A DNA stretch of 64,000 bases from Loripinus fragilis (taxonomy: Eukaryota > Mollusca > Bivalvia > Lucinida > Lucinidae). Below are positions 1-64,000 of this stretch, piece by piece. The position numbers and the translations under genes were made by a program. The stretch spans positions 110,776,145 to 110,840,144 of the forward strand of contig OZ026518.1 in the NCBI GenBank assembly GCA_964019695.1, given 5' to 3'. Positions within the stretch are counted from its first letter, which is position 1; each line of letters starts with the position of its first letter. The notes under the pieces were generated by a model, which ran no database searches, was not told where the DNA came from, and saw only the letters and a list, made by a program, of their open reading frames with translations.

Positions 1-2
1 AG

Positions 3-178
3 AGAATCCCAAATTTAGATAGTGGATACATGCTAGGGTGCCAGAGTATCCAGTACTGTTTGGGGTCACTTTGAACTTGACCTCTGGCACTCCTCCTATA
101 TTATTGGTGGTAGGAATCCAAATTTAGTGCGTGGATACATCTTGGGGTTGTTGAGTGTCACACACTGTTTATAGATCA
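3..178 (+). repeat. Two-copy ~110-bp repeat at the left edge
   Basis: gaatcccaaatttagatagt ggatacat recurs as gaatccaaatttagtgcgtg gatacat, each followed by a cactgttt/tactgttt phrase. Confidence 0.6.
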
Positions 179-179
179 C

Positions 180-1780
180 TGTGTCTCATTTATGAAAATC
201 TATTGTCTTTTGGGGTATTTTATTAATTTGTGACACAATTCATGATTTTGCCTCATAATCAACTCTAGAACAGTGCAATTCAAAGGTATCTTTATAGGTG
301 GTACAACCCTTTTCTCACATAGAAGAAAAGAATGAATTATACCAAATCAATATCTACATTTTCTCTTTCTACGCAGTACCCATACAACATGATACAGGGA
401 AAAACAAACTCTTTAACTTCCCAAAGTTACAAGCCTCTACCTTATGACTGTGCCAGTGTTTGCGCTTCCAGGTACTACTTCCAACATGTATTTTGTACAT
501 GTGAATTTAATGAAAAGCGTTGAAAAAACCAAAATACAAAAATGTATAAAGGGTCGTCTCGATCTATTGTAAGAATTCCCCAGAACTTCTTTATTTATTA
601 TACCTCAGATTGGAACTTTCTGGTCTCCTGAACAAAACTGTTGAAACACCAATGCCAAGTAAGTATAGCGAACAAACATGTATGTGTTTTCTTACGTACA
701 TTTGTAAATGCTTTATCAAGCTTGTGAAAACGGGTTAACACTTGGTCAAGCTTTGCAGGTATGTTGTTCTGTTGAACAAAGCTTTTCTCTCATACTGTTG
801 TCAGAACTGTGCTACCAAGACATGATCTCTGTACAATGTAATGTGAATAAATTGCTACCCAATGTTGCTTTTAGAAAAGCAATATAATTGTATGAGTCAT
901 TCTATGTCAATATTATCAGGGAAACATACATATCCATTTTTTCGACACATTTGTCAAAAACGAATTTTGAAATCGCATCATCAACTCCATGGACTGGCTT
1001 TATTTTAATAGCGTGACTTTCTGCATGAACAGCTGCACCAGGTTTTCCAATCTGTTTGCCTGGTGTAAAGTTTGACCAAAAGCAATAAAAGTATTTGAGT
1101 ATGATCAGGAAATACCACAATCACATTTTAGGCCAAATCAAGGCACTGCGAGGAAGACAGAGGCAACATAACACTGACAGTCACAATACATCATTAAGGC
1201 AATTAAAGTATATCAACCAGCTCTCTCCTCACCTATATGCTTTGGTGTCAAACGTTTTGTGGTTTGACACACCATATACTAGTATAAAGTCTTTATAGAC
1301 ATAATGGCATCATGGTTCCTACAGCTTCTCAAATAAACCTGCCAAAATATCCATGCCCTCCAAGAGCAGACTAAGAAACAAGAACACACTCTCAGGAATG
1401 ATCTTTTCAACGTGCTCTTGGTTTTGCCTAACAACGGATCAGCTTGACCAGGTGTCTTCATCAGATCAGCCATAAGATTGAATTTTTGTGACAGCATATA
1501 GCATATAGTAATAGTAATAAAATGAGTGTTCTGTCATCATGTTATCTTCAGAGGAACTTTCTGACGAATAACCTTTTTGGGGCCTTTTATCAAAATTTGG
1601 GAATGGCATGGTCAGATTAATCAACTGGATATATGAATAGTAGGGCATTTATATCTAAAGAGCAAACAAAATTAGCGATCAAGATGCATCGTTACATAAT
1701 AAATGAATGATTGACATCTTGATAAATATATCTGTAGTATTTTATTATTTCAAATTGTGGCCTTCTTCTGTAATTTGCTG
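180..1780. other. Non-coding, no recognised feature
   Basis: AT-rich sequence. The short open frames here overlap one another on both strands, lack coding character and have no splice support. Confidence 0.7.
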
Positions 1781-1782
1781 GT

Positions 1783-1978
1783 GCAGTGGCTCAGTGGTAG
1801 AGTGCTTGACTCGAGACTAAGAGGCCGCGGGTTTGAGGCTCACTGGCGTCACTGCATTGTGTCCTTGAGCAAGACACATTTATCCTAGCTTAGCACTGGT
1901 TCAACCCAGGAAGACCCGTCCCTTTATATCTGAAAGATTGTTGATGGGATGTAAAGAATCAAATCAAACAAATAAAAA
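1783..1978 (+). mobile_element. SINE family A, full length
   Basis: tRNA-like head gcagtggctcagtggtagag with B-box region gcgggtttgaggctc, then cttgagcaagacac, ggttcaacccaggaagac, and tail gatgtaaagaatcaaatcaa. Other copies at 9103-9300, 21145-21330, 21548-21752, 42888-43070, 46183-46388 and 57830-58025, with fragments at 6821-6880 and 62330-62560. The shared central domain resembles that reported for mollusc SINEs; the exact family name is not claimed. Confidence 0.85.
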
Positions 1979-2716
1979 AGCATGTACTTTTTTCCAGACA
2001 CCTCATATCATTCACATGACCAAGAGCCAATCTGTGTCCAGAATTGTGAAATGCTACCCCCCCCCCCCCCCCCATTTATTGTGTTTTTGGCAAAATAAAA
2101 CAACATTCAAATATAATGCAGACCCTATTACCAATCACATAGTACAATGTACAAGCATTGCTTGTAAGTGGTCTATAACTAAGGCATGATTGAAAATGTC
2201 GTTGAAAAAGAAAGACTGTAAATATGAATAAATCTACTCCAAAATCACTGATTTTTCTGCGGATAGTATATTTTTCTATCCCATAATAGCTATAATATTC
2301 CACAAACTTGTCTTTTCAACATTTCTATATCTGACTTTTAGTTTTTAGCATATCAAACATAATTAGAATGATTTAGATACCATCTATAGCAATTTAAAAA
2401 TACCTAATGACGGTTCTAATAAGAAAATGCACCTATTTGACCTTTGACTTTGCTGTGACCTTAATTCGAAGTTTCAGACGTGGCATCCACCCTGGGGCAC
2501 TTTGTCATACCCCAAAGAGTATTTCTAGCATGGATGCCGAGCATTAACAAACAATGCCATCAAAACCATTTTCTAGGGCTCATAGAAATTACAGGCTGCA
2601 GACTATCTATGAAAGTCATCCTGTATGCAGATTGAAGAACCCTATGGTAATTTAGATATGGTTACTGGTAGGCTTTCATCCTGCCACCAGCAGTGTACAA
2701 AGTACACCTGCCTGGA

Positions 2717-3253
2717 TATTACTTGACTTTTCGCTTACTGTAAAGGCGGCGCCTCATGAATGCCTAATTAGGACTAGTCAACCTTAGGCATAGGTAAAAG
2801 CTGAAAAGGGGGCGTGGTTTTATTCAAAAGTAACCTTCATCTTGTGCCACCACCTCAGTCATTATTTAGTCACATAAAGTGCATCTAAAAATGTATATTT
2901 AACATAAGCAGGGAGGCAAACATTGCGGACCCAGATCAGACTGCTCCTACAGTCTGATCTGGGTTCACACTGTTTATCTATGAGGCTTCAAGTAGTTAAA
3001 TGGACAAAAAACATACATTTTGTGATTATGCGCTTTTTAAAAGGGTTAATAAATGTGAGTTCAGTGTGTATACGGTTAGGATTTTCATGAAATGCATGCA
3101 CGTTTGCGCGGCTCAAAAAGCTTATTAACTCTTTACCAAATTATAAATAAAACCTGATTTCCCTTCCTCAGCAGATGAAATAGCCAAACCACGCCCAGAT
3201 ATGAATATTAAAGTTGCCGCCTTTACAGTCAGTAAGCGAAAAGTCAAGTATTA
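2717..3253. mobile_element. ~535-bp element with ~34-bp terminal inverted repeats
   Basis: Left end tacttgacttttcgcttact then gtaaaggcgg; right end is its inverse (ccgcctttacagtcagtaag then cgaaaagtcaagta). The interior includes the common gatcagactgctcc hairpin at 2930-2985. Non-coding DNA transposon derivative. Confidence 0.82.
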
Positions 3254-3429
3254 CTGAGTGCAGTAAACATACAAAATGTAAAAAGAAACAAGACAAATTT
3301 GTCCAATTTATTATCTCCGATGAAGGGTTATTTTAGAGAAGCATGTAAATTACAAAACATAAATCCCATTTCTCCAATCCCCAAGTTCACTTTGGGTATC
3401 ATTCAGACATTTACTTTTAATTAGATATG

Positions 3430-3965
3430 CAACATGACCTCTTTCAGAAAACAAAACTTTATGACCTTTTGACCTCACCCAGGGTTCGAGGATATGTGTA
3501 AGGGACAGAATATTTGCTTTCATGATAGTCTACGCTTCCTTCCCTTTAATTTGATATGCAACACGACTTTCAGAAAAAAAAATGTTTTGACCTTTTGATC
3601 CCACCCCAGGGTCGATGGTTAGTCTGTGGGCAAAATATTTGATACCATATTGCTGCATGCGTCCTTCCCTTTAATATGATATGCCACATGACCATATTCC
3701 GAAAAAGTAGAATATTTGACCTTTTGACCCCATCGCAAGGGTCGAGGGTGTGTGTAAGGATAGAACATTTGCTTTAATGGTGATTTATGCTCCATTCCTT
3801 TTAATTTGATATGCAACATGACTACTTTCAGAAAAAACAATATGTTTTGATCCCACCCCTGGGGGGGTCAAGGGTGTGTCTGCGGCAAAATATTTGCTAT
3901 CATGTTGCTGCATGTCTCATTCCCTTTGATTTGATGTTCAAATATTCCAAAAAAAGTTTAATTTT
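3430..3965 (+). repeat. ~115-120-bp tandem repeat, four to five units
   Basis: Recurring 'accccagggtcgagggtgtg', 'tttgatatgcaacatgac', 'ctttcagaaaa' and 'ttttgacc(c/t)' phrases between the units. Confidence 0.8.
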
Positions 3966-4869
3966 GGCCTCTGCCCAGAGGATGGTACCCAGGCATTCAA
4001 ACTTAAATTTCATTTGATATGTTTCATATCTATTGTTCTTCAGCCTGCATGCAAAATTTCAGTAAAAAATTAATGACAATTTAGATATTGGGAAATTTAA
4101 ATATTTGATCTTTGACCCCGCCTCAGGATCTATGGGGTGGTCTAAAACTTGTAACACTGCTACGCTTACCTACAGGCACTGGGCAATCATGGCCTATAGT
4201 GTGAAGTTGTTCAATATAATAACTTTGAGGAATGTAAAGATCATTACACAACAAAGCTAATATAGGTTTGCATTATAATTGCCTATACCAAGACAAGGGC
4301 AATAACTCATGTGTTAAGGGTCAACTTTGAGGAAACTTATAGGATATCGAAAGTCCATGGTACAAATCATTTGTACCAAGAATGCATCAAATCTGACCAA
4401 TATGTACTGAGATATGGTTCCGGACGGACATACTTACAGGATGGACATTCTGAGGTTGGTAAATTTCCATTACAAAATGGGGTTAACCCCACAAGCTCCT
4501 TTTTAACCCCATAACACCAAACTACCTCAACCTAACCCTAACCTCACTAAACACCGCCGTACAGATTGCACAACCCCATGATGTAACGGTCGGCTGCCCA
4601 GACAATGGGACGGATGGATGGAGCCAAATCTGTATCCCTCCAACTTCATTGGGGGATAATAAAGGGAGATAATAAACAACAAAGCCTTGATAACAAGCTT
4701 ATAATTGGCAGTTTTTAACTACCAATAAATTTTCTTTCATGATGAAAACGTAAATAATAAATCACTATACTATATATCCAACAGATAAACAGCCTAGCTC
4801 TGGATAAGAGAGAACTGCGGGATACCAGATTTACCTTCAATCTTTTTCCTACGAGTGTCATCTGCTGAT
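3966..4869. other. Non-coding, no recognised feature
   Basis: AT-rich, with one short 'aaccctaacctcac' stretch near 4530 that is not a telomere-like array. Nothing else identified. Confidence 0.65.
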
Positions 4870-5098
4870 TAAGTATTAACTGATTACCTACTAGTGTCGT
4901 CTGCTGATAACCTTTGCAAAAAGACTGGACCCAGTTCAGGCCAGACGAAATGTCTGGCCTGATCTGGATCCAATCTGTTTGACACCCTGATGGTATTCCT
5001 GAAAGAACTTTTTGAAAAAGTTGATTTTGAAAAAAAATCAGCAGACAACAAAAAACGATTGAAAAATTTCCTACAGGGCAGAGTTAATATTACATGTA
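4870..5098. mobile_element. Inverted-repeat element 'gtcgtctgctgataa' (family 5)
   Basis: Outer pairing gtcgtctgctgataacc / cagcagacaacaaaaa and core caggccagacgaaatgtctg. Related: 14290-14412, 23864-24090, 25935-26107, 29965-30150, 34880-35130 and 41885-42345 (interrupted). Confidence 0.72.
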
Positions 5099-5172
5099 AT
5101 TTGATGTAAACGAGCAACATGGAACTTTCTTAACCCTGTAGAGATTCATAAAAAGAGTAGTTTGGCAAATAG

Positions 5173-5237
5173 TGAGGACCCACATGAAATGCCACATGAT
5201 ATGGCATTTCATCTGGGTCCTCCCTGTTTGCTACTTC
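5173..5237. repeat. Representative of the dispersed 'aaacagtg..gatcag/gaaatg' hairpin
   Basis: Arms gaggacccacatgaaatgcc / ggcatttcatctgggtcctc. Equivalent hairpins, differing in loop and in core (gatcagactgctcc or gatgaaatgc), recur at about 2930, 6950, 14705, 15574, 20835, 24121, 25240, 31930, 36920, 48650, 49086, 52800 and 62740, besides those inside the larger elements listed. Confidence 0.8.
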
Positions 5238-5272
5238 AGAGCAAAGGATGCAAGAAAATAATAACAATTCTA

Positions 5273-5488
5273 CAGTAAAACCTGTTTAAACAACCACTCA
5301 AAAATAGACGAAACAAAGATCTTAATGACAGATGGTGGCTTAATGCATGTCCGAAGTATTGCAGAATGCTCTCTTGGAGCATTCTGCAATACTTTTGACC
5401 TGCATTAAGTGATAATCGTTCTTGAAAACTAATTTGGAGGGGGATGGGGGTTGGGGTTTGGAGTGGCCGCGTAAGACAGGTTTTACTG
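5273..5488. mobile_element. Mariner-type inverted-repeat element (MITE 1)
   Basis: Terminal inverted repeats CAGTAAAACCTG / CAGGTTTTACTG flanked by TA, and a central hairpin gtattgcagaatgctc / gagcattctgcaatac. It is non-coding and 216 bp. TA target and CAGT ends fit a non-autonomous Tc1/mariner element. Five copies are in the window. Confidence 0.85.
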
Positions 5489-5814
5489 TACATTCAAAAT
5501 TTTGCGTATCTAGACATACGCATCAGTGTTTTAATGGAAGAAGTGCATGTAGAGTGTTGGTTCCAACTTAACCAGAGCTATATCAATGTAGGTAACAACA
5601 AAAAGCCTAATTGTGAGCAAGTGAAAAATACCTCGACCCGAGGTTACAATACTTTATTTATTCATGCTCAACTCATCTGAGCATGAAATGTGTAATCTTC
5701 ATAAATATCCAATACAATCACATTGTGTTATTGTCTTGCTCAGAATAGCAGACTATGTCATTTGTAATTGTCATTTGTAATTGACATTTGTAATTGACAT
5801 TTGTAATTACATGT

Positions 5815-6050
5815 GTGTGACATGTAATTTCCAACAATGTGGCATTTGGACATGAATAGACTCAGACAAGCCTGTGCAGCCTCCTTTTAACCTTAGAAGC
5901 TCCAAATGATGTTCGGTCAGTAGCTTAATACTCATGGAATATTCAAGCAACTAGCAAAGGCTCTCATCAGACTGCGAGTATGCGCAGGCTGGTCTGAGCT
6001 TTTGCTTGTCGCACATACCACATTGTTGGAATTATCACGTCGCGGTTCAT
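5815..6050. mobile_element. Inverted-repeat element family 2 (about 240 bp)
   Basis: Ends related to GACATGTGATTTCCAACAAT and its reverse complement; an internal hairpin around gcaaaggctc..gactgcg..tatgcgcaggc. Other copies: 10712-10948, 12293-12765, 26784-27022, 31080-31320, 43970-44215 and 56532-56772. Non-coding; superfamily not assigned. Confidence 0.8.
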
Positions 6051-6359
6051 TTGTTCCAACCCTGAATTTTGGCATTTTAAAATTTATGACGGGAGCAAAC
6101 TTCATGTTCATGTGAGTATTATATTAAGTTTTAAAGCCCCGGGGCCTTATCTGCCCTAAACACTCAGACAGTAAACCTAGGTCATACTGTTCCAACAAGA
6201 ATGTCCTCTGAGGGCAAAAGTCCTGTTTACAATTAAAATTCTTGCATCTTTCTCATGAATACATGCATGAATGCTATCTCTAAAAGTAAATTTAGACTAT
6301 TTTTCAATAATGGAGCCAAAAGCTGACTTGCAGATCCCTGTAATCACACTGGATAGGCG

Positions 6360-6545
6360 GCAATCAAAACATTAATACTATCGACGGACGTAGATCAAAA
6401 ATCGTTACAGAGTTTTTCATTGCCATTTGTCGCTCGGCTGGCAATAAATGGCAATCAAAAACACTGTTTCTAGCGAATTTTGATCCGCCTTCATTGATTG
6501 TTAAGAGTGTTTTCAATTGCCTATCTGGTGTGGTAATACATACAT
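6360..6545. repeat. Repeat shared with 13505-13665
   Basis: Both contain aggcggcaatc, 'gatcaaaaatc', 'cagagtttt', 'caaacggcaatc/atggcaatcaaaa' and 'tgtttcta(a/g)cga'. Internally inverted; probably another small DNA element. Confidence 0.6.
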
Positions 6546-6820
6546 TCAAACTTAAACACAAAAATCCATTTTTGAGCTAGCACAGTCAAGCGGTTTTGGT
6601 ACTTATGGCATTGTGGAGCAGTGAAGGCGCTGGGGAGTTGGCGCATACGCACAGACTCCCCAGAGCCTTCGCTGCTCACATACACAAAGTATGGATATAG
6701 AGGCAGATTCCGGCCAAACTTTAGACATCAAGACCTGCTGAAAAATTCAATGCGCCAACATGGAGATTTATTAAAAGATTCCCGCATATGTGATAAGTGC
6801 TAAAATCTCATGTTTTTTTG

Positions 6821-6880
6821 GTTTGTTTGATTTGATTCTTTACATCCCATCAACAATCTTTCAGTTATGTAGGGACAGGC
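6821..6880 (-). mobile_element. SINE family A tail fragment
   Basis: Only the 3' tail (tgatttgattctttacatcc, caacaatctttcagtta) is present, as expected of a severely 5'-truncated insertion. Confidence 0.75.
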
Positions 6881-7369
6881 TTAAATCTCATGCCCTCACT
6901 CATTCAAACCTTTGAGGACCAGAAATCCCTAAACGGGTACTTTGGCAAACAGTGAAGACCCAGATGAAATGCCGCATTTCATCAGGGTCTGCACTGCTTG
7001 CTAAGACAAAATTGATCTTCAAAGAAAGGAAAACAATCTTTTTTGAAGATTATAACCTGTGGCCCCTCAATATATATAAGGACCATCCTGACATAACATG
7101 AAAAATTCCATTGGTCTGAATAGGGTTAAAAAAATTGTTCAATATATACTCTAGTGTGTATGACAGTCCAATTATTTAGGGTAAATAAGGAGGCAGAAAA
7201 AATGTATAAATCAATCAAATATATGCACTTATACTTCCCTCTACATATTCAAGCTGTAATATTCAGCATATTATGTATACACAGGTCCTTTTGTGCAACT
7301 CCAATCTATACAGCAAATATAGTTTTGTTACAAAAACTGATACATGATTTGGAACCATTTCATTTCAAC

Positions 7370-7620
7370 CCTTATCCTGCCATTATTTCTTGACATAAAA
7401 ATGTTGCCTGCTTATTAAATCCCCCCTCATACATTCAAATGTAATCCAGATACCTTTACCATAGAGACAAACACTATGAACTCTGATCAGACTGCTCCTC
7501 CTTATGAGGGAGCAATCTGATCTGGATTCATATTGTTTGCAATATAGACTATCAAGTACATATATTAAGTAGATGAGAGAGCAAGCAACAACTGTTGTGA
7601 ATGATGGGAAATGAGTTAAA
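7370..7620. mobile_element. Inverted-repeat element with gatcagactgctcc core (family 4)
   Basis: Outer parts (cccttatcctgccattattt ... gatgggaaatgagttaaa) and core aactctgatcagactgctcc / gagcaatctgatctggattc. Other copies: 33115-33325, 41110-41290 (truncated) and a cluster at 53045-55060. Confidence 0.75.
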
Positions 7621-7639
7621 AAGAGCATGATACAGGTCT

Positions 7640-7995
7640 TTATTCTTATCCCTTTTATCCATATATGGGTCTAATCAAAGGGTCTCACTCTTATCTATAA
7701 ATGGGGATTATCAATAAGCCTTTGGCTCTCATCCATAAATGGGTCTTATCAATGTGTCTGCTCTTATCTACAAATTCATAAGAGTTTATCAATAGGCATT
7801 TGGCTCCTATCCATAAATGGGTCTTAATCTTATCAATGGGTATTTACTCTTATCCATAAAAGAATTTATCAATGGGACTTTTGCTCTCATCCATAAGCAG
7901 GTCTTATCAATGGGTCTGCTCTTATCCACAAATATGTCTACTGACTTATCCATAAAAGAGTTTATCAACGAGCCTCTGGCTCTCATCAGCACATT
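7640..7995. repeat. Minisatellite of 'ttatccataaatgggtctta' type
   Basis: Irregular ~35-40-bp units built on tatccataaatgggtc and ttatcaatgggtctgctc, open on both strands by chance. Confidence 0.78.
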
Positions 7996-8540
7996 CTCAT
8001 AATATTTGTAAGTAATCAGCTAACTAATTCACCTGAGACTAATAGCATATCAAAAGCACTTGAATGAACTTATAATATTACAACAAGAACCCAAATACAC
8101 TCACTTTTGTTGTCTTAACACTGTGAAAGAGTAGAAAATATGCAGTATTTTCTTCGTAATCCACTGTATTCTTTTTTATCTATTTTTAATTTTACTCCCC
8201 AAGGTCTACCTATTAATCAGTGTTTAATACAGATTCTGGGCTCATAACCATAAACCATATTCACAATGCTCCATTTGCCTTCATAATGACAAAATTAATA
8301 CCATAATTGTCGCATTATGATTCAGTTAAACATGAAAATGCTACAGGTGGGTGATTATTTTGGTATCAAGTTAAGAGTATCTATTTATAGAGATGATGAA
8401 ACTGCAAAAAAGCCATATAATCAATCAATACCGTGTGATCCTTCATATTGTATCCATCCCTTTACAACACTTTTAAAGGCAATCATGTAAACTTTTGCAA
8501 ACTGTAGATCTTGATGAGCTTGCTCATATGCTTGCAATTT

Positions 8541-8782
8541 GGGCCACGTCGCGAGAAAACCGGTCTTCAGGGTTTCTGTCAAAGTGAGATTCAAACCACT
8601 CTACTCAGCTACAGAGACAATCTAGAAAATTGAAATTTCAGCAGTAGCAAGTTTACATATGAAATTTTCCAAAAAGCGAATAACAAAGGAGCTGATCAGA
8701 CTGCGTGGATGCGCAGACTGATCAGCGCCTGTGTTGTTCGCAAACCCCTAAGACAGGTTTTCTCGCGACGAGGCCCATTTTA
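8541..8782. mobile_element. Inverted-repeat element with TCGCGAGAAAACC ends
   Basis: Ends tgggccacgtcgcgagaaaa and its near-inverse ttttctcgcgacgaggccca; central hairpin gatcagactgcgtggatgcg. A second copy at 15832-16071. Confidence 0.8.
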
Positions 8783-9102
8783 TTCTTAAACATGAACAGA
8801 AATAAACACCTGTAACATTAGTTCCAGAGAAAAACAGATTTCCTTGACATATCAGAGGTTATATTATATTGTGGGAGAAATGTTCGACACTTCAGACCAT
8901 TGGGGACATGTTTACAAAGAGGTAGATCTTGATGAGATAGCTCATCTACACAGTTTGACGTTCCATTCTTGAAAATATACTGACATTTTCAGTCTTTCAG
9001 CAATCAGGGACATTGATATGAAGAGGTAGATATTTGTCAGATGGTTCATCTAAATTGTTTCTCATTCTTTTGAAAGTTTGCAGAAATTAATGCCAGTTTA
9101 TG

Positions 9103-9300
9103 TTTTTGTTTGATTTGATTCTTTACATTCCATCAACAATCTATCAATTATAAAGGGACGGGTCATCCTGGGTTGAACCAATTCTAAGCTAGGATTAATG
9201 TTCTTGCTCAAAGACACAATGCAGTGACGCTGGTGAGGCTCGAACCCGCGGCCCCTCGGTCTCAAGACAAGCACTCTACCACTGAGCCACTGCGCTCCCT
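9103..9300 (-). mobile_element. SINE family A, full length
   Basis: Tail tttgatttgattctttacat at left and head ctctaccactgagccactgc at right; intact B-box region ggctcgaacccgcgg. Confidence 0.87.
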
Positions 9301-9539
9301 AGTTTATGTATGAACATCAACAAGCTCTTGCAGTTTAAATAGCCACCCTGGATATGTGTAGGACAATATTTAGATGTCAGTTAAAATCGATGTACAATCA
9401 GGGATATTTTTTAAGAGGTAGACTGATTAGATGCTTTATTGTCAAATTTTCCCCGAAAGTTAACAGAAATCAACTGATTTTGATGCCAGTCTAAAAAGAT
9501 ATTTTCAGCACTGCATACAATCAGGAATGAAAAGGCAGG

Positions 9540-9690
9540 GGCGGATCCATGATTTCTGGAAAGGGGGTTCATATATATAAAGGTGTGGGGGTTCCCTTTG
9601 CTGATTTTATCTCATTTTTCTTAAATATCCCATGAAAATAAAATAATTTGGTCTCACTAAATAAATAAAGTATTGTTAAATGATTTTTTT
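9540..9690. mobile_element. GGCGGATCC-end element, left half only
   Basis: Matches the first half of 43190-43408 (ggcggatccatgatttctgg to aataatttggtctcac), then stops. Confidence 0.7.
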
Positions 9691-9705
9691 TTTTTTTATT
9701 TCATT

Positions 9706-9820
9706 CAAAGGGAAGATTTGCATGTCCGTCAAACTGATGATTGGAATGCCTAACAAAATGAAGATTTGCCAGTCAAAATGAACGCTTGTCAGTCAAAATG
9801 AAGATTTGTATGTCAAATAT
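9706..9820. repeat. Minisatellite, left part
   Basis: Irregular ~20-bp units of gtcaaaatgaagatttgcca type; continues at 10333-10450 after the inserted element. Confidence 0.75.
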
Positions 9821-10332
9821 AGGGATCACACATGTTTTTTCATGCACTAACATTTGCAGGGTCCAGAGGATGTTGTTTGAACACGAAGTCGATAGGCCGA
9901 GTGTTCAAACATCTTCCGAGGGACCAGGCAAGTGCTAACGCAATGAAACAAACATGTGTGATCGTTATTCTTGCACAGTTTACCTTATTCCAACCAAATT
10001 CACACTGAAAACGCTGCTAAAACATTAAATTGTTCATTTTCTTACACTGGATTTCTCTGAACAAAATGGCGTCAGCTGTGTACTTTCGAACGTCATAACG
10101 TCGTCACAACCCCAGGCAATGTTTTCGAGCACAAAAACATCGTCGAAATGATCAGTCTGGTCCGCAACGCTTTCCGTATATAACGTAATGCAAATAATGC
10201 AGTGCTCATTGTAAGTATTTTCAAGTTCAGACCCATGTTCAAACAGCACGCGAATCTCCTGATTTGAAGATGGATTTTCGTTCATTAGACAATGGGTGTA
10301 AACAGCTATACAAATAGATATCTATGCAAGAA
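9820..10332. mobile_element. ~510-bp element inserted in a minisatellite
   Basis: Shares long stretches with 47815-48340 (gatcacacatgttttttcat, tgttcaaacat..tccgagggac, gcaatgaaacaaacatgtgt, gaatctcctgatttgaa). The flanks on both sides are the same aagatttg/gtcaaaatga minisatellite, so it interrupted that array. Confidence 0.8.
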
Positions 10333-10450
10333 TGAAGGTTTGCCTGTCAAAAGGAAGATTTGTGTGTCATTCAAAATGAAGAGTTGCCAGTCAAAATAAA
10401 GATTTGTCAGTCAAGAAATGAAGGTTTGCCAGTCAAAATGAAGGTAAGGT
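10333..10450. repeat. Minisatellite, right part
   Basis: Same aagatttg/gtcaaaatga units as 9706-9820. Confidence 0.75.
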
Positions 10451-10711
10451 GTCAATAGATAAGGTTTTTTTTCAGTTTCAGTCGAAGGTCAAAGAGTAAA
10501 ATGTAGAAGAGATTAGATTTCAGTTCTTATTGTATCACAATGAAAAATATTCCTAAGAGGCAAGAAATAAAAATCCTCACTGATTCAGCTACTGAAAGCT
10601 AACTAAATTACAAAATCAAGTGCATGGTTAAATGTGCTAATTCACTCAGAATGGTTCAAACTCTGCCACTCTGAAAGCATTAGAATACAAGAGTAATAAT
10701 ACATTTTAGCC

Positions 10712-10948
10712 GTGACATGATTTCCAACAATCTGGTAGTTTGACAAGTGTAGACTCAGACGAGCCTTTGCAGCCTCCTTTTAAGCTTAGAAACTCCAAAT
10801 GATGTCCAGTCAATAGCTTAAAACTCATAGAATATTCAAGCGACCATCAAAGGCTCTGATCAGACTGCGCATATGCGCAGGCTGATTAGAGGCTTTGATA
10901 GTCGCATATACCACATTATTGGAAAACTCATGTCACAGCTCATGTCTG
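10712..10948. mobile_element. Inverted-repeat element family 2
   Basis: Begins gccgtgacatgatttccaac and ends ggaaaactcatgtcacagct, with the family's gatcagactgcgcatatgcg centre. Confidence 0.8.
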
Positions 10949-11323
10949 CATCATGTGTTATGAACCATGAGCAGCCTTTGTATCCATTAAGAACGCACAT
11001 TATAGAGTCTACTGACCTTAACTTGAAGTCCATGTAGCTAGAATTTATCGTTTGAGTTATCAGTAGTTTAAGTTAGGACTGCAAAAACTTTTCATTATCA
11101 GGATTTCTTGCCAATTAACATAGTTTTAGATGCTTTAAAGAAACCTCTCACTGCAACTTTTCCTTTAAGCACCCAGAACATATGTTTTGGTGAGACGTAA
11201 CTAAAAAAGTTCATGAATATGCCGGTTTGAATCCAAAATTTAGTAAGACTAAAGAGGGTACTCTGAGCCAACAGAGCTTTTGTTATTGAAGTTTTACTGT
11301 ATTTAGAAGCTGCAAAAACCAGT

Positions 11324-11805
11324 ACAGTCAAACTCTTTATAACGTCACTCGTTATAACAGAATATTCAATATCCAACATAAATATGCTGGGAACAGATCT
11401 GTTTCCATTGAAATTCCCTCTTTATAACAGAATATTTACGTAACGACCTGACAATACATTATGGGAACGAATATACATTTTTTATTGAAAATAAATTCAT
11501 TATAACAGAAATCTTACCAGGTGTCAGACAATTTTGTGGTCAGGTCAAGCTATTTTGCATGAACAGGTATCTGTCTCATTTGATAAGAGAGAAAGCTTTG
11601 TGCATTTTGATGCAATATAAAGCTGAACTGATGTATACATTTGGAACAATGGCATTTTAATTCATTTGTATGATATTTTCTGCTACCAAATGATAATGAT
11701 GTTGAAATCTGGTACTGGTCAGAATTTCTTTATAACAGCAAATTCACTTTAATGTCATAGAAAGCTTGGAACAAACATTGTCGTTATAAAGAGGGTTGAC
11801 TGCAC
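11324..11805. mobile_element. ~480-bp element with CAGTCAAACTCTTTATAACG ends
   Basis: Left end cagtcaaactctttataacg, right end cgttataaagagggttgact. Interior repeats of 'tttataacagaat' in both orientations. Probably a non-autonomous mariner-like element. Confidence 0.8.
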
Positions 11806-11901
11806 CTGATAATACTAAACAGCCAAATTGCCATGATAGAAACTTGGCCATTCCAAGTGCAGTAGGTGGTAAGGCCAAAATAACGTTGGTAAGGACCTGA
11901 T

Positions 11902-12116
11902 ACATGGGTGAAAGATCAAAATTTTCAAATTCCTGAACTTTAGAAATTCAATTTTTTAAACTTGCAGAATGCCTACAAAAGTTGATAATTTCATGTTTAA
12001 ACGTGTTTAGATTATCTGAAAATTAATCATATAAGCTATTATAATCTCCCTAATTCAGCATTTTGAGGCTGACTTTCTATGGAAAGTCAGCCTCAAAATC
12101 CTGAAAACTTTCACTA
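11902..12116. mobile_element. Family 6 inverted-repeat element
   Basis: Begins catgggtgaaagatcaaaat, core ggctgactttctatggaaag, ends gaaaactttcac. Confidence 0.8.
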
Positions 12117-12292
12117 ATGCTGATAATACATGAAGTATATACCATATTGACCTGGAATATTCCAACAGATAGCCATGAGCAAAAAGTGCTCGAGCAGTCT
12201 GATCAGGGTTTACACTACTTCACATTCCATCACAATCATTAACACACTTCAGCAGGTTGTATAAGGATTCCTTTAAATTTTATAATATGAGC

Positions 12293-12765
12293 CGCCACAA
12301 GTAATTTCCAACAATGTGGCATTTTGACAAGTGTAGACGTGCTTGTGCAGCCTCCTTTTAAGCTTAGAAACTCAAAATTAAGTTTTGTCAGTAGCTTAGC
12401 ACTCCTAGAATATTCAAGCGACTAGCAAAGACTCTGATCAGACTGCCCAATTAAAGCCGAATATTCACCTTTTCTACAGCTTTAAGAATTAAATAAGCAG
12501 CTTTCAGAGACAAACCAACTTAAATACGGAGCTTCTGCGCAGCCCACACAAAAAAGTACAGCTTTTACCCAGCTTATACGCAGGTCTGAAAAAAACCACA
12601 GCATTTCTAAAGCTTTAACACAGGTCTGAAAAAAACACAGCTTTTACGCAGTTTTTTTGAAAAAGAGCTGCGTTTAATTTTGGCAAGAGATATGCGCAGG
12701 CTGATCTGAGCCTTTGATGGTTGCAAATACCACATTGTTGGTAATCTCATGTCGCGGCTCATATG
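12293..12765. mobile_element. Inverted-repeat element family 2 with ~230-bp insertion
   Basis: The left half ends at gatcagactgccc (12449) and the right half resumes at tatgcgcaggctgatctgag (12691). The intervening 12450-12690 is A-rich with repeated 'acagcttt' motifs and faces itself in inverted form at its edges (aattaaagc / gcgtttaatt), suggesting a nested element. Confidence 0.72.
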
Positions 12766-12829
12766 GCAAGTACTGCTAGGAAGTTAATGTGTACAAATGA
12801 TTAGGGCACATACTGTACTTTTATTTGGC

Positions 12830-12978
12830 TGGGTTTGGTTCTTTATGTCCAAGACAACAGCTATGGTCATGTTGGGATGGTCAGTTCACCTAACCACACT
12901 CTTTCCTGGGCAAGTTTGACTAATCAGTTAACCAGTACTTTGTGCACATACTTTCGCTTGTAACTGACAACAAAAACT
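12830..12978 (-). mobile_element. SINE family B 3' fragment
   Basis: Tail tggttctttatgtccaagac followed by the family B body (ggtcagttcacctaaccaca, cttgtaactgacaacaa); the tRNA-like head is absent. Confidence 0.8.
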
Positions 12979-13667
12979 GTACTTTTAAAGATGCATTATA
13001 ATATGGCTATACCATTTTTTATAGATTAGAAATGGGTAAATTTGCTCCAGAGTCGTTGACAGAGTAATTTGGAGAAAGGTATACTCTCTATGTCTTGTAG
13101 CAACCATAACATGATTATTTTATCTGTATTGTTTTCAACAGTTCTCGTTCGTCTTTAAACTCTAAAACTTTGAAGCTATTACTGCTTGTCTATCAGGACT
13201 TTGATTGCAGTGATTGTGAATGGATGTAGGCATAGGCATAGGTGGAGAAAGGTATGACTAAATTTGGAAGGTATGACTAAATTTGGAAGGTATGCCTAAA
13301 TTTGGGAGGTATGGCTGAATTTATATGCCAAGATAATAAATGTATGAATTAATGTGAATTAATGTGAGTAGACTGAATCATCTCATTGATGGAGACCTTC
13401 ACTTCAGAAGCAGAGGCTGATCAGGGTTTACATCACATTCTGCATGATGTATATTTAAGCATGGCATCTTGATTCTAAGGAATAAACATGGTATTTCAAA
13501 CACCACACCGGGTAGGCGGCAATCCAAAATGCTCTTAGCAATCGACCAACGCAGATCAAAAATCTTAAGAAACAGAGTTTTCAATTGTCGCCAATCGGGT
13601 GACAAACGGCAATCGAAAACTATGTTTCTAACGATTTTTTATCTACGTTTGTCGATAGCATTCAGTG

Positions 13668-14235
13668 CCGGACCTAAGGGGGGGCCTGGGGTCCCAGGGG
13701 GGTGGGTACTCTCATTTTTTCTTCATACGTAGGCTCGGGCCCAGCATCTACCGTTCACCCCAAAATAAATACATGTATCAAGAATTTTAAGCACCCTAAA
13801 AATATTCGAAATTTTAGCCACCCAAAGAATATCCCTAATCCTGTATCTTGACCTTAAGAAAAGACCCTAAAATGCATAGAAATGACCCCTAAATATAGCC
13901 CAATTTTGTGATGACCCCAAAAAACATCCACAAAACATTCATACCCAAAAGAATATTCATTTTTCTGAAAACCCCCAAAAACATTGAAATTCAAAATATT
14001 GAACCCAAAAAAATTAGCCCGAGCCTACGTATGTTTGAAAATATCAGAGTACCCCCCCCCCCCCCCACATCGGGTTTGAGTGTCTAACCTTACTTAAAAT
14101 TGAGGTTATAGAATATGGAAAAAAGGGCTTCAAAATGGCTTGAAACTTATTCTCAGAGACATAGATTTTTAAAAAAAAATCCCGGGGGAGGTCCCCCGGA
14201 CCCCCCTCCTATGAGCGGGGTTCCACCCCCCTCTC
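13668..14235. repeat. G/C-rich inverted-repeat region
   Basis: tactctcattt..catacgtaggctcgggc (13706-13742) is inverted at gcccgagcctacgtatg..agagtacccc (14017-14060); outer edges ggacctaaggggggcc and cggacccccctcc. Includes a poly-C tract near 14052. Confidence 0.65.
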
Positions 14236-14969
14236 ATACTCTCCCCCCGCTCACGGCTTGCGTCGCTCAAAATTAACATTTTCATAAACTTCTTTCAGGA
14301 ATAGCATCAGAGTGTCAAACAGTTTAAGTTCAGGTCAGGCCTGACATTTTGTTGGGCCTGACCTGGGTCCAAACTGTTTGCAAAGATTTTCGGCAGACGA
14401 CACTAGCACACCCTTTAATGTAATCTCCACATCTAAAAGTTCTTGTGTTTTTACAGAAGGTACAATATACAAGAAAACTATAGAAAGAATCTAACAGATA
14501 TGAACACACTAAATAAGTTATCACAGGCCATAAATGCACATTCAGCAAAGACTGGTACCTAAGTACCTCAAAAAGTTTGGACAATAAAACAAAACTGGCA
14601 ACACATTCCATTGAAATTCTAATATTTAACATTAACTCTTAAAGCATCACTCACAACAAAAGTTGTCTGCTTTGTCATCTGCTGAAAATATTTCAAAAGC
14701 TTCCTTTACTAACAGTATGGCCCCATATCAGTCTGATCTGGATCCACACTGTTGGTTCAGGAGCAGTCTGATATGGGGCCATACTGTTAGCCTTCATACT
14801 TAGTATATCATAATCAGTCAATAATGTTAGCAAATATATGAGCAGACAATATTTTCAGATGTTTATTTTTGCAGGCACTTTAAGGGTTTATCATCTCCCC
14901 TTGCAGAAAGTGCACATGAATGATATGCTATAATCAAGTTATTGTCTGGTTTGTGCGTCTGTACAGGAA

Positions 14970-15184
14970 GCTTTTGTTTGTTTGTGTTGATGCTTTATGT
15001 CCAAGTCAACGATTTTTCACTCATGTTGTGACATTTTCCTGTCTTCCTGGGTTGAACCAGTACTTAGCAGAGGAAGTGTCTTGCTCGAGGACACAACACT
15101 GTGACTCCACCGGCGGTGAGTCTCCAACTAGCGACCCTTTGATCCCAAGTCTAACATTCTACCAATTGAGCCATTGCGCTCCTC
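14970..15184 (-). mobile_element. Diverged SINE, family A-like
   Basis: Shares cttcctgggttgaaccagta, cttgctcgaggacacaac and a head complementary to an A box (taccaattgagccattgcgc), but the tail reads gctttatgtccaagtcaacg. Related to the fragment at 62330-62560. Confidence 0.75.
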
Positions 15185-15526
15185 AAACAGGAAGCTAATC
15201 AGGAAGAGCAAAAAATGGACTATCTCGCGTACAGACACAAAAACTATACAATAACTAACACAATGCCACAGATTTTATTGTCCAAACCTTCAGCGTAACC
15301 ATGGTAACCAATCCAGCCTATATTTATATATTTACACAATATTTACAGCTGTACACCTATATTACATTTTTTTACAAAACCATCACAGACAACAGAGCTA
15401 TCTTAACAAAATACAACAAAATTCTTTACATCATAGTCATAACTAGAAATTGACTTAGAAAAAAAACACAATTACATAATATATGTAGAACTACGGTAAG
15501 CAAAAATGTGGCAGTTGGATTTAAGG

Positions 15527-15745
15527 TAGATGTTCTCAAATTTTAAACACTAGATGCCTTCCAAAATGGCTCAGACAAACAGTGCAGACCCAGATCAGAC
15601 TGCTTCTGAAGAAGCAGTCTGATCAGGGTCTTCCCTGTTTGCTGTTCTGACAAGCATTTTTGTTATTTTCAGCTTGATAACCATCATTTTACTTGAAAAG
15701 AGAAGGAAAACAGTGTTCGAAATTTTAGAACATTTACCATATATT
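15527..15745. mobile_element. Inverted-repeat element with 'tctaaaatttt' ends (family 7)
   Basis: Ends ggtagatgttctcaaatttt and aaattttagaacatttacca; core gatcagactgcttctgaaga / agcagtctgatcaggg. A second copy at 20737-20958, and a left part at about 17020-17141 cut by the composite element. Confidence 0.78.
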
Positions 15746-15831
15746 AAACTTGAAGAAACCTATACATTTCCCAAATATTAAAGGGCCAGCCAGTGAGATT
15801 ATGGTATTCATCACATATGGACCTCATCACA

Positions 15832-16071
15832 TGGGCCTCGACGCGACAAATCTGTCTTCGGGGTTTCTGACAAAGCGAGACTCAAACCAGTCTCCTCAGC
15901 TACAGAGACTAGCTAGAAAATTGAAATTTCACCTGTAGCAAGTTTAGATATGATACTTTATAAAGAGCGAATGACAAAGGCGCTGAGCAGACTGTGTGGA
16001 TGCGCAGGCTGGTCTGCGCCTTTTATGTTCACAAACCCTGAAGACAGGTTTTTCTGGTGTCAAGGCCCACA
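15832..16071. mobile_element. Second copy of the TCGCGAGAAAACC-end element
   Basis: Ends tgggcctcgacgcgacaaat and ttttctggtgtcaaggccca (more diverged) with the same interior as 8541-8782. Confidence 0.75.
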
Positions 16072-16769
16072 TATACTCATGCTAATAAAAAGAAGGCCAC
16101 CCCAATTATACATATTTGTTGAAAATAACTACAGACATGAACATGTAATGATAACAAATATATTGTAGTTCATATTTTGTATGAACGCCACCTTTATGAA
16201 TGCATTCTATGAGCCTTTTGCCCATGCTTAAAAGAAGCCTTGGGTTGTACCCACCCCGTCCCTTGTGGAATGTATTGCCTATTGTTCAACTAGCTAGTGT
16301 TCCAATCTGGAAAATGTGGCAGCTGGGAAGGAATATGATCATGTACCCACCAATCCTGATTATCCCAGGGATGGTCGATCAGGGTTGGATTGGGACCTGG
16401 GAGGCTGGTCAAGGAGTATGACATGGCCAGCTTGCAAACAGTTCCTTGCCATATTGCAGGTATGCTGGCATTGTCTTGCTGGAAGAGAAAATTGTTTCAA
16501 ACATTCTATAGATTGGCATGACATGTGCGTTAAGGCCTTCATCTACATAGCGTTGGCCTGTAAGTGGCCCCCGAATTACTATGCAAATTGAACAAACCTT
16601 ATACGAAGCTCAGTGTGGCCTTCTTTTTCTTAGCAAGAGTATATAATTCTTCAACAATGTTAGGCTCATAGAGGCAGCTTAGACTACTGAAATTTTGCAT
16701 CTAGCAAGTGTAGCTTTTATTATTTCTGGTGCAAACCAGTCTGTGCTCCTGGTCAGTTGGTCTGCACAT

Positions 16770-16925
16770 TTTTATATGTGTTAATCATCCCACCAACAGC
16801 TAAGGTCATATGGAGACAGGGTCACAGCTTAAAGTCCCATTCAAGGGATTGAAGAAGCAGGGAATCAAACTGGCTACCCCTGGTTTACAAGGCGAGTGGT
16901 TTATCCACTACACCATGGTGGCTTC
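16770..16925 (-). mobile_element. SINE-like element with a different tRNA-like head
   Basis: Read on the minus strand it begins gccaccatggtgtagtggat (A-box-like) with agtttgattccctg as B box. The rest does not fold as a complete tRNA gene. It is the only copy of this type seen here. Confidence 0.6.
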
Positions 16926-17719
16926 TTTTTCCCTTGTGTTCCTACACAACAAATTTATGTTTTCTGTGATGAGACCCATATGCTAAGCCCTTATCTCGCC
17001 AATGGATAAAACCAAAATCGCTGGTCATTCTACAGTACACTTTCTCTTCCTGTTCCAAACTCAAATCATGGTTATTCAGGTCCTTGTTTCCCCAAATTCT
17101 TAACGGAATAGCAAACAGAGAATGCCCTTATCAGACTGCTTCCTTTCAGGGTTCATACAGAGATGGCAAAACAAAATTCCCTGACATTTCCCTGACTTTT
17201 CCCTGACACCAATCTAAATTTCCCTGACATAACCGTACTCGCCGAGAAACTTGGTTTCATTCAAACCTTTGTCTATAGTTACAGTTTACAGCTCTTTTTT
17301 CAATTTTGAGTGATTATTTTGAACTTTGTAAAGTTTTTATTCCAGCTTTTCAGCATTTGTATTTAGTAAATGACTTTTCAACAAAGAAATTAACAGAAAG
17401 TCACAGGACCATATGTAAAAAACTGCTGTCTTCTTTCAAAAATTTGGATGTTGACTTCTAAATTTAATCTCCTATAAAGCCACCCATAATGCAACCATTA
17501 AATAGAGGAAAGCAATTTAGCTGAATGTGAAATATTTCACTCTAAAAGCTAAAATGTTCAGAAAAGTTTTTCGATAATGTTCAACTAAAGCCCAGAATAC
17601 AGCAAATTGTTGACAGCGGACAACACATGACAGACTTTTGAGTGATCAGAACAACTCACTTTGAGCACAAAGTGCTTAGGTGAGCTAACAAGATGCTAAA
17701 TGAGCCTAAACCGCTGACT

Positions 17720-18520
17720 TTATGATTTCCGAAGATTTTTTGATTATCCTTTTTTATGAGTCTATGGGAGAAAATGACCCCAGGTTGTGGTGTCGGTCAA
17801 TTTTAGCTTCTGGTCCCAGGGGCATGGTTGGTAGGATTTACGTAGTTAACCACTATATATTGCTACATACTAAATATAGAAGCTGTAGGCTTGTGGCTTC
17901 AAAAGATCCCCTGTAAGTTTATGGAAGGTAAATACCCTGGGGGTTTGGTCAATTTAGAACTCAGGGGCATGGTTGGCATGATATATTTAGGGAATCACCA
18001 AACATTGCTATATACTAAGTATATATGAGTATGGAATGGAAGATTTTTAAAGTTTTTTTCCAATCATAAGTCTATGCGAGCTATTGATCCCCATTTGCAT
18101 GACAATTTTTCACCCACGGGGCTTGATTGGCTGGATTTATGTAGGGGACCACTAGACATACTAAATATATAATCTATAACCTTGTGGTTTTAGAAGATAT
18201 TTTTTGTTTTTCCCATTATAAGTCTATGGGAGTTATTGATACACAGGGTGTGGCCAGTCAGGATTCCAGGGGATCTATGATGTGGAGCACTAGATGCTGC
18301 TACATACTATAAATATATGGTTTCAGAGAAGAAAATTTTTAAAGTTTCTCCTAAAATAAGTCTATGGAAGCTATTGATCCACAGAATGTGGACAGTTTTG
18401 ACCCCTGGGGCTTGATTGGTAGGATTTATGTAGCGACCACAAGGCATTACAACATCCTTAAAATATAACCTGTGGGCCTCATGGTTTTGGAGAAGCTTTT
18501 TAAAGTTTTTCCCATTATAA
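17720..18520. repeat. Degenerate ~140-150-bp tandem repeat, about five units
   Basis: Recurring phrases include attataagtctatgggag, ctattgatcc, ggcttgattggtaggattta and tacatactaaatatat. Units are clearly related but diverged; several give only short open frames. Confidence 0.75.
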
Positions 18521-18636
18521 GTCTATCCTTGCATGCCAGGGAGCTATATGTTGCCATCAACCATGACAATCAGGTCCAATCCAATCAGTCCAAAAACCTT
18601 ATGTAGTCTGTCCCACTGCCTGATGATGATTTACAT

Positions 18637-19570
18637 GAAAGAACATCTAGCGATAAGGCGTATATTTTCCCTAGTTGACATGATTACAAACACCAAATTT
18701 TCAAATTGCCCTAATGTTTTTGAAATTGGTGTAGTTTGGCAGTAAAATATGCATAGAAGGCAGCAAAAAACGTTTCAAAGTGATTCACCATTTACAATAC
18801 CGTGAAAACGTGCACTTTTTACTCCCACCCCTCATTTTATGTCTTTATACTGGGTGCCGTTTAGGCCAAACTTTGAGTAAATGCATTGCTAGTTTTAAAA
18901 AAGTAAAAGTGCAAAAATGTTAAGGATAGGAGTGCTCTTCATTTCCCAAACCTAACTGTATTCCTTCTGCGCATGCGTACGAAATACACCTAAAATTGTG
19001 GCATTTGTCATTGGAAAGATGTAAATGGTGTCTTTCAGTTTGTTTTTAGATGCTTTGCCCCCCTAGACCCAAAATGCCCTTTACATATGTTGTAAATGTT
19101 TATAGCGACATGTCGTTGTCCAAACGACATCTTGGGTCTAGGGGGGCAAAGCATCTAAAAATAAACTGAAAGACACCAGTTTCATATTTCCAATGACAAA
19201 ACGCCACAATTTCGGGTGTATTTCGTACGCATGCGCAGAAGGAATACGGTAAGGTTTGGGAAATGAAGAGCACTCCTATCCTTAACATTTTAGCACTTTT
19301 ACTTTTTTAAAACTAGCAATGCATTTACTCAAAATTTAGCTTAAACGGCACCCAGTATAACTACTTAAAAAGAGGGGTGGGAGTAGAAAGTGCACATTTT
19401 CACGGCATTGTAAATGGTGAATCGCTTTGAAACGTATTTTGCTGCCTACTATGCATATTTTACTGCTAAACTACACGAATTTCAAAAACATTAGGGCAAT
19501 TTGAAAATTTGGTGTTTGTAATTATGTCAACTAGGGAAAATATACGCCTTATCGCTAGATGTTCTTTGAT
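18637..19570. repeat. ~930-bp near-perfect palindrome
   Basis: Left arm (18637-19085) from gaaagaacatctagcgataa to cctagacccaaaatg is matched in inverted form by 19130-19570, ending ttatcgctagatgttctttg. The spacer is about 45 bp (around gacatgtcgttgtccaaacg, itself a small hairpin). Arms contain single-base changes and short indels, so they are mostly but not perfectly complementary. It resembles a foldback-type element nested in 17147-20009. Confidence 0.88.
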
Positions 19571-20041
19571 TACATTGATTATATTTCAACTGACATGAAA
19601 GACATACTTCTTTGAAAATGTAAATGGACAACCAATGGACGGACTGATGGATTAGGGATGCCAAACTATTACCATGCTAATACCTCACTATGAGCCTTTG
19701 GCTCAAGTGAGCTAGAAAGGAAGCTGAGGAGGCAAGGGCAACCAAATCCTCCCATCTTCTTATGTTTAAAGCAATCTAGAAGCTATCAAAATGATTTAGC
19801 TTATATCCAAAAAGTTAAGAAAACTGCCCAAGTCAATTTCTATTTCTCATCATTTGATACAAACTGGTAATTTTAAAATTCCCTGACATTTCCCTGACAT
19901 TTTAGAAAACATTCATTTTTCCCTGACACAACATAAAATTCCCTGACAATTCCCTGACCTTGAAAAAATTTAAATTTCCCTGACATTTCCCTGACGCGTA
20001 TGAACCCTGCCTTTGGAATCAGTTCCAAATGGGTTGACTCT

Positions 20042-20220
20042 CAGGCCTCCAGATAATTGTGTTAACAAAACTATTTTTCTTATTTCTAAACCAAATCATA
20101 TGTTGTGGGTACTCAAAAGAACCGTCTCATTGAGACGGTTCTTTTGAACACCAAAAACATATGTTTAGATTGCTGGGTAAGAAAATAATTACAATTTTAC
20201 GATCAAAAAGTTTGCTTAAC
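20042..20220. mobile_element. Hairpin element 'ggtactcaaaagaaccgtct' family
   Basis: Palindromic core gttgtgggtactcaaaagaa / ttcttttgaacaccaaaaac around ccgtctcattgagacggt, in a larger inverted repeat (caggcctccagata; ttttcttatttct). Other copies: 31000-31080, 37500-37570, 42668-42840, 43500-43625, 49861-50000 and 50040-50205. Confidence 0.75.
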
Positions 20221-20736
20221 TGGAAGTTTGCTTAACTGGACCTATGCTACTCCGTTTTTCTTTGCTTTTTTGCAAAGGATCTGGCGTTCACACTATTAGA
20301 ATATTTACTGCTATTAGCAGCTAATGGTCCACTGTGAGCCTATTTGCATAAGTTTCAACCAATCATATCTGAACTACAAGTCATGTGATTTCTACCACTT
20401 CATCTATTGGTCAAATGCTAACTGAATTATTAGGTAATATTTACATAATTTCATAAGAAAAACCAGCAAAGCTATGGCATTGAGCAATTAACAGAAAGAC
20501 ATTTATATTTACAATGCACATATTTATCTAAAGAGAATATTCATAAACATATATGAATACTCTTTATGAAAGTAAATGGTCTCTATCACTAGTGATAACA
20601 ATGAATATTCATAACCATATATGAATATCCATGATGAAAGTGAGATGGCCTTTGACAACAGATATGATGAAGAATATTCATTAACATTATATGAATACTC
20701 CAGAGATTATGATGAATAATCATTCATCATCAAAGT

Positions 20737-20958
20737 ATGGTAAATGCTCTAAAATTTCTAACAATTTTCTCTTTCTGTTCTCAACTAAAATGTTGGTTAT
20801 CAGGGCTGGAATGGATAAAATTCTTGTCCAAATAGCAAACAGGTAAGACCCTGAACAGACTGCTTCTACAGAAGCAGTATGATATGGGTCTGCACTGTTT
20901 GTCAAGACCTTCTTGCCAGGCATCTAGTGTTCAAAATTTTAGAACATTTACCATAAAT
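20737..20958. mobile_element. Family 7 inverted-repeat element
   Basis: Ends tatggtaaatgctctaaaat and attttagaacatttaccata. It interrupts a gaatattcat-rich repeat that continues on both sides (20530-20725 and 20970-21030). Confidence 0.8.
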
Positions 20959-21144
20959 GGTCTTTATTAAGAGATGATGATGATGATGAATATTCATTAA
21001 CAAATATGAATATTCATCAATAAGTAGATGGTCACCTTTATCCACAGAGATGAAAAAAGATGAAAAATATTAAATAACCATAAATGCAGATAATTATTTA
21101 AATTTAAAGTAGATTATTTATGGTGAAGTCAACATTTTGCAAAA

Positions 21145-21330
21145 GGGAGCTCAGTGGTAGAGTGCTTGACTTGAGATCAAGAGGCTGTGGGTTCGAGTCT
21201 CATCGGTGTGTCTTCCTTGAGCAAGACACATTTATCCTTGCTTAGTACTGGTTCAACCCAGGAAGACCTGTCACGCCATAACTGACAGATTGTTGATTGG
21301 GACGTAAAGAATCAAATCAAACAAACAACA
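21145..21330 (+). mobile_element. SINE family A
   Basis: Head gagctcagtggtagagtgct, B box gtgggttcgagtctc, tail gacgtaaagaatcaaatcaa. Confidence 0.85.
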
Positions 21331-21547
21331 TTTTGCAAGATAACAAACTATACTAAGAGTAGTCGAGAAAAAATGTTAATTTTCTTTGCATGAAAATTCT
21401 AAAAATTCACACAATTGTTAAAATTCTTCATTTTTTGTTTTGAATTTTCCTAGCAGTCTAACCACGTAGTTAATTCTAGAAAATCATACAACTACTATTG
21501 TTTTTAATTTTCTATAACAAATTTTATCTACATGTAAACAAACTTGT

Positions 21548-21752
21548 TTTTTGTTTGTTTGATTTGATTCTTTACGTCCACTCAACAATATTTCAGTTAT
21601 GCGGGACGGGTCTTCCTGGGTTGAACCAGTACTAAGCTAGGATAAATGTGTCTTGCTCAAGGACCACAACACAGTGGCGCCGGTGAGGCTCGAACCCGCG
21701 GCCCTTCGGTCTCGAGTCAAGCACTCTACCACTGAGCCACTGCCCTCCCTGT
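21548..21752 (-). mobile_element. SINE family A
   Basis: Opposite orientation to the copy 220 bp to its left; tail tttgatttgattctttacgt, head ctaccactgagccactgccc. A short direct repeat tgtaaacaaacttg at both sides (near 21532 and 21751) looks like its target-site duplication. Confidence 0.87.
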
Positions 21753-22082
21753 AAACAAACTTGTATTTACAAGAAAATCTTTTAACTACAAATGTTCTTA
21801 TATTTCTATTCTTGAATTTTCTTTACATGTAAAAATCATTCAACTACAATTCTTGAATTTTCTTTGCATGTAAGTCACCCTTTGAATACTCATTGGAATA
21901 TCAAATTTGTGACACTCAATTTTATCACAACTGCATTCATTAACCCTGTGGGCCCTACTTCCACTAGGGTATGACCACAAATCATAGTTCAATCTCATTG
22001 TGTTAAACATATTTGCGGAGTCAAATTTCAGACTACAGGATTTGAGTCACCAATCTGAGTGTTTGGAGTTCAGCCTTACGTA

Positions 22083-22232
22083 TAGCTTTTTTGGGGTTTT
22101 TAGTTGGGGATTTTTGTATGTGTTTTTGTGTGTGTGTGTATTTGCTTTTTTTTTTTGTTTTGTTCGTTTGTTGTTTTGTTTGTGTTTTTTTTTTGTTTTT
22201 TTTTTTTGGGGGGGGGGGAGGGGAGGGGATGC
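22083..22232 (+). repeat. T/G-rich low-complexity tract
   Basis: Long runs of T and tttgttttg, ending in a run of twelve G followed by aggggagggg. Open in one frame only because it lacks A. Confidence 0.85.
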
Positions 22233-22505
22233 TGTTGTTCTTGGTGCTATGACTTATTAATTTAAATTTTTAAAAAAATGACTTGTTAATTTTGATTAAA
22301 AATTACAAACTGTTGCCTTCTTCATAGAAAATCTCAAAGTAACAATATAGAAAACCTAAATAAATATTAATGACAGAATTTTTTTTCGCCAAAAATCTTA
22401 TGTATACTAATTGGAACTGCCTCAGTAAGGCACTTCCAATTAGTATGCATAAGTTGTTTTGGTGAAAAATCACCTATATACAATGTAATGAGACATGAAG
22501 CAGAA

Positions 22506-22826
22506 ACACAGGGCCGTGTAGCCCAGTTGGTAACGTGTCTGGCTACAGATACGTGTCTGACTGCAGATCCAGGGGTTGCGAGTTCCAACACAGCCCGGTC
22601 CTATACTTTCGTGGAGATTGATCATGAAATAATTTCTATGGTCATTCTCCTCCCTTCCGCTGATTCATTCAAGAAGAGTTGTTGTCAGTTTCAAACGAAA
22701 GTATGTGCACAAATTACTGGTTAACCGCTTGTTCAAGCCTGCCCAGGAAAAAGTGTGGTTAGATGAACTGACCATCCAGCCATGACCATAGCTGTTGACT
22801 TTGGACGTAAAGCAACAAAACAAAAA
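22506..22826 (+). mobile_element. SINE family B, full length
   Basis: tRNA-like head (gtagcccagttggtaacgtg as A box, gggttgcgagttcca as B box), body and tail ending gacgtaaagcaacaaaac. Near-identical copies at 33764-34087 (minus) and 49261-49576 (plus). The body shares the 'cctgccc/gttgaacc' central region and a '..ctgttgac..ggacgtaaag' tail with SINE family A. It is retrotransposed RNA polymerase III-derived DNA, not a working tRNA. It lies in the presumed 3' untranslated or flanking region of MAST. Confidence 0.85.
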
Positions 22827-22840
22827 TGAAGCAGAAACAT

Positions 22841-23833
22841 TCAAGGGGGGTCCAGTGATAGACTCTTTTTCTCTTGTAAAGAAGCCTTTCTCTGTGTTTT
22901 TTCTGCGGAGTTTGGATGCAGTCTGTCTGGAGATAACGCCCGTCTTAATAACGGTGAGCCTGGCTCTGTCTTGTGCTTTGAAAATGAGGGTCGTTTAACC
23001 AGTGTCTGGCCCGGATTTGTAATCAAATGAGATGGAATTGTTTTCTGTGGCTGATTTGATGCCCCAATTTGATGACCCTGACCTTGAGTAAAAGCCAGTG
23101 GGCTCGGGCTTCGGGTTGGGGAAACTGGCATGGGAGAAGGGGAAGGAGTTCTGGCAAGTGGAGACAATGGGATATTGTGAACGGATTTCCTCCGGTGGGG
23201 AGACTTCAAGCTCTGTGTCCTCTTGTGCTTAAGTCCTGCCAACGTGCTTGGTCTGTTGTAAGTCGGTGAGACAAGCTGGCTTGCTGGGGAGTTCGGAGAG
23301 CTGGAGCTGGGTGAACTGTTGGATGAGTTCCCCGAATCTGGGCCCCATGTATGAGAGAGAGGGGATGACTGAATACCAGTTTTAAATGACACATTTGATG
23401 TGTCACCAAAAGACCAAGATTTACTGAAGGGGCTTGCTCTATAAGCAGTATTGGGAGTTAAGGGGGAGCCTGGCATCACCAGGGAGTGTCCTGTCACATG
23501 ACCATGTCCATCTTGTTGCGCTGCAGCACGCTTCGTACTTAATCTTCTAAACAGAGATCTACTTTTCTTTTTATCTCCACTTCTTTCCTTAGGGTTCTTC
23601 TTTTTTGACCGCCTTGCCATTTTTCCAGGGTGCGCTCCCTTCTTTCTAGCCCCCGTTGTGATAGAGGTACTCTCGAGAGGTACACAACGAATGCGTAACT
23701 CTTCCTTTCCCTTCAGAATGAGACGTACAACTTGAGTGTGCAGTAAACCATGTATAGTCTCATCATTAATGTGAGTAATCAGGTCACCTTCACGTAGTCC
23801 GGCTTCAAATGCTGGACTGTTGTCCTCAACTGC
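22841..23833 (-). CDS. MAST: MAST last identified exon: second half of PDZ, basic Ser/Pro-rich tail, stop (residues 731-1060)
   Basis: A 993-nt exon with acceptor ttctggtttcag, phase 0. It completes the PDZ domain (AVEDNSPAFEAGLREGDLI, then THINDETIHGLLHTQVV), followed by the family motif KMARRSKKK, a long Ser/Pro-rich tail with SSNSSPSSSSPNSPAS, KSPHRRKS..IPLSPLARTPSP and SPLLRRALSPDRLHP, ending KKSLSLDPP and TGA. Vertebrate MASTs continue for hundreds of poorly conserved residues past the similar point. No good donor lies near the end, so I take this as the terminal coding exon, but a further exon to the left cannot be excluded. A SINE starts 15 bp past the stop. Confidence 0.9.
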   Translation of the reverse strand, partial: AVEDNSPAFEAGLREGDLITHINDETIHGLLHTQVVRLILKGKEELRIRCVPLESTSITTGARKKGAHPGKMARRSKKKNPKERSGDKKKSRSLFRRLSTKRAAAQQDGHGHVTGHSLVMPGSPLTPNTAYRASPFSKSWSFGDTSNVSFKTGIQSSPLSHTWGPDSGNSSNSSPSSSSPNSPASQLVSPTYNRPSTLAGLKHKRTQSLKSPHRRKSVHNIPLSPLARTPSPSPMPVSPTRSPSPLAFTQGQGHQIGASNQPQKTIPSHLITNPGQTLVKRPSFSKHKTEPGSPLLRRALSPDRLHPNSAEKTQRKASLQEKKSLSLDPP

Positions 23834-24189
23834 CTGAAACCAGAAAATGTAGAAATAAGCATGTTGAACTCTTTGCATGCTGGGTAAATTTTCATGATTT
23901 TGATGTCGTCTGCTGACTTTTTTCAAAATTAACTTTTTTCAAAAAATCTTTCAGGACGTTGAACACTATCAGAGTGTCAAATAGTCAAGATTCCGATCAG
24001 GCCTGATTACTGTCGGGCCGGATCTGGGTCCAATCTGTTTGCAAATGTTAGCAGCAGACAACAAAAGTCGCTGCTAGCAAGGAAAGAGTAAATAGCAGAC
24101 TAAGCTGATACAAGACTGTGCAAACAGTGTAGACAAAGACCAGACTGATCCAAGGAGCAGTCTGATCTTGGTTCACATTGTTTGCCATT

Positions 24190-25230
24190 CCGTCAAATGT
24201 AAGACCCATCATGAAGTAAATAAATGAATGTGGAATAAATTTTGGGTAAGTAAGGCATTATCATCTGATTGGCTGCATTTTTCAAATACTAATCTATCTG
24301 ATTTGAGCATTGTTGGTACATGCGACATTGTTTACCAAATGCGTCATCAAATTATGTGATTCGCCCGATTGGTTGATTCAAGATCGTTATCAATCTGCGT
24401 CATCACCTGTCACTGAAACCGCTTTTTGACCTGGCCATGTGCAAAATGTTTTCAAAAATATTATAGTGCAGAAAATCATATCCTTCTGTTGCATAATATT
24501 GTAATACCAATCATTGTTAATGTTTAGCATCCAAAGGTTACTTGATGTCTCCACAAATGGATTAATTTTAGCCATTCAGTGCTTGCTACTTTTTTAGCGT
24601 AGTGTTTTGAGTAATGCATACCGCATATTAACAGTTAAAACCCCATTTTTCAGTTGTGATGTGCCTATGCAGACAGGTCGATTCTTTGAGTATCGGGCCT
24701 GCACAGACAATGGTAAGTAGGGTCTTTATCTATGTTCTAATGAATCTTCCTCTTGGTACCATGGGTTGGTCTGTGATTTGTGATTGTGGCATTCTCTTGC
24801 CATATTCACCTGTTTTATTTATTTGTTTTTTTTTCTCAGAAGCTGTGGTGCAATAGGGTGCTGTAGTAAACTCTTGGATTTCCAGGAAAAGTCAGTTCAG
24901 TCGCGTGATTTCAAATAAAACAGTGGCAGGGTTGTTTGTTTTTTTTTGGTCAATTTTGATGACCGATATTGGGTCGTGTTCCCGATGGCCAAAAGTATGT
25001 TTTTTCCCCAATTTTAAAGAAAAATTCCGATTCAAGTAACAAAATAAATTGTCACCATTTTATGACATCTTTACTGCATTAATGAACCAAATATTTGATT
25101 TTTTTTGTTTTATTTGACTATATTATACGATGTGAGTTTTTCCCAATTTTGCATAAAATGATGCGAAAAATTCCCAATTCTGGGAATTGGTCATGTTCCC
25201 AAAATAGGGAGGAAAAAATCCTGAGTGGAT
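24190..25230. other. Intron sequence, no recognised element
   Basis: Between the two PDZ exons. Only T-rich stretches and 'ttcccaatt' motifs near 24950-25210 stand out; they may be an old repeat. Confidence 0.6.
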
Positions 25231-25465
25231 TCTGAGGCTGCATGGAAATCAGTGCAGATCCTGATCAGATGGCTTCGTCAGAAGCCAGCTGATCTGGATC
25301 CACATTGTTTTCCAAGGAGGACATATCTGTGTTCAGCAGGAAGATGGTTAAAGTACTTTTCAAGAACTTAGAGTAGTTTTCCAGCACTTTTCTAGACAAC
25401 CTTTTCAAGGACTTTTTCAACGAAGGTTTTCATTTTCAAGTACTTTTTAGGCTGGAACCCGGCTA

Positions 25466-25671
25466 CAGTAAAACTGGTGTAAATCGGCTACTCAAAAATA
25501 GACAAAACAAAGATCTTAATGACAAATGGTAGCTTAATGAAGGTCAAAAGTATTGCAGAATGCTCCCCCTGGAGCATTTTGCAATACTTTTGATCTGCAT
25601 TAAGCAATAACTAGTCTTGAAAACCAATTTTTGGTCTTTTTGAGTATGGTTGTTTTACACAGGTTTTACTG
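25466..25671. mobile_element. Mariner-type inverted-repeat element (MITE 1) touching a splice donor
   Basis: The same family as 5273-5488, with TA at 25464-25465 and 25672-25673. Its right edge lies 7 nt from the end of the PDZ exon, so the target TA supplies +6 and +7 of the intron (GTAAG-TA). Confidence 0.88.
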
Positions 25672-25678
25672 TACTTAC

Positions 25679-25887
25679 CACAACAATATGCTGCAGTGTA
25701 TAAGTATTAGAGTTCCCTAGATAGACTCTGATTGCCTTTAGAGTGAACCCATATCCTCTTGGCCCTTTTTTCAGAACAATGGGTGGTTTCAAGCTCCTAG
25801 CCAGGGGAGACACTTCTCTCGATGGGGAACCATCCCTTGAACTTGTGCTGGAACCCGGCGACTCCATTGGTTGACGATGGAACTCTT
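25679..25887 (-). CDS. MAST: MAST exon, Ser-rich segment and first half of PDZ domain (residues 661-730)
   Basis: A 209-nt exon with acceptor cactttacag and donor GTG|GTAAGT (phase 1 in, 0 out). It encodes EFHRQPMESPGSSTSSRDGS, then PSREVSPLARSLKPPIVLK and GPRGYGFTLKAIRVYLG, ending TYTLQHIVV. SSRDSSPSRDF.P..S.RPPI is the family pattern just before the PDZ domain. GYGF at 705-708 is the PDZ carboxylate-binding loop that docks C-terminal tails of partners. A mariner-type inverted-repeat element (25466-25671) begins at intron position +8, its TA target forming part of the donor consensus. Confidence 0.95.
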
Positions 25888-26214
25888 CTGTAAAGTGGAA
25901 CCAAAATTATACAATACACAATAACTCAAAAGTTAACTCTTTGCCTGTTAGCGGCCAATTTTGTCGTCTGCTGATAATCATTGTAAACAGTTTGGACCCA
26001 GACTAGGCCTGACAGAAGGTCGGGCGTGATCTAGATAAAACATTAATTTTGAAAAATATCTGCAGACGAAAAAAAACATGAAAAATTACCCAGCATGCAA
26101 AGAGTTAAGGAACTGGTCTGCACATGCCAGACTGAAATGAGAAGCAGGCAAGTTTTGAATGCAATAGACTGTATGCCATATTTTGTAGACTTTCATCCCA
26201 AACTTACTATAAAC

Positions 26215-26430
26215 TTAACTCTTAAAGCGCCACCTATAATTTGCAGCAGACGACAATTTGAAATTTTGATGCTTTTTCAAAAATAACAAATAAGGCATGA
26301 TATTTCATGAGAATCGTCTGCTGGCAGACGATTCTCATGAAATATCATACCTTAGTTTTTTTGAAAGTGAGTAAAGATGTTGCAAAATTTGTCGTCTGCT
26401 GCAGGCGTGATTGAGCTTTAAGGGTTAAGC
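26215..26430. mobile_element. Palindromic element 'gcagcagacgac'
   Basis: Begins aactcttaaagcgccaccta and ends cgtgattgagctttaagggt; core gagaatcgtctgctggcaga / cgattctcatgaaatatcat. A related copy at 30345-30540. Confidence 0.75.
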
Positions 26431-26507
26431 ATGATAAAAAATTTGTGCAGCAGACGACATTATTTATATTCAGTCTGCTTTAAGAAACCAATTCAAACTT
26501 TACATTC

Positions 26508-26760
26508 ATGAGTATCGTGGCAGATGATTCAAATGAACGTTCATGTTTTTTCCCTAAAAAATCAAAGAAAGCACAAAAATTATCGTCTGCTGCTGCTGTT
26601 GTGACTGGCGCTCGATGGGATAACTTAATCCTTAAAACGTGAATCATCGTTGCAGAGTACAACCCATTTTGTGACAATCATTCTAACTTAGGAATAACAA
26701 GAGGGCGCTAGGGCCCAGGATCGTTCACCTGAATCCTGGCACATAAATAGATGATGTATT
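26508..26760 (+). repeat. Long direct repeat, copy 1
   Basis: Shares gtggcagatgattcaaatga, ttatcgtctgctgctg, gcagagtacaacccattttg and ttcacctgaatcctggcaca with 27020-27262 in the same order. The two copies are separated by an inverted-repeat element. Confidence 0.8.
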
Positions 26761-26783
26761 GGCCTGTGGCTCAAGAGATATGA

Positions 26784-27022
26784 GCCGGGGCACGAGATTT
26801 CCAACTATGTGGTATGTGCGACTAGCAAAGTCTCAGATCAGCCTGCGCATATGCGCAGTCTGATCAGAGCCTTGGCTAGTCGCTTGAATATTCTATGATT
26901 GTGAAGCTACTGACTGAACGCCATTTGGAGTTTCTAAGCATAAAAGGAGGTTGCAGAGGCTCGTCCGAGTCTACACATGTCAAAATGCCACATTGTTGGA
27001 AATCTCATGTCAGGGCTCATTT
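26784..27022. mobile_element. Inverted-repeat element family 2 between two long direct repeats
   Basis: Reverse-oriented family copy (gacgagatttccaac-like ends, tgcgcatatgcgcagtctga centre). It lies between direct repeats 26508-26760 and 27020-27262. Confidence 0.8.
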
Positions 27023-27262
27023 CATGTGTATTGTGGCAGATGATTCACATGAACTGTCAAGTTTTTCCCTAATAAATCAAAGAAAGCAGAAAAATTATCG
27101 TCTGCTGCTGTTGTGACTGGGGCTCTAGGGGATAACTTAATCCTTAAAGCATGAATCATCGTTGCAGAGTACAACCCATTTTGTGACAATCGTTCTTACT
27201 TTGGGATAACAAGAGGGCCCTAGGGCAATGGACCGTTCACCTGAATCCTGGCACATAAGGAG
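27020..27262 (+). repeat. Long direct repeat, copy 2
   Basis: Partner of 26508-26760; followed directly by a ~148-bp tandem array. Confidence 0.8.
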
Positions 27263-27289
27263 ATTGGCCTGTGGCTTAAGAGATATCAT

Positions 27290-28470
27290 TTCAAGATATT
27301 AATATTTGTAACTCTGGTTGTCACTTTGTTCGGCCGAGCTGAACGTTCTGATCAATTTTGGTAGAGGGCATTATGGGAAACATTTCTGTGAAATTATTTT
27401 GAACTTAGACCAGTGGTACAGGAACAGATGTTGTTTAACAATATTTCATATCTAGAGCTCTGGCAGCCCCTTTTTTTAAGGTGCAGTCAAAACATAAGTG
27501 AAATTTTGGTAGAGGGCGTTATGAGGAACATTTTTGTGAAAAATTATTGAATTTGGACCAGTGGTTCAGGAGATGCCGTTTAAAGACATTTCTTATCTAG
27601 AGCTCTGGGGGCCCCTTTGTTCAGTGGAGTGGAATCATTTGTGCATTTTTTGTAGAGGGCATAATGAGGAACAATTCTGTAAAATTATGTTTTAGTTTCG
27701 GACCATTGGTTCAGGAGGAGATGTCATTAAAATATATTGCTTATCTAGAGCTCTGGTTGCCCCTTTGTTTGGCAGAGAGGAACCATTTGAACACGCAATT
27801 TTGTAGAGGGCATCATGAGAAACAATTCTGTGAACTTATTTTGAATTTGGACCAGTGGTTCAGGAGATGCCGTTTAAAGACATTTCATATCTAGAGCTCT
27901 GGCGGCCCCTTTCATTCAGCTGAGTGGAACCATTTGAGCAATTTTGAGAGGGCATCATGAGGAACGATTCTGTGAAATTATTATTTGAATTTGGACCAGT
28001 AGTTCAGGAGATGTTGTTTAAAGATATTTCTTATCTAGAGCTCTGGTGGCCCTTTTGTTCGGCAGAGCAGAACCATTTCTGCTATTTTAGTAGAGGGCAT
28101 CATGAGGAACAATTCTGTAATATTTTTCTGAATTTGGACAAGTAGTTCAAGAGATGTTGTTTAAAGAAGTTTCTTATCTAGAGCTCTGGTGGCACTTTTT
28201 TTCAGTGGAGCAGAACCATTTCTGCAATTTTGGTAGAGGGCATCATGAGGAATATTCTGTGAAATTATTTTTAATTTGGACCAGTGGTTCAGGAGGAGAT
28301 GTTGTTTATAAGATTTCTTATCTAGAGCTCTAACAGCCCTCATGTTCGGTGGAGGGGAACCATTTATGCAATTTTGGTAGCGGGCATTATGGGGAAAATT
28401 CGTGTGAAATTATTGTAAATTTGGACCAGTGATTCAGGAGGAGATGTCGTTTAAATAAAAAGTTTACGCA
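27290..28470 (+). repeat. ~145-150-bp satellite, about eight units
   Basis: Units recur with 'ttatctagagctctgg', 'ttttggtagagggcatcatg', 'aacaattctgtgaaattatt' and 'gaccagtggttcaggaga' at about 27450, 27600, 27748, 27893, 28040, 28180 and 28325. Diverged by substitutions and small indels. Confidence 0.85.
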
Positions 28471-28702
28471 CGTCGGACAAAGACCGATCACAATAGCTCA
28501 CCTTGAGCCTTCCGCTCAGATGAGCTAAAAAAGTTTGATAATTCATGGGAATCTTCTGTCAACAGAGGAATAACAAGAATTATCAAATGTTTCTTGATAT
28601 TGTCTGCTGCAAACTTTGAGGGTTAATTGCCCAGTCTTGCAAAGTGATAAAACCCTTTTTCGCATTGTGCAAGACACCAAGACACCAAAGAAAGTCAACA
28701 CC

Positions 28703-29105
28703 CAGGGTTCATACAGGCAAGTTAATGTAAAATTCAAGGACTTTTAAAAGACTTTCCTACTGTTTTCAAGGACTGTAAACTTATGAAATATACTGATTTA
28801 CACGTTAAATTCTATTTTTGAAATGCTAGACTGCATTACTAAAGATATTAATTTTAGAAAATGAGTATAAAATTGTGGCGCCTTTATTTGGTGCAGCATA
28901 TACTGCACCAAATAAAGGCACCACAATTTTATACTGATTTAGGTCACCAAAAACACTGTTGAATCCTCCTGTAAATGGTAAAATTCAAGGACTTTTCAAG
29001 GCTTTTGAGTGTTTTTCAAGTACTTTTGAAGGCAAATTTATTTTTCAAGGACTTTTCAAGACAAACCTGTATATTCAAGTACTTTTCAAGCCTGTGTGAA
29101 CCCTG
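28703..29105. mobile_element. Small element with CAGGGTTCATAC/GTGTGAACCCTG ends, acacc duplication
   Basis: Ends match those of 17147-20009; both sides carry acacc (28698-28702 and 29106-29110). The interior has repeats of 'ttcaaggacttttcaag' and a central palindrome ggcgcctttatttggtgcag / ctgcaccaaataaaggcacc. A further 19-bp direct repeat (gacaccaaagaaagtcaac) flanks it. Confidence 0.85.
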
Positions 29106-29398
29106 ACACCAAAGAAAGTCAACATATAACTCAGTTATATAAAGAAAGACTATTACTCACTACTCACATGAATTGATTCAATACACAAATTATGATAAAA
29201 ACAAGGAAAAATCACTACTCATTAGCCACATGACCTAAATTAATTAGAACAAATTTGATTCTCAATTTCAGAGAAAGACAGAATAGATGAAGTCATTTTT
29301 CAAATTATGAGAAGGAGAAGAAATTGAAATTTACAAATCAAGATCAAAAATTAGATTAGCTGCTGACATGTTCTCTGGTACACGCAACTAAACAGGGT

Positions 29399-29610
29399 TA
29401 ACCCTTTCCTTCATGAATATTCATGCTAGGCTCCACCCACTTTGAATAATTATATAAACAATTTTCATGTTGGTTGAACAAAGAAATTACTTGTCAGGAT
29501 CAGATATATCATAAGCAAACAGAGTAGACCCTGATCAGACAGCTCTTAAAAGAGCAGCCTGATCAGAGTCTGCTCTGTTTGCAAAAGCATTAAAAGGTGT
29601 CTCAAAGCAG
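29399..29610. mobile_element. Hairpin element 'ccttcatgaatattcatgct' (family 8)
   Basis: Begins aaccctttccttcatgaata and ends gcagtaaagggtta with a gatcagacagctctt core. Other copies at 40790-41036 and 45470-45710 (reverse). Confidence 0.75.
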
Positions 29611-29643
29611 TAAAGGGTTAAAAGGGAGATATGTATAATGTAC

Positions 29644-29799
29644 CTGGGGCTTGTATTAGAAGTGTTAGTGCATTGGCCGATACAGATTTCTGCATGGGTT
29701 TCAACTCATGTCTCTCGTGGTCATGCCGTCTCTCCCGTACTTCATCCACAGGTGACAGTTCTATAATAAGATCAGAGTCGTCCTCAAATTTGAGAGAGC
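29644..29799 (-). CDS. MAST: MAST exon, linker before PDZ (residues 609-660)
   Basis: A 156-nt exon (phase 1 in, 1 out) with acceptor cacctttcttag and donor CAG|GTACAT. It encodes SLKFEDDSDLIIELSPVDEV, a charged RERRHDHERHELKP stretch, then MQKSVSANALTLLIQAP. The KS.SA.ALTLLI motif is conserved in MAST proteins shortly before the PDZ domain (family pattern KSASATALSLLIP). The donor is less consensus-like at +4 to +6, but the frame continues correctly into the next exon. Confidence 0.9.
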
Positions 29800-30579
29800 C
29801 TAAGAAAGGTGAAGAAAACGTGCAACGTGTAAAGCTAAGCCACATGACAACAGCAAAAATCAAAACAAAAGTGTGTCAAAGTGATGACAAAGTGCCCAGC
29901 CATAGGTCCAGATAAGTTTTTTTTTTTAATCAACTATTAAGGTACAGATAAACAAATCCTCTTAAATCTTTGCCTCCTGGGTAAATTTTGCATAGTTTTT
30001 CGACATCTGCTGATTTTTTTCAAAATCAAGTATTTAGAAAAATTCCTTCAACAGAGTGTCAAACAGTTTGGATAAAAATGATCAGACCTGATCTGGGTCA
30101 AAACTGTTTGCAAAAGTTAGCAGCAGGTAACACTTAGTAGGTAAAGAGTTAATGTCATCTTTCATCTTATAAAGACAATTTAGCCTAGCTCCTACACCAA
30201 TAGTTAGACATTGATTTTGCGGAAGAAAACAACCAAAATTGTTTCAGATCACACTGCTCATAGATTAGTCTAATCTGGATCTATTTTGGCTACACAGACT
30301 CATACATATAGCTCCAAAGCTTTTCCTCTACTGATTCTGCTATTTAACTCTTAAAGCGCCAATCACAACAGCAGCAAACAACGAATTTCGCAACATCTTT
30401 CCCATTTTTCGAAAAAAATAAGGTATGATATTTCAAGAGAATCGTCTGCTGGTTCTCATGAAATATCATGCATTATTTTTTATTTTTGAAAAAGCTGCAC
30501 AATTTTAAATTGTCGTCTGCTGCAAATTATAGGTGGTAAAATCCTGATAAAAAATGAAATACATGTGAGCTGTCTGCAC

Positions 30580-30615
30580 TGCCCTCATTTATCACAGTTA
30601 ATTCCTTATCTGTTC
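30580..30615 (-). CDS. Possible 36-nt cassette microexon of MAST
   Basis: Inside the 10.6-kb intron there is a strong acceptor-like tract (tttctttcacttttctccat then ag) followed by an open frame reading TDKELTVINEG. A weak donor GCA|GTGCAG would end a 36-nt exon that is phase 1 at both ends, so it would insert 12 residues without disturbing the frame between the neighbouring exons. A better-placed donor 17 nt further on would break the frame. I do not recognise the peptide in the family, and the donor is poor, so this is a candidate only. Confidence 0.22.
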
Positions 30616-31079
30616 CTATGGAGAAAAGTGAAAGAAAGGCACAAAAAAAAATATAAGGGTTGATCATTAAGTTTTGAGGATAATCACAGACATACACACA
30701 AAAAATATTCTTTGTCTTGATAAAGCTAAAACATTTCCTCAATTCTTCCATTTGCTTGTCAATTATGAGCTATATCCAAATTATTTCATTGTTGTTGTTT
30801 TTTTAAATTTCTCCAAGAAAATAGAAAGCAAAATGATGATTGCTCCATCAGTCAAATAATGCAAGTGGAGAAAGGATTATACCAAAACCAGCTAGAGGCA
30901 TGCGTAGTTGCTCATCCACTATCAAAAGAATGCCTTTAGAAATTTGAAATAGCAGGCCACTTGATAAGATGATTTATTTGAAAATTAGTTTCTTATTTCT
31001 CATCCAAAACATATGTTGTGGGTACTCAAAAGAAGAGTCTGAATGAGAAGGTTCTTTTGAGCACACAAAAGCTATAATT

Positions 31080-31320
31080 GAGCCACGACATGTGATTTCC
31101 AACAATGTGGCATTTTGACAAGTGTAGACTCAGACGAGGCTGTGCAGCCTCCTATTAAGCTTAGAAACTCCAAATGATGTTCAGTCAGTAGCTTAACACA
31201 CAGTGAATATTCAAGCGACTAGCAAAGGCTGTGATCAGACTGCACGTATGTGCAGGCTGGTCTGAGGCTTTGCTGGTGGCACATACCATATTATTGGAAA
31301 TCCCATGCAGTAGCTCATAT
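31080..31320. mobile_element. Inverted-repeat element family 2
   Basis: Ends gagccacgacatgtgatttc and ggaaatcccatgcagtagct; usual central hairpin. Confidence 0.8.
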
Positions 31321-32346
31321 TAAAGCTGATGTCTAATTTTATGTTCAAATTTTTTGTTGATCTCAACCTAGGAGGTAAGAATAATTTATCATGGTCTGGC
31401 CAAAATTTTGTGGGTACTATCATAGGGAGTGCCTCATAAAGTCACTTCCATTGAGTACTACAAAAACCTTAAATGCAGGTTGCATTGAAACTGGTCTTGA
31501 ATTGAATACATCTTACTAAAAGCAATAACTTTATGATCAACCCTCTTATAAAATATATAAATGTACACAATTTGCCTGAAAATAAGTCATGCAAAGAATA
31601 TATGTACAGTAGATAATATACACTGCAAATAAAATTGAAATATTTTTCTTCTAAGTAAAATACAGGATACGTAATACAGCGCTACAGAAACTGCAACATT
31701 TTGTCCTCTCAAGGCCAAAGTGGCAAATCTGGTTTCCTTAATTCATTTTAGACTCAGGGATGAAAGTCATCATCATCAAAAGTGTTTAACCATTTTCATT
31801 ACGATATTAACCCATTTAAGCCAAATGGATTTCCCTTTCTGATCAATTGGACCAGTCCATTTCTGTTTTAAGGATGGTTGGGTGTATTTTTTTTTTCTTT
31901 TTATTCAAATTTAGACAGATAATTTTGTAAGCAAACAGTGGAGACCCTGATCAGATGCCCCATTTTGCGGTGTCTGATCTAGGTCTGCACTGTTTAACGC
32001 TAGGCTTATATGGGTTAAACTACACTGACAGTCTGAGAGAAAAATCTAAAGCAAAAAAGTTGTAGAATGTCAAACATAAAGCATACATTGAATCCTGATG
32101 AAATAGATGAAATAAATAACGAAACAAAGCTCATATTTTTAACTAGCAATATTTGCTAATATCATGCATGCAAAGGATGACAAAAATCGGATGTTATAGA
32201 GATGTCTTGTTTGTTTTTAAATAGAAAACATTTTGAATACTTGGATAGGCCAGTGACGAGAATTTCTCACTAGGGATGTTAGAAAAAAATAATAAAAGTA
32301 CTCCCCTTCATTCGGAGATTCACCTTCTTAATTATGGTACCACAAA

Positions 32347-32940
32347 TATACTGACGGACTTTAATTACGCAACACTAACTTCCCCTAAAATCTTTCAAAA
32401 GACTGTTGAATGTAAACTTCCTTTGCTTCGATAATGTCATCATGAGTTGGCTTCTTCAGCAAACACTTTAGTTCTAATTGTACAACTAGACTGGACGACA
32501 TTATTTGCTCCGTATAAATTAAGACATTTAAACATTTCTTATGCAGAGGAGATTTTAAGCTATTGAATGAAAGGGTACACCCAGATAAACGTCATATACG
32601 CAAATAAGCTGTATCACAGACCTGCCAATCAATATGAGAGGGATTTCTCGATGACTAACAAAGTCCATGATACAAATTTGATGCTTCTAGTATTTCTTGA
32701 TTTATAGAAGTAGGGAATCTTTCATTCATAACATTTGGTCACATGAAACAGTTGACCCCTATTTCAAAAAGTTTACATTTTAATGCATTAAATTCATCTT
32801 AGTTGGACAAGTTGTCCATGTTTTACTTTAAAATGAATGCTCTTTAACATAAAATCAAATTTATTGTTCTGCCTTCTTTTTTGAGACATAAATTAAAGCT
32901 GTTATCCAAGTGTTGCGTTTTTAAAGTCCGTCAGTATATA
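32347..32940. mobile_element. ~590-bp element with ~30-bp terminal inverted repeats
   Basis: Ends tactgacggactttaattac then gcaacact, and agtgttgcgtttttaaagtc then cgtcagtat, flanked by TATA. Non-coding; likely Tc1/mariner-type derivative. Confidence 0.82.
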
Positions 32941-33549
32941 TAATTTAAATAAATCTTGTGAACTAGTAATTCAGTTAAAACATGGGTTAATTCTACAGAA
33001 AACTCAAGTTTTTGGGAATGTTTTTGTAAAAAAAAAAACTCTTTAGGATGAATCAATATGATTATATTACACATTTAATGATAAGTAGTTTGGCATAAAA
33101 TAAATTATAAACCATTGTGTTGTCTGCTTTTTACCTCTGCTGCATATATTCAAATGCACTTCAGACTATTTTTTATCATGGAAGCAAACACTATGAACCC
33201 TGATCAGACTGTTTCCAAGGGAGCAGTCAGATCTGGTCCATATTGTTTGCAAAAATAAGTTGCTAAAATACATAAGCACATGAGAAAACAACGATTGTTG
33301 TGAATGGCGGGAAAAGGGTTAAAAGAAACTGCCACATAATTTAAACTTATCCTATGACATGAAAGTAAAATGGTGGATAAGTCACACAAGACTAACACAG
33401 TGCACCAGTGCAGCCACATACACTAAAACAAACTAACATACAATAATTGTTTGTGGAATTGTTTAAAACCTATGCAAACTCAAAATCAGTTGATGTAATT
33501 AACTCTTTACCTGCCTGTCTTTTAGTTGTATGATGATTACCTTTGCACG

Positions 33550-33662
33550 GGTAAAAGTTCAAAAAGTCCAAAATTCTGAACTTTCAAAACTCCAATCTTA
33601 AAACTTGCAGTATGCCTAATAAATATTCACAATTTCAAGTTTAAATGGCCAATGTCTTTAAA
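33550..33662. mobile_element. Left half of a 'ctgaactttc' inverted-repeat element (family 6), split by SINE B
   Basis: ttctgaactttcaaaactcc and aaacttgcagtatgccta match the left half of complete copies at 11902-12116, 41283-41520 and 50222-50465; the right half reappears within the triplicated unit downstream. Another, decayed copy is at 61955-62165. Confidence 0.65.
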
Positions 33663-33763
33663 CAGACTGTATATAAAGAAGAAAACCCAGTGATTTTGTT
33701 ACCTGCGCATCCTGCATCTTTTGCGCATAAGTTTTTATTTCAGCGAGTCTCAGAGAGTCCCGG

Positions 33764-34087
33764 TTGGTTGGTTGGTTTTGTTGCTTTACATACCAAGTCA
33801 ACAGCTATGGTCAATGCGGGACGGTCAGTTCACCTAACCACACTTTTTCCTGGGCAGGCTTGAACAAGCGGTTAACCAATAATTTGTGCACATACTTTCG
33901 CTTGTAACTGACAACAACCCTTCTTGAATGAATCAGCGGAAGGGAGGAGAATGACCGTAGAAATTATTTCATGATCAATCTCCATGGATGTATAGGATCG
34001 GGCTGGGATCGAACTCGCGACCCCTGGATCTGCAGTCAGACATGCATCTGTAGCAAGACACGTTACCGACTGCGCTACGCGGCCCTG
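33764..34087 (-). mobile_element. SINE family B, full length, seed of an adjacent triplication
   Basis: Reverse-oriented copy of the element at 22506-22826, tail at left (ttttgttgctttacatacca) and tRNA-like head at right (gttaccgactgcgctacgcg). The last 20-odd bases of its head (accgactgcgctacgcggcc) reappear twice downstream, at the start of each further 259-bp tandem unit. Confidence 0.85.
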
Positions 34088-34870
34088 TAAAGAGAGAGTC
34101 CCGGGATGCAAAAGTATGGCAGACTTGTCATTAAAAATAGTGTTTTGGACTCATTAGTTTGCAGTTGGGACTCATTGATATTGGTAACAGCGAGTCCCAG
34201 GACCCATAAGCCCAAAATTGTAAATGAATCACTGAAACCTATTAAAATCTCCCTAATTCAGCATTTTGAGGCTGACTTTCTAGCATTTTGAGGCTGACTT
34301 TCTATAGAAAGTCAGCCTCAAAATCCTGAATTCAGGAATAATAATACCGACTGCGCTACGCAGCCCGGTAAAGAGAGAGTCCCGGGATGCAAAAGTATGG
34401 CAGACTTGTCATTAAAAATAGTGTTTTGGACTCATTAGTTTGCAGTTGGGACTCATTGATATTGGTAACAGCGAGTCCCAGGATCCATGAGCCCAAAATT
34501 GTAAATGAATCACTGAAACCTATTAAAATCTCCCTAATTCAGCATTTTGAGGCTGACTTTCTATAGAAAGTCAGCCTCAAAATCCTGAATTCAGGAATAA
34601 TAATACCGACTGCGCTACGCGGCCCGGTAAAGAGAGAGTCCCGGGATGCAAAAGTATGGCAGACTTGTCATTAAAAATAGTGTTTTGGACTCATTAGTTT
34701 GCAGTTGGGACTCATTGATATTGGTAACAGCGAGTCCCAGGATCCATGAGCCCAAAATTGTAAATGAATCACTGAAACCTATTAAAATCTCCCTAATTCA
34801 GCATTTTGAGGCTGACTTTCCATAGAAAGTCAGCCTCAAAATCCTGAATTCAGGAATAATCTTGAAAACT
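34065..34870 (+). repeat. Triplicated 259-bp unit
   Basis: The phrase agagagagtcccgggatgca starts at 34091, 34372 and 34631. Spacing is 281 then 259; the first unit carries an extra 22-bp internal duplication of gcattttgaggctgactttc. Each unit starts with a piece of SINE B head and ends with the ggctgactttctatagaaag hairpin. Units differ by only a few bases, so the event is recent. Confidence 0.9.
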
Positions 34871-35221
34871 TTCAGCCATGCCTTTGTTAACACTTTGTAC
34901 CCGGATCAGTGCTGACCGACTATATGGTCGGTCAGAATTTTGGGCTATCTACCTCTGCCTATTGTATACCAGCTCCCTCCTTTATGCCAGGGAGTGCTAA
35001 TTTTAATCCAACCTGTTTCATACTCTGACGGTATTCCTGAAAGACTTCTTTTTTCCAAAAAGTCAATTTTGAAGAAAAACATTGGCAAACAACAAAAAAT
35101 CATAAAAAAAATCCCAGGATGCAAAGAGTTAACACAGCAGCAACCTATTAACAATCTACACTGTTGGCTTATAAACACATTCATTAAATCACCCAGCCCT
35201 TGAGAACTATATTTATATATA

Positions 35222-35450
35222 CAGTGCAGTTCCTTAATAATACACCTCATTATAACATGGATTTGAATACAACACGGTCATAATGCGGGCTCCAAATTTT
35301 GTTTTACCACAGAATTTTACAAAGGAATTATAGGAAAATGACCTTGAAATGGTCACTGTGTAAAATTGTCCCTTTATAAAACGGTTCACTTATAACACAG
35401 TCCATTCCTATGGACCCCAAACATAGCGTTATGAAGGGACTGCAATGTAT
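35222..35450. mobile_element. Inverted-repeat element related to 11324-11805
   Basis: Ends cagtgcagttccttaataat and gttatgaagggactgcaatg; interior 'attataacatgg / ttataacacag' motifs. Confidence 0.72.
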
Positions 35451-38400
35451 TTTTTTAACCCCAAAATAACAATGGTTTTTCTTATTTTCCACAAAGACAT
35501 TTTTTGTTATGGTTTGCTCATTAGAAGTATCTCATTTAGACCCTTCCAGTGAGTAACCACAACATACTAGTCAGTTCATTAAATTTTTGGTACCTTTAAT
35601 CACATATGTGTTAAGTAATTTAAAATGCATACTCAGGTATCTAGTAGACCTAAAGGCCTCACTTTTGGACTGCACCTCTATCTACATTCCTTCTTGGTGT
35701 GAGCAGCAAAGGCCCTGGCCAGATTGTTTGACTGCGCAGGCTTGACTGAGCATTTGCTGCTTGTACATGCTATAAGTACTGAAATCTCATGAACTGGCTA
35801 TTAATATGTAAAAAGTATTTCAGCTTCATTTTTTTATCTAGGGCTGAACAGAAGCATCAAACAATTTTAAAACTTATACAACTAAAGAAAAATAATTGTT
35901 CTAGTAGCATTTTATGCATGAAAATGATTATGGTCAATTTGATTATATGTAAGCTGTATAATGCAGAAAGAGCAATACTTGCACACCCTTTAATCCATTG
36001 TATACTAATTAATGAGTTCTTCCGTAGGTTCGATACAATGAACCAGGGATGATTTATTGTACACGTCAAGGGGTCACAGCTTAGCATTTTCAAGTTAAGA
36101 ACAAAGATGTCAAGGGTGAAAATTCAAAATTTGGGATGTTCAAATTTATTGGCGCTTTAATGGTAAATGGCTCTTTTTGCATTGGGCTTTATGCATAAAG
36201 TTTGGCAACAGAAATTTCATTCCTGATAGCATTATTAATCTTCAAACAATTGAGGTTATTACTACCTGAAAGGTGTCATGAAAACAAAAATCTGCAAGAC
36301 GTCTTCAAGGTTTTCCCTGACTCACAATAATGAGTGCTAGACTCCCAAAAAATTGTCTGGGCTCCCTACAAAAATATCTGCGCATCCTTTGGAACTCAAA
36401 AAAGCAAATAAATATAAAATCTGATTAAAAATTGTATTTAAAGAGAACGGCTTCTGTGAAGCTCACAACACTTGACCCTCAAGAAGGGAGCACGCAGGTG
36501 TGATCAGGTGCTATGAGAGGAGCTGGAAGGGGGCCACACTGATGGCCCACTGCCCCTGCATGTTAATCAAATATCCAATTATGATATGCTGTGATATTTT
36601 TATGAAATACTGTGTATAGCAGCTACTCAGTTTTTCATAAAAAATTAGAGATTCAAAATTATTTCTTGTAAATGGCAAATCATTACACACGATAAATTAT
36701 TAGTACTGCTTTAATGAATGAATCAAAGGAGGACCCTTGATTTATGCTTTGGATCCCTTAATGTGAGAACATGAGAGTCTCAGGGACTCTTAAGATTCAT
36801 TTCTTAGCCTAAACCCTGCATTTATACAAAGAGACTCTAGATCAGCCTGTCCTAATACACAGTCACAGATATCACATTTAGTTGCTTTTAAAGCTTTTAA
36901 TTTACTAGTGATTCCTAAATGTCTTGTTTGGCAAACAGTGAAGACCTAGATGAAATGCTGCATAATGCAGCATTTCATCAGGGTCTACACTGTTTGCTAA
37001 GACAAAAACAATCTTCAGAGAAAGAAATACAATTTTCAATTGGAAATTATAACAAATGTAATAGCATCCCTTTCAGAAGGTTTAAATGAAATTGCTTTTT
37101 ATAGACAATTTTAATTGCTTATTTAGGCAAATATGCAGTGTATTTGGACTTCTGGTGTAAGAAGCAAATAAAAGAGAAACAGGTAAAGGATTGCAAACCC
37201 TGCAGACTATGTTATTCATGACATCAAGAAACTCAATCAAATAATAAGTGAATATAGATCACACTTGTGATGTGAATATTTCTATGGTTAAAGAGCTTTT
37301 TGTTTTTTCTTATCTGACCCTACAAAGATCCTTTCACCTACATAAGCCCATGAGCCAGCCATTTGTTAGAAGAATTCCTAGGAAGTCAAGCACATCAGCA
37401 TATAATATGTGACTGGCTCTGTGACTTCAACACAGGTCCAGATACAAAAATAATCAAAAAGTGTAAAACAGAATATTTTCTTGTCAATCAATTTTAACAT
37501 TTGTTTTGGGTCTCATTGCAGAGACAGTTCTTTTGAGTGCTCACAATATGTTATAGTTGAGCAATAAGAAATTTTTTTATCTCTTACCTGAAGGCCTGCT
37601 TTGAACCTTGTGGAGGTTCTATGTCCTCAATTAGAACCATAAACTTGAAACATGCATTTGAAGACTTAAAAAAAATCAATTCACATAATTAAAGGGGAAC
37701 TGAGCTGTGCCCCTATGTGATAAATACCCTTTTTAGGTGGTCTGGCACAATGGATCATTTTTTCTCTAATATGCAGATTGGCCTGGTGAGGAACGCACAG
37801 GCTGATCGGGCACACTTTTGCATTTAGGGAGGTTATCTTTTGCACACTTTTTGCGATATCAATTGTGCACTATTTTCACACCCCCAATAAAGAGCAATTA
37901 GTGATTACTGGCCATGAACCGATTACTTGTACAGGTATACAGTGCTTCGAGAAGCTTTTTTGTCAGCATCTGGGCTGGTATTCCCTCAGAAGATAAGAGG
38001 AGAAATAATAATGAGATAATAAAGGCTAAATGTTATGGGTTACCAGAGATGCAGACTCGTCATGACTAACCTCAGGACTGGGAGGGCATTTTTCGGAGTA
38101 GACCTTAGATTACTCAGATCTGTGCCCTTTCTGTACACCACAAAGTACATGCGTACGCATCAGGTGGAAACTTTAATTACTGTGCTTCCAGAGATGTCTC
38201 GGTTAACTTTATCAAAATGGTCTACTAAAACTGACATATAGTGCTTTTAAACTTTTAAACCAACCTTTTATTTGTGTATGTGTAAAAACTTTCAAATCTG
38301 ATAATTTAATATCCTGTTTGTCTTTCCACTTTCCAGTGGTGAGCAGAAGGCAACGAACTTACATCGTTTAGTTCGGCTGAAGGAAGGCTTAAGAGTGCTT

Positions 38401-38690
38401 AATGCACCTTAAACAAGTTATAATTATTGTAAACGAGTTTTAACTATCTTAATTACCACTTATTACCTTCTAATGAGGTGTAAAAAAAAGTGCGGAAATA
38501 TGCAGAACCGTGCGCAAATGAAGGAATCAAAGTGCGCAAAAGATATACTGAAGTGTGCAAATGAAAAGCGTCGGGCTGATCTGGATTTATGAGGTCAGAT
38601 TTGTAACAGCTCTTATCAACCCTTTATATTTCAGTTGTAACATCAGCAGATAAGAAAATCATGTTTACAGTAACCACCATAAGGCCATAT
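35451..38690. other. Intron sequence, mostly unannotated
   Basis: Inside the longest intron. Apart from hairpins at about 36920-36985 and 37500-37570 I see no element, exon or RNA gene. Short open frames have no acceptor/donor pair of the required phase. Confidence 0.6.
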
Positions 38691-38694
38691 ATAA

Positions 38695-39032
38695 AGGATC
38701 TTACATGAGTGATCATGTTTTATTGAATATATTAAAGGAGTTGGGTAAAAGAGATAAAATGCGAGGCTTGCCGAGCATTTTATCTCTTTTTCGCAACGAG
38801 TTTAATAAATTCAATAATACAAGAGCACGAATGTTAGATTCTATTTATAATATGGCATTAAGATCACTTTGAAGTCTCATTTCTGGCGTAAAATTGTAAT
38901 ATTTTTGTTATTATGTATGCAACGTTGTTATGGACGTCATAACGTTTCCCGTAAATCTATAAACCACTAGTGGTTTATCGTTTTTATTGCATGATGTTAT
39001 TGCACTCTCAGATGCGACGTCATATGATAAAT
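38695..39032. mobile_element. Inverted-repeat element with gagataaaatgc hairpin
   Basis: Begins aaggatcttacatgagtgat; hairpin aaaagagataaaatgcgagg / gagcattttatctctttttc; ends tgcgacgtcatatgataaat. Related copies at 44470-44830 (reverse), 44985-45110 and 45125-45450. Confidence 0.78.
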
Positions 39033-40015
39033 ACTTTTTTCACTAGAAGCCAGCTGATCTGAATCTACACTTTTTCAGAAAAGAGTAAAGACTGTATGTT
39101 GATCAAGACAAATACGGCATGCGATAAGTGCTGTGTTGAACCATTTCCTTTTGTTCTGCTGATGCTACAAGCCCTATACAATTAAACACAAAGTAACAGT
39201 TACATATACTACTGAACTCGCTTGTTAGTAGTCAAAGTCTGTTTACCTTTTATAATCTTTTTCCGAGCCTTAACTGGAAGACATAATTACAAACTAGGTT
39301 TTTGTAAATCATAACCAAACTAATACCAACTTGGCAAATTATCGTGTCCTAATTTTTGATCATGTTTAACATTAATTGATTCCCCACATATACCTAAATT
39401 GCAATCATGAATTAGTATATTTATGAGCACAGTAAAAAGAAAATTTTTTTTGTTGATTTAACAAAAATGAACAAATGGTTTTTATTTTCAGCCATTAGTA
39501 CCTACTATGTATTTTAGTCCAAATACAATGTTGAAAAAAGTAAATTAATAAACAAAATTTTGAGATTAAAATTGAAAATGTTTTCTTATCCCTCAAATTT
39601 AATATTTGTTTTGGGTGAAAATGGCCGAGGCATAAAAAACTAAAATGCTAACTTCACACCAAGTAGGGTTTTATTGAGAAAAAAATGTTTCAATAAACAA
39701 AAAAACGACAACACATTTTCAATTGCCAAAACAACTATGAACACAAAGATGAAAACATTGTTTTAGGCAATCTGAAAAACAATTAAATTTAAAATATTTC
39801 AATTAGGATTGCAGCCTACCCAGAACAAGGATTCAGCGGAAAATGGTGTCACACCTGCCCAGTGTCAAAGTCATTGGAGCATGAAATGTAAGTCAAGGTC
39901 AGCGGTCACAGTACATACTTGAAGAATATGCCAAGGACAATTACTATGCAAGGTTTGACACTCACATCTATCACTACTATAGAGAAACACACTTCATTTT
40001 CAACCCTATTGAAAG
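39033..40015. other. Intron sequence, no recognised element
   Basis: AT-rich, many oligo-A and oligo-T runs, no repeats or exon-like frames. Confidence 0.6.
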
Positions 40016-40190
40016 CAATAACCTTTTTGCACTCAGAACGGTCAAAACTCTATAACCTTTTTGCACTAAGAACGACTTAACTCCATAACCTTTTTGCACT
40101 CAGAACGGCCAAAACTCTATAACCTTTTGCACTAAGAACGGCCAAAACTCAATGGAGTTTTGGCCATTCTGAGTGCAAAATTGTTATTGT
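40016..40190. repeat. ~37-bp tandem repeat ending in an inverted copy
   Basis: Four units of taacctttttgcactcagaa cggccaaaactc, then an inverted partial copy (gagttttggccattctgagt), so the end can fold back. Confidence 0.8.
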
Positions 40191-40447
40191 TGACAAACAA
40201 ACTGACAGCGAAATTTTAACACCCATGTCACATCCTGCTAGATACAGGTGCATGCGCTGATCCAGAGAAAGGGGCCCGGACCATAAAAAACCATTGGACC
40301 CCCTCTGTAAAAAAACAAACACCCCCCCCCCCCCCCAAAAAAAAACAACAAACAAATACTTTGTCAGTCAGATGGACCTGGACCCCACCTGACTAAAATT
40401 CCTGGATCCGCGCATGAGGTGTGAGAAAACCACATGGCTATACTCAC

Positions 40448-40626
40448 CACTAGCGTGTGGCTTATCATCGTCGGACGATACTGCCAGTCTAGGAATGATA
40501 CTTGGCATCGATCTGAGGGAGCGTTTAGATACGAGGGGTGAGGAATCACTCTCATTCTGTGACGAGTCTGAGGTAGTTGATGTGGATAGTGAAGTGCCGG
40601 GGCAGCTCACACTGGAACGAGGGGTG
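40448..40626 (-). CDS. MAST: MAST exon, Ser-rich linker (residues 549-608)
   Basis: A 179-nt exon with acceptor tttcatttgcag and donor GTG|GTGAGT (phase 2 in, 1 out). It encodes TPRSSVSCPGTSLSTSTTSD, then ESDSSPLVSKRSLRSMPSII and ends DDDKPHAS. The SESS.TESDSSP-like stretch resembles the equivalent segment of vertebrate MAST linkers. No structured domain is expected. It is followed by the longest intron in the window (29800-40447), which could hide short alternative exons; one weak candidate lies at 30580-30615. Confidence 0.85.
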
Positions 40627-41282
40627 CTGCAAATGAAAAGAAAACTCATTTGGGTTAGCACATGAACTCACAGTCAAACTTTACATGTTGTAAGAAAATA
40701 TCTTCAGGGTTTGCCACAACTAGCAACATTTTTCACTGATGGTCCTCATTTTGGTTAGCACATGAATTCATAAAGTCACAATTAAACCCTTGCCTTCATG
40801 AATATTCATGCTAAGCTCCACCCAGTTTGAATAGTTATATAAATAAACTTTCATGTTTGTACAATGTACATAGAACAAAGAAATTACTTGTCAGGTCCAT
40901 TTGTGTAGGATCATATCTAATCATATTTCCATGAGCAAAAAGAGTATACCCTGATCAGGCAGCTCTAACAAGAGCTGCCTGATCTGGGTCTGCTCTGTTT
41001 GCAAAAGTGTTAAAAGGAGTCTCTAGTAAAGGGTTAAATGTCGTAAGAAAATGTCTTCAGGGTTTGCCACAACTAGCAACAATTTTCACAGATAGTGGAG
41101 CAATACCATTTTTAACCCTTATCCCGCCATGATGTTTTAGTCCTGAAAACATTGTCTGCTTTTTATGTTTACTGCATATATGTGTGCACTATAGGCTAGA
41201 CTTTTTCATGGAAGCCAACAATATGAACCCTGATCAGACTGCTCCAAAGATATCGGCTCCATAGTGTTTGTAACAAATGTCA

Positions 41283-41520
41283 CATGGGTGAAAGTTTAAA
41301 ATTTCCAAAATCCTGAACTTCAGGAAGTCAAATTTTTAAACCTGGTATATGCCTAATAATTTCATGTTAAAATGGTTATTTGTGTTTAGATAATCTAAAA
41401 ATTAATCAGTGAAGCTACTATAATCTCCCAAATTCAGCATTTTGAGGCTGACTTTCTATGGAAAGTCAGCCTCAAAATCCTGAATTCAGGATTAATCCTG
41501 AAAACTTTCACCCATGAGGT
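41283..41520. mobile_element. Family 6 inverted-repeat element
   Basis: Begins catgggtgaaagtttaaaat and ends gaaaactttcacccatg; same core. Confidence 0.82.
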
Positions 41521-41979
41521 CATGACTTGCGAGCTTAGGGCCAATATGTAGCTGTAGTTTGAAGTTGTTGGTAACCTTAAAATTCAAGATTTTATAGTGC
41601 AAGTAATGCATATCAAAATTTGTACACAATGTATGATGTCATCTTAACTCTCTCTTTGCTAGTGGTGACTTTTTTCACCTACAGTTAACCTTTGCAAACA
41701 GTGTAGACTCAGATAAGGTCTGATCAATGGTGACTTTTGCCACCTACTGTTAACCTTTGCAGACAGTGTAGACCGCGATAAGGTCTGATCAGGATTCAAC
41801 CTGTTTGAAATCCTATGGACTGTCAAAAATCTCGTTTTAAAAAAATCTGCAGATCACAAATGGGTCTGCAATCTCTATCTGTCTTTTACCCTTTGCCTGC
41901 TAGCAGCGAATTTTATCGTTTGCTGATGATCTTTGCAAACAATTTGGACCCAGATCAGGCCCTGAAGTTAAAAAACAGT

Positions 41980-42175
41980 TCTCAAGCTCAACTCAACTGA
42001 GCATGGAATGTATCATGCTCGTAAATGCTAAAATGCCAACAATTATCGACATTTTAACATTTATTAGCATGATAAATACAACATCTGAGTGTTTGAAAGC
42101 AAGAAAAGTCTTTATTTTCTGCTTTTTAGTTTTTATGAGCAGTTGAAATTCCATGCTCAGGTGTGTTGAGCACAA
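41980..42175. mobile_element. Inverted-repeat element with CTCAAC..CTGAGCATG ends, nested
   Basis: Ends ctcaactcaactgagcatgg and its near-inverse ccatgctcaggtgtgttgag; centre acattttaacatttattagc. A second copy is at 54378-54573. It splits a larger inverted-repeat element (41885-42345) whose halves continue on each side. Confidence 0.8.
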
Positions 42176-42369
42176 TTTTTTTTTATAAATTTGGTTTTAA
42201 AGTCAGGCCTGACCTGGATCCAAACTGTTTGAAACTCTGATGATATTCCCGAAGAAAGTTTTTGGAAAAGCTATTAATTTTGGAAGAATCCAGCAAAGAG
42301 CAAAAAAAAACCATTCAAAAATTACCCGGCATGGAAAGAGCTAAATTGCCTAACTGCTTTCACACTGAC

Positions 42370-42617
42370 CTATTAGCACTACTGAAGACATCTTCCTCTC
42401 CTTTGATGTTGCTGACGTCCAACTTGATGTCCGTCACATCTGACAGCGCCCTCTCTCGGTGTGGCAGTGGTAGGTAGGACTGAAGTTCCAGGGAATTTTC
42501 TGAGCTCTCTGATTGGTTGGAATCTTTACGTTCCAAAGCTTTCTTCTCGAGAAGTCTTGTTCTCATCTCATCTGCACTCGAATGTCGCCGCCGGTCTCGT
42601 AAGTCTGAATCTCTATC
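42370..42617 (-). CDS. MAST: MAST exon, Ser/charged linker (residues 467-548)
   Basis: A 248-nt exon (phase 0 in, 2 out) with acceptor gattttcaag and donor AG|GTCAGT. It encodes 82 residues beginning DRDSDLRDRRRHSSADEM and ending GEEDVFSSAN, with LERKDSNQSESSENS in the middle. It is low in hydrophobic residues and rich in Ser, Asp, Glu and Arg, suggesting a disordered phosphorylatable linker between the kinase and PDZ domains. Family conservation is weak here. Support is the clean GT/AG borders, phase match on both sides and an uninterrupted frame. Confidence 0.85.
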
Positions 42618-42887
42618 CTTGAAAATCAATTAAAGGAAAATTCAGCCACTTAGCATATTCACATAATTCAGGCCTCCAGATAAGAGTGTGTATTGGAAAA
42701 TTATTTTCTTTATTTCTCATCTAAAACATATGTTGTGGGTACTCAAAAGAACGGTCTCAATGAGACAGTTCTTTTGAGCACCCAAAACACATATTTAAAT
42801 TAATGGGTAAAATAATAATTAAAATTTTACGCAAATAAAACACATCTTCATGATAGAAATGCATCAGAATTTAAAACTTTCTACCTG

Positions 42888-43070
42888 TTTTGTTTGTGAT
42901 TTGATTCTTTACGCCCAGTCAACAATCTTTCTGTTATGTCGGGGTTGAACCAGTACTAAGCAAGGATTAATGTGTCTTGCACTACGCAGTGACACCGCCG
43001 AGGCTAAAACCCATGGCCCTTCGGTCTCTAGTTAAGCACTCTACCACTGAGCCTGCACTACCCTCCCTCT
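42888..43070 (-). mobile_element. SINE family A
   Basis: Tail gtgatttgattctttacgcc, centre gttgaaccagtactaagcaa, head ctctaccactgagcc. Flanking ctttctacctgt occurs on both sides (42880 and 43070), a likely target-site duplication. Confidence 0.87.
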
Positions 43071-43189
43071 TTCTACCTGTAACACCTTGAAATACAAAAT
43101 TGGCAATTCCATACTTAATCTATCAACATGTCTGAGAAAATCCTTCAAAATGTAAAGGAAAATAAGGTCAAAAATTGGCAACGGAGACC

Positions 43190-43408
43190 AGGGCCGGATC
43201 CAGGATTTCTGAAAAGGGGGTTCATATGTTATAATCAAGGTATGTGGGTTGGCTTTGCTGATTTTATCGCATTTTCCTTAAATATCCCATGAAAATGAAA
43301 TAGTTTGGTCTCAAGGAGACCAAATTATTTTATTTTCATAAGATATTTTAAAACGGGGGGTCAGGGAGTGGGGGTTTGAGTGAACCCCCTCTGGATCCGC
43401 CACTGGGA
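43190..43408. mobile_element. Inverted-repeat element with GGCGGATCC-type ends
   Basis: Begins gggccggatccaggatttct and ends ccccctctggatccgccact; centre ttggtctcaaggagaccaaa palindrome. Further copies at 53443-53655 and 9540-9690 (half). Confidence 0.82.
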
Positions 43409-43969
43409 GACTGTGTGGCTATTACTCAGCACGCCTTATAAGGGACATAGGTTAAGATTAACATATTTTTTGAGCGTAAAATTGTAAATATTTTCTTACG
43501 CATTAGCTTTAACGTGAGTTTCAGGTGCTCAAAAGAACTGTCTCTTTTGAGTACCCACAACATATGTGCTGGTTGAGAAATAAGAAAATTATTTTTGGGT
43601 AAACACTCTTAACTAAAGGCCTGATGGCGATCAAATTCAGGATAAAATCTAGCGGCAGTTTGGTATGTTTAACAGATGCAAGCTGAAAACAGGTGCATTT
43701 GCATAAGAAATCACTGTAGGGGAATTGAACTTGACAGTTACTGGATATGCATGCTTCATACAATTGGCCGCTTATACAAGACTGTATTTCCAAAATGGAA
43801 TTACAGTCACATTTTAATCTATTCTCACATGAAGAGCTCTTATCACAAAATATACACATGTGAAATAACGAAGTTCCAAAGTTATGATCAATGTTTAAGT
43901 TGCTAAACCAAAATCAGTATGCCTCCAATCTAGACTAACATGGAAGTAAATAATTTGTATTATCTGCAT

Positions 43970-44215
43970 TTGAGTCAGTGCATGATATTTCCAACAATGT
44001 GATATGTGCGACAACCAAAGCCTCAGATCAGCCTGCGCATACGCGCAGTCTGGTCAGAGCCTTTGCTAGTCGCTTGAATATTGTATGAGTGTTAAGCTAG
44101 CGACTGAACATCATTTGGAGTTTCTATGCTTAAAAGGAGGCTGCACAGGCTTGTATGAGTCTACACTTGTCAAAATACCACATTGTTGGAAATCTTATGT
44201 CACGGCTCATTTCAT
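43970..44215. mobile_element. Inverted-repeat element family 2 close to a MAST exon
   Basis: Reverse-oriented copy with centre gcctgcgcatacgcgcagtc. It ends about 27 bp from the donor of exon 44242-44381. Confidence 0.8.
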
Positions 44216-44241
44216 TTGCGTTTTTGCGCGTAAAATCGTAC

Positions 44242-44381
44242 CTCATGTAATTCATCTATCCTTGAGTAGACTTTGCTGTAGCGTGGAGAACAGGACGAGA
44301 AGCTGTGAAACAAGGCATCTTCTGATTCCTCAATGTCTGTATCCTCCGTCTCTAACTCATGGTTGTATCTCTCGGCCCGAG
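44242..44381 (-). CDS. MAST: MAST exon, post-kinase linker (residues 420-466)
   Basis: A 140-nt exon with acceptor attcgtcag and donor GAG|GTACGA (phase 1 in, 0 out). The split codon is Thr, giving SYFD-T-RAERYNHE, which matches the family SYFDTRSERYHH motif. It continues LETEDTDIEESEDALFHS and FSSCSPRYSKVYSRIDELHE. FSSCSPR.KVYS is conserved in MAST proteins just after the kinase extension. The acidic stretch is likely disordered. An inverted-repeat element ends about 27 bp from its donor, and a long plus-strand open frame across both is spurious. Confidence 0.93.
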
Positions 44382-44469
44382 CTGACGAATAAATGGTACA
44401 AATACTGTATTCAACATTGCAAGTGCATACACTCTTATAGGCTCAAAATGGGTGCTTTATGGGTCATTT

Positions 44470-45450
44470 TTCATATGTCGTTGCGTCTGGGAGTGAAATA
44501 ACGCCATGCAATAAAACTGAAAAACCATTTGTGGTTTACAGATTTTCGGGAAACATTATGACATTTATAATAACGTTGCGTACATAATGACAAAATTATA
44601 ACGTTTTACGCCAGAAAACAGATTTCAAAGTATTCTTAATGTCATATGATAAATAGAATCTAACATTCGTGCTCATGTATTATTAAATATATTAAACTCG
44701 TTGCAAAAAAGAGATAAAATGCTCGGCAAGTCTCGCATTTTACCTCTTTTCCCAAACTCATTTAATAAATTCTATAAAACAAAAGCACTCATGTTAGCTC
44801 CTCTATTTAAGCAATAGTGATTTCTGTTCAATTCTGGTCATGAGAATTCATTATTATTAATATTGTTGATGAAAATAGTGTGGATCCTGATCAGCTGGCT
44901 TCATCAGATTTTCAAAATATGTCATAAAATTTTTGAAAAAGGTTAGTACACACTGTGTTTATCAGGTTGAATACGGTACATAGAGGATCTTATATGAGTG
45001 CTCATGTTTTATTTATTTTATTAAACGAGTTGGGGAAGAGATATTATGTGAGGCTTGCCGAGCATTTTATCTCTTTTTCGCAACGAGTTTAATAAATTCA
45101 ATAAAACAAGCGCACAAATGTAAGATAGAGGATCTTACATGAGTGCTCAGTGTTTTATTGAATTTATTAAACGAGTTGGGGAAAAGAGATAACATGTGAG
45201 GATTGCTGAGCATTTTATCTCTTTTTCGCAACAAGTTAAATAAATTCAATAAAACATGAGCATGAATGTTAGATTCTATTTATCATATGACATTAAGAAA
45301 ACTTTGAAATCTCATTTCTGGCATAAAAACATTATAACTGTGTCATTATGTATGGACGTCAAGGTTTCCCGTAAATCTGTAAAAGACTAGTGGTTTATCG
45401 ATTTTATTGCATGGCGTTATTTCACTCTGAGGTGGGACATCATTTGATAA
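44470..45450. mobile_element. Cluster of three related hairpin elements (reverse and forward)
   Basis: 44470-44830 is the reverse complement of the 38695-39032 type; 44985-45110 is a partial forward copy, and 45125-45450 a fuller one. All share gagtttaataaattcaataa and gcatggcgttatttcac/cggaaa-type pieces. They face one another and could fold back. Confidence 0.75.
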
Positions 45451-46182
45451 ACTGACTTCTTTAACCCTTTACCTCATAGAGACACTTTTTAACACTTTTG
45501 CAAACAGAGAAGACCCAGATCAGGCAGCCCTTTTAAGAGCTGCCTGATCAGGGTCTACTCTGTTTGCTAATGGAAATATGATTAGATATGATCCTACACT
45601 AGCGGACCTGACAAGTAATTTCTTTGTTCTATGTAAAAACATGAAAATTTATTTGTATAATTATTCATAGACGGTGGAGCTTAGCATGAATATTCATGAA
45701 GGAAAGGGTTAAATCATGATAACTCCAAGAATCCAAGGCATATATTACTCACTATTCTCCCAAAAGAGTCCACAGGTTGTGGGGAAAACTAGAGCAGATA
45801 CTCACATTACCACGAGTAGAATATTATAAGTCTGAAGAAAGTGATCAGCCTAGGCTTTTCTATCTCCTATTTTCCCATTTCAAAATAAAATACCAGTATT
45901 AGGCCTAACATATATTTTTTAAAATGCTGTTTCGTCCATTACCCGGCTCTTTTACACCCTATAGCCTCAGAATGTTTCATCTTTTTTTTTACATGTCCGC
46001 CTATTGAGCAAAATCTCATTCCGAGGGTAAACATTTTGATAGGAAAGCTCATATTGTGACTTCACATCATCCCCAACACTTGTTTGCTTTCATTATCTTT
46101 TTCTGACACTATTTGGCAATATAATATAAAAACAAGTTTGTTTCTGAGTATCCAAGTTAACTTGTTCATTAGCAACATTTTT

Positions 46183-46388
46183 GTTTGTTTTGTTTGTTTT
46201 GTTTGAATTGATTCTTTATGTCCCATCAACAATCTTTCAGTTAGGGACTGGTCTTCCTGGGTTGAACAAGTACTAAGCTAGGATTAATGTGTCTTGCTCA
46301 AGAACACAATGCAGTGACGCCTGCGAGGCTCGGACCTGCGGCCCCTTGGCCTTGAGTCAAGCAGTCTACCACTGAGCCACTGTGCTCA
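46183..46388 (-). mobile_element. SINE family A
   Basis: Tail (gtttgaattgattctttatg), centre and head (ctaccactgagccactgtgc) all recognisable; sequence cattagcaacat flanks it on both sides as a likely target-site duplication. Confidence 0.87.
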
Positions 46389-46488
46389 TTTCATTAGCAA
46401 CATGAGAATAAATTAAAAAGCTACCTTACTCCTTATCTCTAAACCTCCCAGTAGAAAGTGACAAACCAAAATGTTTTTTAAGCATGGC

Positions 46489-46598
46489 CTACTTACTGTC
46501 AAAATAACTCCTATCTTCATCATCTTCCAGATCTGCACAAACTCCGCCTTCTGTCTGAGAAGCCCCTCCAAGTCCAGCCCATCAAAGAAAACATGTTC
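46489..46598 (-). pseudogene. Decayed tandem copy of the 3' end and splice donor of the preceding MAST exon
   Basis: This 110-bp block repeats 46599-46709 head to tail: 12 nt of intron, the donor, and about 98 nt of exon coding HVFFDGLDW...TSYFD. I count about seven differences, including a missing base in the FVPDL region that shifts the frame, so it cannot replace the exon. A GTAAGT donor is kept (GT at 46496-46495), but an exon running on to it would meet the TAG just after the primary donor. There is no acceptor at its upstream edge, which adjoins the primary intron start. It is therefore non-coding intronic debris of an exon-plus-donor duplication. Confidence 0.88.
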
Positions 46599-46606
46599 CT
46601 ACTTAC

Positions 46607-46834
46607 TGTCAAAGTAACTTGTATCTTCATCATCTTCCAGATCTGGCACAAACTCCGCCTTCTGCCTCAGAAGCCCCTCCCAGTCCAGCCCATCAAAGAA
46701 AACATGTTCCTTGACCTCCTGAGCCCCTGCTCGGCCAAGCCTATCTAAGGGATTATGCTGTAATAATTGTGTTATGAGATCTTTAGCGTCATCCCGTACT
46801 TGCCATTCTTCTTCCTCTGGCCATTCTATACCCT
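46607..46834 (-). CDS. MAST: MAST exon, end of kinase domain and AGC C-terminal extension (residues 344-419)
   Basis: A 228-nt exon with acceptor gtgtactttcag and donor ACA|GTAAGT (phase 1 in, 1 out). It encodes EGIEWPEEEEWQVRDDAKDL through HNPLDRLG, HVFFDGLDW, LLRQKAEFVP and DDEDTSYFD. RLG..G..EVK.H.FF is the end of the kinase C-lobe. LRQKAEFVP.LE..DDTSYFD is the AGC extension characteristic of MAST. Reading past the donor meets a TAG two codons later (FDSK, then stop), so splicing here is required. The last ~98 nt of this exon together with its donor are duplicated immediately downstream (46489-46598). Confidence 0.96.
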
Positions 46835-46839
46835 CTGAA

Positions 46840-47600
46840 AGTACACAATAATACATATCAATTACAATGGTGCTTTTGTTTGCAATACCTAAAAAATTGT
46901 CAAATTTGTAACTTTGTCTTGGTAACTCTATTTTTGGTCAGGAAAAAAGCTGTGATTACATTAACAATAATTCACATCATCAAGGAAGTATATATACATG
47001 GCGTCAAAAATTAAGCACCACCTAAATATTTCCAGAGAAAAAACAGTGAAGCTTTCTAAATATGAATCTATGCTTATCATATTATGAAAAAAGTGCACAT
47101 TTGATAACAATATTGCATAAACACTGAAAAAAATTTCTAATTGGTCATCTCTGTTTTATTCAATTATTCAATAATAAAGTCTAACACTTTCAAAAACAAT
47201 ACATCGATCGGTAACCAAGTTATTAGGGCCTCAGAACTATATATACAAAATTTCAAGGTTATATCTTTCATACTTTTTGCAAGAATCAAATATAAAGGAT
47301 GACCAATTAGCATAGATGACAAATTATAACTTTTGCTCAGTGTATTGATATCAATAGCTCATTCGAAACCTAATTTCCTAAAATGATCATTTGAAATCCC
47401 CCCCGGAATCCACTAGTGAATCTTATACAACCTGCCATTCAATGCAGCCCGCTTAAAGCATTATTCACTGAAAACTAAAATAATTCTTTGAAAATTAGAA
47501 TCTGGATGTTGTTTGGGCCAGACCTCATTGAATCAAAATTATATCATCAAGATTATGATATCCACAGATCAAATTTTACCTGAAAACCTAGGTTATACTC
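46840..47600. other. Intron sequence, no recognised element
   Basis: AT-rich intron between two kinase exons; nothing beyond simple sequence. Confidence 0.6.
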
Positions 47601-47602
47601 AC

Positions 47603-47713
47603 CATTTACAACCTGTGAGAAGAGCTCTTCTGCTGTGTCACCAAAGTAAGGGGGACAACCCACAAGGAACTCATAGAGAATTATACCCATGGACCACCAG
47701 TCTACCGGCTTAC
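47603..47713 (-). CDS. MAST: MAST exon, kinase C-lobe (residues 307-343)
   Basis: A 111-nt exon (phase 1 in, 1 out) with acceptor cctatttctag and donor ATG|GTGAGT. The split Gly completes NGYGKPVDWW; the exon continues [19 protein letters not shown] and [11 protein letters not shown]. This is the F-helix and following loop of an AGC kinase, with the conserved Asp of PVDWW. The [19 protein letters not shown] motif is nearly invariant in MAST kinases. Open reading continues a little past the acceptor on the minus strand, but the AG and the phase with the previous exon fix the start. Confidence 0.95.
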
Positions 47714-47814
47714 CTAGAAATAGGAAATTATGACCGAGGTTTGTTAAGCAAACACTTGTGTACCATTGTGTCATTATTGTTATATCATATCTCTTGGTTT
47801 CTGTCTATATCACG

Positions 47815-48340
47815 CATGCAAAAATATAGGGAGCACACATGTTTTTTCATTCATTTACACTTGCAAGGTCCCCAGGATGTTGTTTGAACATGAGACTGTT
47901 AGGCCCAGTGTTCAAACATTGTCCGAGGGACAGGGCAAGTGTTAATGCAATGAAACAAACATTTGTGATCACTGTTCTTGCATATTTTACTTGATTTCAA
48001 CCCAAAAGGGTCTGAAAACGTCGCTTAAACATTAAAATATTCCTTTTCTTGGATTAGGTTTCTCTAAACAAAATGGCTGAGCTACAAACTTTCGAATGTC
48101 ATTACCTCGCAACAACGTCATAGAGGCGCCCAACGTTTTCAGGAACAAAAGCATCGGCAAAATGATCAGTCAAGGCCCCAACACTTCCCGCAATGTCATG
48201 CAAACAAATCAGGGCCCAGTTTAGGCTTTGTCAAGTAAAAACCATGTTCAAACAGCATGTGAATCTCCTGATTTGAACATGGATTTTTGCTGCTTCAAAC
48301 AGCTTCGCACAACGAATTCCCATGCAAGAACTAAGCTTTG
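47815..48340. mobile_element. Second copy of the ~510-bp element
   Basis: Bounded by atgcaaaaatatagggagca and cgaattcccatgcaagaact; interior matches 9820-10332. It lies about 100 bp upstream of a kinase exon in the intron. Confidence 0.78.
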
Positions 48341-48746
48341 TCCGTACATTTATGATAACAAGACCTACAACTAAGAAATTTCAAGTATTTATCAAACTTT
48401 TCTTGGGCAGTTGATAATTTTACGAAATACTTAAATTATATCTTACCAAATATAGAAAACTCTAATGCACTTCATAAACAAATGTGGTCGTGATTACCTA
48501 AAAAGTTAACTTTTTCATTCTGATGGATTATCCCATAAATATTGATACAATAAGTATGGAATTGCCCATCTTGTATTTCACGGGGTTGTCGGTCAAAATT
48601 TCTATAAAATTAAGTAGTTCTACCCTTGAAGACTGTTTTTATCAGACCCTGATGAAATTCTGCATTTCATCTGGGTCTTCACTGTTTACCATTTTACCTG
48701 TTATCCAGAATGAAAAGGGTTAATCAATCATTAATTATTGGAATTA

Positions 48747-48952
48747 CAGTAAAACCTGTCTTAAGCTGCCACTAAACAGAACACCAAAGATTGGCTTTCA
48801 ATACCAATTATCGCTTAACGCAGGTCAAAAGTATTGCAGAATGCTCCAAGGGGAGCATTCTACAATACTTTCGATCTTCATTAAGCTACCATTTTTAATT
48901 AAGACCTTGGTTTTGTATATTTTTAAGTGGACGCTTAAGACCAGTTTTACTG
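48747..48952. mobile_element. Mariner-type inverted-repeat element (MITE 1), reverse orientation
   Basis: TA-flanked ends CAGTAAAACCTG and CCAGTTTTACTG, with the family's central gtattgcagaatgctcc hairpin. More diverged than the other copies. Confidence 0.82.
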
Positions 48953-49189
48953 TAATGATAATAATTACATTATGTGTGTCTTGACAAATAGTGATATGAC
49001 TCCAAGATTGTTGAAAGCTTTGTTAAATGCCTGCAGTGAAGTCAATATACCTTGGAAGCTAAAATTCCGAAAAGTGTGTGTATTCAGATGAGACTGTTCC
49101 ATAAGGAGCAGTCTGATCAAGGCTCATACTGTTTGCCTACAACTTGAAAAACATTTGTTGTGTAAGCAGATAACATTATCAGACAAGTA

Positions 49190-49729
49190 CAGTAAAACCT
49201 GTGTAAAACGGCCACTCAAAAATAGACAAAACAAAGACTTAAATGACAAATGGTAGCTACCGGGCCGGGTAGCGCAGTCGGTAACGTGTCTGGCTACAGA
49301 TGCGTGTCTGACTGCAGATCCAGGGGTCGCGAGTTCGATCCCTGCCAGGTACCATACTTTCGTGGAGATTGATCGTGAAATAATTTCTCCCTTCCGCTGA
49401 TTTATTCAAGAAGGGTTGTTGTCAGTTACAAGCGAAAGTATGTACACAAATTACTGCTTAACCGCTTGCTCAAGCCTGCCCAGGGAAAAGTGTGGTTAAG
49501 TGAACTGACCGTCCCGCAATGACCATAGCTGTTGACATGGGACGTAAAGCAACAAAAACAAACAAAAAACAAAAACAAATGGTAGCTTAATGAAGGTCAA
49601 AAGTATTGCAGAATGCTCCGCTCCCCGTAAAGTATTCTGCAATACTTTTGACCTGCTTTAAGCAATAATAGGTCTTGAAAACCAATTTTTGGTCTTTTTG
49701 AGAGTGGCCATTTTATACAGGTTTTACTG
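49190..49729 (+). mobile_element. Mariner-type inverted-repeat element interrupted by SINE family B
   Basis: Outer element: ends CAGTAAAACCTG and CAGGTTTTACTG flanked by TA, the same family as 5273-5488, 25466-25671, 48747-48952 and 56897-57101. Inside it a full SINE B (about 49261-49576) is flanked by the direct repeat acaaatggtagct, which is single-copy in the uninterrupted relatives. This is a clear target-site duplication made by SINE insertion, so the SINE is younger than the DNA element. Confidence 0.9.
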
Positions 49730-50221
49730 TATTTCAGTTTTTCTTTTTTCTCCGGTGGTAAAGGTGCATGACTGTGAACTATTATTGCAAGCACAGACCT
49801 TTAGATATGAATGTATTTAACTCTTTGCACTCAGCAGATGACAAAAGCCAGCAAAGAAAGAGTTAAAAGATTAAATTTCTTATTTCTCAACCAAAACATA
49901 GGTTGTGGGTACTCAATGAGACAGTTCTTTTGAGCACCCAAAACATATGTTATAAATTGATTGATAAGAAGATATTCCAAATTTTATGAACAAAACTTTT
50001 ATTTACCTAGACCTTTGAAGCACAAACACAGGACTTTAGTTAAGAGTGCATATCAAAAAACTAATTTTCTTATTTCTCAACCAAAACATATGTTGTGGGT
50101 ACTAAAATGAACCGTCTCAATGAGATGGGTCTTTTGAGTGCCCAAAACATATGTTTGAAATTATCAATAAGAAAATATTCCTTATTTTACACTCAAAACT
50201 TTGCATATCTCAACCTATGAA

Positions 50222-50465
50222 GCACATGGGTGAAAGCTCAAATTTTCCAAAATCCTGAACTTTTGAAAATCAAATCTTAAAACTTGCACAATGCCAAAAA
50301 TATAAACAATTTCAAAATTTAAATGGGCAATTGTCTATAGATAAACTTAAATCATATCAAAGAAGCCATTAGAATCTGCCTAATTCAGTATTTTGAGGCT
50401 GACTTTCTATGGAAAGTCAGCCTCAAAATCCTGAATTCAGAAATAATCCTGAACTTTCACCCATG
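50222..50465. mobile_element. Family 6 inverted-repeat element
   Basis: Ends catgggtgaaagctcaaatt and gaactttcacccatg; core ggctgactttctatggaaag tcagcc palindrome. Confidence 0.8.
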
Positions 50466-50479
50466 GAAGCACCAATGCT

Positions 50480-50935
50480 TTCAGGGAAACTGGCTAACTG
50501 TTTTTCACTGGGAGCAAGCTGGGCCCCTAAAACAAAATTATTGGGGGCCAAATCCAAAACTAAGGGGCCAAATATTCGGTGGAAAATGAAACTCATTTCA
50601 ATACCATACCGCATTGCCAAGCGTTTGCTTTACTCATACTTCAAGTCAAAGACCCTCAAAATCTGTATTCCTCTAATTATTTACCGTATTAACAGTATTT
50701 GGAATTAGCTGAATGAAGATTTGTATACGTCATATACAAATCTTTATTCAGCTTATTCCAAAAACTGTTTATATGGTAAATAATTATTACGTCCAACAGT
50801 TAGTGTCAGATTTGATAGCACATCATACCTTTACTTACTACTTTTTTTTCAGGGGCAAGCTGGGCCCCTAAACATTAAGTTTTAGGGGCCCAGCCCAAAA
50901 TTTAGGGGCACTGGGCCCCTGTTTATCTTTTTCCC
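50480..50935. mobile_element. Inverted-repeat element next to the kinase core exon
   Basis: Arms contain caagctgggcccctaaa in direct form and taggggcc/ggcccc repeats; the centre is a hairpin gctgaatgaagatttgtata / tatacaaatctttattcagc (50707-50752). Its right edge ends about 14 bp before the donor of exon 50949-51484. Confidence 0.7.
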
Positions 50936-50948
50936 TGGCTTTACTCAC

Positions 50949-51484
50949 CATATCCATTTCTTAGAATGACCTCGGGAGCCACATATTCCGGAGTTCCTAG
51001 CACCTGTTTATCCTTAAACTGTTTACAATCCTTATCGATCGTCCCTTCATACAAGTTTGTTGTCAAGCTCATCAACCCAATTTTAGACAGGCCGAAATCT
51101 GTCAATTTTACATGGCCTGTTGCAGTAATTAACAAATTATCTGGTTTGAGATCACGGTGAACTATACCATAACTATGGAGGTATTCCAAAGCGAGAACAG
51201 TTTCTGCAAAATACAGCCGTGCCATATCAAACGGCAGTGCTCCTGAATTTTTCAACAACGCAGCACAATCACCGCCTTCGACGTATTCCATAACCATACA
51301 CAGGTAGCGCTTTGTCTCAAAGCTACAGTACATGCTGACAACAAATGGGTTGTCAGCAAACGTAAGAACGTCTCTTTCCGTGAAGACTTGTTCTGTCTGG
51401 TTGCGCATTACAAGGTTCTGTTTACAAATCTTCTTCATAGCAAATCTCGTCTTTGTATCTTTGTGACGGACTAGAAACACCGCT
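50949..51484 (-). CDS. MAST: MAST exon, kinase catalytic core (residues 128-306)
   Basis: A 536-nt exon with acceptor attattacag and donor ATG|GTGAGT (phase 2 in, 1 out). It carries most of the catalytic domain: ATP-anchoring Lys145 (RFAMKK), helix-C Glu164 (FTERDVL), hinge MEYVEGGD, catalytic loop HRDLKPDN with Asp239, magnesium-binding DFG at 257-259, and GTPEYVAPE at 291-299. A roughly 30-residue stretch between DFG and GTPEY ([16 protein letters not shown] onward) is the long activation segment typical of MAST kinases. All residues needed for phosphotransfer are present, so this kinase should be active apart from the altered loop residue just upstream. An inverted-repeat element ends within about 15 bp of the donor. 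Confidence 0.97.
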
Positions 51485-51639
51485 CTGTAATAATTAAATA
51501 CAAGGATTAACACATTTTTTCAATTTGATGGAGTCTTCTTCAATTCAATTTATTTTAAGGGGTCATTGGTTAACAGTGTATTACCAGTGTGTCAATAGCG
51601 TTCTTGACTTTAAAGAAACTAATGCACAAGGACAGTCTA

Positions 51640-52440
51640 ACTTATGCTGAACTTGTACGTGTAACATACGTTAACTTATGCATAACTTACATGTTGCGTA
51701 CATCAAATGTATGTCTAAAATATAAGATATACGTCGGCATGCCCTGAAAATTTATATTCCTGTAAAAAATTTTGGAACCCCTTCGCTGTATGACAATGTA
51801 TACCACCGTTTTGTAGCATGTTCATAATTTGATTAAAACTTATCTCTAACTTTTTCAGCATTCACCAACGTACTTGCTGAATTTCTCATACATCAGTATA
51901 CGTTGGTGCTATACATACATTAACTTATGCACAACTTACATGTTGAGCATATCGAACTTATGTCTTACGTATAACCAATATGTTGGCATGCTCAGAATTT
52001 TTATATGCATGCACAAAATTTTGGGACTCTTTCGCCGTATGACAACGTATACCACCATGTTGTCATACCACCCTACTGTAGCATGTTTGTAACTTGTTTA
52101 AAACTTATCTCTAACTTATTCATTATACACCAACGTACTTGCTCAATTTATCATACGTCAGTATACTTTGGAGCTATACGTACGTTAACTTATGCATAAC
52201 TTACATGTTGCGTACATATAACTTATGTCTAATGTATAAACAATATGTCAGCATGCCCTGAAAATTTTTATGCATGCATAAAATTTTAGGACCCACTGGC
52301 CGTACGACAGCGTATACCACCGTTTTATAGCATGTTCGTGACTTGTTTAAAACTTATGTCTAACTTATTCAGAGTACACCAACGTGCTTGCTGAATTTCT
52401 CATACGTCGCTAAATGTTGGTGCTATACCTCGTAGTGTGA
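51640..52440 (+). repeat. ~250-265-bp tandem repeat, three units
   Basis: ttaacttatg(c) followed by (g)cataacttacatgttg starts at 51671, 51920 and 52185; each unit ends in caccaacgtacttgctgaat and catacgtcagtatac. Located in the intron just upstream of the kinase core exon. Confidence 0.85.
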
Positions 52441-53442
52441 CAGGGCCTTTAGTGAAAAAGTTGGTCCCCCAGACTTTAAATTAATGCGCGATTCTGATTG
52501 ACTTTTTTCCTTGCATAGCAGTATTGTAACAGAAGTATTTTGTGCATAATTTATATTATAATCTATAAGTGCTGGCAAACCATTTGCAAATACAACATTA
52601 ACATTTCCCCCAATTTCAAGGGGTCCTGAGGAATATGAAATCATTAAACCTGAATCCTTGGATTGATTTGAATCTTCTGACTACAAAAGTCGTAAAGCCC
52701 CTTTTTCACATTCTGTGACTAATGTATAGAATTTCTCATTCAATTAGCATTTCTCATTAACCCTTGTCCTGCTGAACCCAGATTTATCCCTTTTTAAAAA
52801 CACTGCAGATCCAGATCATCTGGCTTCTGATGAAGCTATCTGATCGAGATCCACAGTGTTTTACACTTTGATTGATAATACATGCTTACAACTGGAATGC
52901 TGCAGGTTAGCATGAAAGAAGTTGGGAAGAAGTGTAATACATCTAAATATTCAGCATAACTAGGGTTAAAGAGCTTCGTCACCTCTCCTTACAGACCATT
53001 TCTAATATTACCAGGGTTTCATTAATGATTTCTAGCCACAGAAAAGATATTAACCGTAATCCTGCCACTATTTTTTTCCTGAAAATGGCATATGCTTTTT
53101 ACGTCTACTGCATATATTCAAGTGCACTCCAGACCTAATTTTACCATGGAAGCAAACAATATGAACCCTAATCAGACAGCTCCCTTGGGAAGCAGTCTGA
53201 TCTGGGTCCACATTGTTTGCAATATAGGCTACCTAAGAAGATAAGCAGATGAGAGAGCAGACAACAGAAGTCGCGAATGGCAGGAAAAGGGTTAAATAGA
53301 CAGATTTCTATACATTACTGGGTTTTGTTAATGATTTCTAGCCATAAAATAGATACTCAAATGACAGCAGACTAATTATGTGATAATAGAGTGAAAGTGG
53401 GTCACAAAATGAACATCATCATATTTACCATACAGTGGCGGA

Positions 53443-53655
53443 TCCAGAGGGGGTTCAGAGCGTTCGCGCGAACCCCACTCCCTGTCCCCCATTTTTAAAT
53501 ATCCTATGAAAATGAAATAATTTGGTCTCCATGAGACCAAATTATTTCATTTTCATCAGATATTTAAGAAAAATGAGATAAAATCAGCAGTGTACCCCCC
53601 CCCCCCTTTATACTTATGAAACCCCTTTCCAGAAATCCTGGATCCTCCACCTGCC
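53443..53655. mobile_element. GGCGGATCC-end element, reverse copy
   Basis: Begins agtggcggatccagaggggg and ends agaaatcctggatcc; centre ttggtctccatgagaccaaa. Contains a short poly-C tract. Confidence 0.82.
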
Positions 53656-54377
53656 ATATTCAACTTAAATAGGACACACATCCTTATAAGATTACATTGA
53701 GTTCTTTTTGAGTTGTGAATGCTATTTTAGCCCAAGTATCCTGCCGGTATTTTCGGCTCTGAAAATGTTGTCTGCTTTTTATGTCTGTTGCATAATATTC
53801 AAGTGCACTTCAGACTAGATCTTATCATGGAAGTAAACAATATGAACCCTGATCAGATTGCTCCCTTGGGGAGCACCAAGGGAGCAGTGTGATCTGGGCA
53901 CACATCCTTATAAGATTACAATGAGTTCTTTTTGAGTTGTGAAATGCTATTTTAGCCCTAGTATCCCGCCAGTATTTTTGGATCTGAAAATGTTGTCTGC
54001 TTTTTATGTCTGTTGCATATATTCAAGTGCACTTCAGACTAGGTTTTATCATGAAAGCAAACACTATGAACCCTGATCAGAGTGCTTCCCTTTGAAACTG
54101 TCTGATTTGGGTCCATATTGTTTGCAAAATAGACTATCTAGGAACGGCACCGTATTCTATGGAGTGGAGTCTTGATATGAGAAAATGTCAAATAAACTGA
54201 ATCTGCAGGTGTATAAGAATTTTTGCCATTCCAAAATTTGACTCCACTTCACTCCAATACTGCACCACTCTGCTCCAAGACTCCATTCCATAGAATACAT
54301 GGTGCCCCTCTGAACATAAGCAGATAAAAGAGCACACGACAAAAGGGAACTGGTCAAGAGGTTATAAAGCATTTTTC

Positions 54378-54573
54378 ATGCTCAACTCAGATTAGCACAA
54401 AATTAATCCTGCTCATAAATGCTAAAATGCAAACAATTATCAATTGTTGGCATTTTAACATTTATTAGCATGATAAATACAACGTTTGAGACTTAAAGCA
54501 AGAAACTTCTTTATTTCTTGGTATTTTTGTTTTTATGAGCAGTTGAAATTTCATGCTCAGTCGAGTTGAGCAT
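54378..54573. mobile_element. Second CTCAAC..GAGCATG element
   Basis: Ends catgctcaactcagattagc and gctcagtcgagttgagcatg; the interior matches 41980-42175. Confidence 0.8.
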
Positions 54574-55099
54574 GTAATCTCAGGGACTGGTATAAAGTAA
54601 TTTTTTTGTTTTTAATAATCTTAGAACAGATATCCTTAACCCTTACCCTGTCAACATTTTTTGTCCTGTAAATGTCATCTGCTTTTTATGTCTGCTGCAG
54701 ATATTAAAGTGCACTTTTGACAAGATCTTATCATGAAAGCAACAATATGAAACCTTATCAGACTGCTCCCTTGGGGAGCAGTCTGATCTGCCAGGGTCCA
54801 TATTGTTTGCGAAATTGGCTACCTAAGAAAACATAAGCAGATAAAAGAGCATGACAATAATAGTATAAATGGTATAAAATGACAATTGTTTTGAATTTTG
54901 AACATCTATATTAACCCAAATCTGGCAATTTTTTGCCTTGAAAACGTTTGCTTTTTACAACTACCGCGTATATTCAAGTGCATTTCAGACTAGATTTTAT
55001 CATGGAAGCAAACACTATGAACCCTGATCAGACTGCTCCCCTACTATAGACATGGGTAAAAGGGTAAATATAAACAGCAAATTAGATAAACTAACTTAC

Positions 55100-55173
55100 G
55101 CGTAGGCACCATTGCTGATGAGTTTTATCGTCTCAAAATCTTCTTCTGATGGCGTGTTCTCTTTCCTTTTAAA
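55100..55173 (-). CDS. MAST: MAST exon, start of kinase domain with nucleotide-binding loop (residues 104-127)
   Basis: A 74-nt exon (phase 0 in, phase 2 out) with acceptor atatatttcag and donor GC|GTAAGT. It encodes FKRKENTPSEEDFETIKLI then SNGAY. TPSEEDFETIKLISNGAYG is the family signature at the kinase start. The split last codon is GC plus A from the next exon, giving Ala where MAST kinases normally have the third glycine of the loop (SNGAYGAV becomes SNGAYAAV). The acceptor of the next exon allows no other in-frame reading. The change is one base from Gly (GGA to GCA), so it may be a variant, an assembly error or real. Confidence 0.9.
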
Positions 55174-55314
55174 CTGAAATATATTTAAGTCAAAATGTTA
55201 GATGATACATAGTAATGTTAGCAACAAATAAAGATATTTTGAGTAAATTTTGTTTAAAGAGGAAATGAACAAACTGAACACCTGTGCAATTTTTCACAGG
55301 TATCGTATAACATA

Positions 55315-55731
55315 CAGGGTTCATACAGGCAAGTTTGAGTAAAATTAAATAACTTTTCAAGGACTTCTAAAAGACTTTCCTATAGTTTTCAAGGGCAACA
55401 AGTTTATGAAAAATACAGATTTAAGTGTTAAATGTCTTCTTCAGAAATGCTAGAATGAGATAATGGAGAAATTGTTATTAGAAAATTAGTATAAAATTGT
55501 TGTGCCTTTCTTTGGTGCAGCATATGCTGCACCAAATAAAGGCACAATAATTTTATAATGATTTAGGTCTATATCAACTGTGCTAAGTCCTACAGAAAAG
55601 AGTAGAATTCAAGGACTTTTCAAGGCTTTTGAGTGATTTTCCAACTTACTTTTCAAGGCATATTTAATTTCCAAGGACTTTTCAAGAAAGCCCTCTAAAT
55701 TCAAGTACTTTTCGAGCCTGTGTGAACCCTG
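55315..55731. mobile_element. Second copy of the CAGGGTTCATAC small element
   Basis: Same ends, same 'ttttcaaggactt' repeats and the same central hairpin tttggtgcagcatatgctgc / accaaataaaggcac. No clean target duplication is visible here. Confidence 0.8.
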
Positions 55732-55938
55732 TTCATACATTTCCTGCAATTGTTACAGCAAAATAGTACTAAAACATGCAGTTTAAGCAGTTTTATGTAA
55801 AAAACATGTTGTAACCTCTGATGTTACGTAAAAGTATTGGTAAAACGTATGGTTTCCTAAAGGGCAAATATGTTTTGGATGAGAAATAAGAACATTAATT
55901 TTTAATTATGCACTCTTGTCTAAAGGTGTGACTATTAT

Positions 55939-56168
55939 ATACGTAGAACCAAAAATAAGGGAACCCTTTCATTTTGAGGTATCTTTTATTTTACGCTTAA
56001 GATATGACTTCCAAGTTAATATCTGGTGTAACCTCCACATATCATCTCAAGTAAACCAAACAGGTGTCAAGCATGTGTTGGTGCACATGGAGGTTACGTG
56101 GAGGTCACACAAGATATTTACTTAGACTACATGAAATACAAGGGTTCCCTTATTTTTTGTTCTATGTA
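55939..56168. mobile_element. ~230-bp element with ~26-bp terminal inverted repeats
   Basis: Ends tagaaccaaaaataagggaa then ccctt, and aagggttcccttattttttg then ttcta. The interior also has a weaker palindrome around gtgttggtgcacatgg. Confidence 0.8.
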
Positions 56169-56531
56169 TTTCTTGCACACCAGATAGGGATATCTGAGAT
56201 TTTACCCTGGGATAGAAAATCTTATCTTACCCATGCTATTTTACCCAGGACGTCAAGTAACGTCATGTGAAATTGCATCTTAGCTTATTCAGGAACTCCC
56301 GGAAGCTTATTTTAAAGTAATTAAATAAATTAATAAATAAATAAAAAATTAATTAATTAAAACAGTGGTGAGCAAGAAAAAGAATCCATTATTCTGGTGA
56401 GGGTAGGATAGAAAAATCTGTCCCTCCGGATCACCATTTGTCATCACTCGGCAAGCCTTGTGATGCCAAACGGCTATCCTAAGGACAGATTTTTGTATCC
56501 TACCCTCACACTATGATAGATTCTTATAATA

Positions 56532-56772
56532 TGAGCTGCAACATGAGATTTCCAACAATGTGGTATGTGCAACCAGCATAGCCTCAGATCAGCCTGCGCA
56601 TACTGGCAGTCTGATCAGAGCCATTGCTAGTCCCTTGAATATTCTATGAGTGTTAAGCTACTGACTGAACATCATTTGGTGTTTCTAAGCTTAAAAAGAG
56701 GCTGTACAGGCTGGTCTGCGTCTACACTTGTCAAAATGCCACAATGTTGGAAATCACATGTCGCGGCTCTTA
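56532..56772. mobile_element. Inverted-repeat element family 2 close to a MAST exon
   Basis: Reverse-oriented copy beginning gagctgcaacatgagatttc and ending ggaaatcacatgtcgcggct. It ends about 13 bp beyond the donor of exon 56785-56867. Confidence 0.8.
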
Positions 56773-56784
56773 TGTTATACTAAC

Positions 56785-56867
56785 ATCATGATCTTCCACA
56801 TCAGAGTGAATGGAGTCCGTCATATCATCTATGATAGCTGCTGTCTCAAGACTCTCTATCTCCATTT
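56785..56867 (-). CDS. MAST: MAST exon, linker between DUF1908 and kinase (residues 76-103)
   Basis: An 83-nt exon with acceptor tttctttcag and donor GAT|GTTAGT, phase 1 in and 0 out. The split codon joins G from the preceding exon with AA to give Glu, so the protein reads DPLA-E-MEIESLETA, matching the DPLEEM of other MAST proteins. It encodes an acidic linker (MEIESLETAAIIDDMTDS and IHSDVEDHD). The exon is squeezed between two inverted-repeat elements: one ends about 13 bp past its donor and another starts 30 bp beyond its acceptor. It is too short to stand out as an open frame; it was found by phase and by the family pattern. Confidence 0.85.
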
Positions 56868-56896
56868 CTGAAAGAAACAAAGTTAGGATAAAAATA

Positions 56897-57101
56897 CAGT
56901 AAAACCTGCCTTAAGCGGCCACTCAAAAATAGACAAAACAAAGGTCTTATTGACAAATGGTAGCTTAATGAAGGTCGAAAGTATTGCAGAATGCTCTATT
57001 GGAGCATTCTGCAATACTTTTGACCTACATTAAGCGATAATCGGTCTTGAAAATCAGTTTTGGTCTTCTTTTTGAGTGGCCACTTAAGACAGGTTTTACT
57101 G
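56897..57101. mobile_element. Mariner-type inverted-repeat element (MITE 1)
   Basis: TA-flanked CAGTAAAACCTG ... CAGGTTTTACTG with the family hairpin. It starts 30 bp upstream (in transcript sense) of the acceptor of exon 56785-56867, in the region where the branch point would be expected. Confidence 0.87.
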
Positions 57102-57829
57102 TATGCACCAACAACACAGTTTAAACAGATGAGGTACCAAGAGTGACCACTGGCATTTAAAATGGGGTCAAAGTTACCCAAAGTATAATTATTGTTACAA
57201 TCTGAACACTGAATATCGTGCACTATAACAACAACTTTGCCATTAGGGCTAGGTTGGGTTGAGATTTTATACCAGAGTCCCAATAAGGTACCTGTTGGTA
57301 CACATAAACTTGAGCAAACTAATAAACAAACACCTGATTAGTGCAATATAAATGCACCATTTTTTTTTTAAATATATTTTTAAAAAATCCATGTCTGGTT
57401 TTACAATCTCCTCAATAATCATGCAAATTTTCATTAAAAATTAATAGGTAAATTTAATGCAAATGTTTAACATGACACCCATCAAAAAATTTCACCAATG
57501 GGAATAAGGTACTGCAAAAACGTTAAAATGTAACACATGACAGTGTGCCACGCCAGATACATAACTGAGAAATTTCCAGAAAAAATTAAGTACAAGGAAA
57601 ACAGAACTAGGCCACATCTATATGAGGGTATTGACCAGCCCCAGCACTGAGCTCTACAGACACTAACCTAGTATTCTCTATATCTGGGGTCACTGAGGCA
57701 CTGCCTTTAATTGACTCTATTTGACTGTAGTGTAGTAATTACCCTTAGTTGACAGTTATTTAGATAACATGCTAACAGAATAAGAGTGTATAAGAAAGTA
57801 CTATCAACTCAGTGAGGATTACAGTCCTT

Positions 57830-58025
57830 GTTTGTTTGTTTAATTTGATTCTGTGCTTCCAATCAACAATCTTTCAGTTAAAGAGGGACGGGTCTTCCTG
57901 GGTTGAACCAGTACTAAGCTAGGATAAATATGCCTTTCTTAAGGACCACAAGGCAGTGACGCAGGTGAGGCTTGCAGCCCTGGCCTCGAGTCAAGCACTC
58001 TACCACTGAGCCACTGCGCTCCCTA
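57830..58025 (-). mobile_element. SINE family A abutting the end of the exon array
   Basis: Tail gtttaatttgattctgtgct, centre ttcctgggttgaaccagtac, head ctctaccactgagccactgc. It ends about 14 bp from the last (30th) array unit; flanking tacagtc(c/t)/gaagattacagtc is a likely target duplication. Confidence 0.85.
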
Positions 58026-58038
58026 AAGAAGATTACAG

Positions 58039-61000
58039 TCTGTTCAACATCTTACCTGCTAGAGGGTCTCTGTTGAGACCTAGTTTACTGATGATGTAGC
58101 GTGGAATGTCAGCTTTGATCGTCTGTTTGGCTTTCCCTTCAGCAGCCAACTCAGTGAGAGATAACGACCTGTTCAACATCTTACCTGCTAGAGGGTCTCT
58201 GTTGAGACCTAGTTTACTGATGATGTAGCGTGGAATGTCAGCTTTGATTGTCTGTTTCGCTTTCCCTTCAGCAGCCAACTCAGTGAGAGATAACTACCTG
58301 TTCAACATCTTACCTGCTAGAGGGTCTCTGTTGAGACCTAGTTTACTGATGATGTAGCGTGGAATGTCAGCTTTGATTGTCTGTTTGACTTTCCCTTCAG
58401 CAGCCAACTCTGTGAGAGATAACAACCTGTTCAACATCTTACCTGCTAGAGGGTCTCTGTTGAGACCTAGTTTACTGATGATGTAGGGTGGAATGTCAGC
58501 TTTGATTGTCTGTTTCGCTTTCCCTTCAGCAGCCAACTCAGTGAGAGATAACAACCTGTTCAACATCTTACCTGCTAGAGGGTCTCTGTTGAGACCTAGT
58601 TTACTGATGATGTAGCGTGGAATGTCAGCTTTGATTGTCTGTTTGACTTTCTTTATAGCAGCCAACTCAGTGAAAGATAACGACCTGTTCAACATCTTAC
58701 CTGCTAGAGGGTCTCTGTTGAGACCTAGTTTACTGATGATGTAGCGTGGAATGTCAGCTTTGATTGTCTGTTTCGCTTTCCCTTCAGCAGCCAACTCTGT
58801 GAGAGATAACTACCTGTTCAACATCTTACCTGCTAGAGGGTCTCTGTTGAGACCTTAGAGTTTACTGATGATGTAGCGTGGAATGTCAGCTTTGATCGTC
58901 TGTTTGGCTTTCCCTTCAGCAGCCAACTCAGTGAGAGATAACGACCTGTTCAACATCTTACCTGCTAGAGGGTCTCTGTTGAGACCTAGTTTACTGATGA
59001 TGTAGCGTGAAATGTCAGCTTTGATTGTCTGTTTGACTTTCCCTTCAGCAGCCAACTCAGTGAGAGATAACAACCTGTTCAACATCTTACCTGCTAGAGG
59101 GTCTCTGTTGAGACCTAGTTTACTGATAATGTAGGGTGGAATGTCAGCTTTGATTGTCTGTTTCGCTTTCCCTTCAGCAGCCAACTCAGTGAGAGATAAC
59201 AACCTGTTCAACATCTTACCTGCTAGAGGGTCTCTGTTGAGACCTAGTTTACTGATGATGTAGCGTGGAATGTCAGCTTTGATTGTCTGTTTGACTTTCC
59301 CTTCAGCAGTCAACTCTGTGAGAGATAACAACCTGTTCAACATCTTACCTGCTAGAGGGTCTCTGTTGAGACCTAGTTTACTGATGATGTAGCGTGGAAT
59401 GTCAGCTTTGATTGTCTGTTTGGCTTTCGTTTCAGCAGTCAACTCAGTGAGAGATAAAGATCTGTTCAACATCTTACCTGCTAGATGGTCTCTGTTGAGA
59501 CCTAGTTTACTGATGATGTAGCGTGGAATGTCAGCTTTGATTGTCTGTTTGACTTTCTTTATAGCAGCCAACTCAGTGAAAGATAACGACCTGTTCAACA
59601 TCTTACCTGCTAGAGGGTCTCTGTTGAGACCTAGTTTACTGATGATGTAGCGTGGAATGTCAGCTTTGATTGTCTGTTTCGCCTTCCCTTCAGCAGCCAA
59701 CTCTGTGAGAGATAACAACCTGTTCAACATCTTACCTGCTAGAGGGTCTCTGTTGAGACCTAGTTTACTGATGATGTAGCGTGGAATGTCAGCTTTGATT
59801 GTCTGTTTGGCTTCAGCAGCCAACTCAGTGAGAGATAAAGACCTGTTCAACATCTTACCTGCTAGAGGGTCTCTATTGAGACCTAGTTTACTGATGATGT
59901 AGCGTGGAATGTCAGCTTTGATTGTCTGTTTCGCTTTCCCTTCAGCAGCCAACTCTGTGAGAGATAACAACCTGTTCAACATCTTACCTGCTAGAGGGTC
60001 TCTGTTGAGACCTAGTTTACTGATAATGTAGGGTGGAATGTCAGCTTTGATTGTCTGTTTGGCTTTCCCTTCAGCAGCCAACTCAGTGTGAGATAACGAC
60101 CTGTTCAACATCTTACCTGCTAGAGGGTCTCTGTTGAGACCTAGTTTACTGATAATGTAGGGTGGAATGTCAGCTTTGATTGTCTGTTTGGCTTTCGTTT
60201 CAGCAGCCAACTCTGTGAGAGATAACGACCTGTTCAACATCTTACCTGCTAGAGGGTCTCTGTTGAGACCTAGTTTACTGATGATGTAGGGTGGAATGTC
60301 AGCTTTGATTGTCTGTTTTGCTTCCCCTTCAGCAGTCAACTCAGTGAGAGATAACAACCTGTTCAACATCTTACCTGCTAGAGGGTCTCTGTTGAGACCT
60401 AGTTTACTGATAATGTAGGGTGGAATGTCAGCTTTGATTGTCTGTTTGACTTTCCCTTCAGCAGCCAACTCAGTTTGAGATAACGACCTGTTCAACATCT
60501 TACCTGCTAGAGGGTCTCTGTTGAGACCTAGTTTACTGATGATGTAGCGTGGAATGTCAGCTTTGATTGTCTGTTTTGCTTCCCCTTCAGCAGCCAACTC
60601 AGTTTGAGATAAGACCTGTTCAACATCTTACCTGCTAGAGGGTCTCTGTTGAGACCTAGTTTACTGATGATGTAGCGTGGAATGTCAGCTTTGATTGTCT
60701 GTTTGGCTTTCCCTTCAGCAGTCAACTCAGTGAGAGATAACAACCTGTTCAACATCTTACCTGCTAGAGGGTCCCTGTTGAGACCTAGTTTACTGATGAT
60801 GTAGCGTGGAATGTCAGCTTTGATTGTCTGTTTGACTTTCCCTTCAGCAGCCAACTCTGTGAGAGATAACAACCTGTTCAACATCTTACCTGCTAGAGGG
60901 TCTCTGTTGAGACCTAGTTTACTGATGATGTAGTGTGGAATGTCAGCTTTGATTGTCTGTTTCGCTTTCCCTTCAGCAGCCAACTCAGTGAGAGATAACG

Positions 61001-61883
61001 ACCTGTTCAACATCTTACCTGCTAGAGGGTCTCTGTTGAGACCTAGTTTACTGATGATGTAGCATGGAATGTCAGCTTTGATTGTCTGTTTGGCTTTCGT
61101 TTCAGCAGTCAACTCAGTGAGAGATAAAGATCTGTTCAACATCTTACCTGCTAGAGGGTCTCTGTTGAGACCTAGTTTACTGATGATGTAGCGTGGAATG
61201 TCAGCTTTGATTGTCTGTTTGACTTTCTTTATAGCAGTCAACTCAGTGAGAGATAACGACCTGTTCAACATCTTACCTGCTAGAGGGTCTCTGTTGAGAC
61301 CTAGTTTACTGATGATGTAGTGTGGAATGTCAGCTTTGATTGTCTGTTTGGCTTTCCCTTCAGCAGCCAACTCAGTGAGAGATAACAACCTGTTCAACAT
61401 CTTACCTGCTAGAGGGTCTCTGTTGAGACCTAGTTTACTGATGATGTAGCGTGGAATGTCAGCTTTGATTGTCTGTTTGGCTTTCGTTTCAGCAGTCAAC
61501 TCAGTGAGAGATAAAGATCTGTTCAACATCTTACCTGCTAGAGGGTCTCTGTTGAGACCTAGTTTACTGATGATGTAGCGTGGAATGTCAGCTTTGATTG
61601 TCTGTTTGGCTTTCGTTTCAGCAGTCAACTCAGTGAGAGATAAAGATCTGTTCAACATCTTACCTGCTAGAGGGTCTCTGTTGAGACCTAGTTTACTGAT
61701 GATGTAGCGTGGAATGTCAGCTTTGATTGTCTGTTTGGCTTTCGTTTCAGCAGTCAACTCAGTGAGAGGTAAAGATCTGTTCAACATCTTACCTGCTAGA
61801 GGGTCTCTGTTGAGACCTAGTTTACTGATGATGTAGCGTGGAATGTCAGCTTTGATTGTCTGTTTGGCTTTCCCCTCAGCAGC
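58039..61883 (-). repeat. 30-unit, 129-bp tandem array made from a MAST exon plus its 5' splice site
   Basis: Thirty consecutive copies of a 129-bp unit. Each holds 93 nt of exon ([17 protein letters not shown]), the exon's own CAG|GTAAGATG donor and intron-derived sequence readable as [12 protein letters not shown]. Exon-end boundaries run from 61793 (unit 1) to 58056 (unit 30). That distance, 3737 nt, equals 29 x 129 minus 4, exactly explained by a 1-nt deletion between units 10 and 11 (near 60612), a 6-nt deletion in unit 17 (near 59815) and a 3-nt insertion in unit 24 (near 58857). Units vary at a few codons: AAEGKAK, AAEGKVK, TAETKAK, AAIKKVK, and R/P/H/C in the IPRY motif. Premature stops lie in unit 24 (two) and unit 28. 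No unit 2-30 has the [12 protein letters not shown] start, and no intron-length spacer separates units. Confidence 0.93.
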
Positions 61884-61919
61884 CTCTAACAGCTGGTAGA
61901 ATTCTTCAGGATCAAACTC
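61793..61919 (-). CDS. MAST: MAST exon, end of DUF1908 (residues 34-75); founder unit of the 30-copy array
   Basis: A 127-nt exon (phase 0 in, phase 1 out) with acceptor ttgttgcag and donor CAG|GTAAGA. It encodes [12 protein letters not shown] followed by [17 protein letters not shown] and [12 protein letters not shown], closely matching the end of the MAST N-terminal domain in other animals (family motif IPRYIISQLGL.RDP). From the AAEG codon onward, this exon plus its donor and about 36 nt of intron is the first of 30 tandem copies. The start is fixed by the acceptor and by the unbroken ECL|EFDPEEF join. The 3' end is ambiguous: this donor gives the canonical protein, but the donors of units 2-10 would also join the next exon in frame. 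Confidence 0.88.
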
Positions 61920-62329
61920 CTGCAACAACAGTTGAGTGAGTGCATGTATGACAGTTCAAAAATTCAAAAATCTAATTTTAGAAAACACAAATTTTAAAGC
62001 TTGCAGTATGGCTAAAAAAATTAACAATATTAATCTAAAGTTTAAATGGTCAATCGTCTTAAGATAAACTGAAAGTACGTCAGAGAAGCTCTTATAATCA
62101 GCCTGATTCAGTATTTTGAGGCTGACTTTCTAAAAATCCTGAATACGGGAATAATCTTGAAAACTTCTAGCTTCATAAATATGAGTGTGAATTGAAATGT
62201 ACAATATGTTGTGTTTGTTACAGGGGAACATCTAAATGGAATAGCCATATCAACCTTATTAATAACCACCGTCCCATAAGTGAACATTAAGTCTGTAGAA
62301 CTAGATGCTTAACATTCCAGTAAACAATT

Positions 62330-62560
62330 TTTCTTTTATGTCCGGACGCTTCCCCGGTTGAACCAGTATCACTCAGGGGATTAAGGGTCTTGCTGAAGGA
62401 CACAAGTTGAGAACACAGTGCCTCAGGTTAGGCTCAAACCAGTGATCCCTCAATCTCAAAAAGAGCACTCTACAATTGAGCCATTGCACTCGTCAAACAT
62501 AGATTTTTGAAAATGTATGTCCAAGTCAACAATTTTTCAGTCATGGTGGGACCTATGAGA
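62330..62560 (-). mobile_element. Old, rearranged SINE A-like copy
   Basis: Contains cccggttgaaccagta, gtcttgctgaaggacac and head ctctacaattgagccattgc; a separate tgtccaagtcaacaattttt piece follows at 62518. Confidence 0.65.
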
Positions 62561-62863
62561 TCAATGAGACGTTTCTTTTAAGCACCCAAAACAAATGTTA
62601 AAATTGATGTTCAATTTTACTCTCAAAGGGTTTGTAACCTATGGATAATTATATATATGGTACAGAATTTACACTAAATATTTGGACACTTCATTTTGGG
62701 ACCAAAGTTAGCCTAAAATTAAAGTTAGTGACAGAACAGCAAATAGTGTCAACCCTGATCAGACTGCTCCTTAGGAGTGGTCTGATCTGGGTTGACACTA
62801 TTTGCCTATGCCTATCTGTCTGTATATATAGGGCATATATTGAAACAAGAAACAATTTCTTAC

Positions 62864-62962
62864 GAGGCATTCTAGAAGTCTTGAGGGTCGTGATATGATC
62901 AGCAACATTTTCTTGATGAGAGGATATATAAACACGTAGGCGTCTCCTGATCTCTCTTCGGC
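62864..62962 (-). CDS. MAST: MAST exon, DUF1908 helical segment (residues 1-33)
   Basis: A 99-nt exon, phase 0 at both ends, preceded by a pyrimidine-rich acceptor (ccatttcag) and followed by donor GTAAGA. It encodes 33 residues from AEERSGD to RPSRLLECL. The ARPARLLECLEFDPEEF stretch is a hallmark of MAST proteins, and this exon supplies RPSRLLECL directly before the EFDPEEF that opens the next exon. It belongs to the MAST-specific domain N-terminal to the kinase, thought to take part in regulation and localisation. It is the most upstream exon I can identify. The preceding part of the domain is not found between 62963 and 64000. Confidence 0.9.
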
Positions 62963-62964
62963 CT

Positions 62965-63459
62965 GAAATGGAGAAAGAAATTTAAATATTGTATGTATAT
63001 GTATGAGTACACCATACCAAGCCTCCCAATGGGAGTATTGGGAATCTAAGCCTTGAGGGTTAAAATTGAATATCATGTGCACTTTTACATTTCATTACAT
63101 TAACTGCACAAAAAGGTTCAGTCAAAATTAATTAAACATTTTACATACATACAAGAGGGTGTCAAAGGGGTTTACTAATTAGCGAATTATGGCCATAAAA
63201 TTTAATTATTAGCAATTTTTTAAGGATAATTTACTGAATAGCAGAATGAGCATTGCTAGTGATAGGCGAATTATGGCGAAAAAGTATAATGATTTAGCAA
63301 ATTTTGCGCGAAAAAATACCAAATAGCGGAATGACACATTTTAAACGGCTTAGCGAATAAGACTAAAAACTCGATTTAACAGCAGGCCGTCCTAAATGTT
63401 AAGCAAATGAATATTTCTACCACGAAAAGGAATGTTTTTAAATATATTTCACTAAATTG
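62965..63459. other. Intron sequence upstream of the first in-window exon
   Basis: AT-rich with scattered 'tagcgaattatggc' repeats at 63180-63350. The preceding part of the MAST N-terminal domain is not here. Confidence 0.6.
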
Positions 63460-63835
63460 GCCAAAATTTTATTGTATACTGATTTTTTTACCTAAATTTT
63501 ACTGAGGTTTCAATTTTAGGCCAAAATTTTACTGAGTATCAAATTTGGGCCTAAATTTTACTGAGTATCAAATTTGGGCCTAAATTTTACTGAGTATCAA
63601 ATTTGGGCCTAAATTTTACTGAATCCCGATTTATGGGTCTTCATTTTACTGATTACCAATTTTTGGGCCTTTATTTTACTGATTACCGATTTTTGGGCCT
63701 TTATTTTACTGATTACCGATTTTTGGGCCTTTATTTTACTGATTACCGACTTTTGGGCCTAGATTTTACTGATTACCGATTTTTGGGCTTAAATTTTACT
63801 GGCCTAAATTTTACTGATTACCTATTTCAGAGGTA
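63460..63835 (+). repeat. 30-bp minisatellite, about eleven units
   Basis: Units of ttttgggcctttattttact gattaccga and earlier caaatttgggcctaaatttt actgagtat variants. The plus strand stays open (10-residue period GLYFTDYRFL), a by-product of a period divisible by three. Confidence 0.85.
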
Positions 63836-64000
63836 ACCCATTGAGACCCTCATACAAACAGTGAAACTAGATGAAGATTAAATGTCTTGCATAAAACGTC
63901 AAAATGTGCAATCCCTAGATTTTCCTTCCATTTGGAAAAAAAACGACTTTGACAATTCCAAAACTTATAGCTTCTATCAAAGAGTTAATGCAAATTAATT

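Follow-up and report, generated by a model that had tools for sequence, protein, structure and literature searches.

How does a cell choose among thirty near-identical splice donors that follow one another within a single gene? A tandem array in the MAST gene of the bivalve Loripinus fragilis, located in the 64,000-nucleotide stretch of contig OZ026518.1 analysed here (the window), raises this question and amounts to a large natural experiment on that choice.

Host gene and its homologues

The array lies at the sole MAST (DUF1908) locus that we found in the 1.99-Gb genome. The gene encodes the DUF1908 pre-PK, kinase, and PDZ domains in order; DUF1908 and Pkinase were identified by Pfam, and the exons of the PDZ region by tblastn with a MAST query only. 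The other DUF1908 exons are situated in order upstream of the array. The exons and the parts of the array are as follows.

62864..62962, minus strand: MAST exon preceding the array and forming part of DUF1908, with its end in phase 0 (tblastn with a MAST query, splice borders, and Pfam DUF1908)
61793..61919, minus strand: MAST exon with the amplified 3' end; acceptor before 61919, donor 1, CAG/GTAAGATG, after 61793, leaving phase 1
58056..61792, minus strand: the remaining 29 array units, numbered 2-30, each made of 37 nt from the intron start and 92 nt from the exon end and closing with an intact donor
60633..61919, minus strand: open frame that begins with the exon and reaches donor 10, 429 aa, with ten DUF1908 C-terminal stretches
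60504..60631, minus strand: unit 11, 128 nt, with a 1-nt deletion and an in-frame stop at 60530
57804..58055, minus strand: what is left of the old intron start beyond unit 30, interrupted by a SINE-like insert
56785..56867, minus strand: next MAST exon, entered at phase 1 (splice borders)
55100..55173, minus strand: MAST exon that runs on into the kinase domain (tblastn with a MAST query and splice borders)

The peptide of the amplified exon ends in NRDPLA, and its join to the exon at 56867 gives DPLA-EMEIES, comparable to DPLEELEIE in Mya and Ruditapes; the splice border agrees with the earlier statement that this exon needs phase 1. The closest proteins are those of clams, at 78% for Mya arenaria, 77% for Ruditapes philippinarum, and 76% for Mercenaria over a 206-residue region among the best 120 of 3510 matches, and an annotated protein of the same species was not found among the matches listed. 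The array module corresponds to the C-terminal end of DUF1908 (Pfam profile positions 237-280 of 281) and stands about 41 residues before the kinase match; it is not the linker just before the kinase that had been proposed.

No homologue with two modules was found: a pattern count in 284 sequences gave one module in 280 and zero in 4, and a stricter pattern applied to 210 sequences gave one module in 171, zero in 39, and two in none. With the 429-aa array frame as a protein query, for which only the 7998 candidates sharing most words were scored, no match among the best 120 of 335 covers more than 17% of the query. The protein searches, with candidates limited by length, cover the best 120 of 335, 1153, and 3510 matches, respectively. 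Among solved structures, no match to a 56-aa query was better than E 0.058; a longer Ruditapes query matches structures 2m9x and 1v9v, but only as far as the exon before the module. A predicted fold of the ten-module frame was left unused (AlphaFold on a single sequence, mean pLDDT 52.9 in the best model and 29.5-36.8 in the other four).

Anatomy and reading frame of the array

Tandem Repeats Finder reported one tandem array at 58040-61884, with a period of 129, 29.8 copies, and 94% matches. A direct scan of the minus strand located 30 CAG/GTAAGATG donors, whose last exon bases run from 61793 to 58056, and confirmed the thirty units of exon end plus donor described in the earlier note; 26 of the 29 spacings are 129 nt, and the remaining three are 128, 123, and 132 nt. 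All 30 units comprise exon end, donor, and intron start, the array is contiguous with the working exon, and unit 1 is the real exon. The composition of the unit from exon and intron stands, but the proposed split into 36 and 93 nt is better replaced by 37 nt of intron start and 92 nt of exon end, the best reading of the duplication joint GAGTTGA/CTGCTGA. About the first 35 nt of the MAST exon are missing from every one of units 2-30.

The SINE-like insert, named by eye, occupies about 57827-58030 and has a 10-nt flanking duplication. Beyond it, 57804-57816 matches an array unit, and the intron resumes with the closing stretch of the unit's intron portion, which supports the origin proposed for the unit below. 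The upstream intron measures 944 nt, and the downstream intron measures 4925 nt when counted from donor 1 and 1188 nt when counted from donor 30. The array is specific to this locus: a 351-base query, in a genome search that skips very common words, gave 31 matches, with 29 located here and the other two weak and restricted to the part upstream of the exon.

Donors 1-10 leave phase 1 and donors 11-30 leave phase 0. Units 1-10, free of stops and frameshifts, are the sole units reachable in frame by read-through, and the frame is open to donor 10, as had been claimed. It is then broken, again as described earlier, by the 1-nt deletion in unit 11; in read-through from the exon start, the first stop (60530) falls within this unit and ahead of donor 11, and donors 11-30 consequently all lie behind a stop.

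Variation among the units

The 29 units 2-30 include 27 distinct sequences, units 3, 4, and 20 being identical. Variation is concentrated at unit positions 17-56, where 17 of 40 sites are variable versus 8 of 89 elsewhere (Fisher 2e-5), and this zone spans the exon/intron border rather than tracking it. Each of the 30 donors is intact together with the 16 nt that follow it, and none of these 16 positions varies across units 2-30. Special conservation of the donors was considered and rejected, the 0/16 being indistinguishable from the 8/73 variable positions of the exon part (p = 0.34); the intactness of all 30 donors could mean use, though it is no different from that of the exon part.

At two module positions, 17 of the 29 copies (one via an in-frame deletion) carry residues absent from 281 homologues, namely those matching the pattern out of 284; this applies to 7 of the 9 units 2-10. 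Coding selection was rejected as evidence for use: with transitions weighted 2:1, 11 of 29 distinct changes are synonymous against an expected fraction of 0.27 (p = 0.13), and 4 of 9 in the exon part alone (p = 0.19). Coding constraint on the copies is weak by these figures.

Block structure was also not significant. The best run, units 18-23 against units 25-30 (lag 7; 2, 1, 8, 1, 3, and 4 differences per unit), was matched or beaten in 220 of 2000 shuffled unit orders.

A probably intronic array behind donor 1

Our analysis suggests that the array is probably an exon-derived minisatellite that is functionally intronic: donor 1 would be used, the remainder spliced out, and a normal MAST protein made. 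A tandem duplication would have fused position 37 of the intron to a site inside the 127-nt MAST exon, giving a unit that by chance was a multiple of three and carried the strong donor CAG/GTAAG, in which eight contiguous bases are able to pair with U1. The unit would then have grown to 30 copies, presumably via unequal exchange; here the anatomy is observed and the process inferred, and the block-similarity test, with 220 of 2000 shuffles reaching the best block, gives no support for such growth. Under exon definition, in which an acceptor is matched across the exon with the donor closest to it, donor 1 would end the normal 127-nt exon in the pre-mRNA, and the later units would leave with the intron, as published minigenes suggest. 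The weak coding constraint on the copies, the variable zone that spans the exon/intron border, the lack of two-module proteins among the homologues examined, and the CBS precedent also speak for this reading. Donors 2-10, together with the candidate cassette exons described below, may yield minor in-frame isoforms, and donors 11-30 would yield messages carrying stops. The array would be tolerated owing to a default outcome that is silent, and splicing efficiency might nonetheless depend on how long it is, as may be compared with the human CBS VNTR. Since one DUF1908 locus was found, with the other domain exons in order upstream, the normal product is presumably needed.

According to the available part of PMC9225289, the upstream donor was the only one used in five minigenes that carried a pair of identical CAG/guaagu donors and introns of 365 nt, and human events of equal donor strength under exon definition favoured the upstream donor. 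These minigenes were constructs in human cells and had two donors, against thirty in the array, which limits the comparison. The same part reports a preference for the downstream donor in about 60% of events when donor strength is left uncontrolled, which counts against the intronic reading. The absence of stops and frameshifts from units 1-10 was likewise counted against it.

The same gene contains a second duplicated donor.

46488..46711, minus strand: separate tandem duplication of exon end plus donor, two copies, period 111

Copy 2 of this duplication lies behind a TAG and carries a 1-nt deletion and six substitutions; as an internal control, this broken copy supports the view that the array is silent. 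Finding two such duplications of exon ends, separate from each other, in a single gene suggests, though it does not prove, that they are not rare in the genome. An excess of exon-touching arrays in the window was rejected: 2 of 10 hand-picked arrays with a period of at least 60 touch exons, the borders of four exons below 46607 being approximate, against a random mean of 1.5 (P = 0.48).

Candidate cassette exons

A T-to-A change at unit position 32 generates an acceptor-like CTCACAG/AG in units 9, 14, 16, 18, 21, 25, and 28. Each resulting candidate is 96 nt long, has a strong donor and phase 1-1, is open and in frame, and would add 32 residues.

60761..60856, minus strand: candidate cassette exon, unit 9, CTCACAG/AG to donor 9, phase 1-1, open (hand-entered weight matrix)
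60117..60212, minus strand: candidate cassette exon, unit 14
59859..59954, minus strand: candidate cassette exon, unit 16
59607..59702, minus strand: candidate cassette exon, unit 18
59220..59315, minus strand: candidate cassette exon, unit 21
58701..58796, minus strand: candidate cassette exon, unit 25; lowest acceptor score of the seven, just below the 3.4 cut
58314..58409, minus strand: candidate cassette exon, unit 28

Neither these acceptor-like sites nor the CBS precedent discussed below appears in the earlier note.

A nascent cassette-exon cluster is a tentative reading that we regard as possible rather than probable: the acceptor-like sites would make seven units complete exons, which could be added singly or serially between the exons at 61919 and 56867. 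The candidate acceptors score 5.3 in five of the seven units and 4.7 and 3.4 in the others, compared with 2.8 for the real acceptor of the exon and 3.4 for the 99th percentile of 119 background AGs. Under thresholds derived from the array itself (acceptor 3.4, donor 7.2, 50-250 nt apart), six acceptors in the array have a fitting donor (12 pairs), against one on the rest of the window's minus strand and zero on the plus strand. However, the weight matrices were entered by hand and the thresholds set after the array was seen, and scores of at least 5.3 also occur at 34 minus-strand AGs outside the array (39 in total in the window, 5 in the array).

The residues bear on the same reading. Homologue-like residues at both tested positions are present in 6 of 7 acceptor-bearing units versus 6 of 22 others (Fisher p = 0.011), and among 29 label rotations the overlap of the acceptor with homologue-unlike residues is as low only in the observed one. 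The association is nevertheless post hoc, among units related by descent, and a weaker result comes from another count, of non-synonymous differences without units 17 and 24, in which 5 of 29 rotations are as low. It is doubtful, in turn, that the array is a nursery of nascent exons arising donor-first from a minisatellite, in which the acceptor change spread and was driven or kept by selection; if true, a conserved one-locus kinase could vary the length of its pre-kinase domain in 32-residue steps.

Other explanations

The function proposed earlier, a ladder in which donors 1-10 act as alternative 5' splice sites and set the number (0-9) of 43-residue modules, is quite improbable. The frame does allow it, the ten donors being all phase 1 and open, but the long flanking introns (944 nt upstream; 1188-4925 nt downstream) place the exon in the regime where the minigenes in the available part of PMC9225289 used the upstream donor exclusively. 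Any exon closed by donor 2 or one further on would measure at least 256 nt, and shorter exons are preferred according to the same part of that source. In addition, 7 of the 9 units 2-10 have residues unseen in homologues, two modules occur in no homologue examined, and the synonymous excess is not significant (11/29, p = 0.13).

We see only a slim prospect for UBC-like dual-specific sites, by which CAG/GTAAG would serve as a donor in one unit and an acceptor in another, so that units would be removed tracelessly and the array shortened stepwise in RNA. AGGT is present in 30 of 30 units at near-fixed spacing, 28 of the 29 spacings are divisible by three, and such behaviour occurs in UBC, with VCX3A described as analogous (PMC10809524). 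However, the acceptor side, CTCTAGCAG/GT, scores -1.7 in one unit and -0.4 in the other 29, the latter value lying near the 75th percentile of the 119 background AGs with the hand-entered matrix, and such sites are unnecessary to explain the gene. The acceptor used in UBC has a MaxEnt score of -0.21 (PMC10809524), on a scale that differs from that of the array scores.

An inflated unit count through an assembly artefact is very unlikely. Long near-identical tandem arrays can be mis-sized, and units 3, 4, and 20 are identical; against this, there are 27 distinct sequences among 29 units, the array has a distinct end that is broken by the insert, and the most similar six-unit block still differs by 1-8 bases per unit. 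It is scarcely credible that the array is a U1 snRNP decoy or telescripting device, whose thirty strong donors of one type, whose score (hand-entered matrix) is reached elsewhere in the window by a single site on the minus strand and two on the plus strand, would bind U1 and thereby protect the transcript or titrate U1, as one locus could hardly titrate so abundant a particle.

Implications

Donor-bearing repeats are a possible source of cassette exons, which relates them to the repeat-driven intron creation proposed for UBC (PMC10809524). The array illustrates how a conserved exon end may multiply while its gene stays intact, and it bears on whether the proximity rules of two-donor minigenes extend to thirty donors.

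Comparison with known systems

The kind of array described here is already known. Its closest member is the human CBS 31-bp VNTR, from which the MAST array with its candidate acceptors differs in several features. The original paper on this VNTR (Lievers 2001) reportedly describes an alternatively spliced message. In the available parts of PMC2630376 and PMC5188458, the VNTR, c.1444_1467+7(16_21), is situated at exon 13/intron 13 and is built from 16-21 repeats, each with 24 nt from the exon end and 7 nt from the intron; its copy number is polymorphic, and more repeats are reported with lower enzyme activity. Both arrays repeat the exon/intron border in every copy within an otherwise normal gene, with 16-21 copies in CBS versus 30 here. 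Compared with the 31-bp CBS unit (24 + 7), the MAST unit is 129 bp long (92 + 37), is divisible by three, encodes a conserved domain end, and shows acceptor-like sites in seven copies. The claim that no case had been described in a MAST gene is thus upheld in part: the CBS VNTR in the available part of PMC2630376 makes the kind known, and our literature search for a MAST exon-end array found no case. Literature searches for donor arrays in general found nothing fitting.

Tandem exon duplications and mutually exclusive exon clusters place several near-identical exon copies in one intron. In contrast to mutually exclusive exons, only 7 of the 29 MAST copies have an acceptor-like site (22 are without one), and about the first 35 nt of the exon are missing in all. 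Furthermore, exchanging the real exon for a candidate would not keep the frame, the upstream exon ending in phase 0 and the candidates needing phase 1.

In UBC and VCX3A (PMC10809524), AGGT also occurs in each unit at a fixed interval in in-frame units, and splicing within the array can alter the module number. However, the UBC units are coding and their sites are proven in both directions (PMC10809524), whereas the MAST array has a weak acceptor side and continues an intron. In the case of CBS c.844_845ins68, as given in the available part of PMC2630376, a duplicated intron 7/exon 8 junction is likewise resolved by splicing that strongly favours one junction, and the change is harmless; there, a single extra copy lies at an intron/exon junction (splice donors in that paper's term) and forms no array. 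In the potato RdRp gene, a tandem genomic duplication within the gene alters the splicing anatomy, as here; the available part of PMC4974935 reports a new intron, whereas the MAST array lengthened an existing one.

The MAST gene and its copy number

The window (C5:110776145-110840144 of the 1.99-Gb genome) holds a MAST kinase gene on its minus strand. A MAST query placed exons for the DUF1908 (pre-kinase) domain and for the kinase domain; the PDZ region and a C-terminal part were located with further queries.

MAST exons with splice borders read
62962-62864, minus strand, MAST exon
61919-61793, minus strand, MAST exon with the amplified end
56867-56785, minus strand, MAST exon after the array
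55173-55100, minus strand, MAST exon
51484-50949, minus strand, MAST exon
47713-47603, minus strand, MAST exon
46834-46607, minus strand, MAST exon

When joined, these seven exons give 419 residues without a stop, with DUF1908 at residues 1-76 and the kinase at 117-390 (Pfam). Over a 206-residue region, the nearest proteins among the matches listed come from clams, with 78% for Mya arenaria, 77% for Ruditapes philippinarum, and 76% for Mercenaria. All 30 reported DUF1908 matches in the genome fall at one locus, C5:110834201-110854800, where the remaining DUF1908 exons lie in order upstream, so the gene is single-copy as far as this search of 39 scored candidates shows. Also in the intron before exon 62962 is a minisatellite (63491-63816) with a period of 30 bp and about ten units.

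Structure and origin of the array

The end of exon 61919-61793 recurs 29 more times behind it, and the array described in the earlier note was confirmed: the donor CAG/GTAAGATG is found in all 30 units, 26 of the 29 spacings between donors measure 129 nt and the other three 128, 123, and 132 nt, donors 1-10 are in phase 1, and one deleted base breaks the frame in unit 11. A read-through meets its first stop at 60530, before donor 11; hence, donors 11-30 are all located behind a stop. Units 2-30 comprise 27 distinct sequences with a mean pairwise divergence of 4.7%, and in a genome search the array matched only its own locus.

The unit was born by fusion of 37 nt of the intron start with the final 92 exon nucleotides. 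This origin is evident from the duplication joint, GAGTTGA/CTGCTGA, and from the original intron start, which goes on after unit 30, is interrupted by an insert with GATTACAGTC on either side, and beyond it carries on the unit sequence as CTCACTGAGTTGA. The insert splitting the last unit (57827-58030) is SINE-like by eye, with a 10-nt flanking duplication; ARAGORN found no tRNA in it, and a similar element, again by eye, lies at ~46180-46390 of the same gene. Unequal exchange would be the usual explanation for the growth of the array. No significant block structure was seen, the best similar block being equalled or exceeded in 220 of 2000 shuffled unit orders.

Coding use of the units

Three observations speak against a general coding use of the array. 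First, synonymous changes among the units are not in significant excess (11/29, p = 0.13). Second, two positions were compared in the module, the C-terminal end of DUF1908 encoded by the exon end. The first is Q, R, I, or K and the second is E followed by G or D in all 281 homologues that fit the search pattern (284 fetched, 3 did not fit), and 17 of the 29 units, 7 of them within units 2-10, carry other residues at one or both positions, one through an in-frame deletion. Third, the pattern search found no homologue with two modules among the 284 fetched (one module in 280, none in 4), and the ten-module frame as a query was covered to at most 17% by every match among the best 120 of 335.

Variable sites pile up at unit positions 17-56 (17/40 versus 8/89 elsewhere, p = 2e-5; array 58056-61792). 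This stretch surrounds the duplication joint and runs across the exon/intron border; constraint on coding or on splicing therefore does not account for it simply.

Donor choice

The upstream intron is 944 nt long, and the downstream intron measures 4925 nt from donor 1 and 1188 nt from donor 30; with long introns on either side, the amplified exon falls in the exon-definition regime. Five minigenes have been reported that carry the same CAG/guaagu donor twice, with introns of 365 nt, and in all of them the upstream donor is used exclusively (PMC9225289). The same study finds shorter exons to be preferred. Human events with uncontrolled donor strength count against a donor-1 reading, the downstream donor being preferred in ~60%, but at near-equal strength the preference shifts to the upstream donor (PMC9225289). 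Given the long flanking introns and the minigene and equal-strength results, the choice of donor 1, yielding a normal MAST protein, would be the default expectation. Of the earlier proposal, the array and its ten phase-1 donors are upheld, and the functions suggested for them, a ladder of alternative donors or a U1 decoy, are weakly supported. The array most likely is a silent, exon-derived intronic minisatellite.

A 211-bp inverted repeat, MITE-like by eye (56894-57104; arms of 103 nt, 78% complementary, 5 nt between), starts 27 nt before acceptor 56867 of the post-array exon and could affect it.

Candidate cassette exons

The earlier account overlooked a T-to-A change (CACTGAG to CACAGAG) in units 9, 14, 16, 18, 21, 25, and 28, which creates an acceptor-like TTATCTCTCACAG/AG in these seven units. 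On a weight matrix, the site scores 5.3 in five units, 4.7 in one, and 3.4 in one, whereas the real exon acceptor scores 2.8; a score of 5.3 by itself is not rare, with 34 minus-strand sites outside the array in the window. Each acceptor-bearing unit holds a candidate 96-nt exon, phase 1-1 and open, that ends in a strong donor. With score thresholds taken from these sites and the donor 50-250 nt beyond the acceptor, a scan of the window found paired acceptors six times in the array, once elsewhere on the minus strand, and never on the plus strand. The pair outside the array (37588-37782, 195 nt apart) might be an exon or chance.

Homologue-like residues at both tested positions occur in 6/7 acceptor-bearing units versus 6/22 others (p = 0.011); when the labels were rotated along the array, none of the 29 arrangements but the observed one gave so low an overlap. 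A second measure, with two units left out, was weaker (5/29 rotations as low). We treat this apparent association as a lead, because it is post hoc, the units are related by descent, and the second measure is weaker. The candidate cassettes could not replace the real exon in frame and could only be added after it. There is a small chance that the array holds real new exons; the readings are not mutually exclusive, and their odds do not add up to one.

A second exon-end duplication

In the same gene, the end of exon 46834-46607 and its donor ACA/GTAAGTAG are also duplicated (46488-46711, period 111). Copy 2 is preceded by an immediate TAG and is frame-broken, with one base lost and six substitutions, so a full-length message must use the first donor there. 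Long-period arrays in the window touch exons in 2 of 10 cases, no more than by chance (P = 0.48); therefore, such duplications of exon ends may be ordinary side effects of a genome rich in repeats. Elsewhere in the window, an array of 143-bp period spans 27349-28455 (7.6 copies).

Comparison with known systems

The polyubiquitin gene UBC is reported to contain an array of AGGT sites that can serve as both donor and acceptor, and VCX3A is called analogous to it (PMC10809524). By its name, the human CBS 31-bp VNTR, c.1444_1467+7(16_21), consists of an exon end and 7 nt of intron, repeated 16-21 times (PMC2630376). It is sited at the exon 13/intron 13 border (PMC5188458; table entry PMC1395315); with more repeats, CBS activity is reported to be lower and homocysteine higher (PMC5188458). 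By anatomy the MAST array is of the same type as the CBS VNTR, but the two differ in the size and frame of the unit, in conserved domain content, and in the acceptor-bearing copies.
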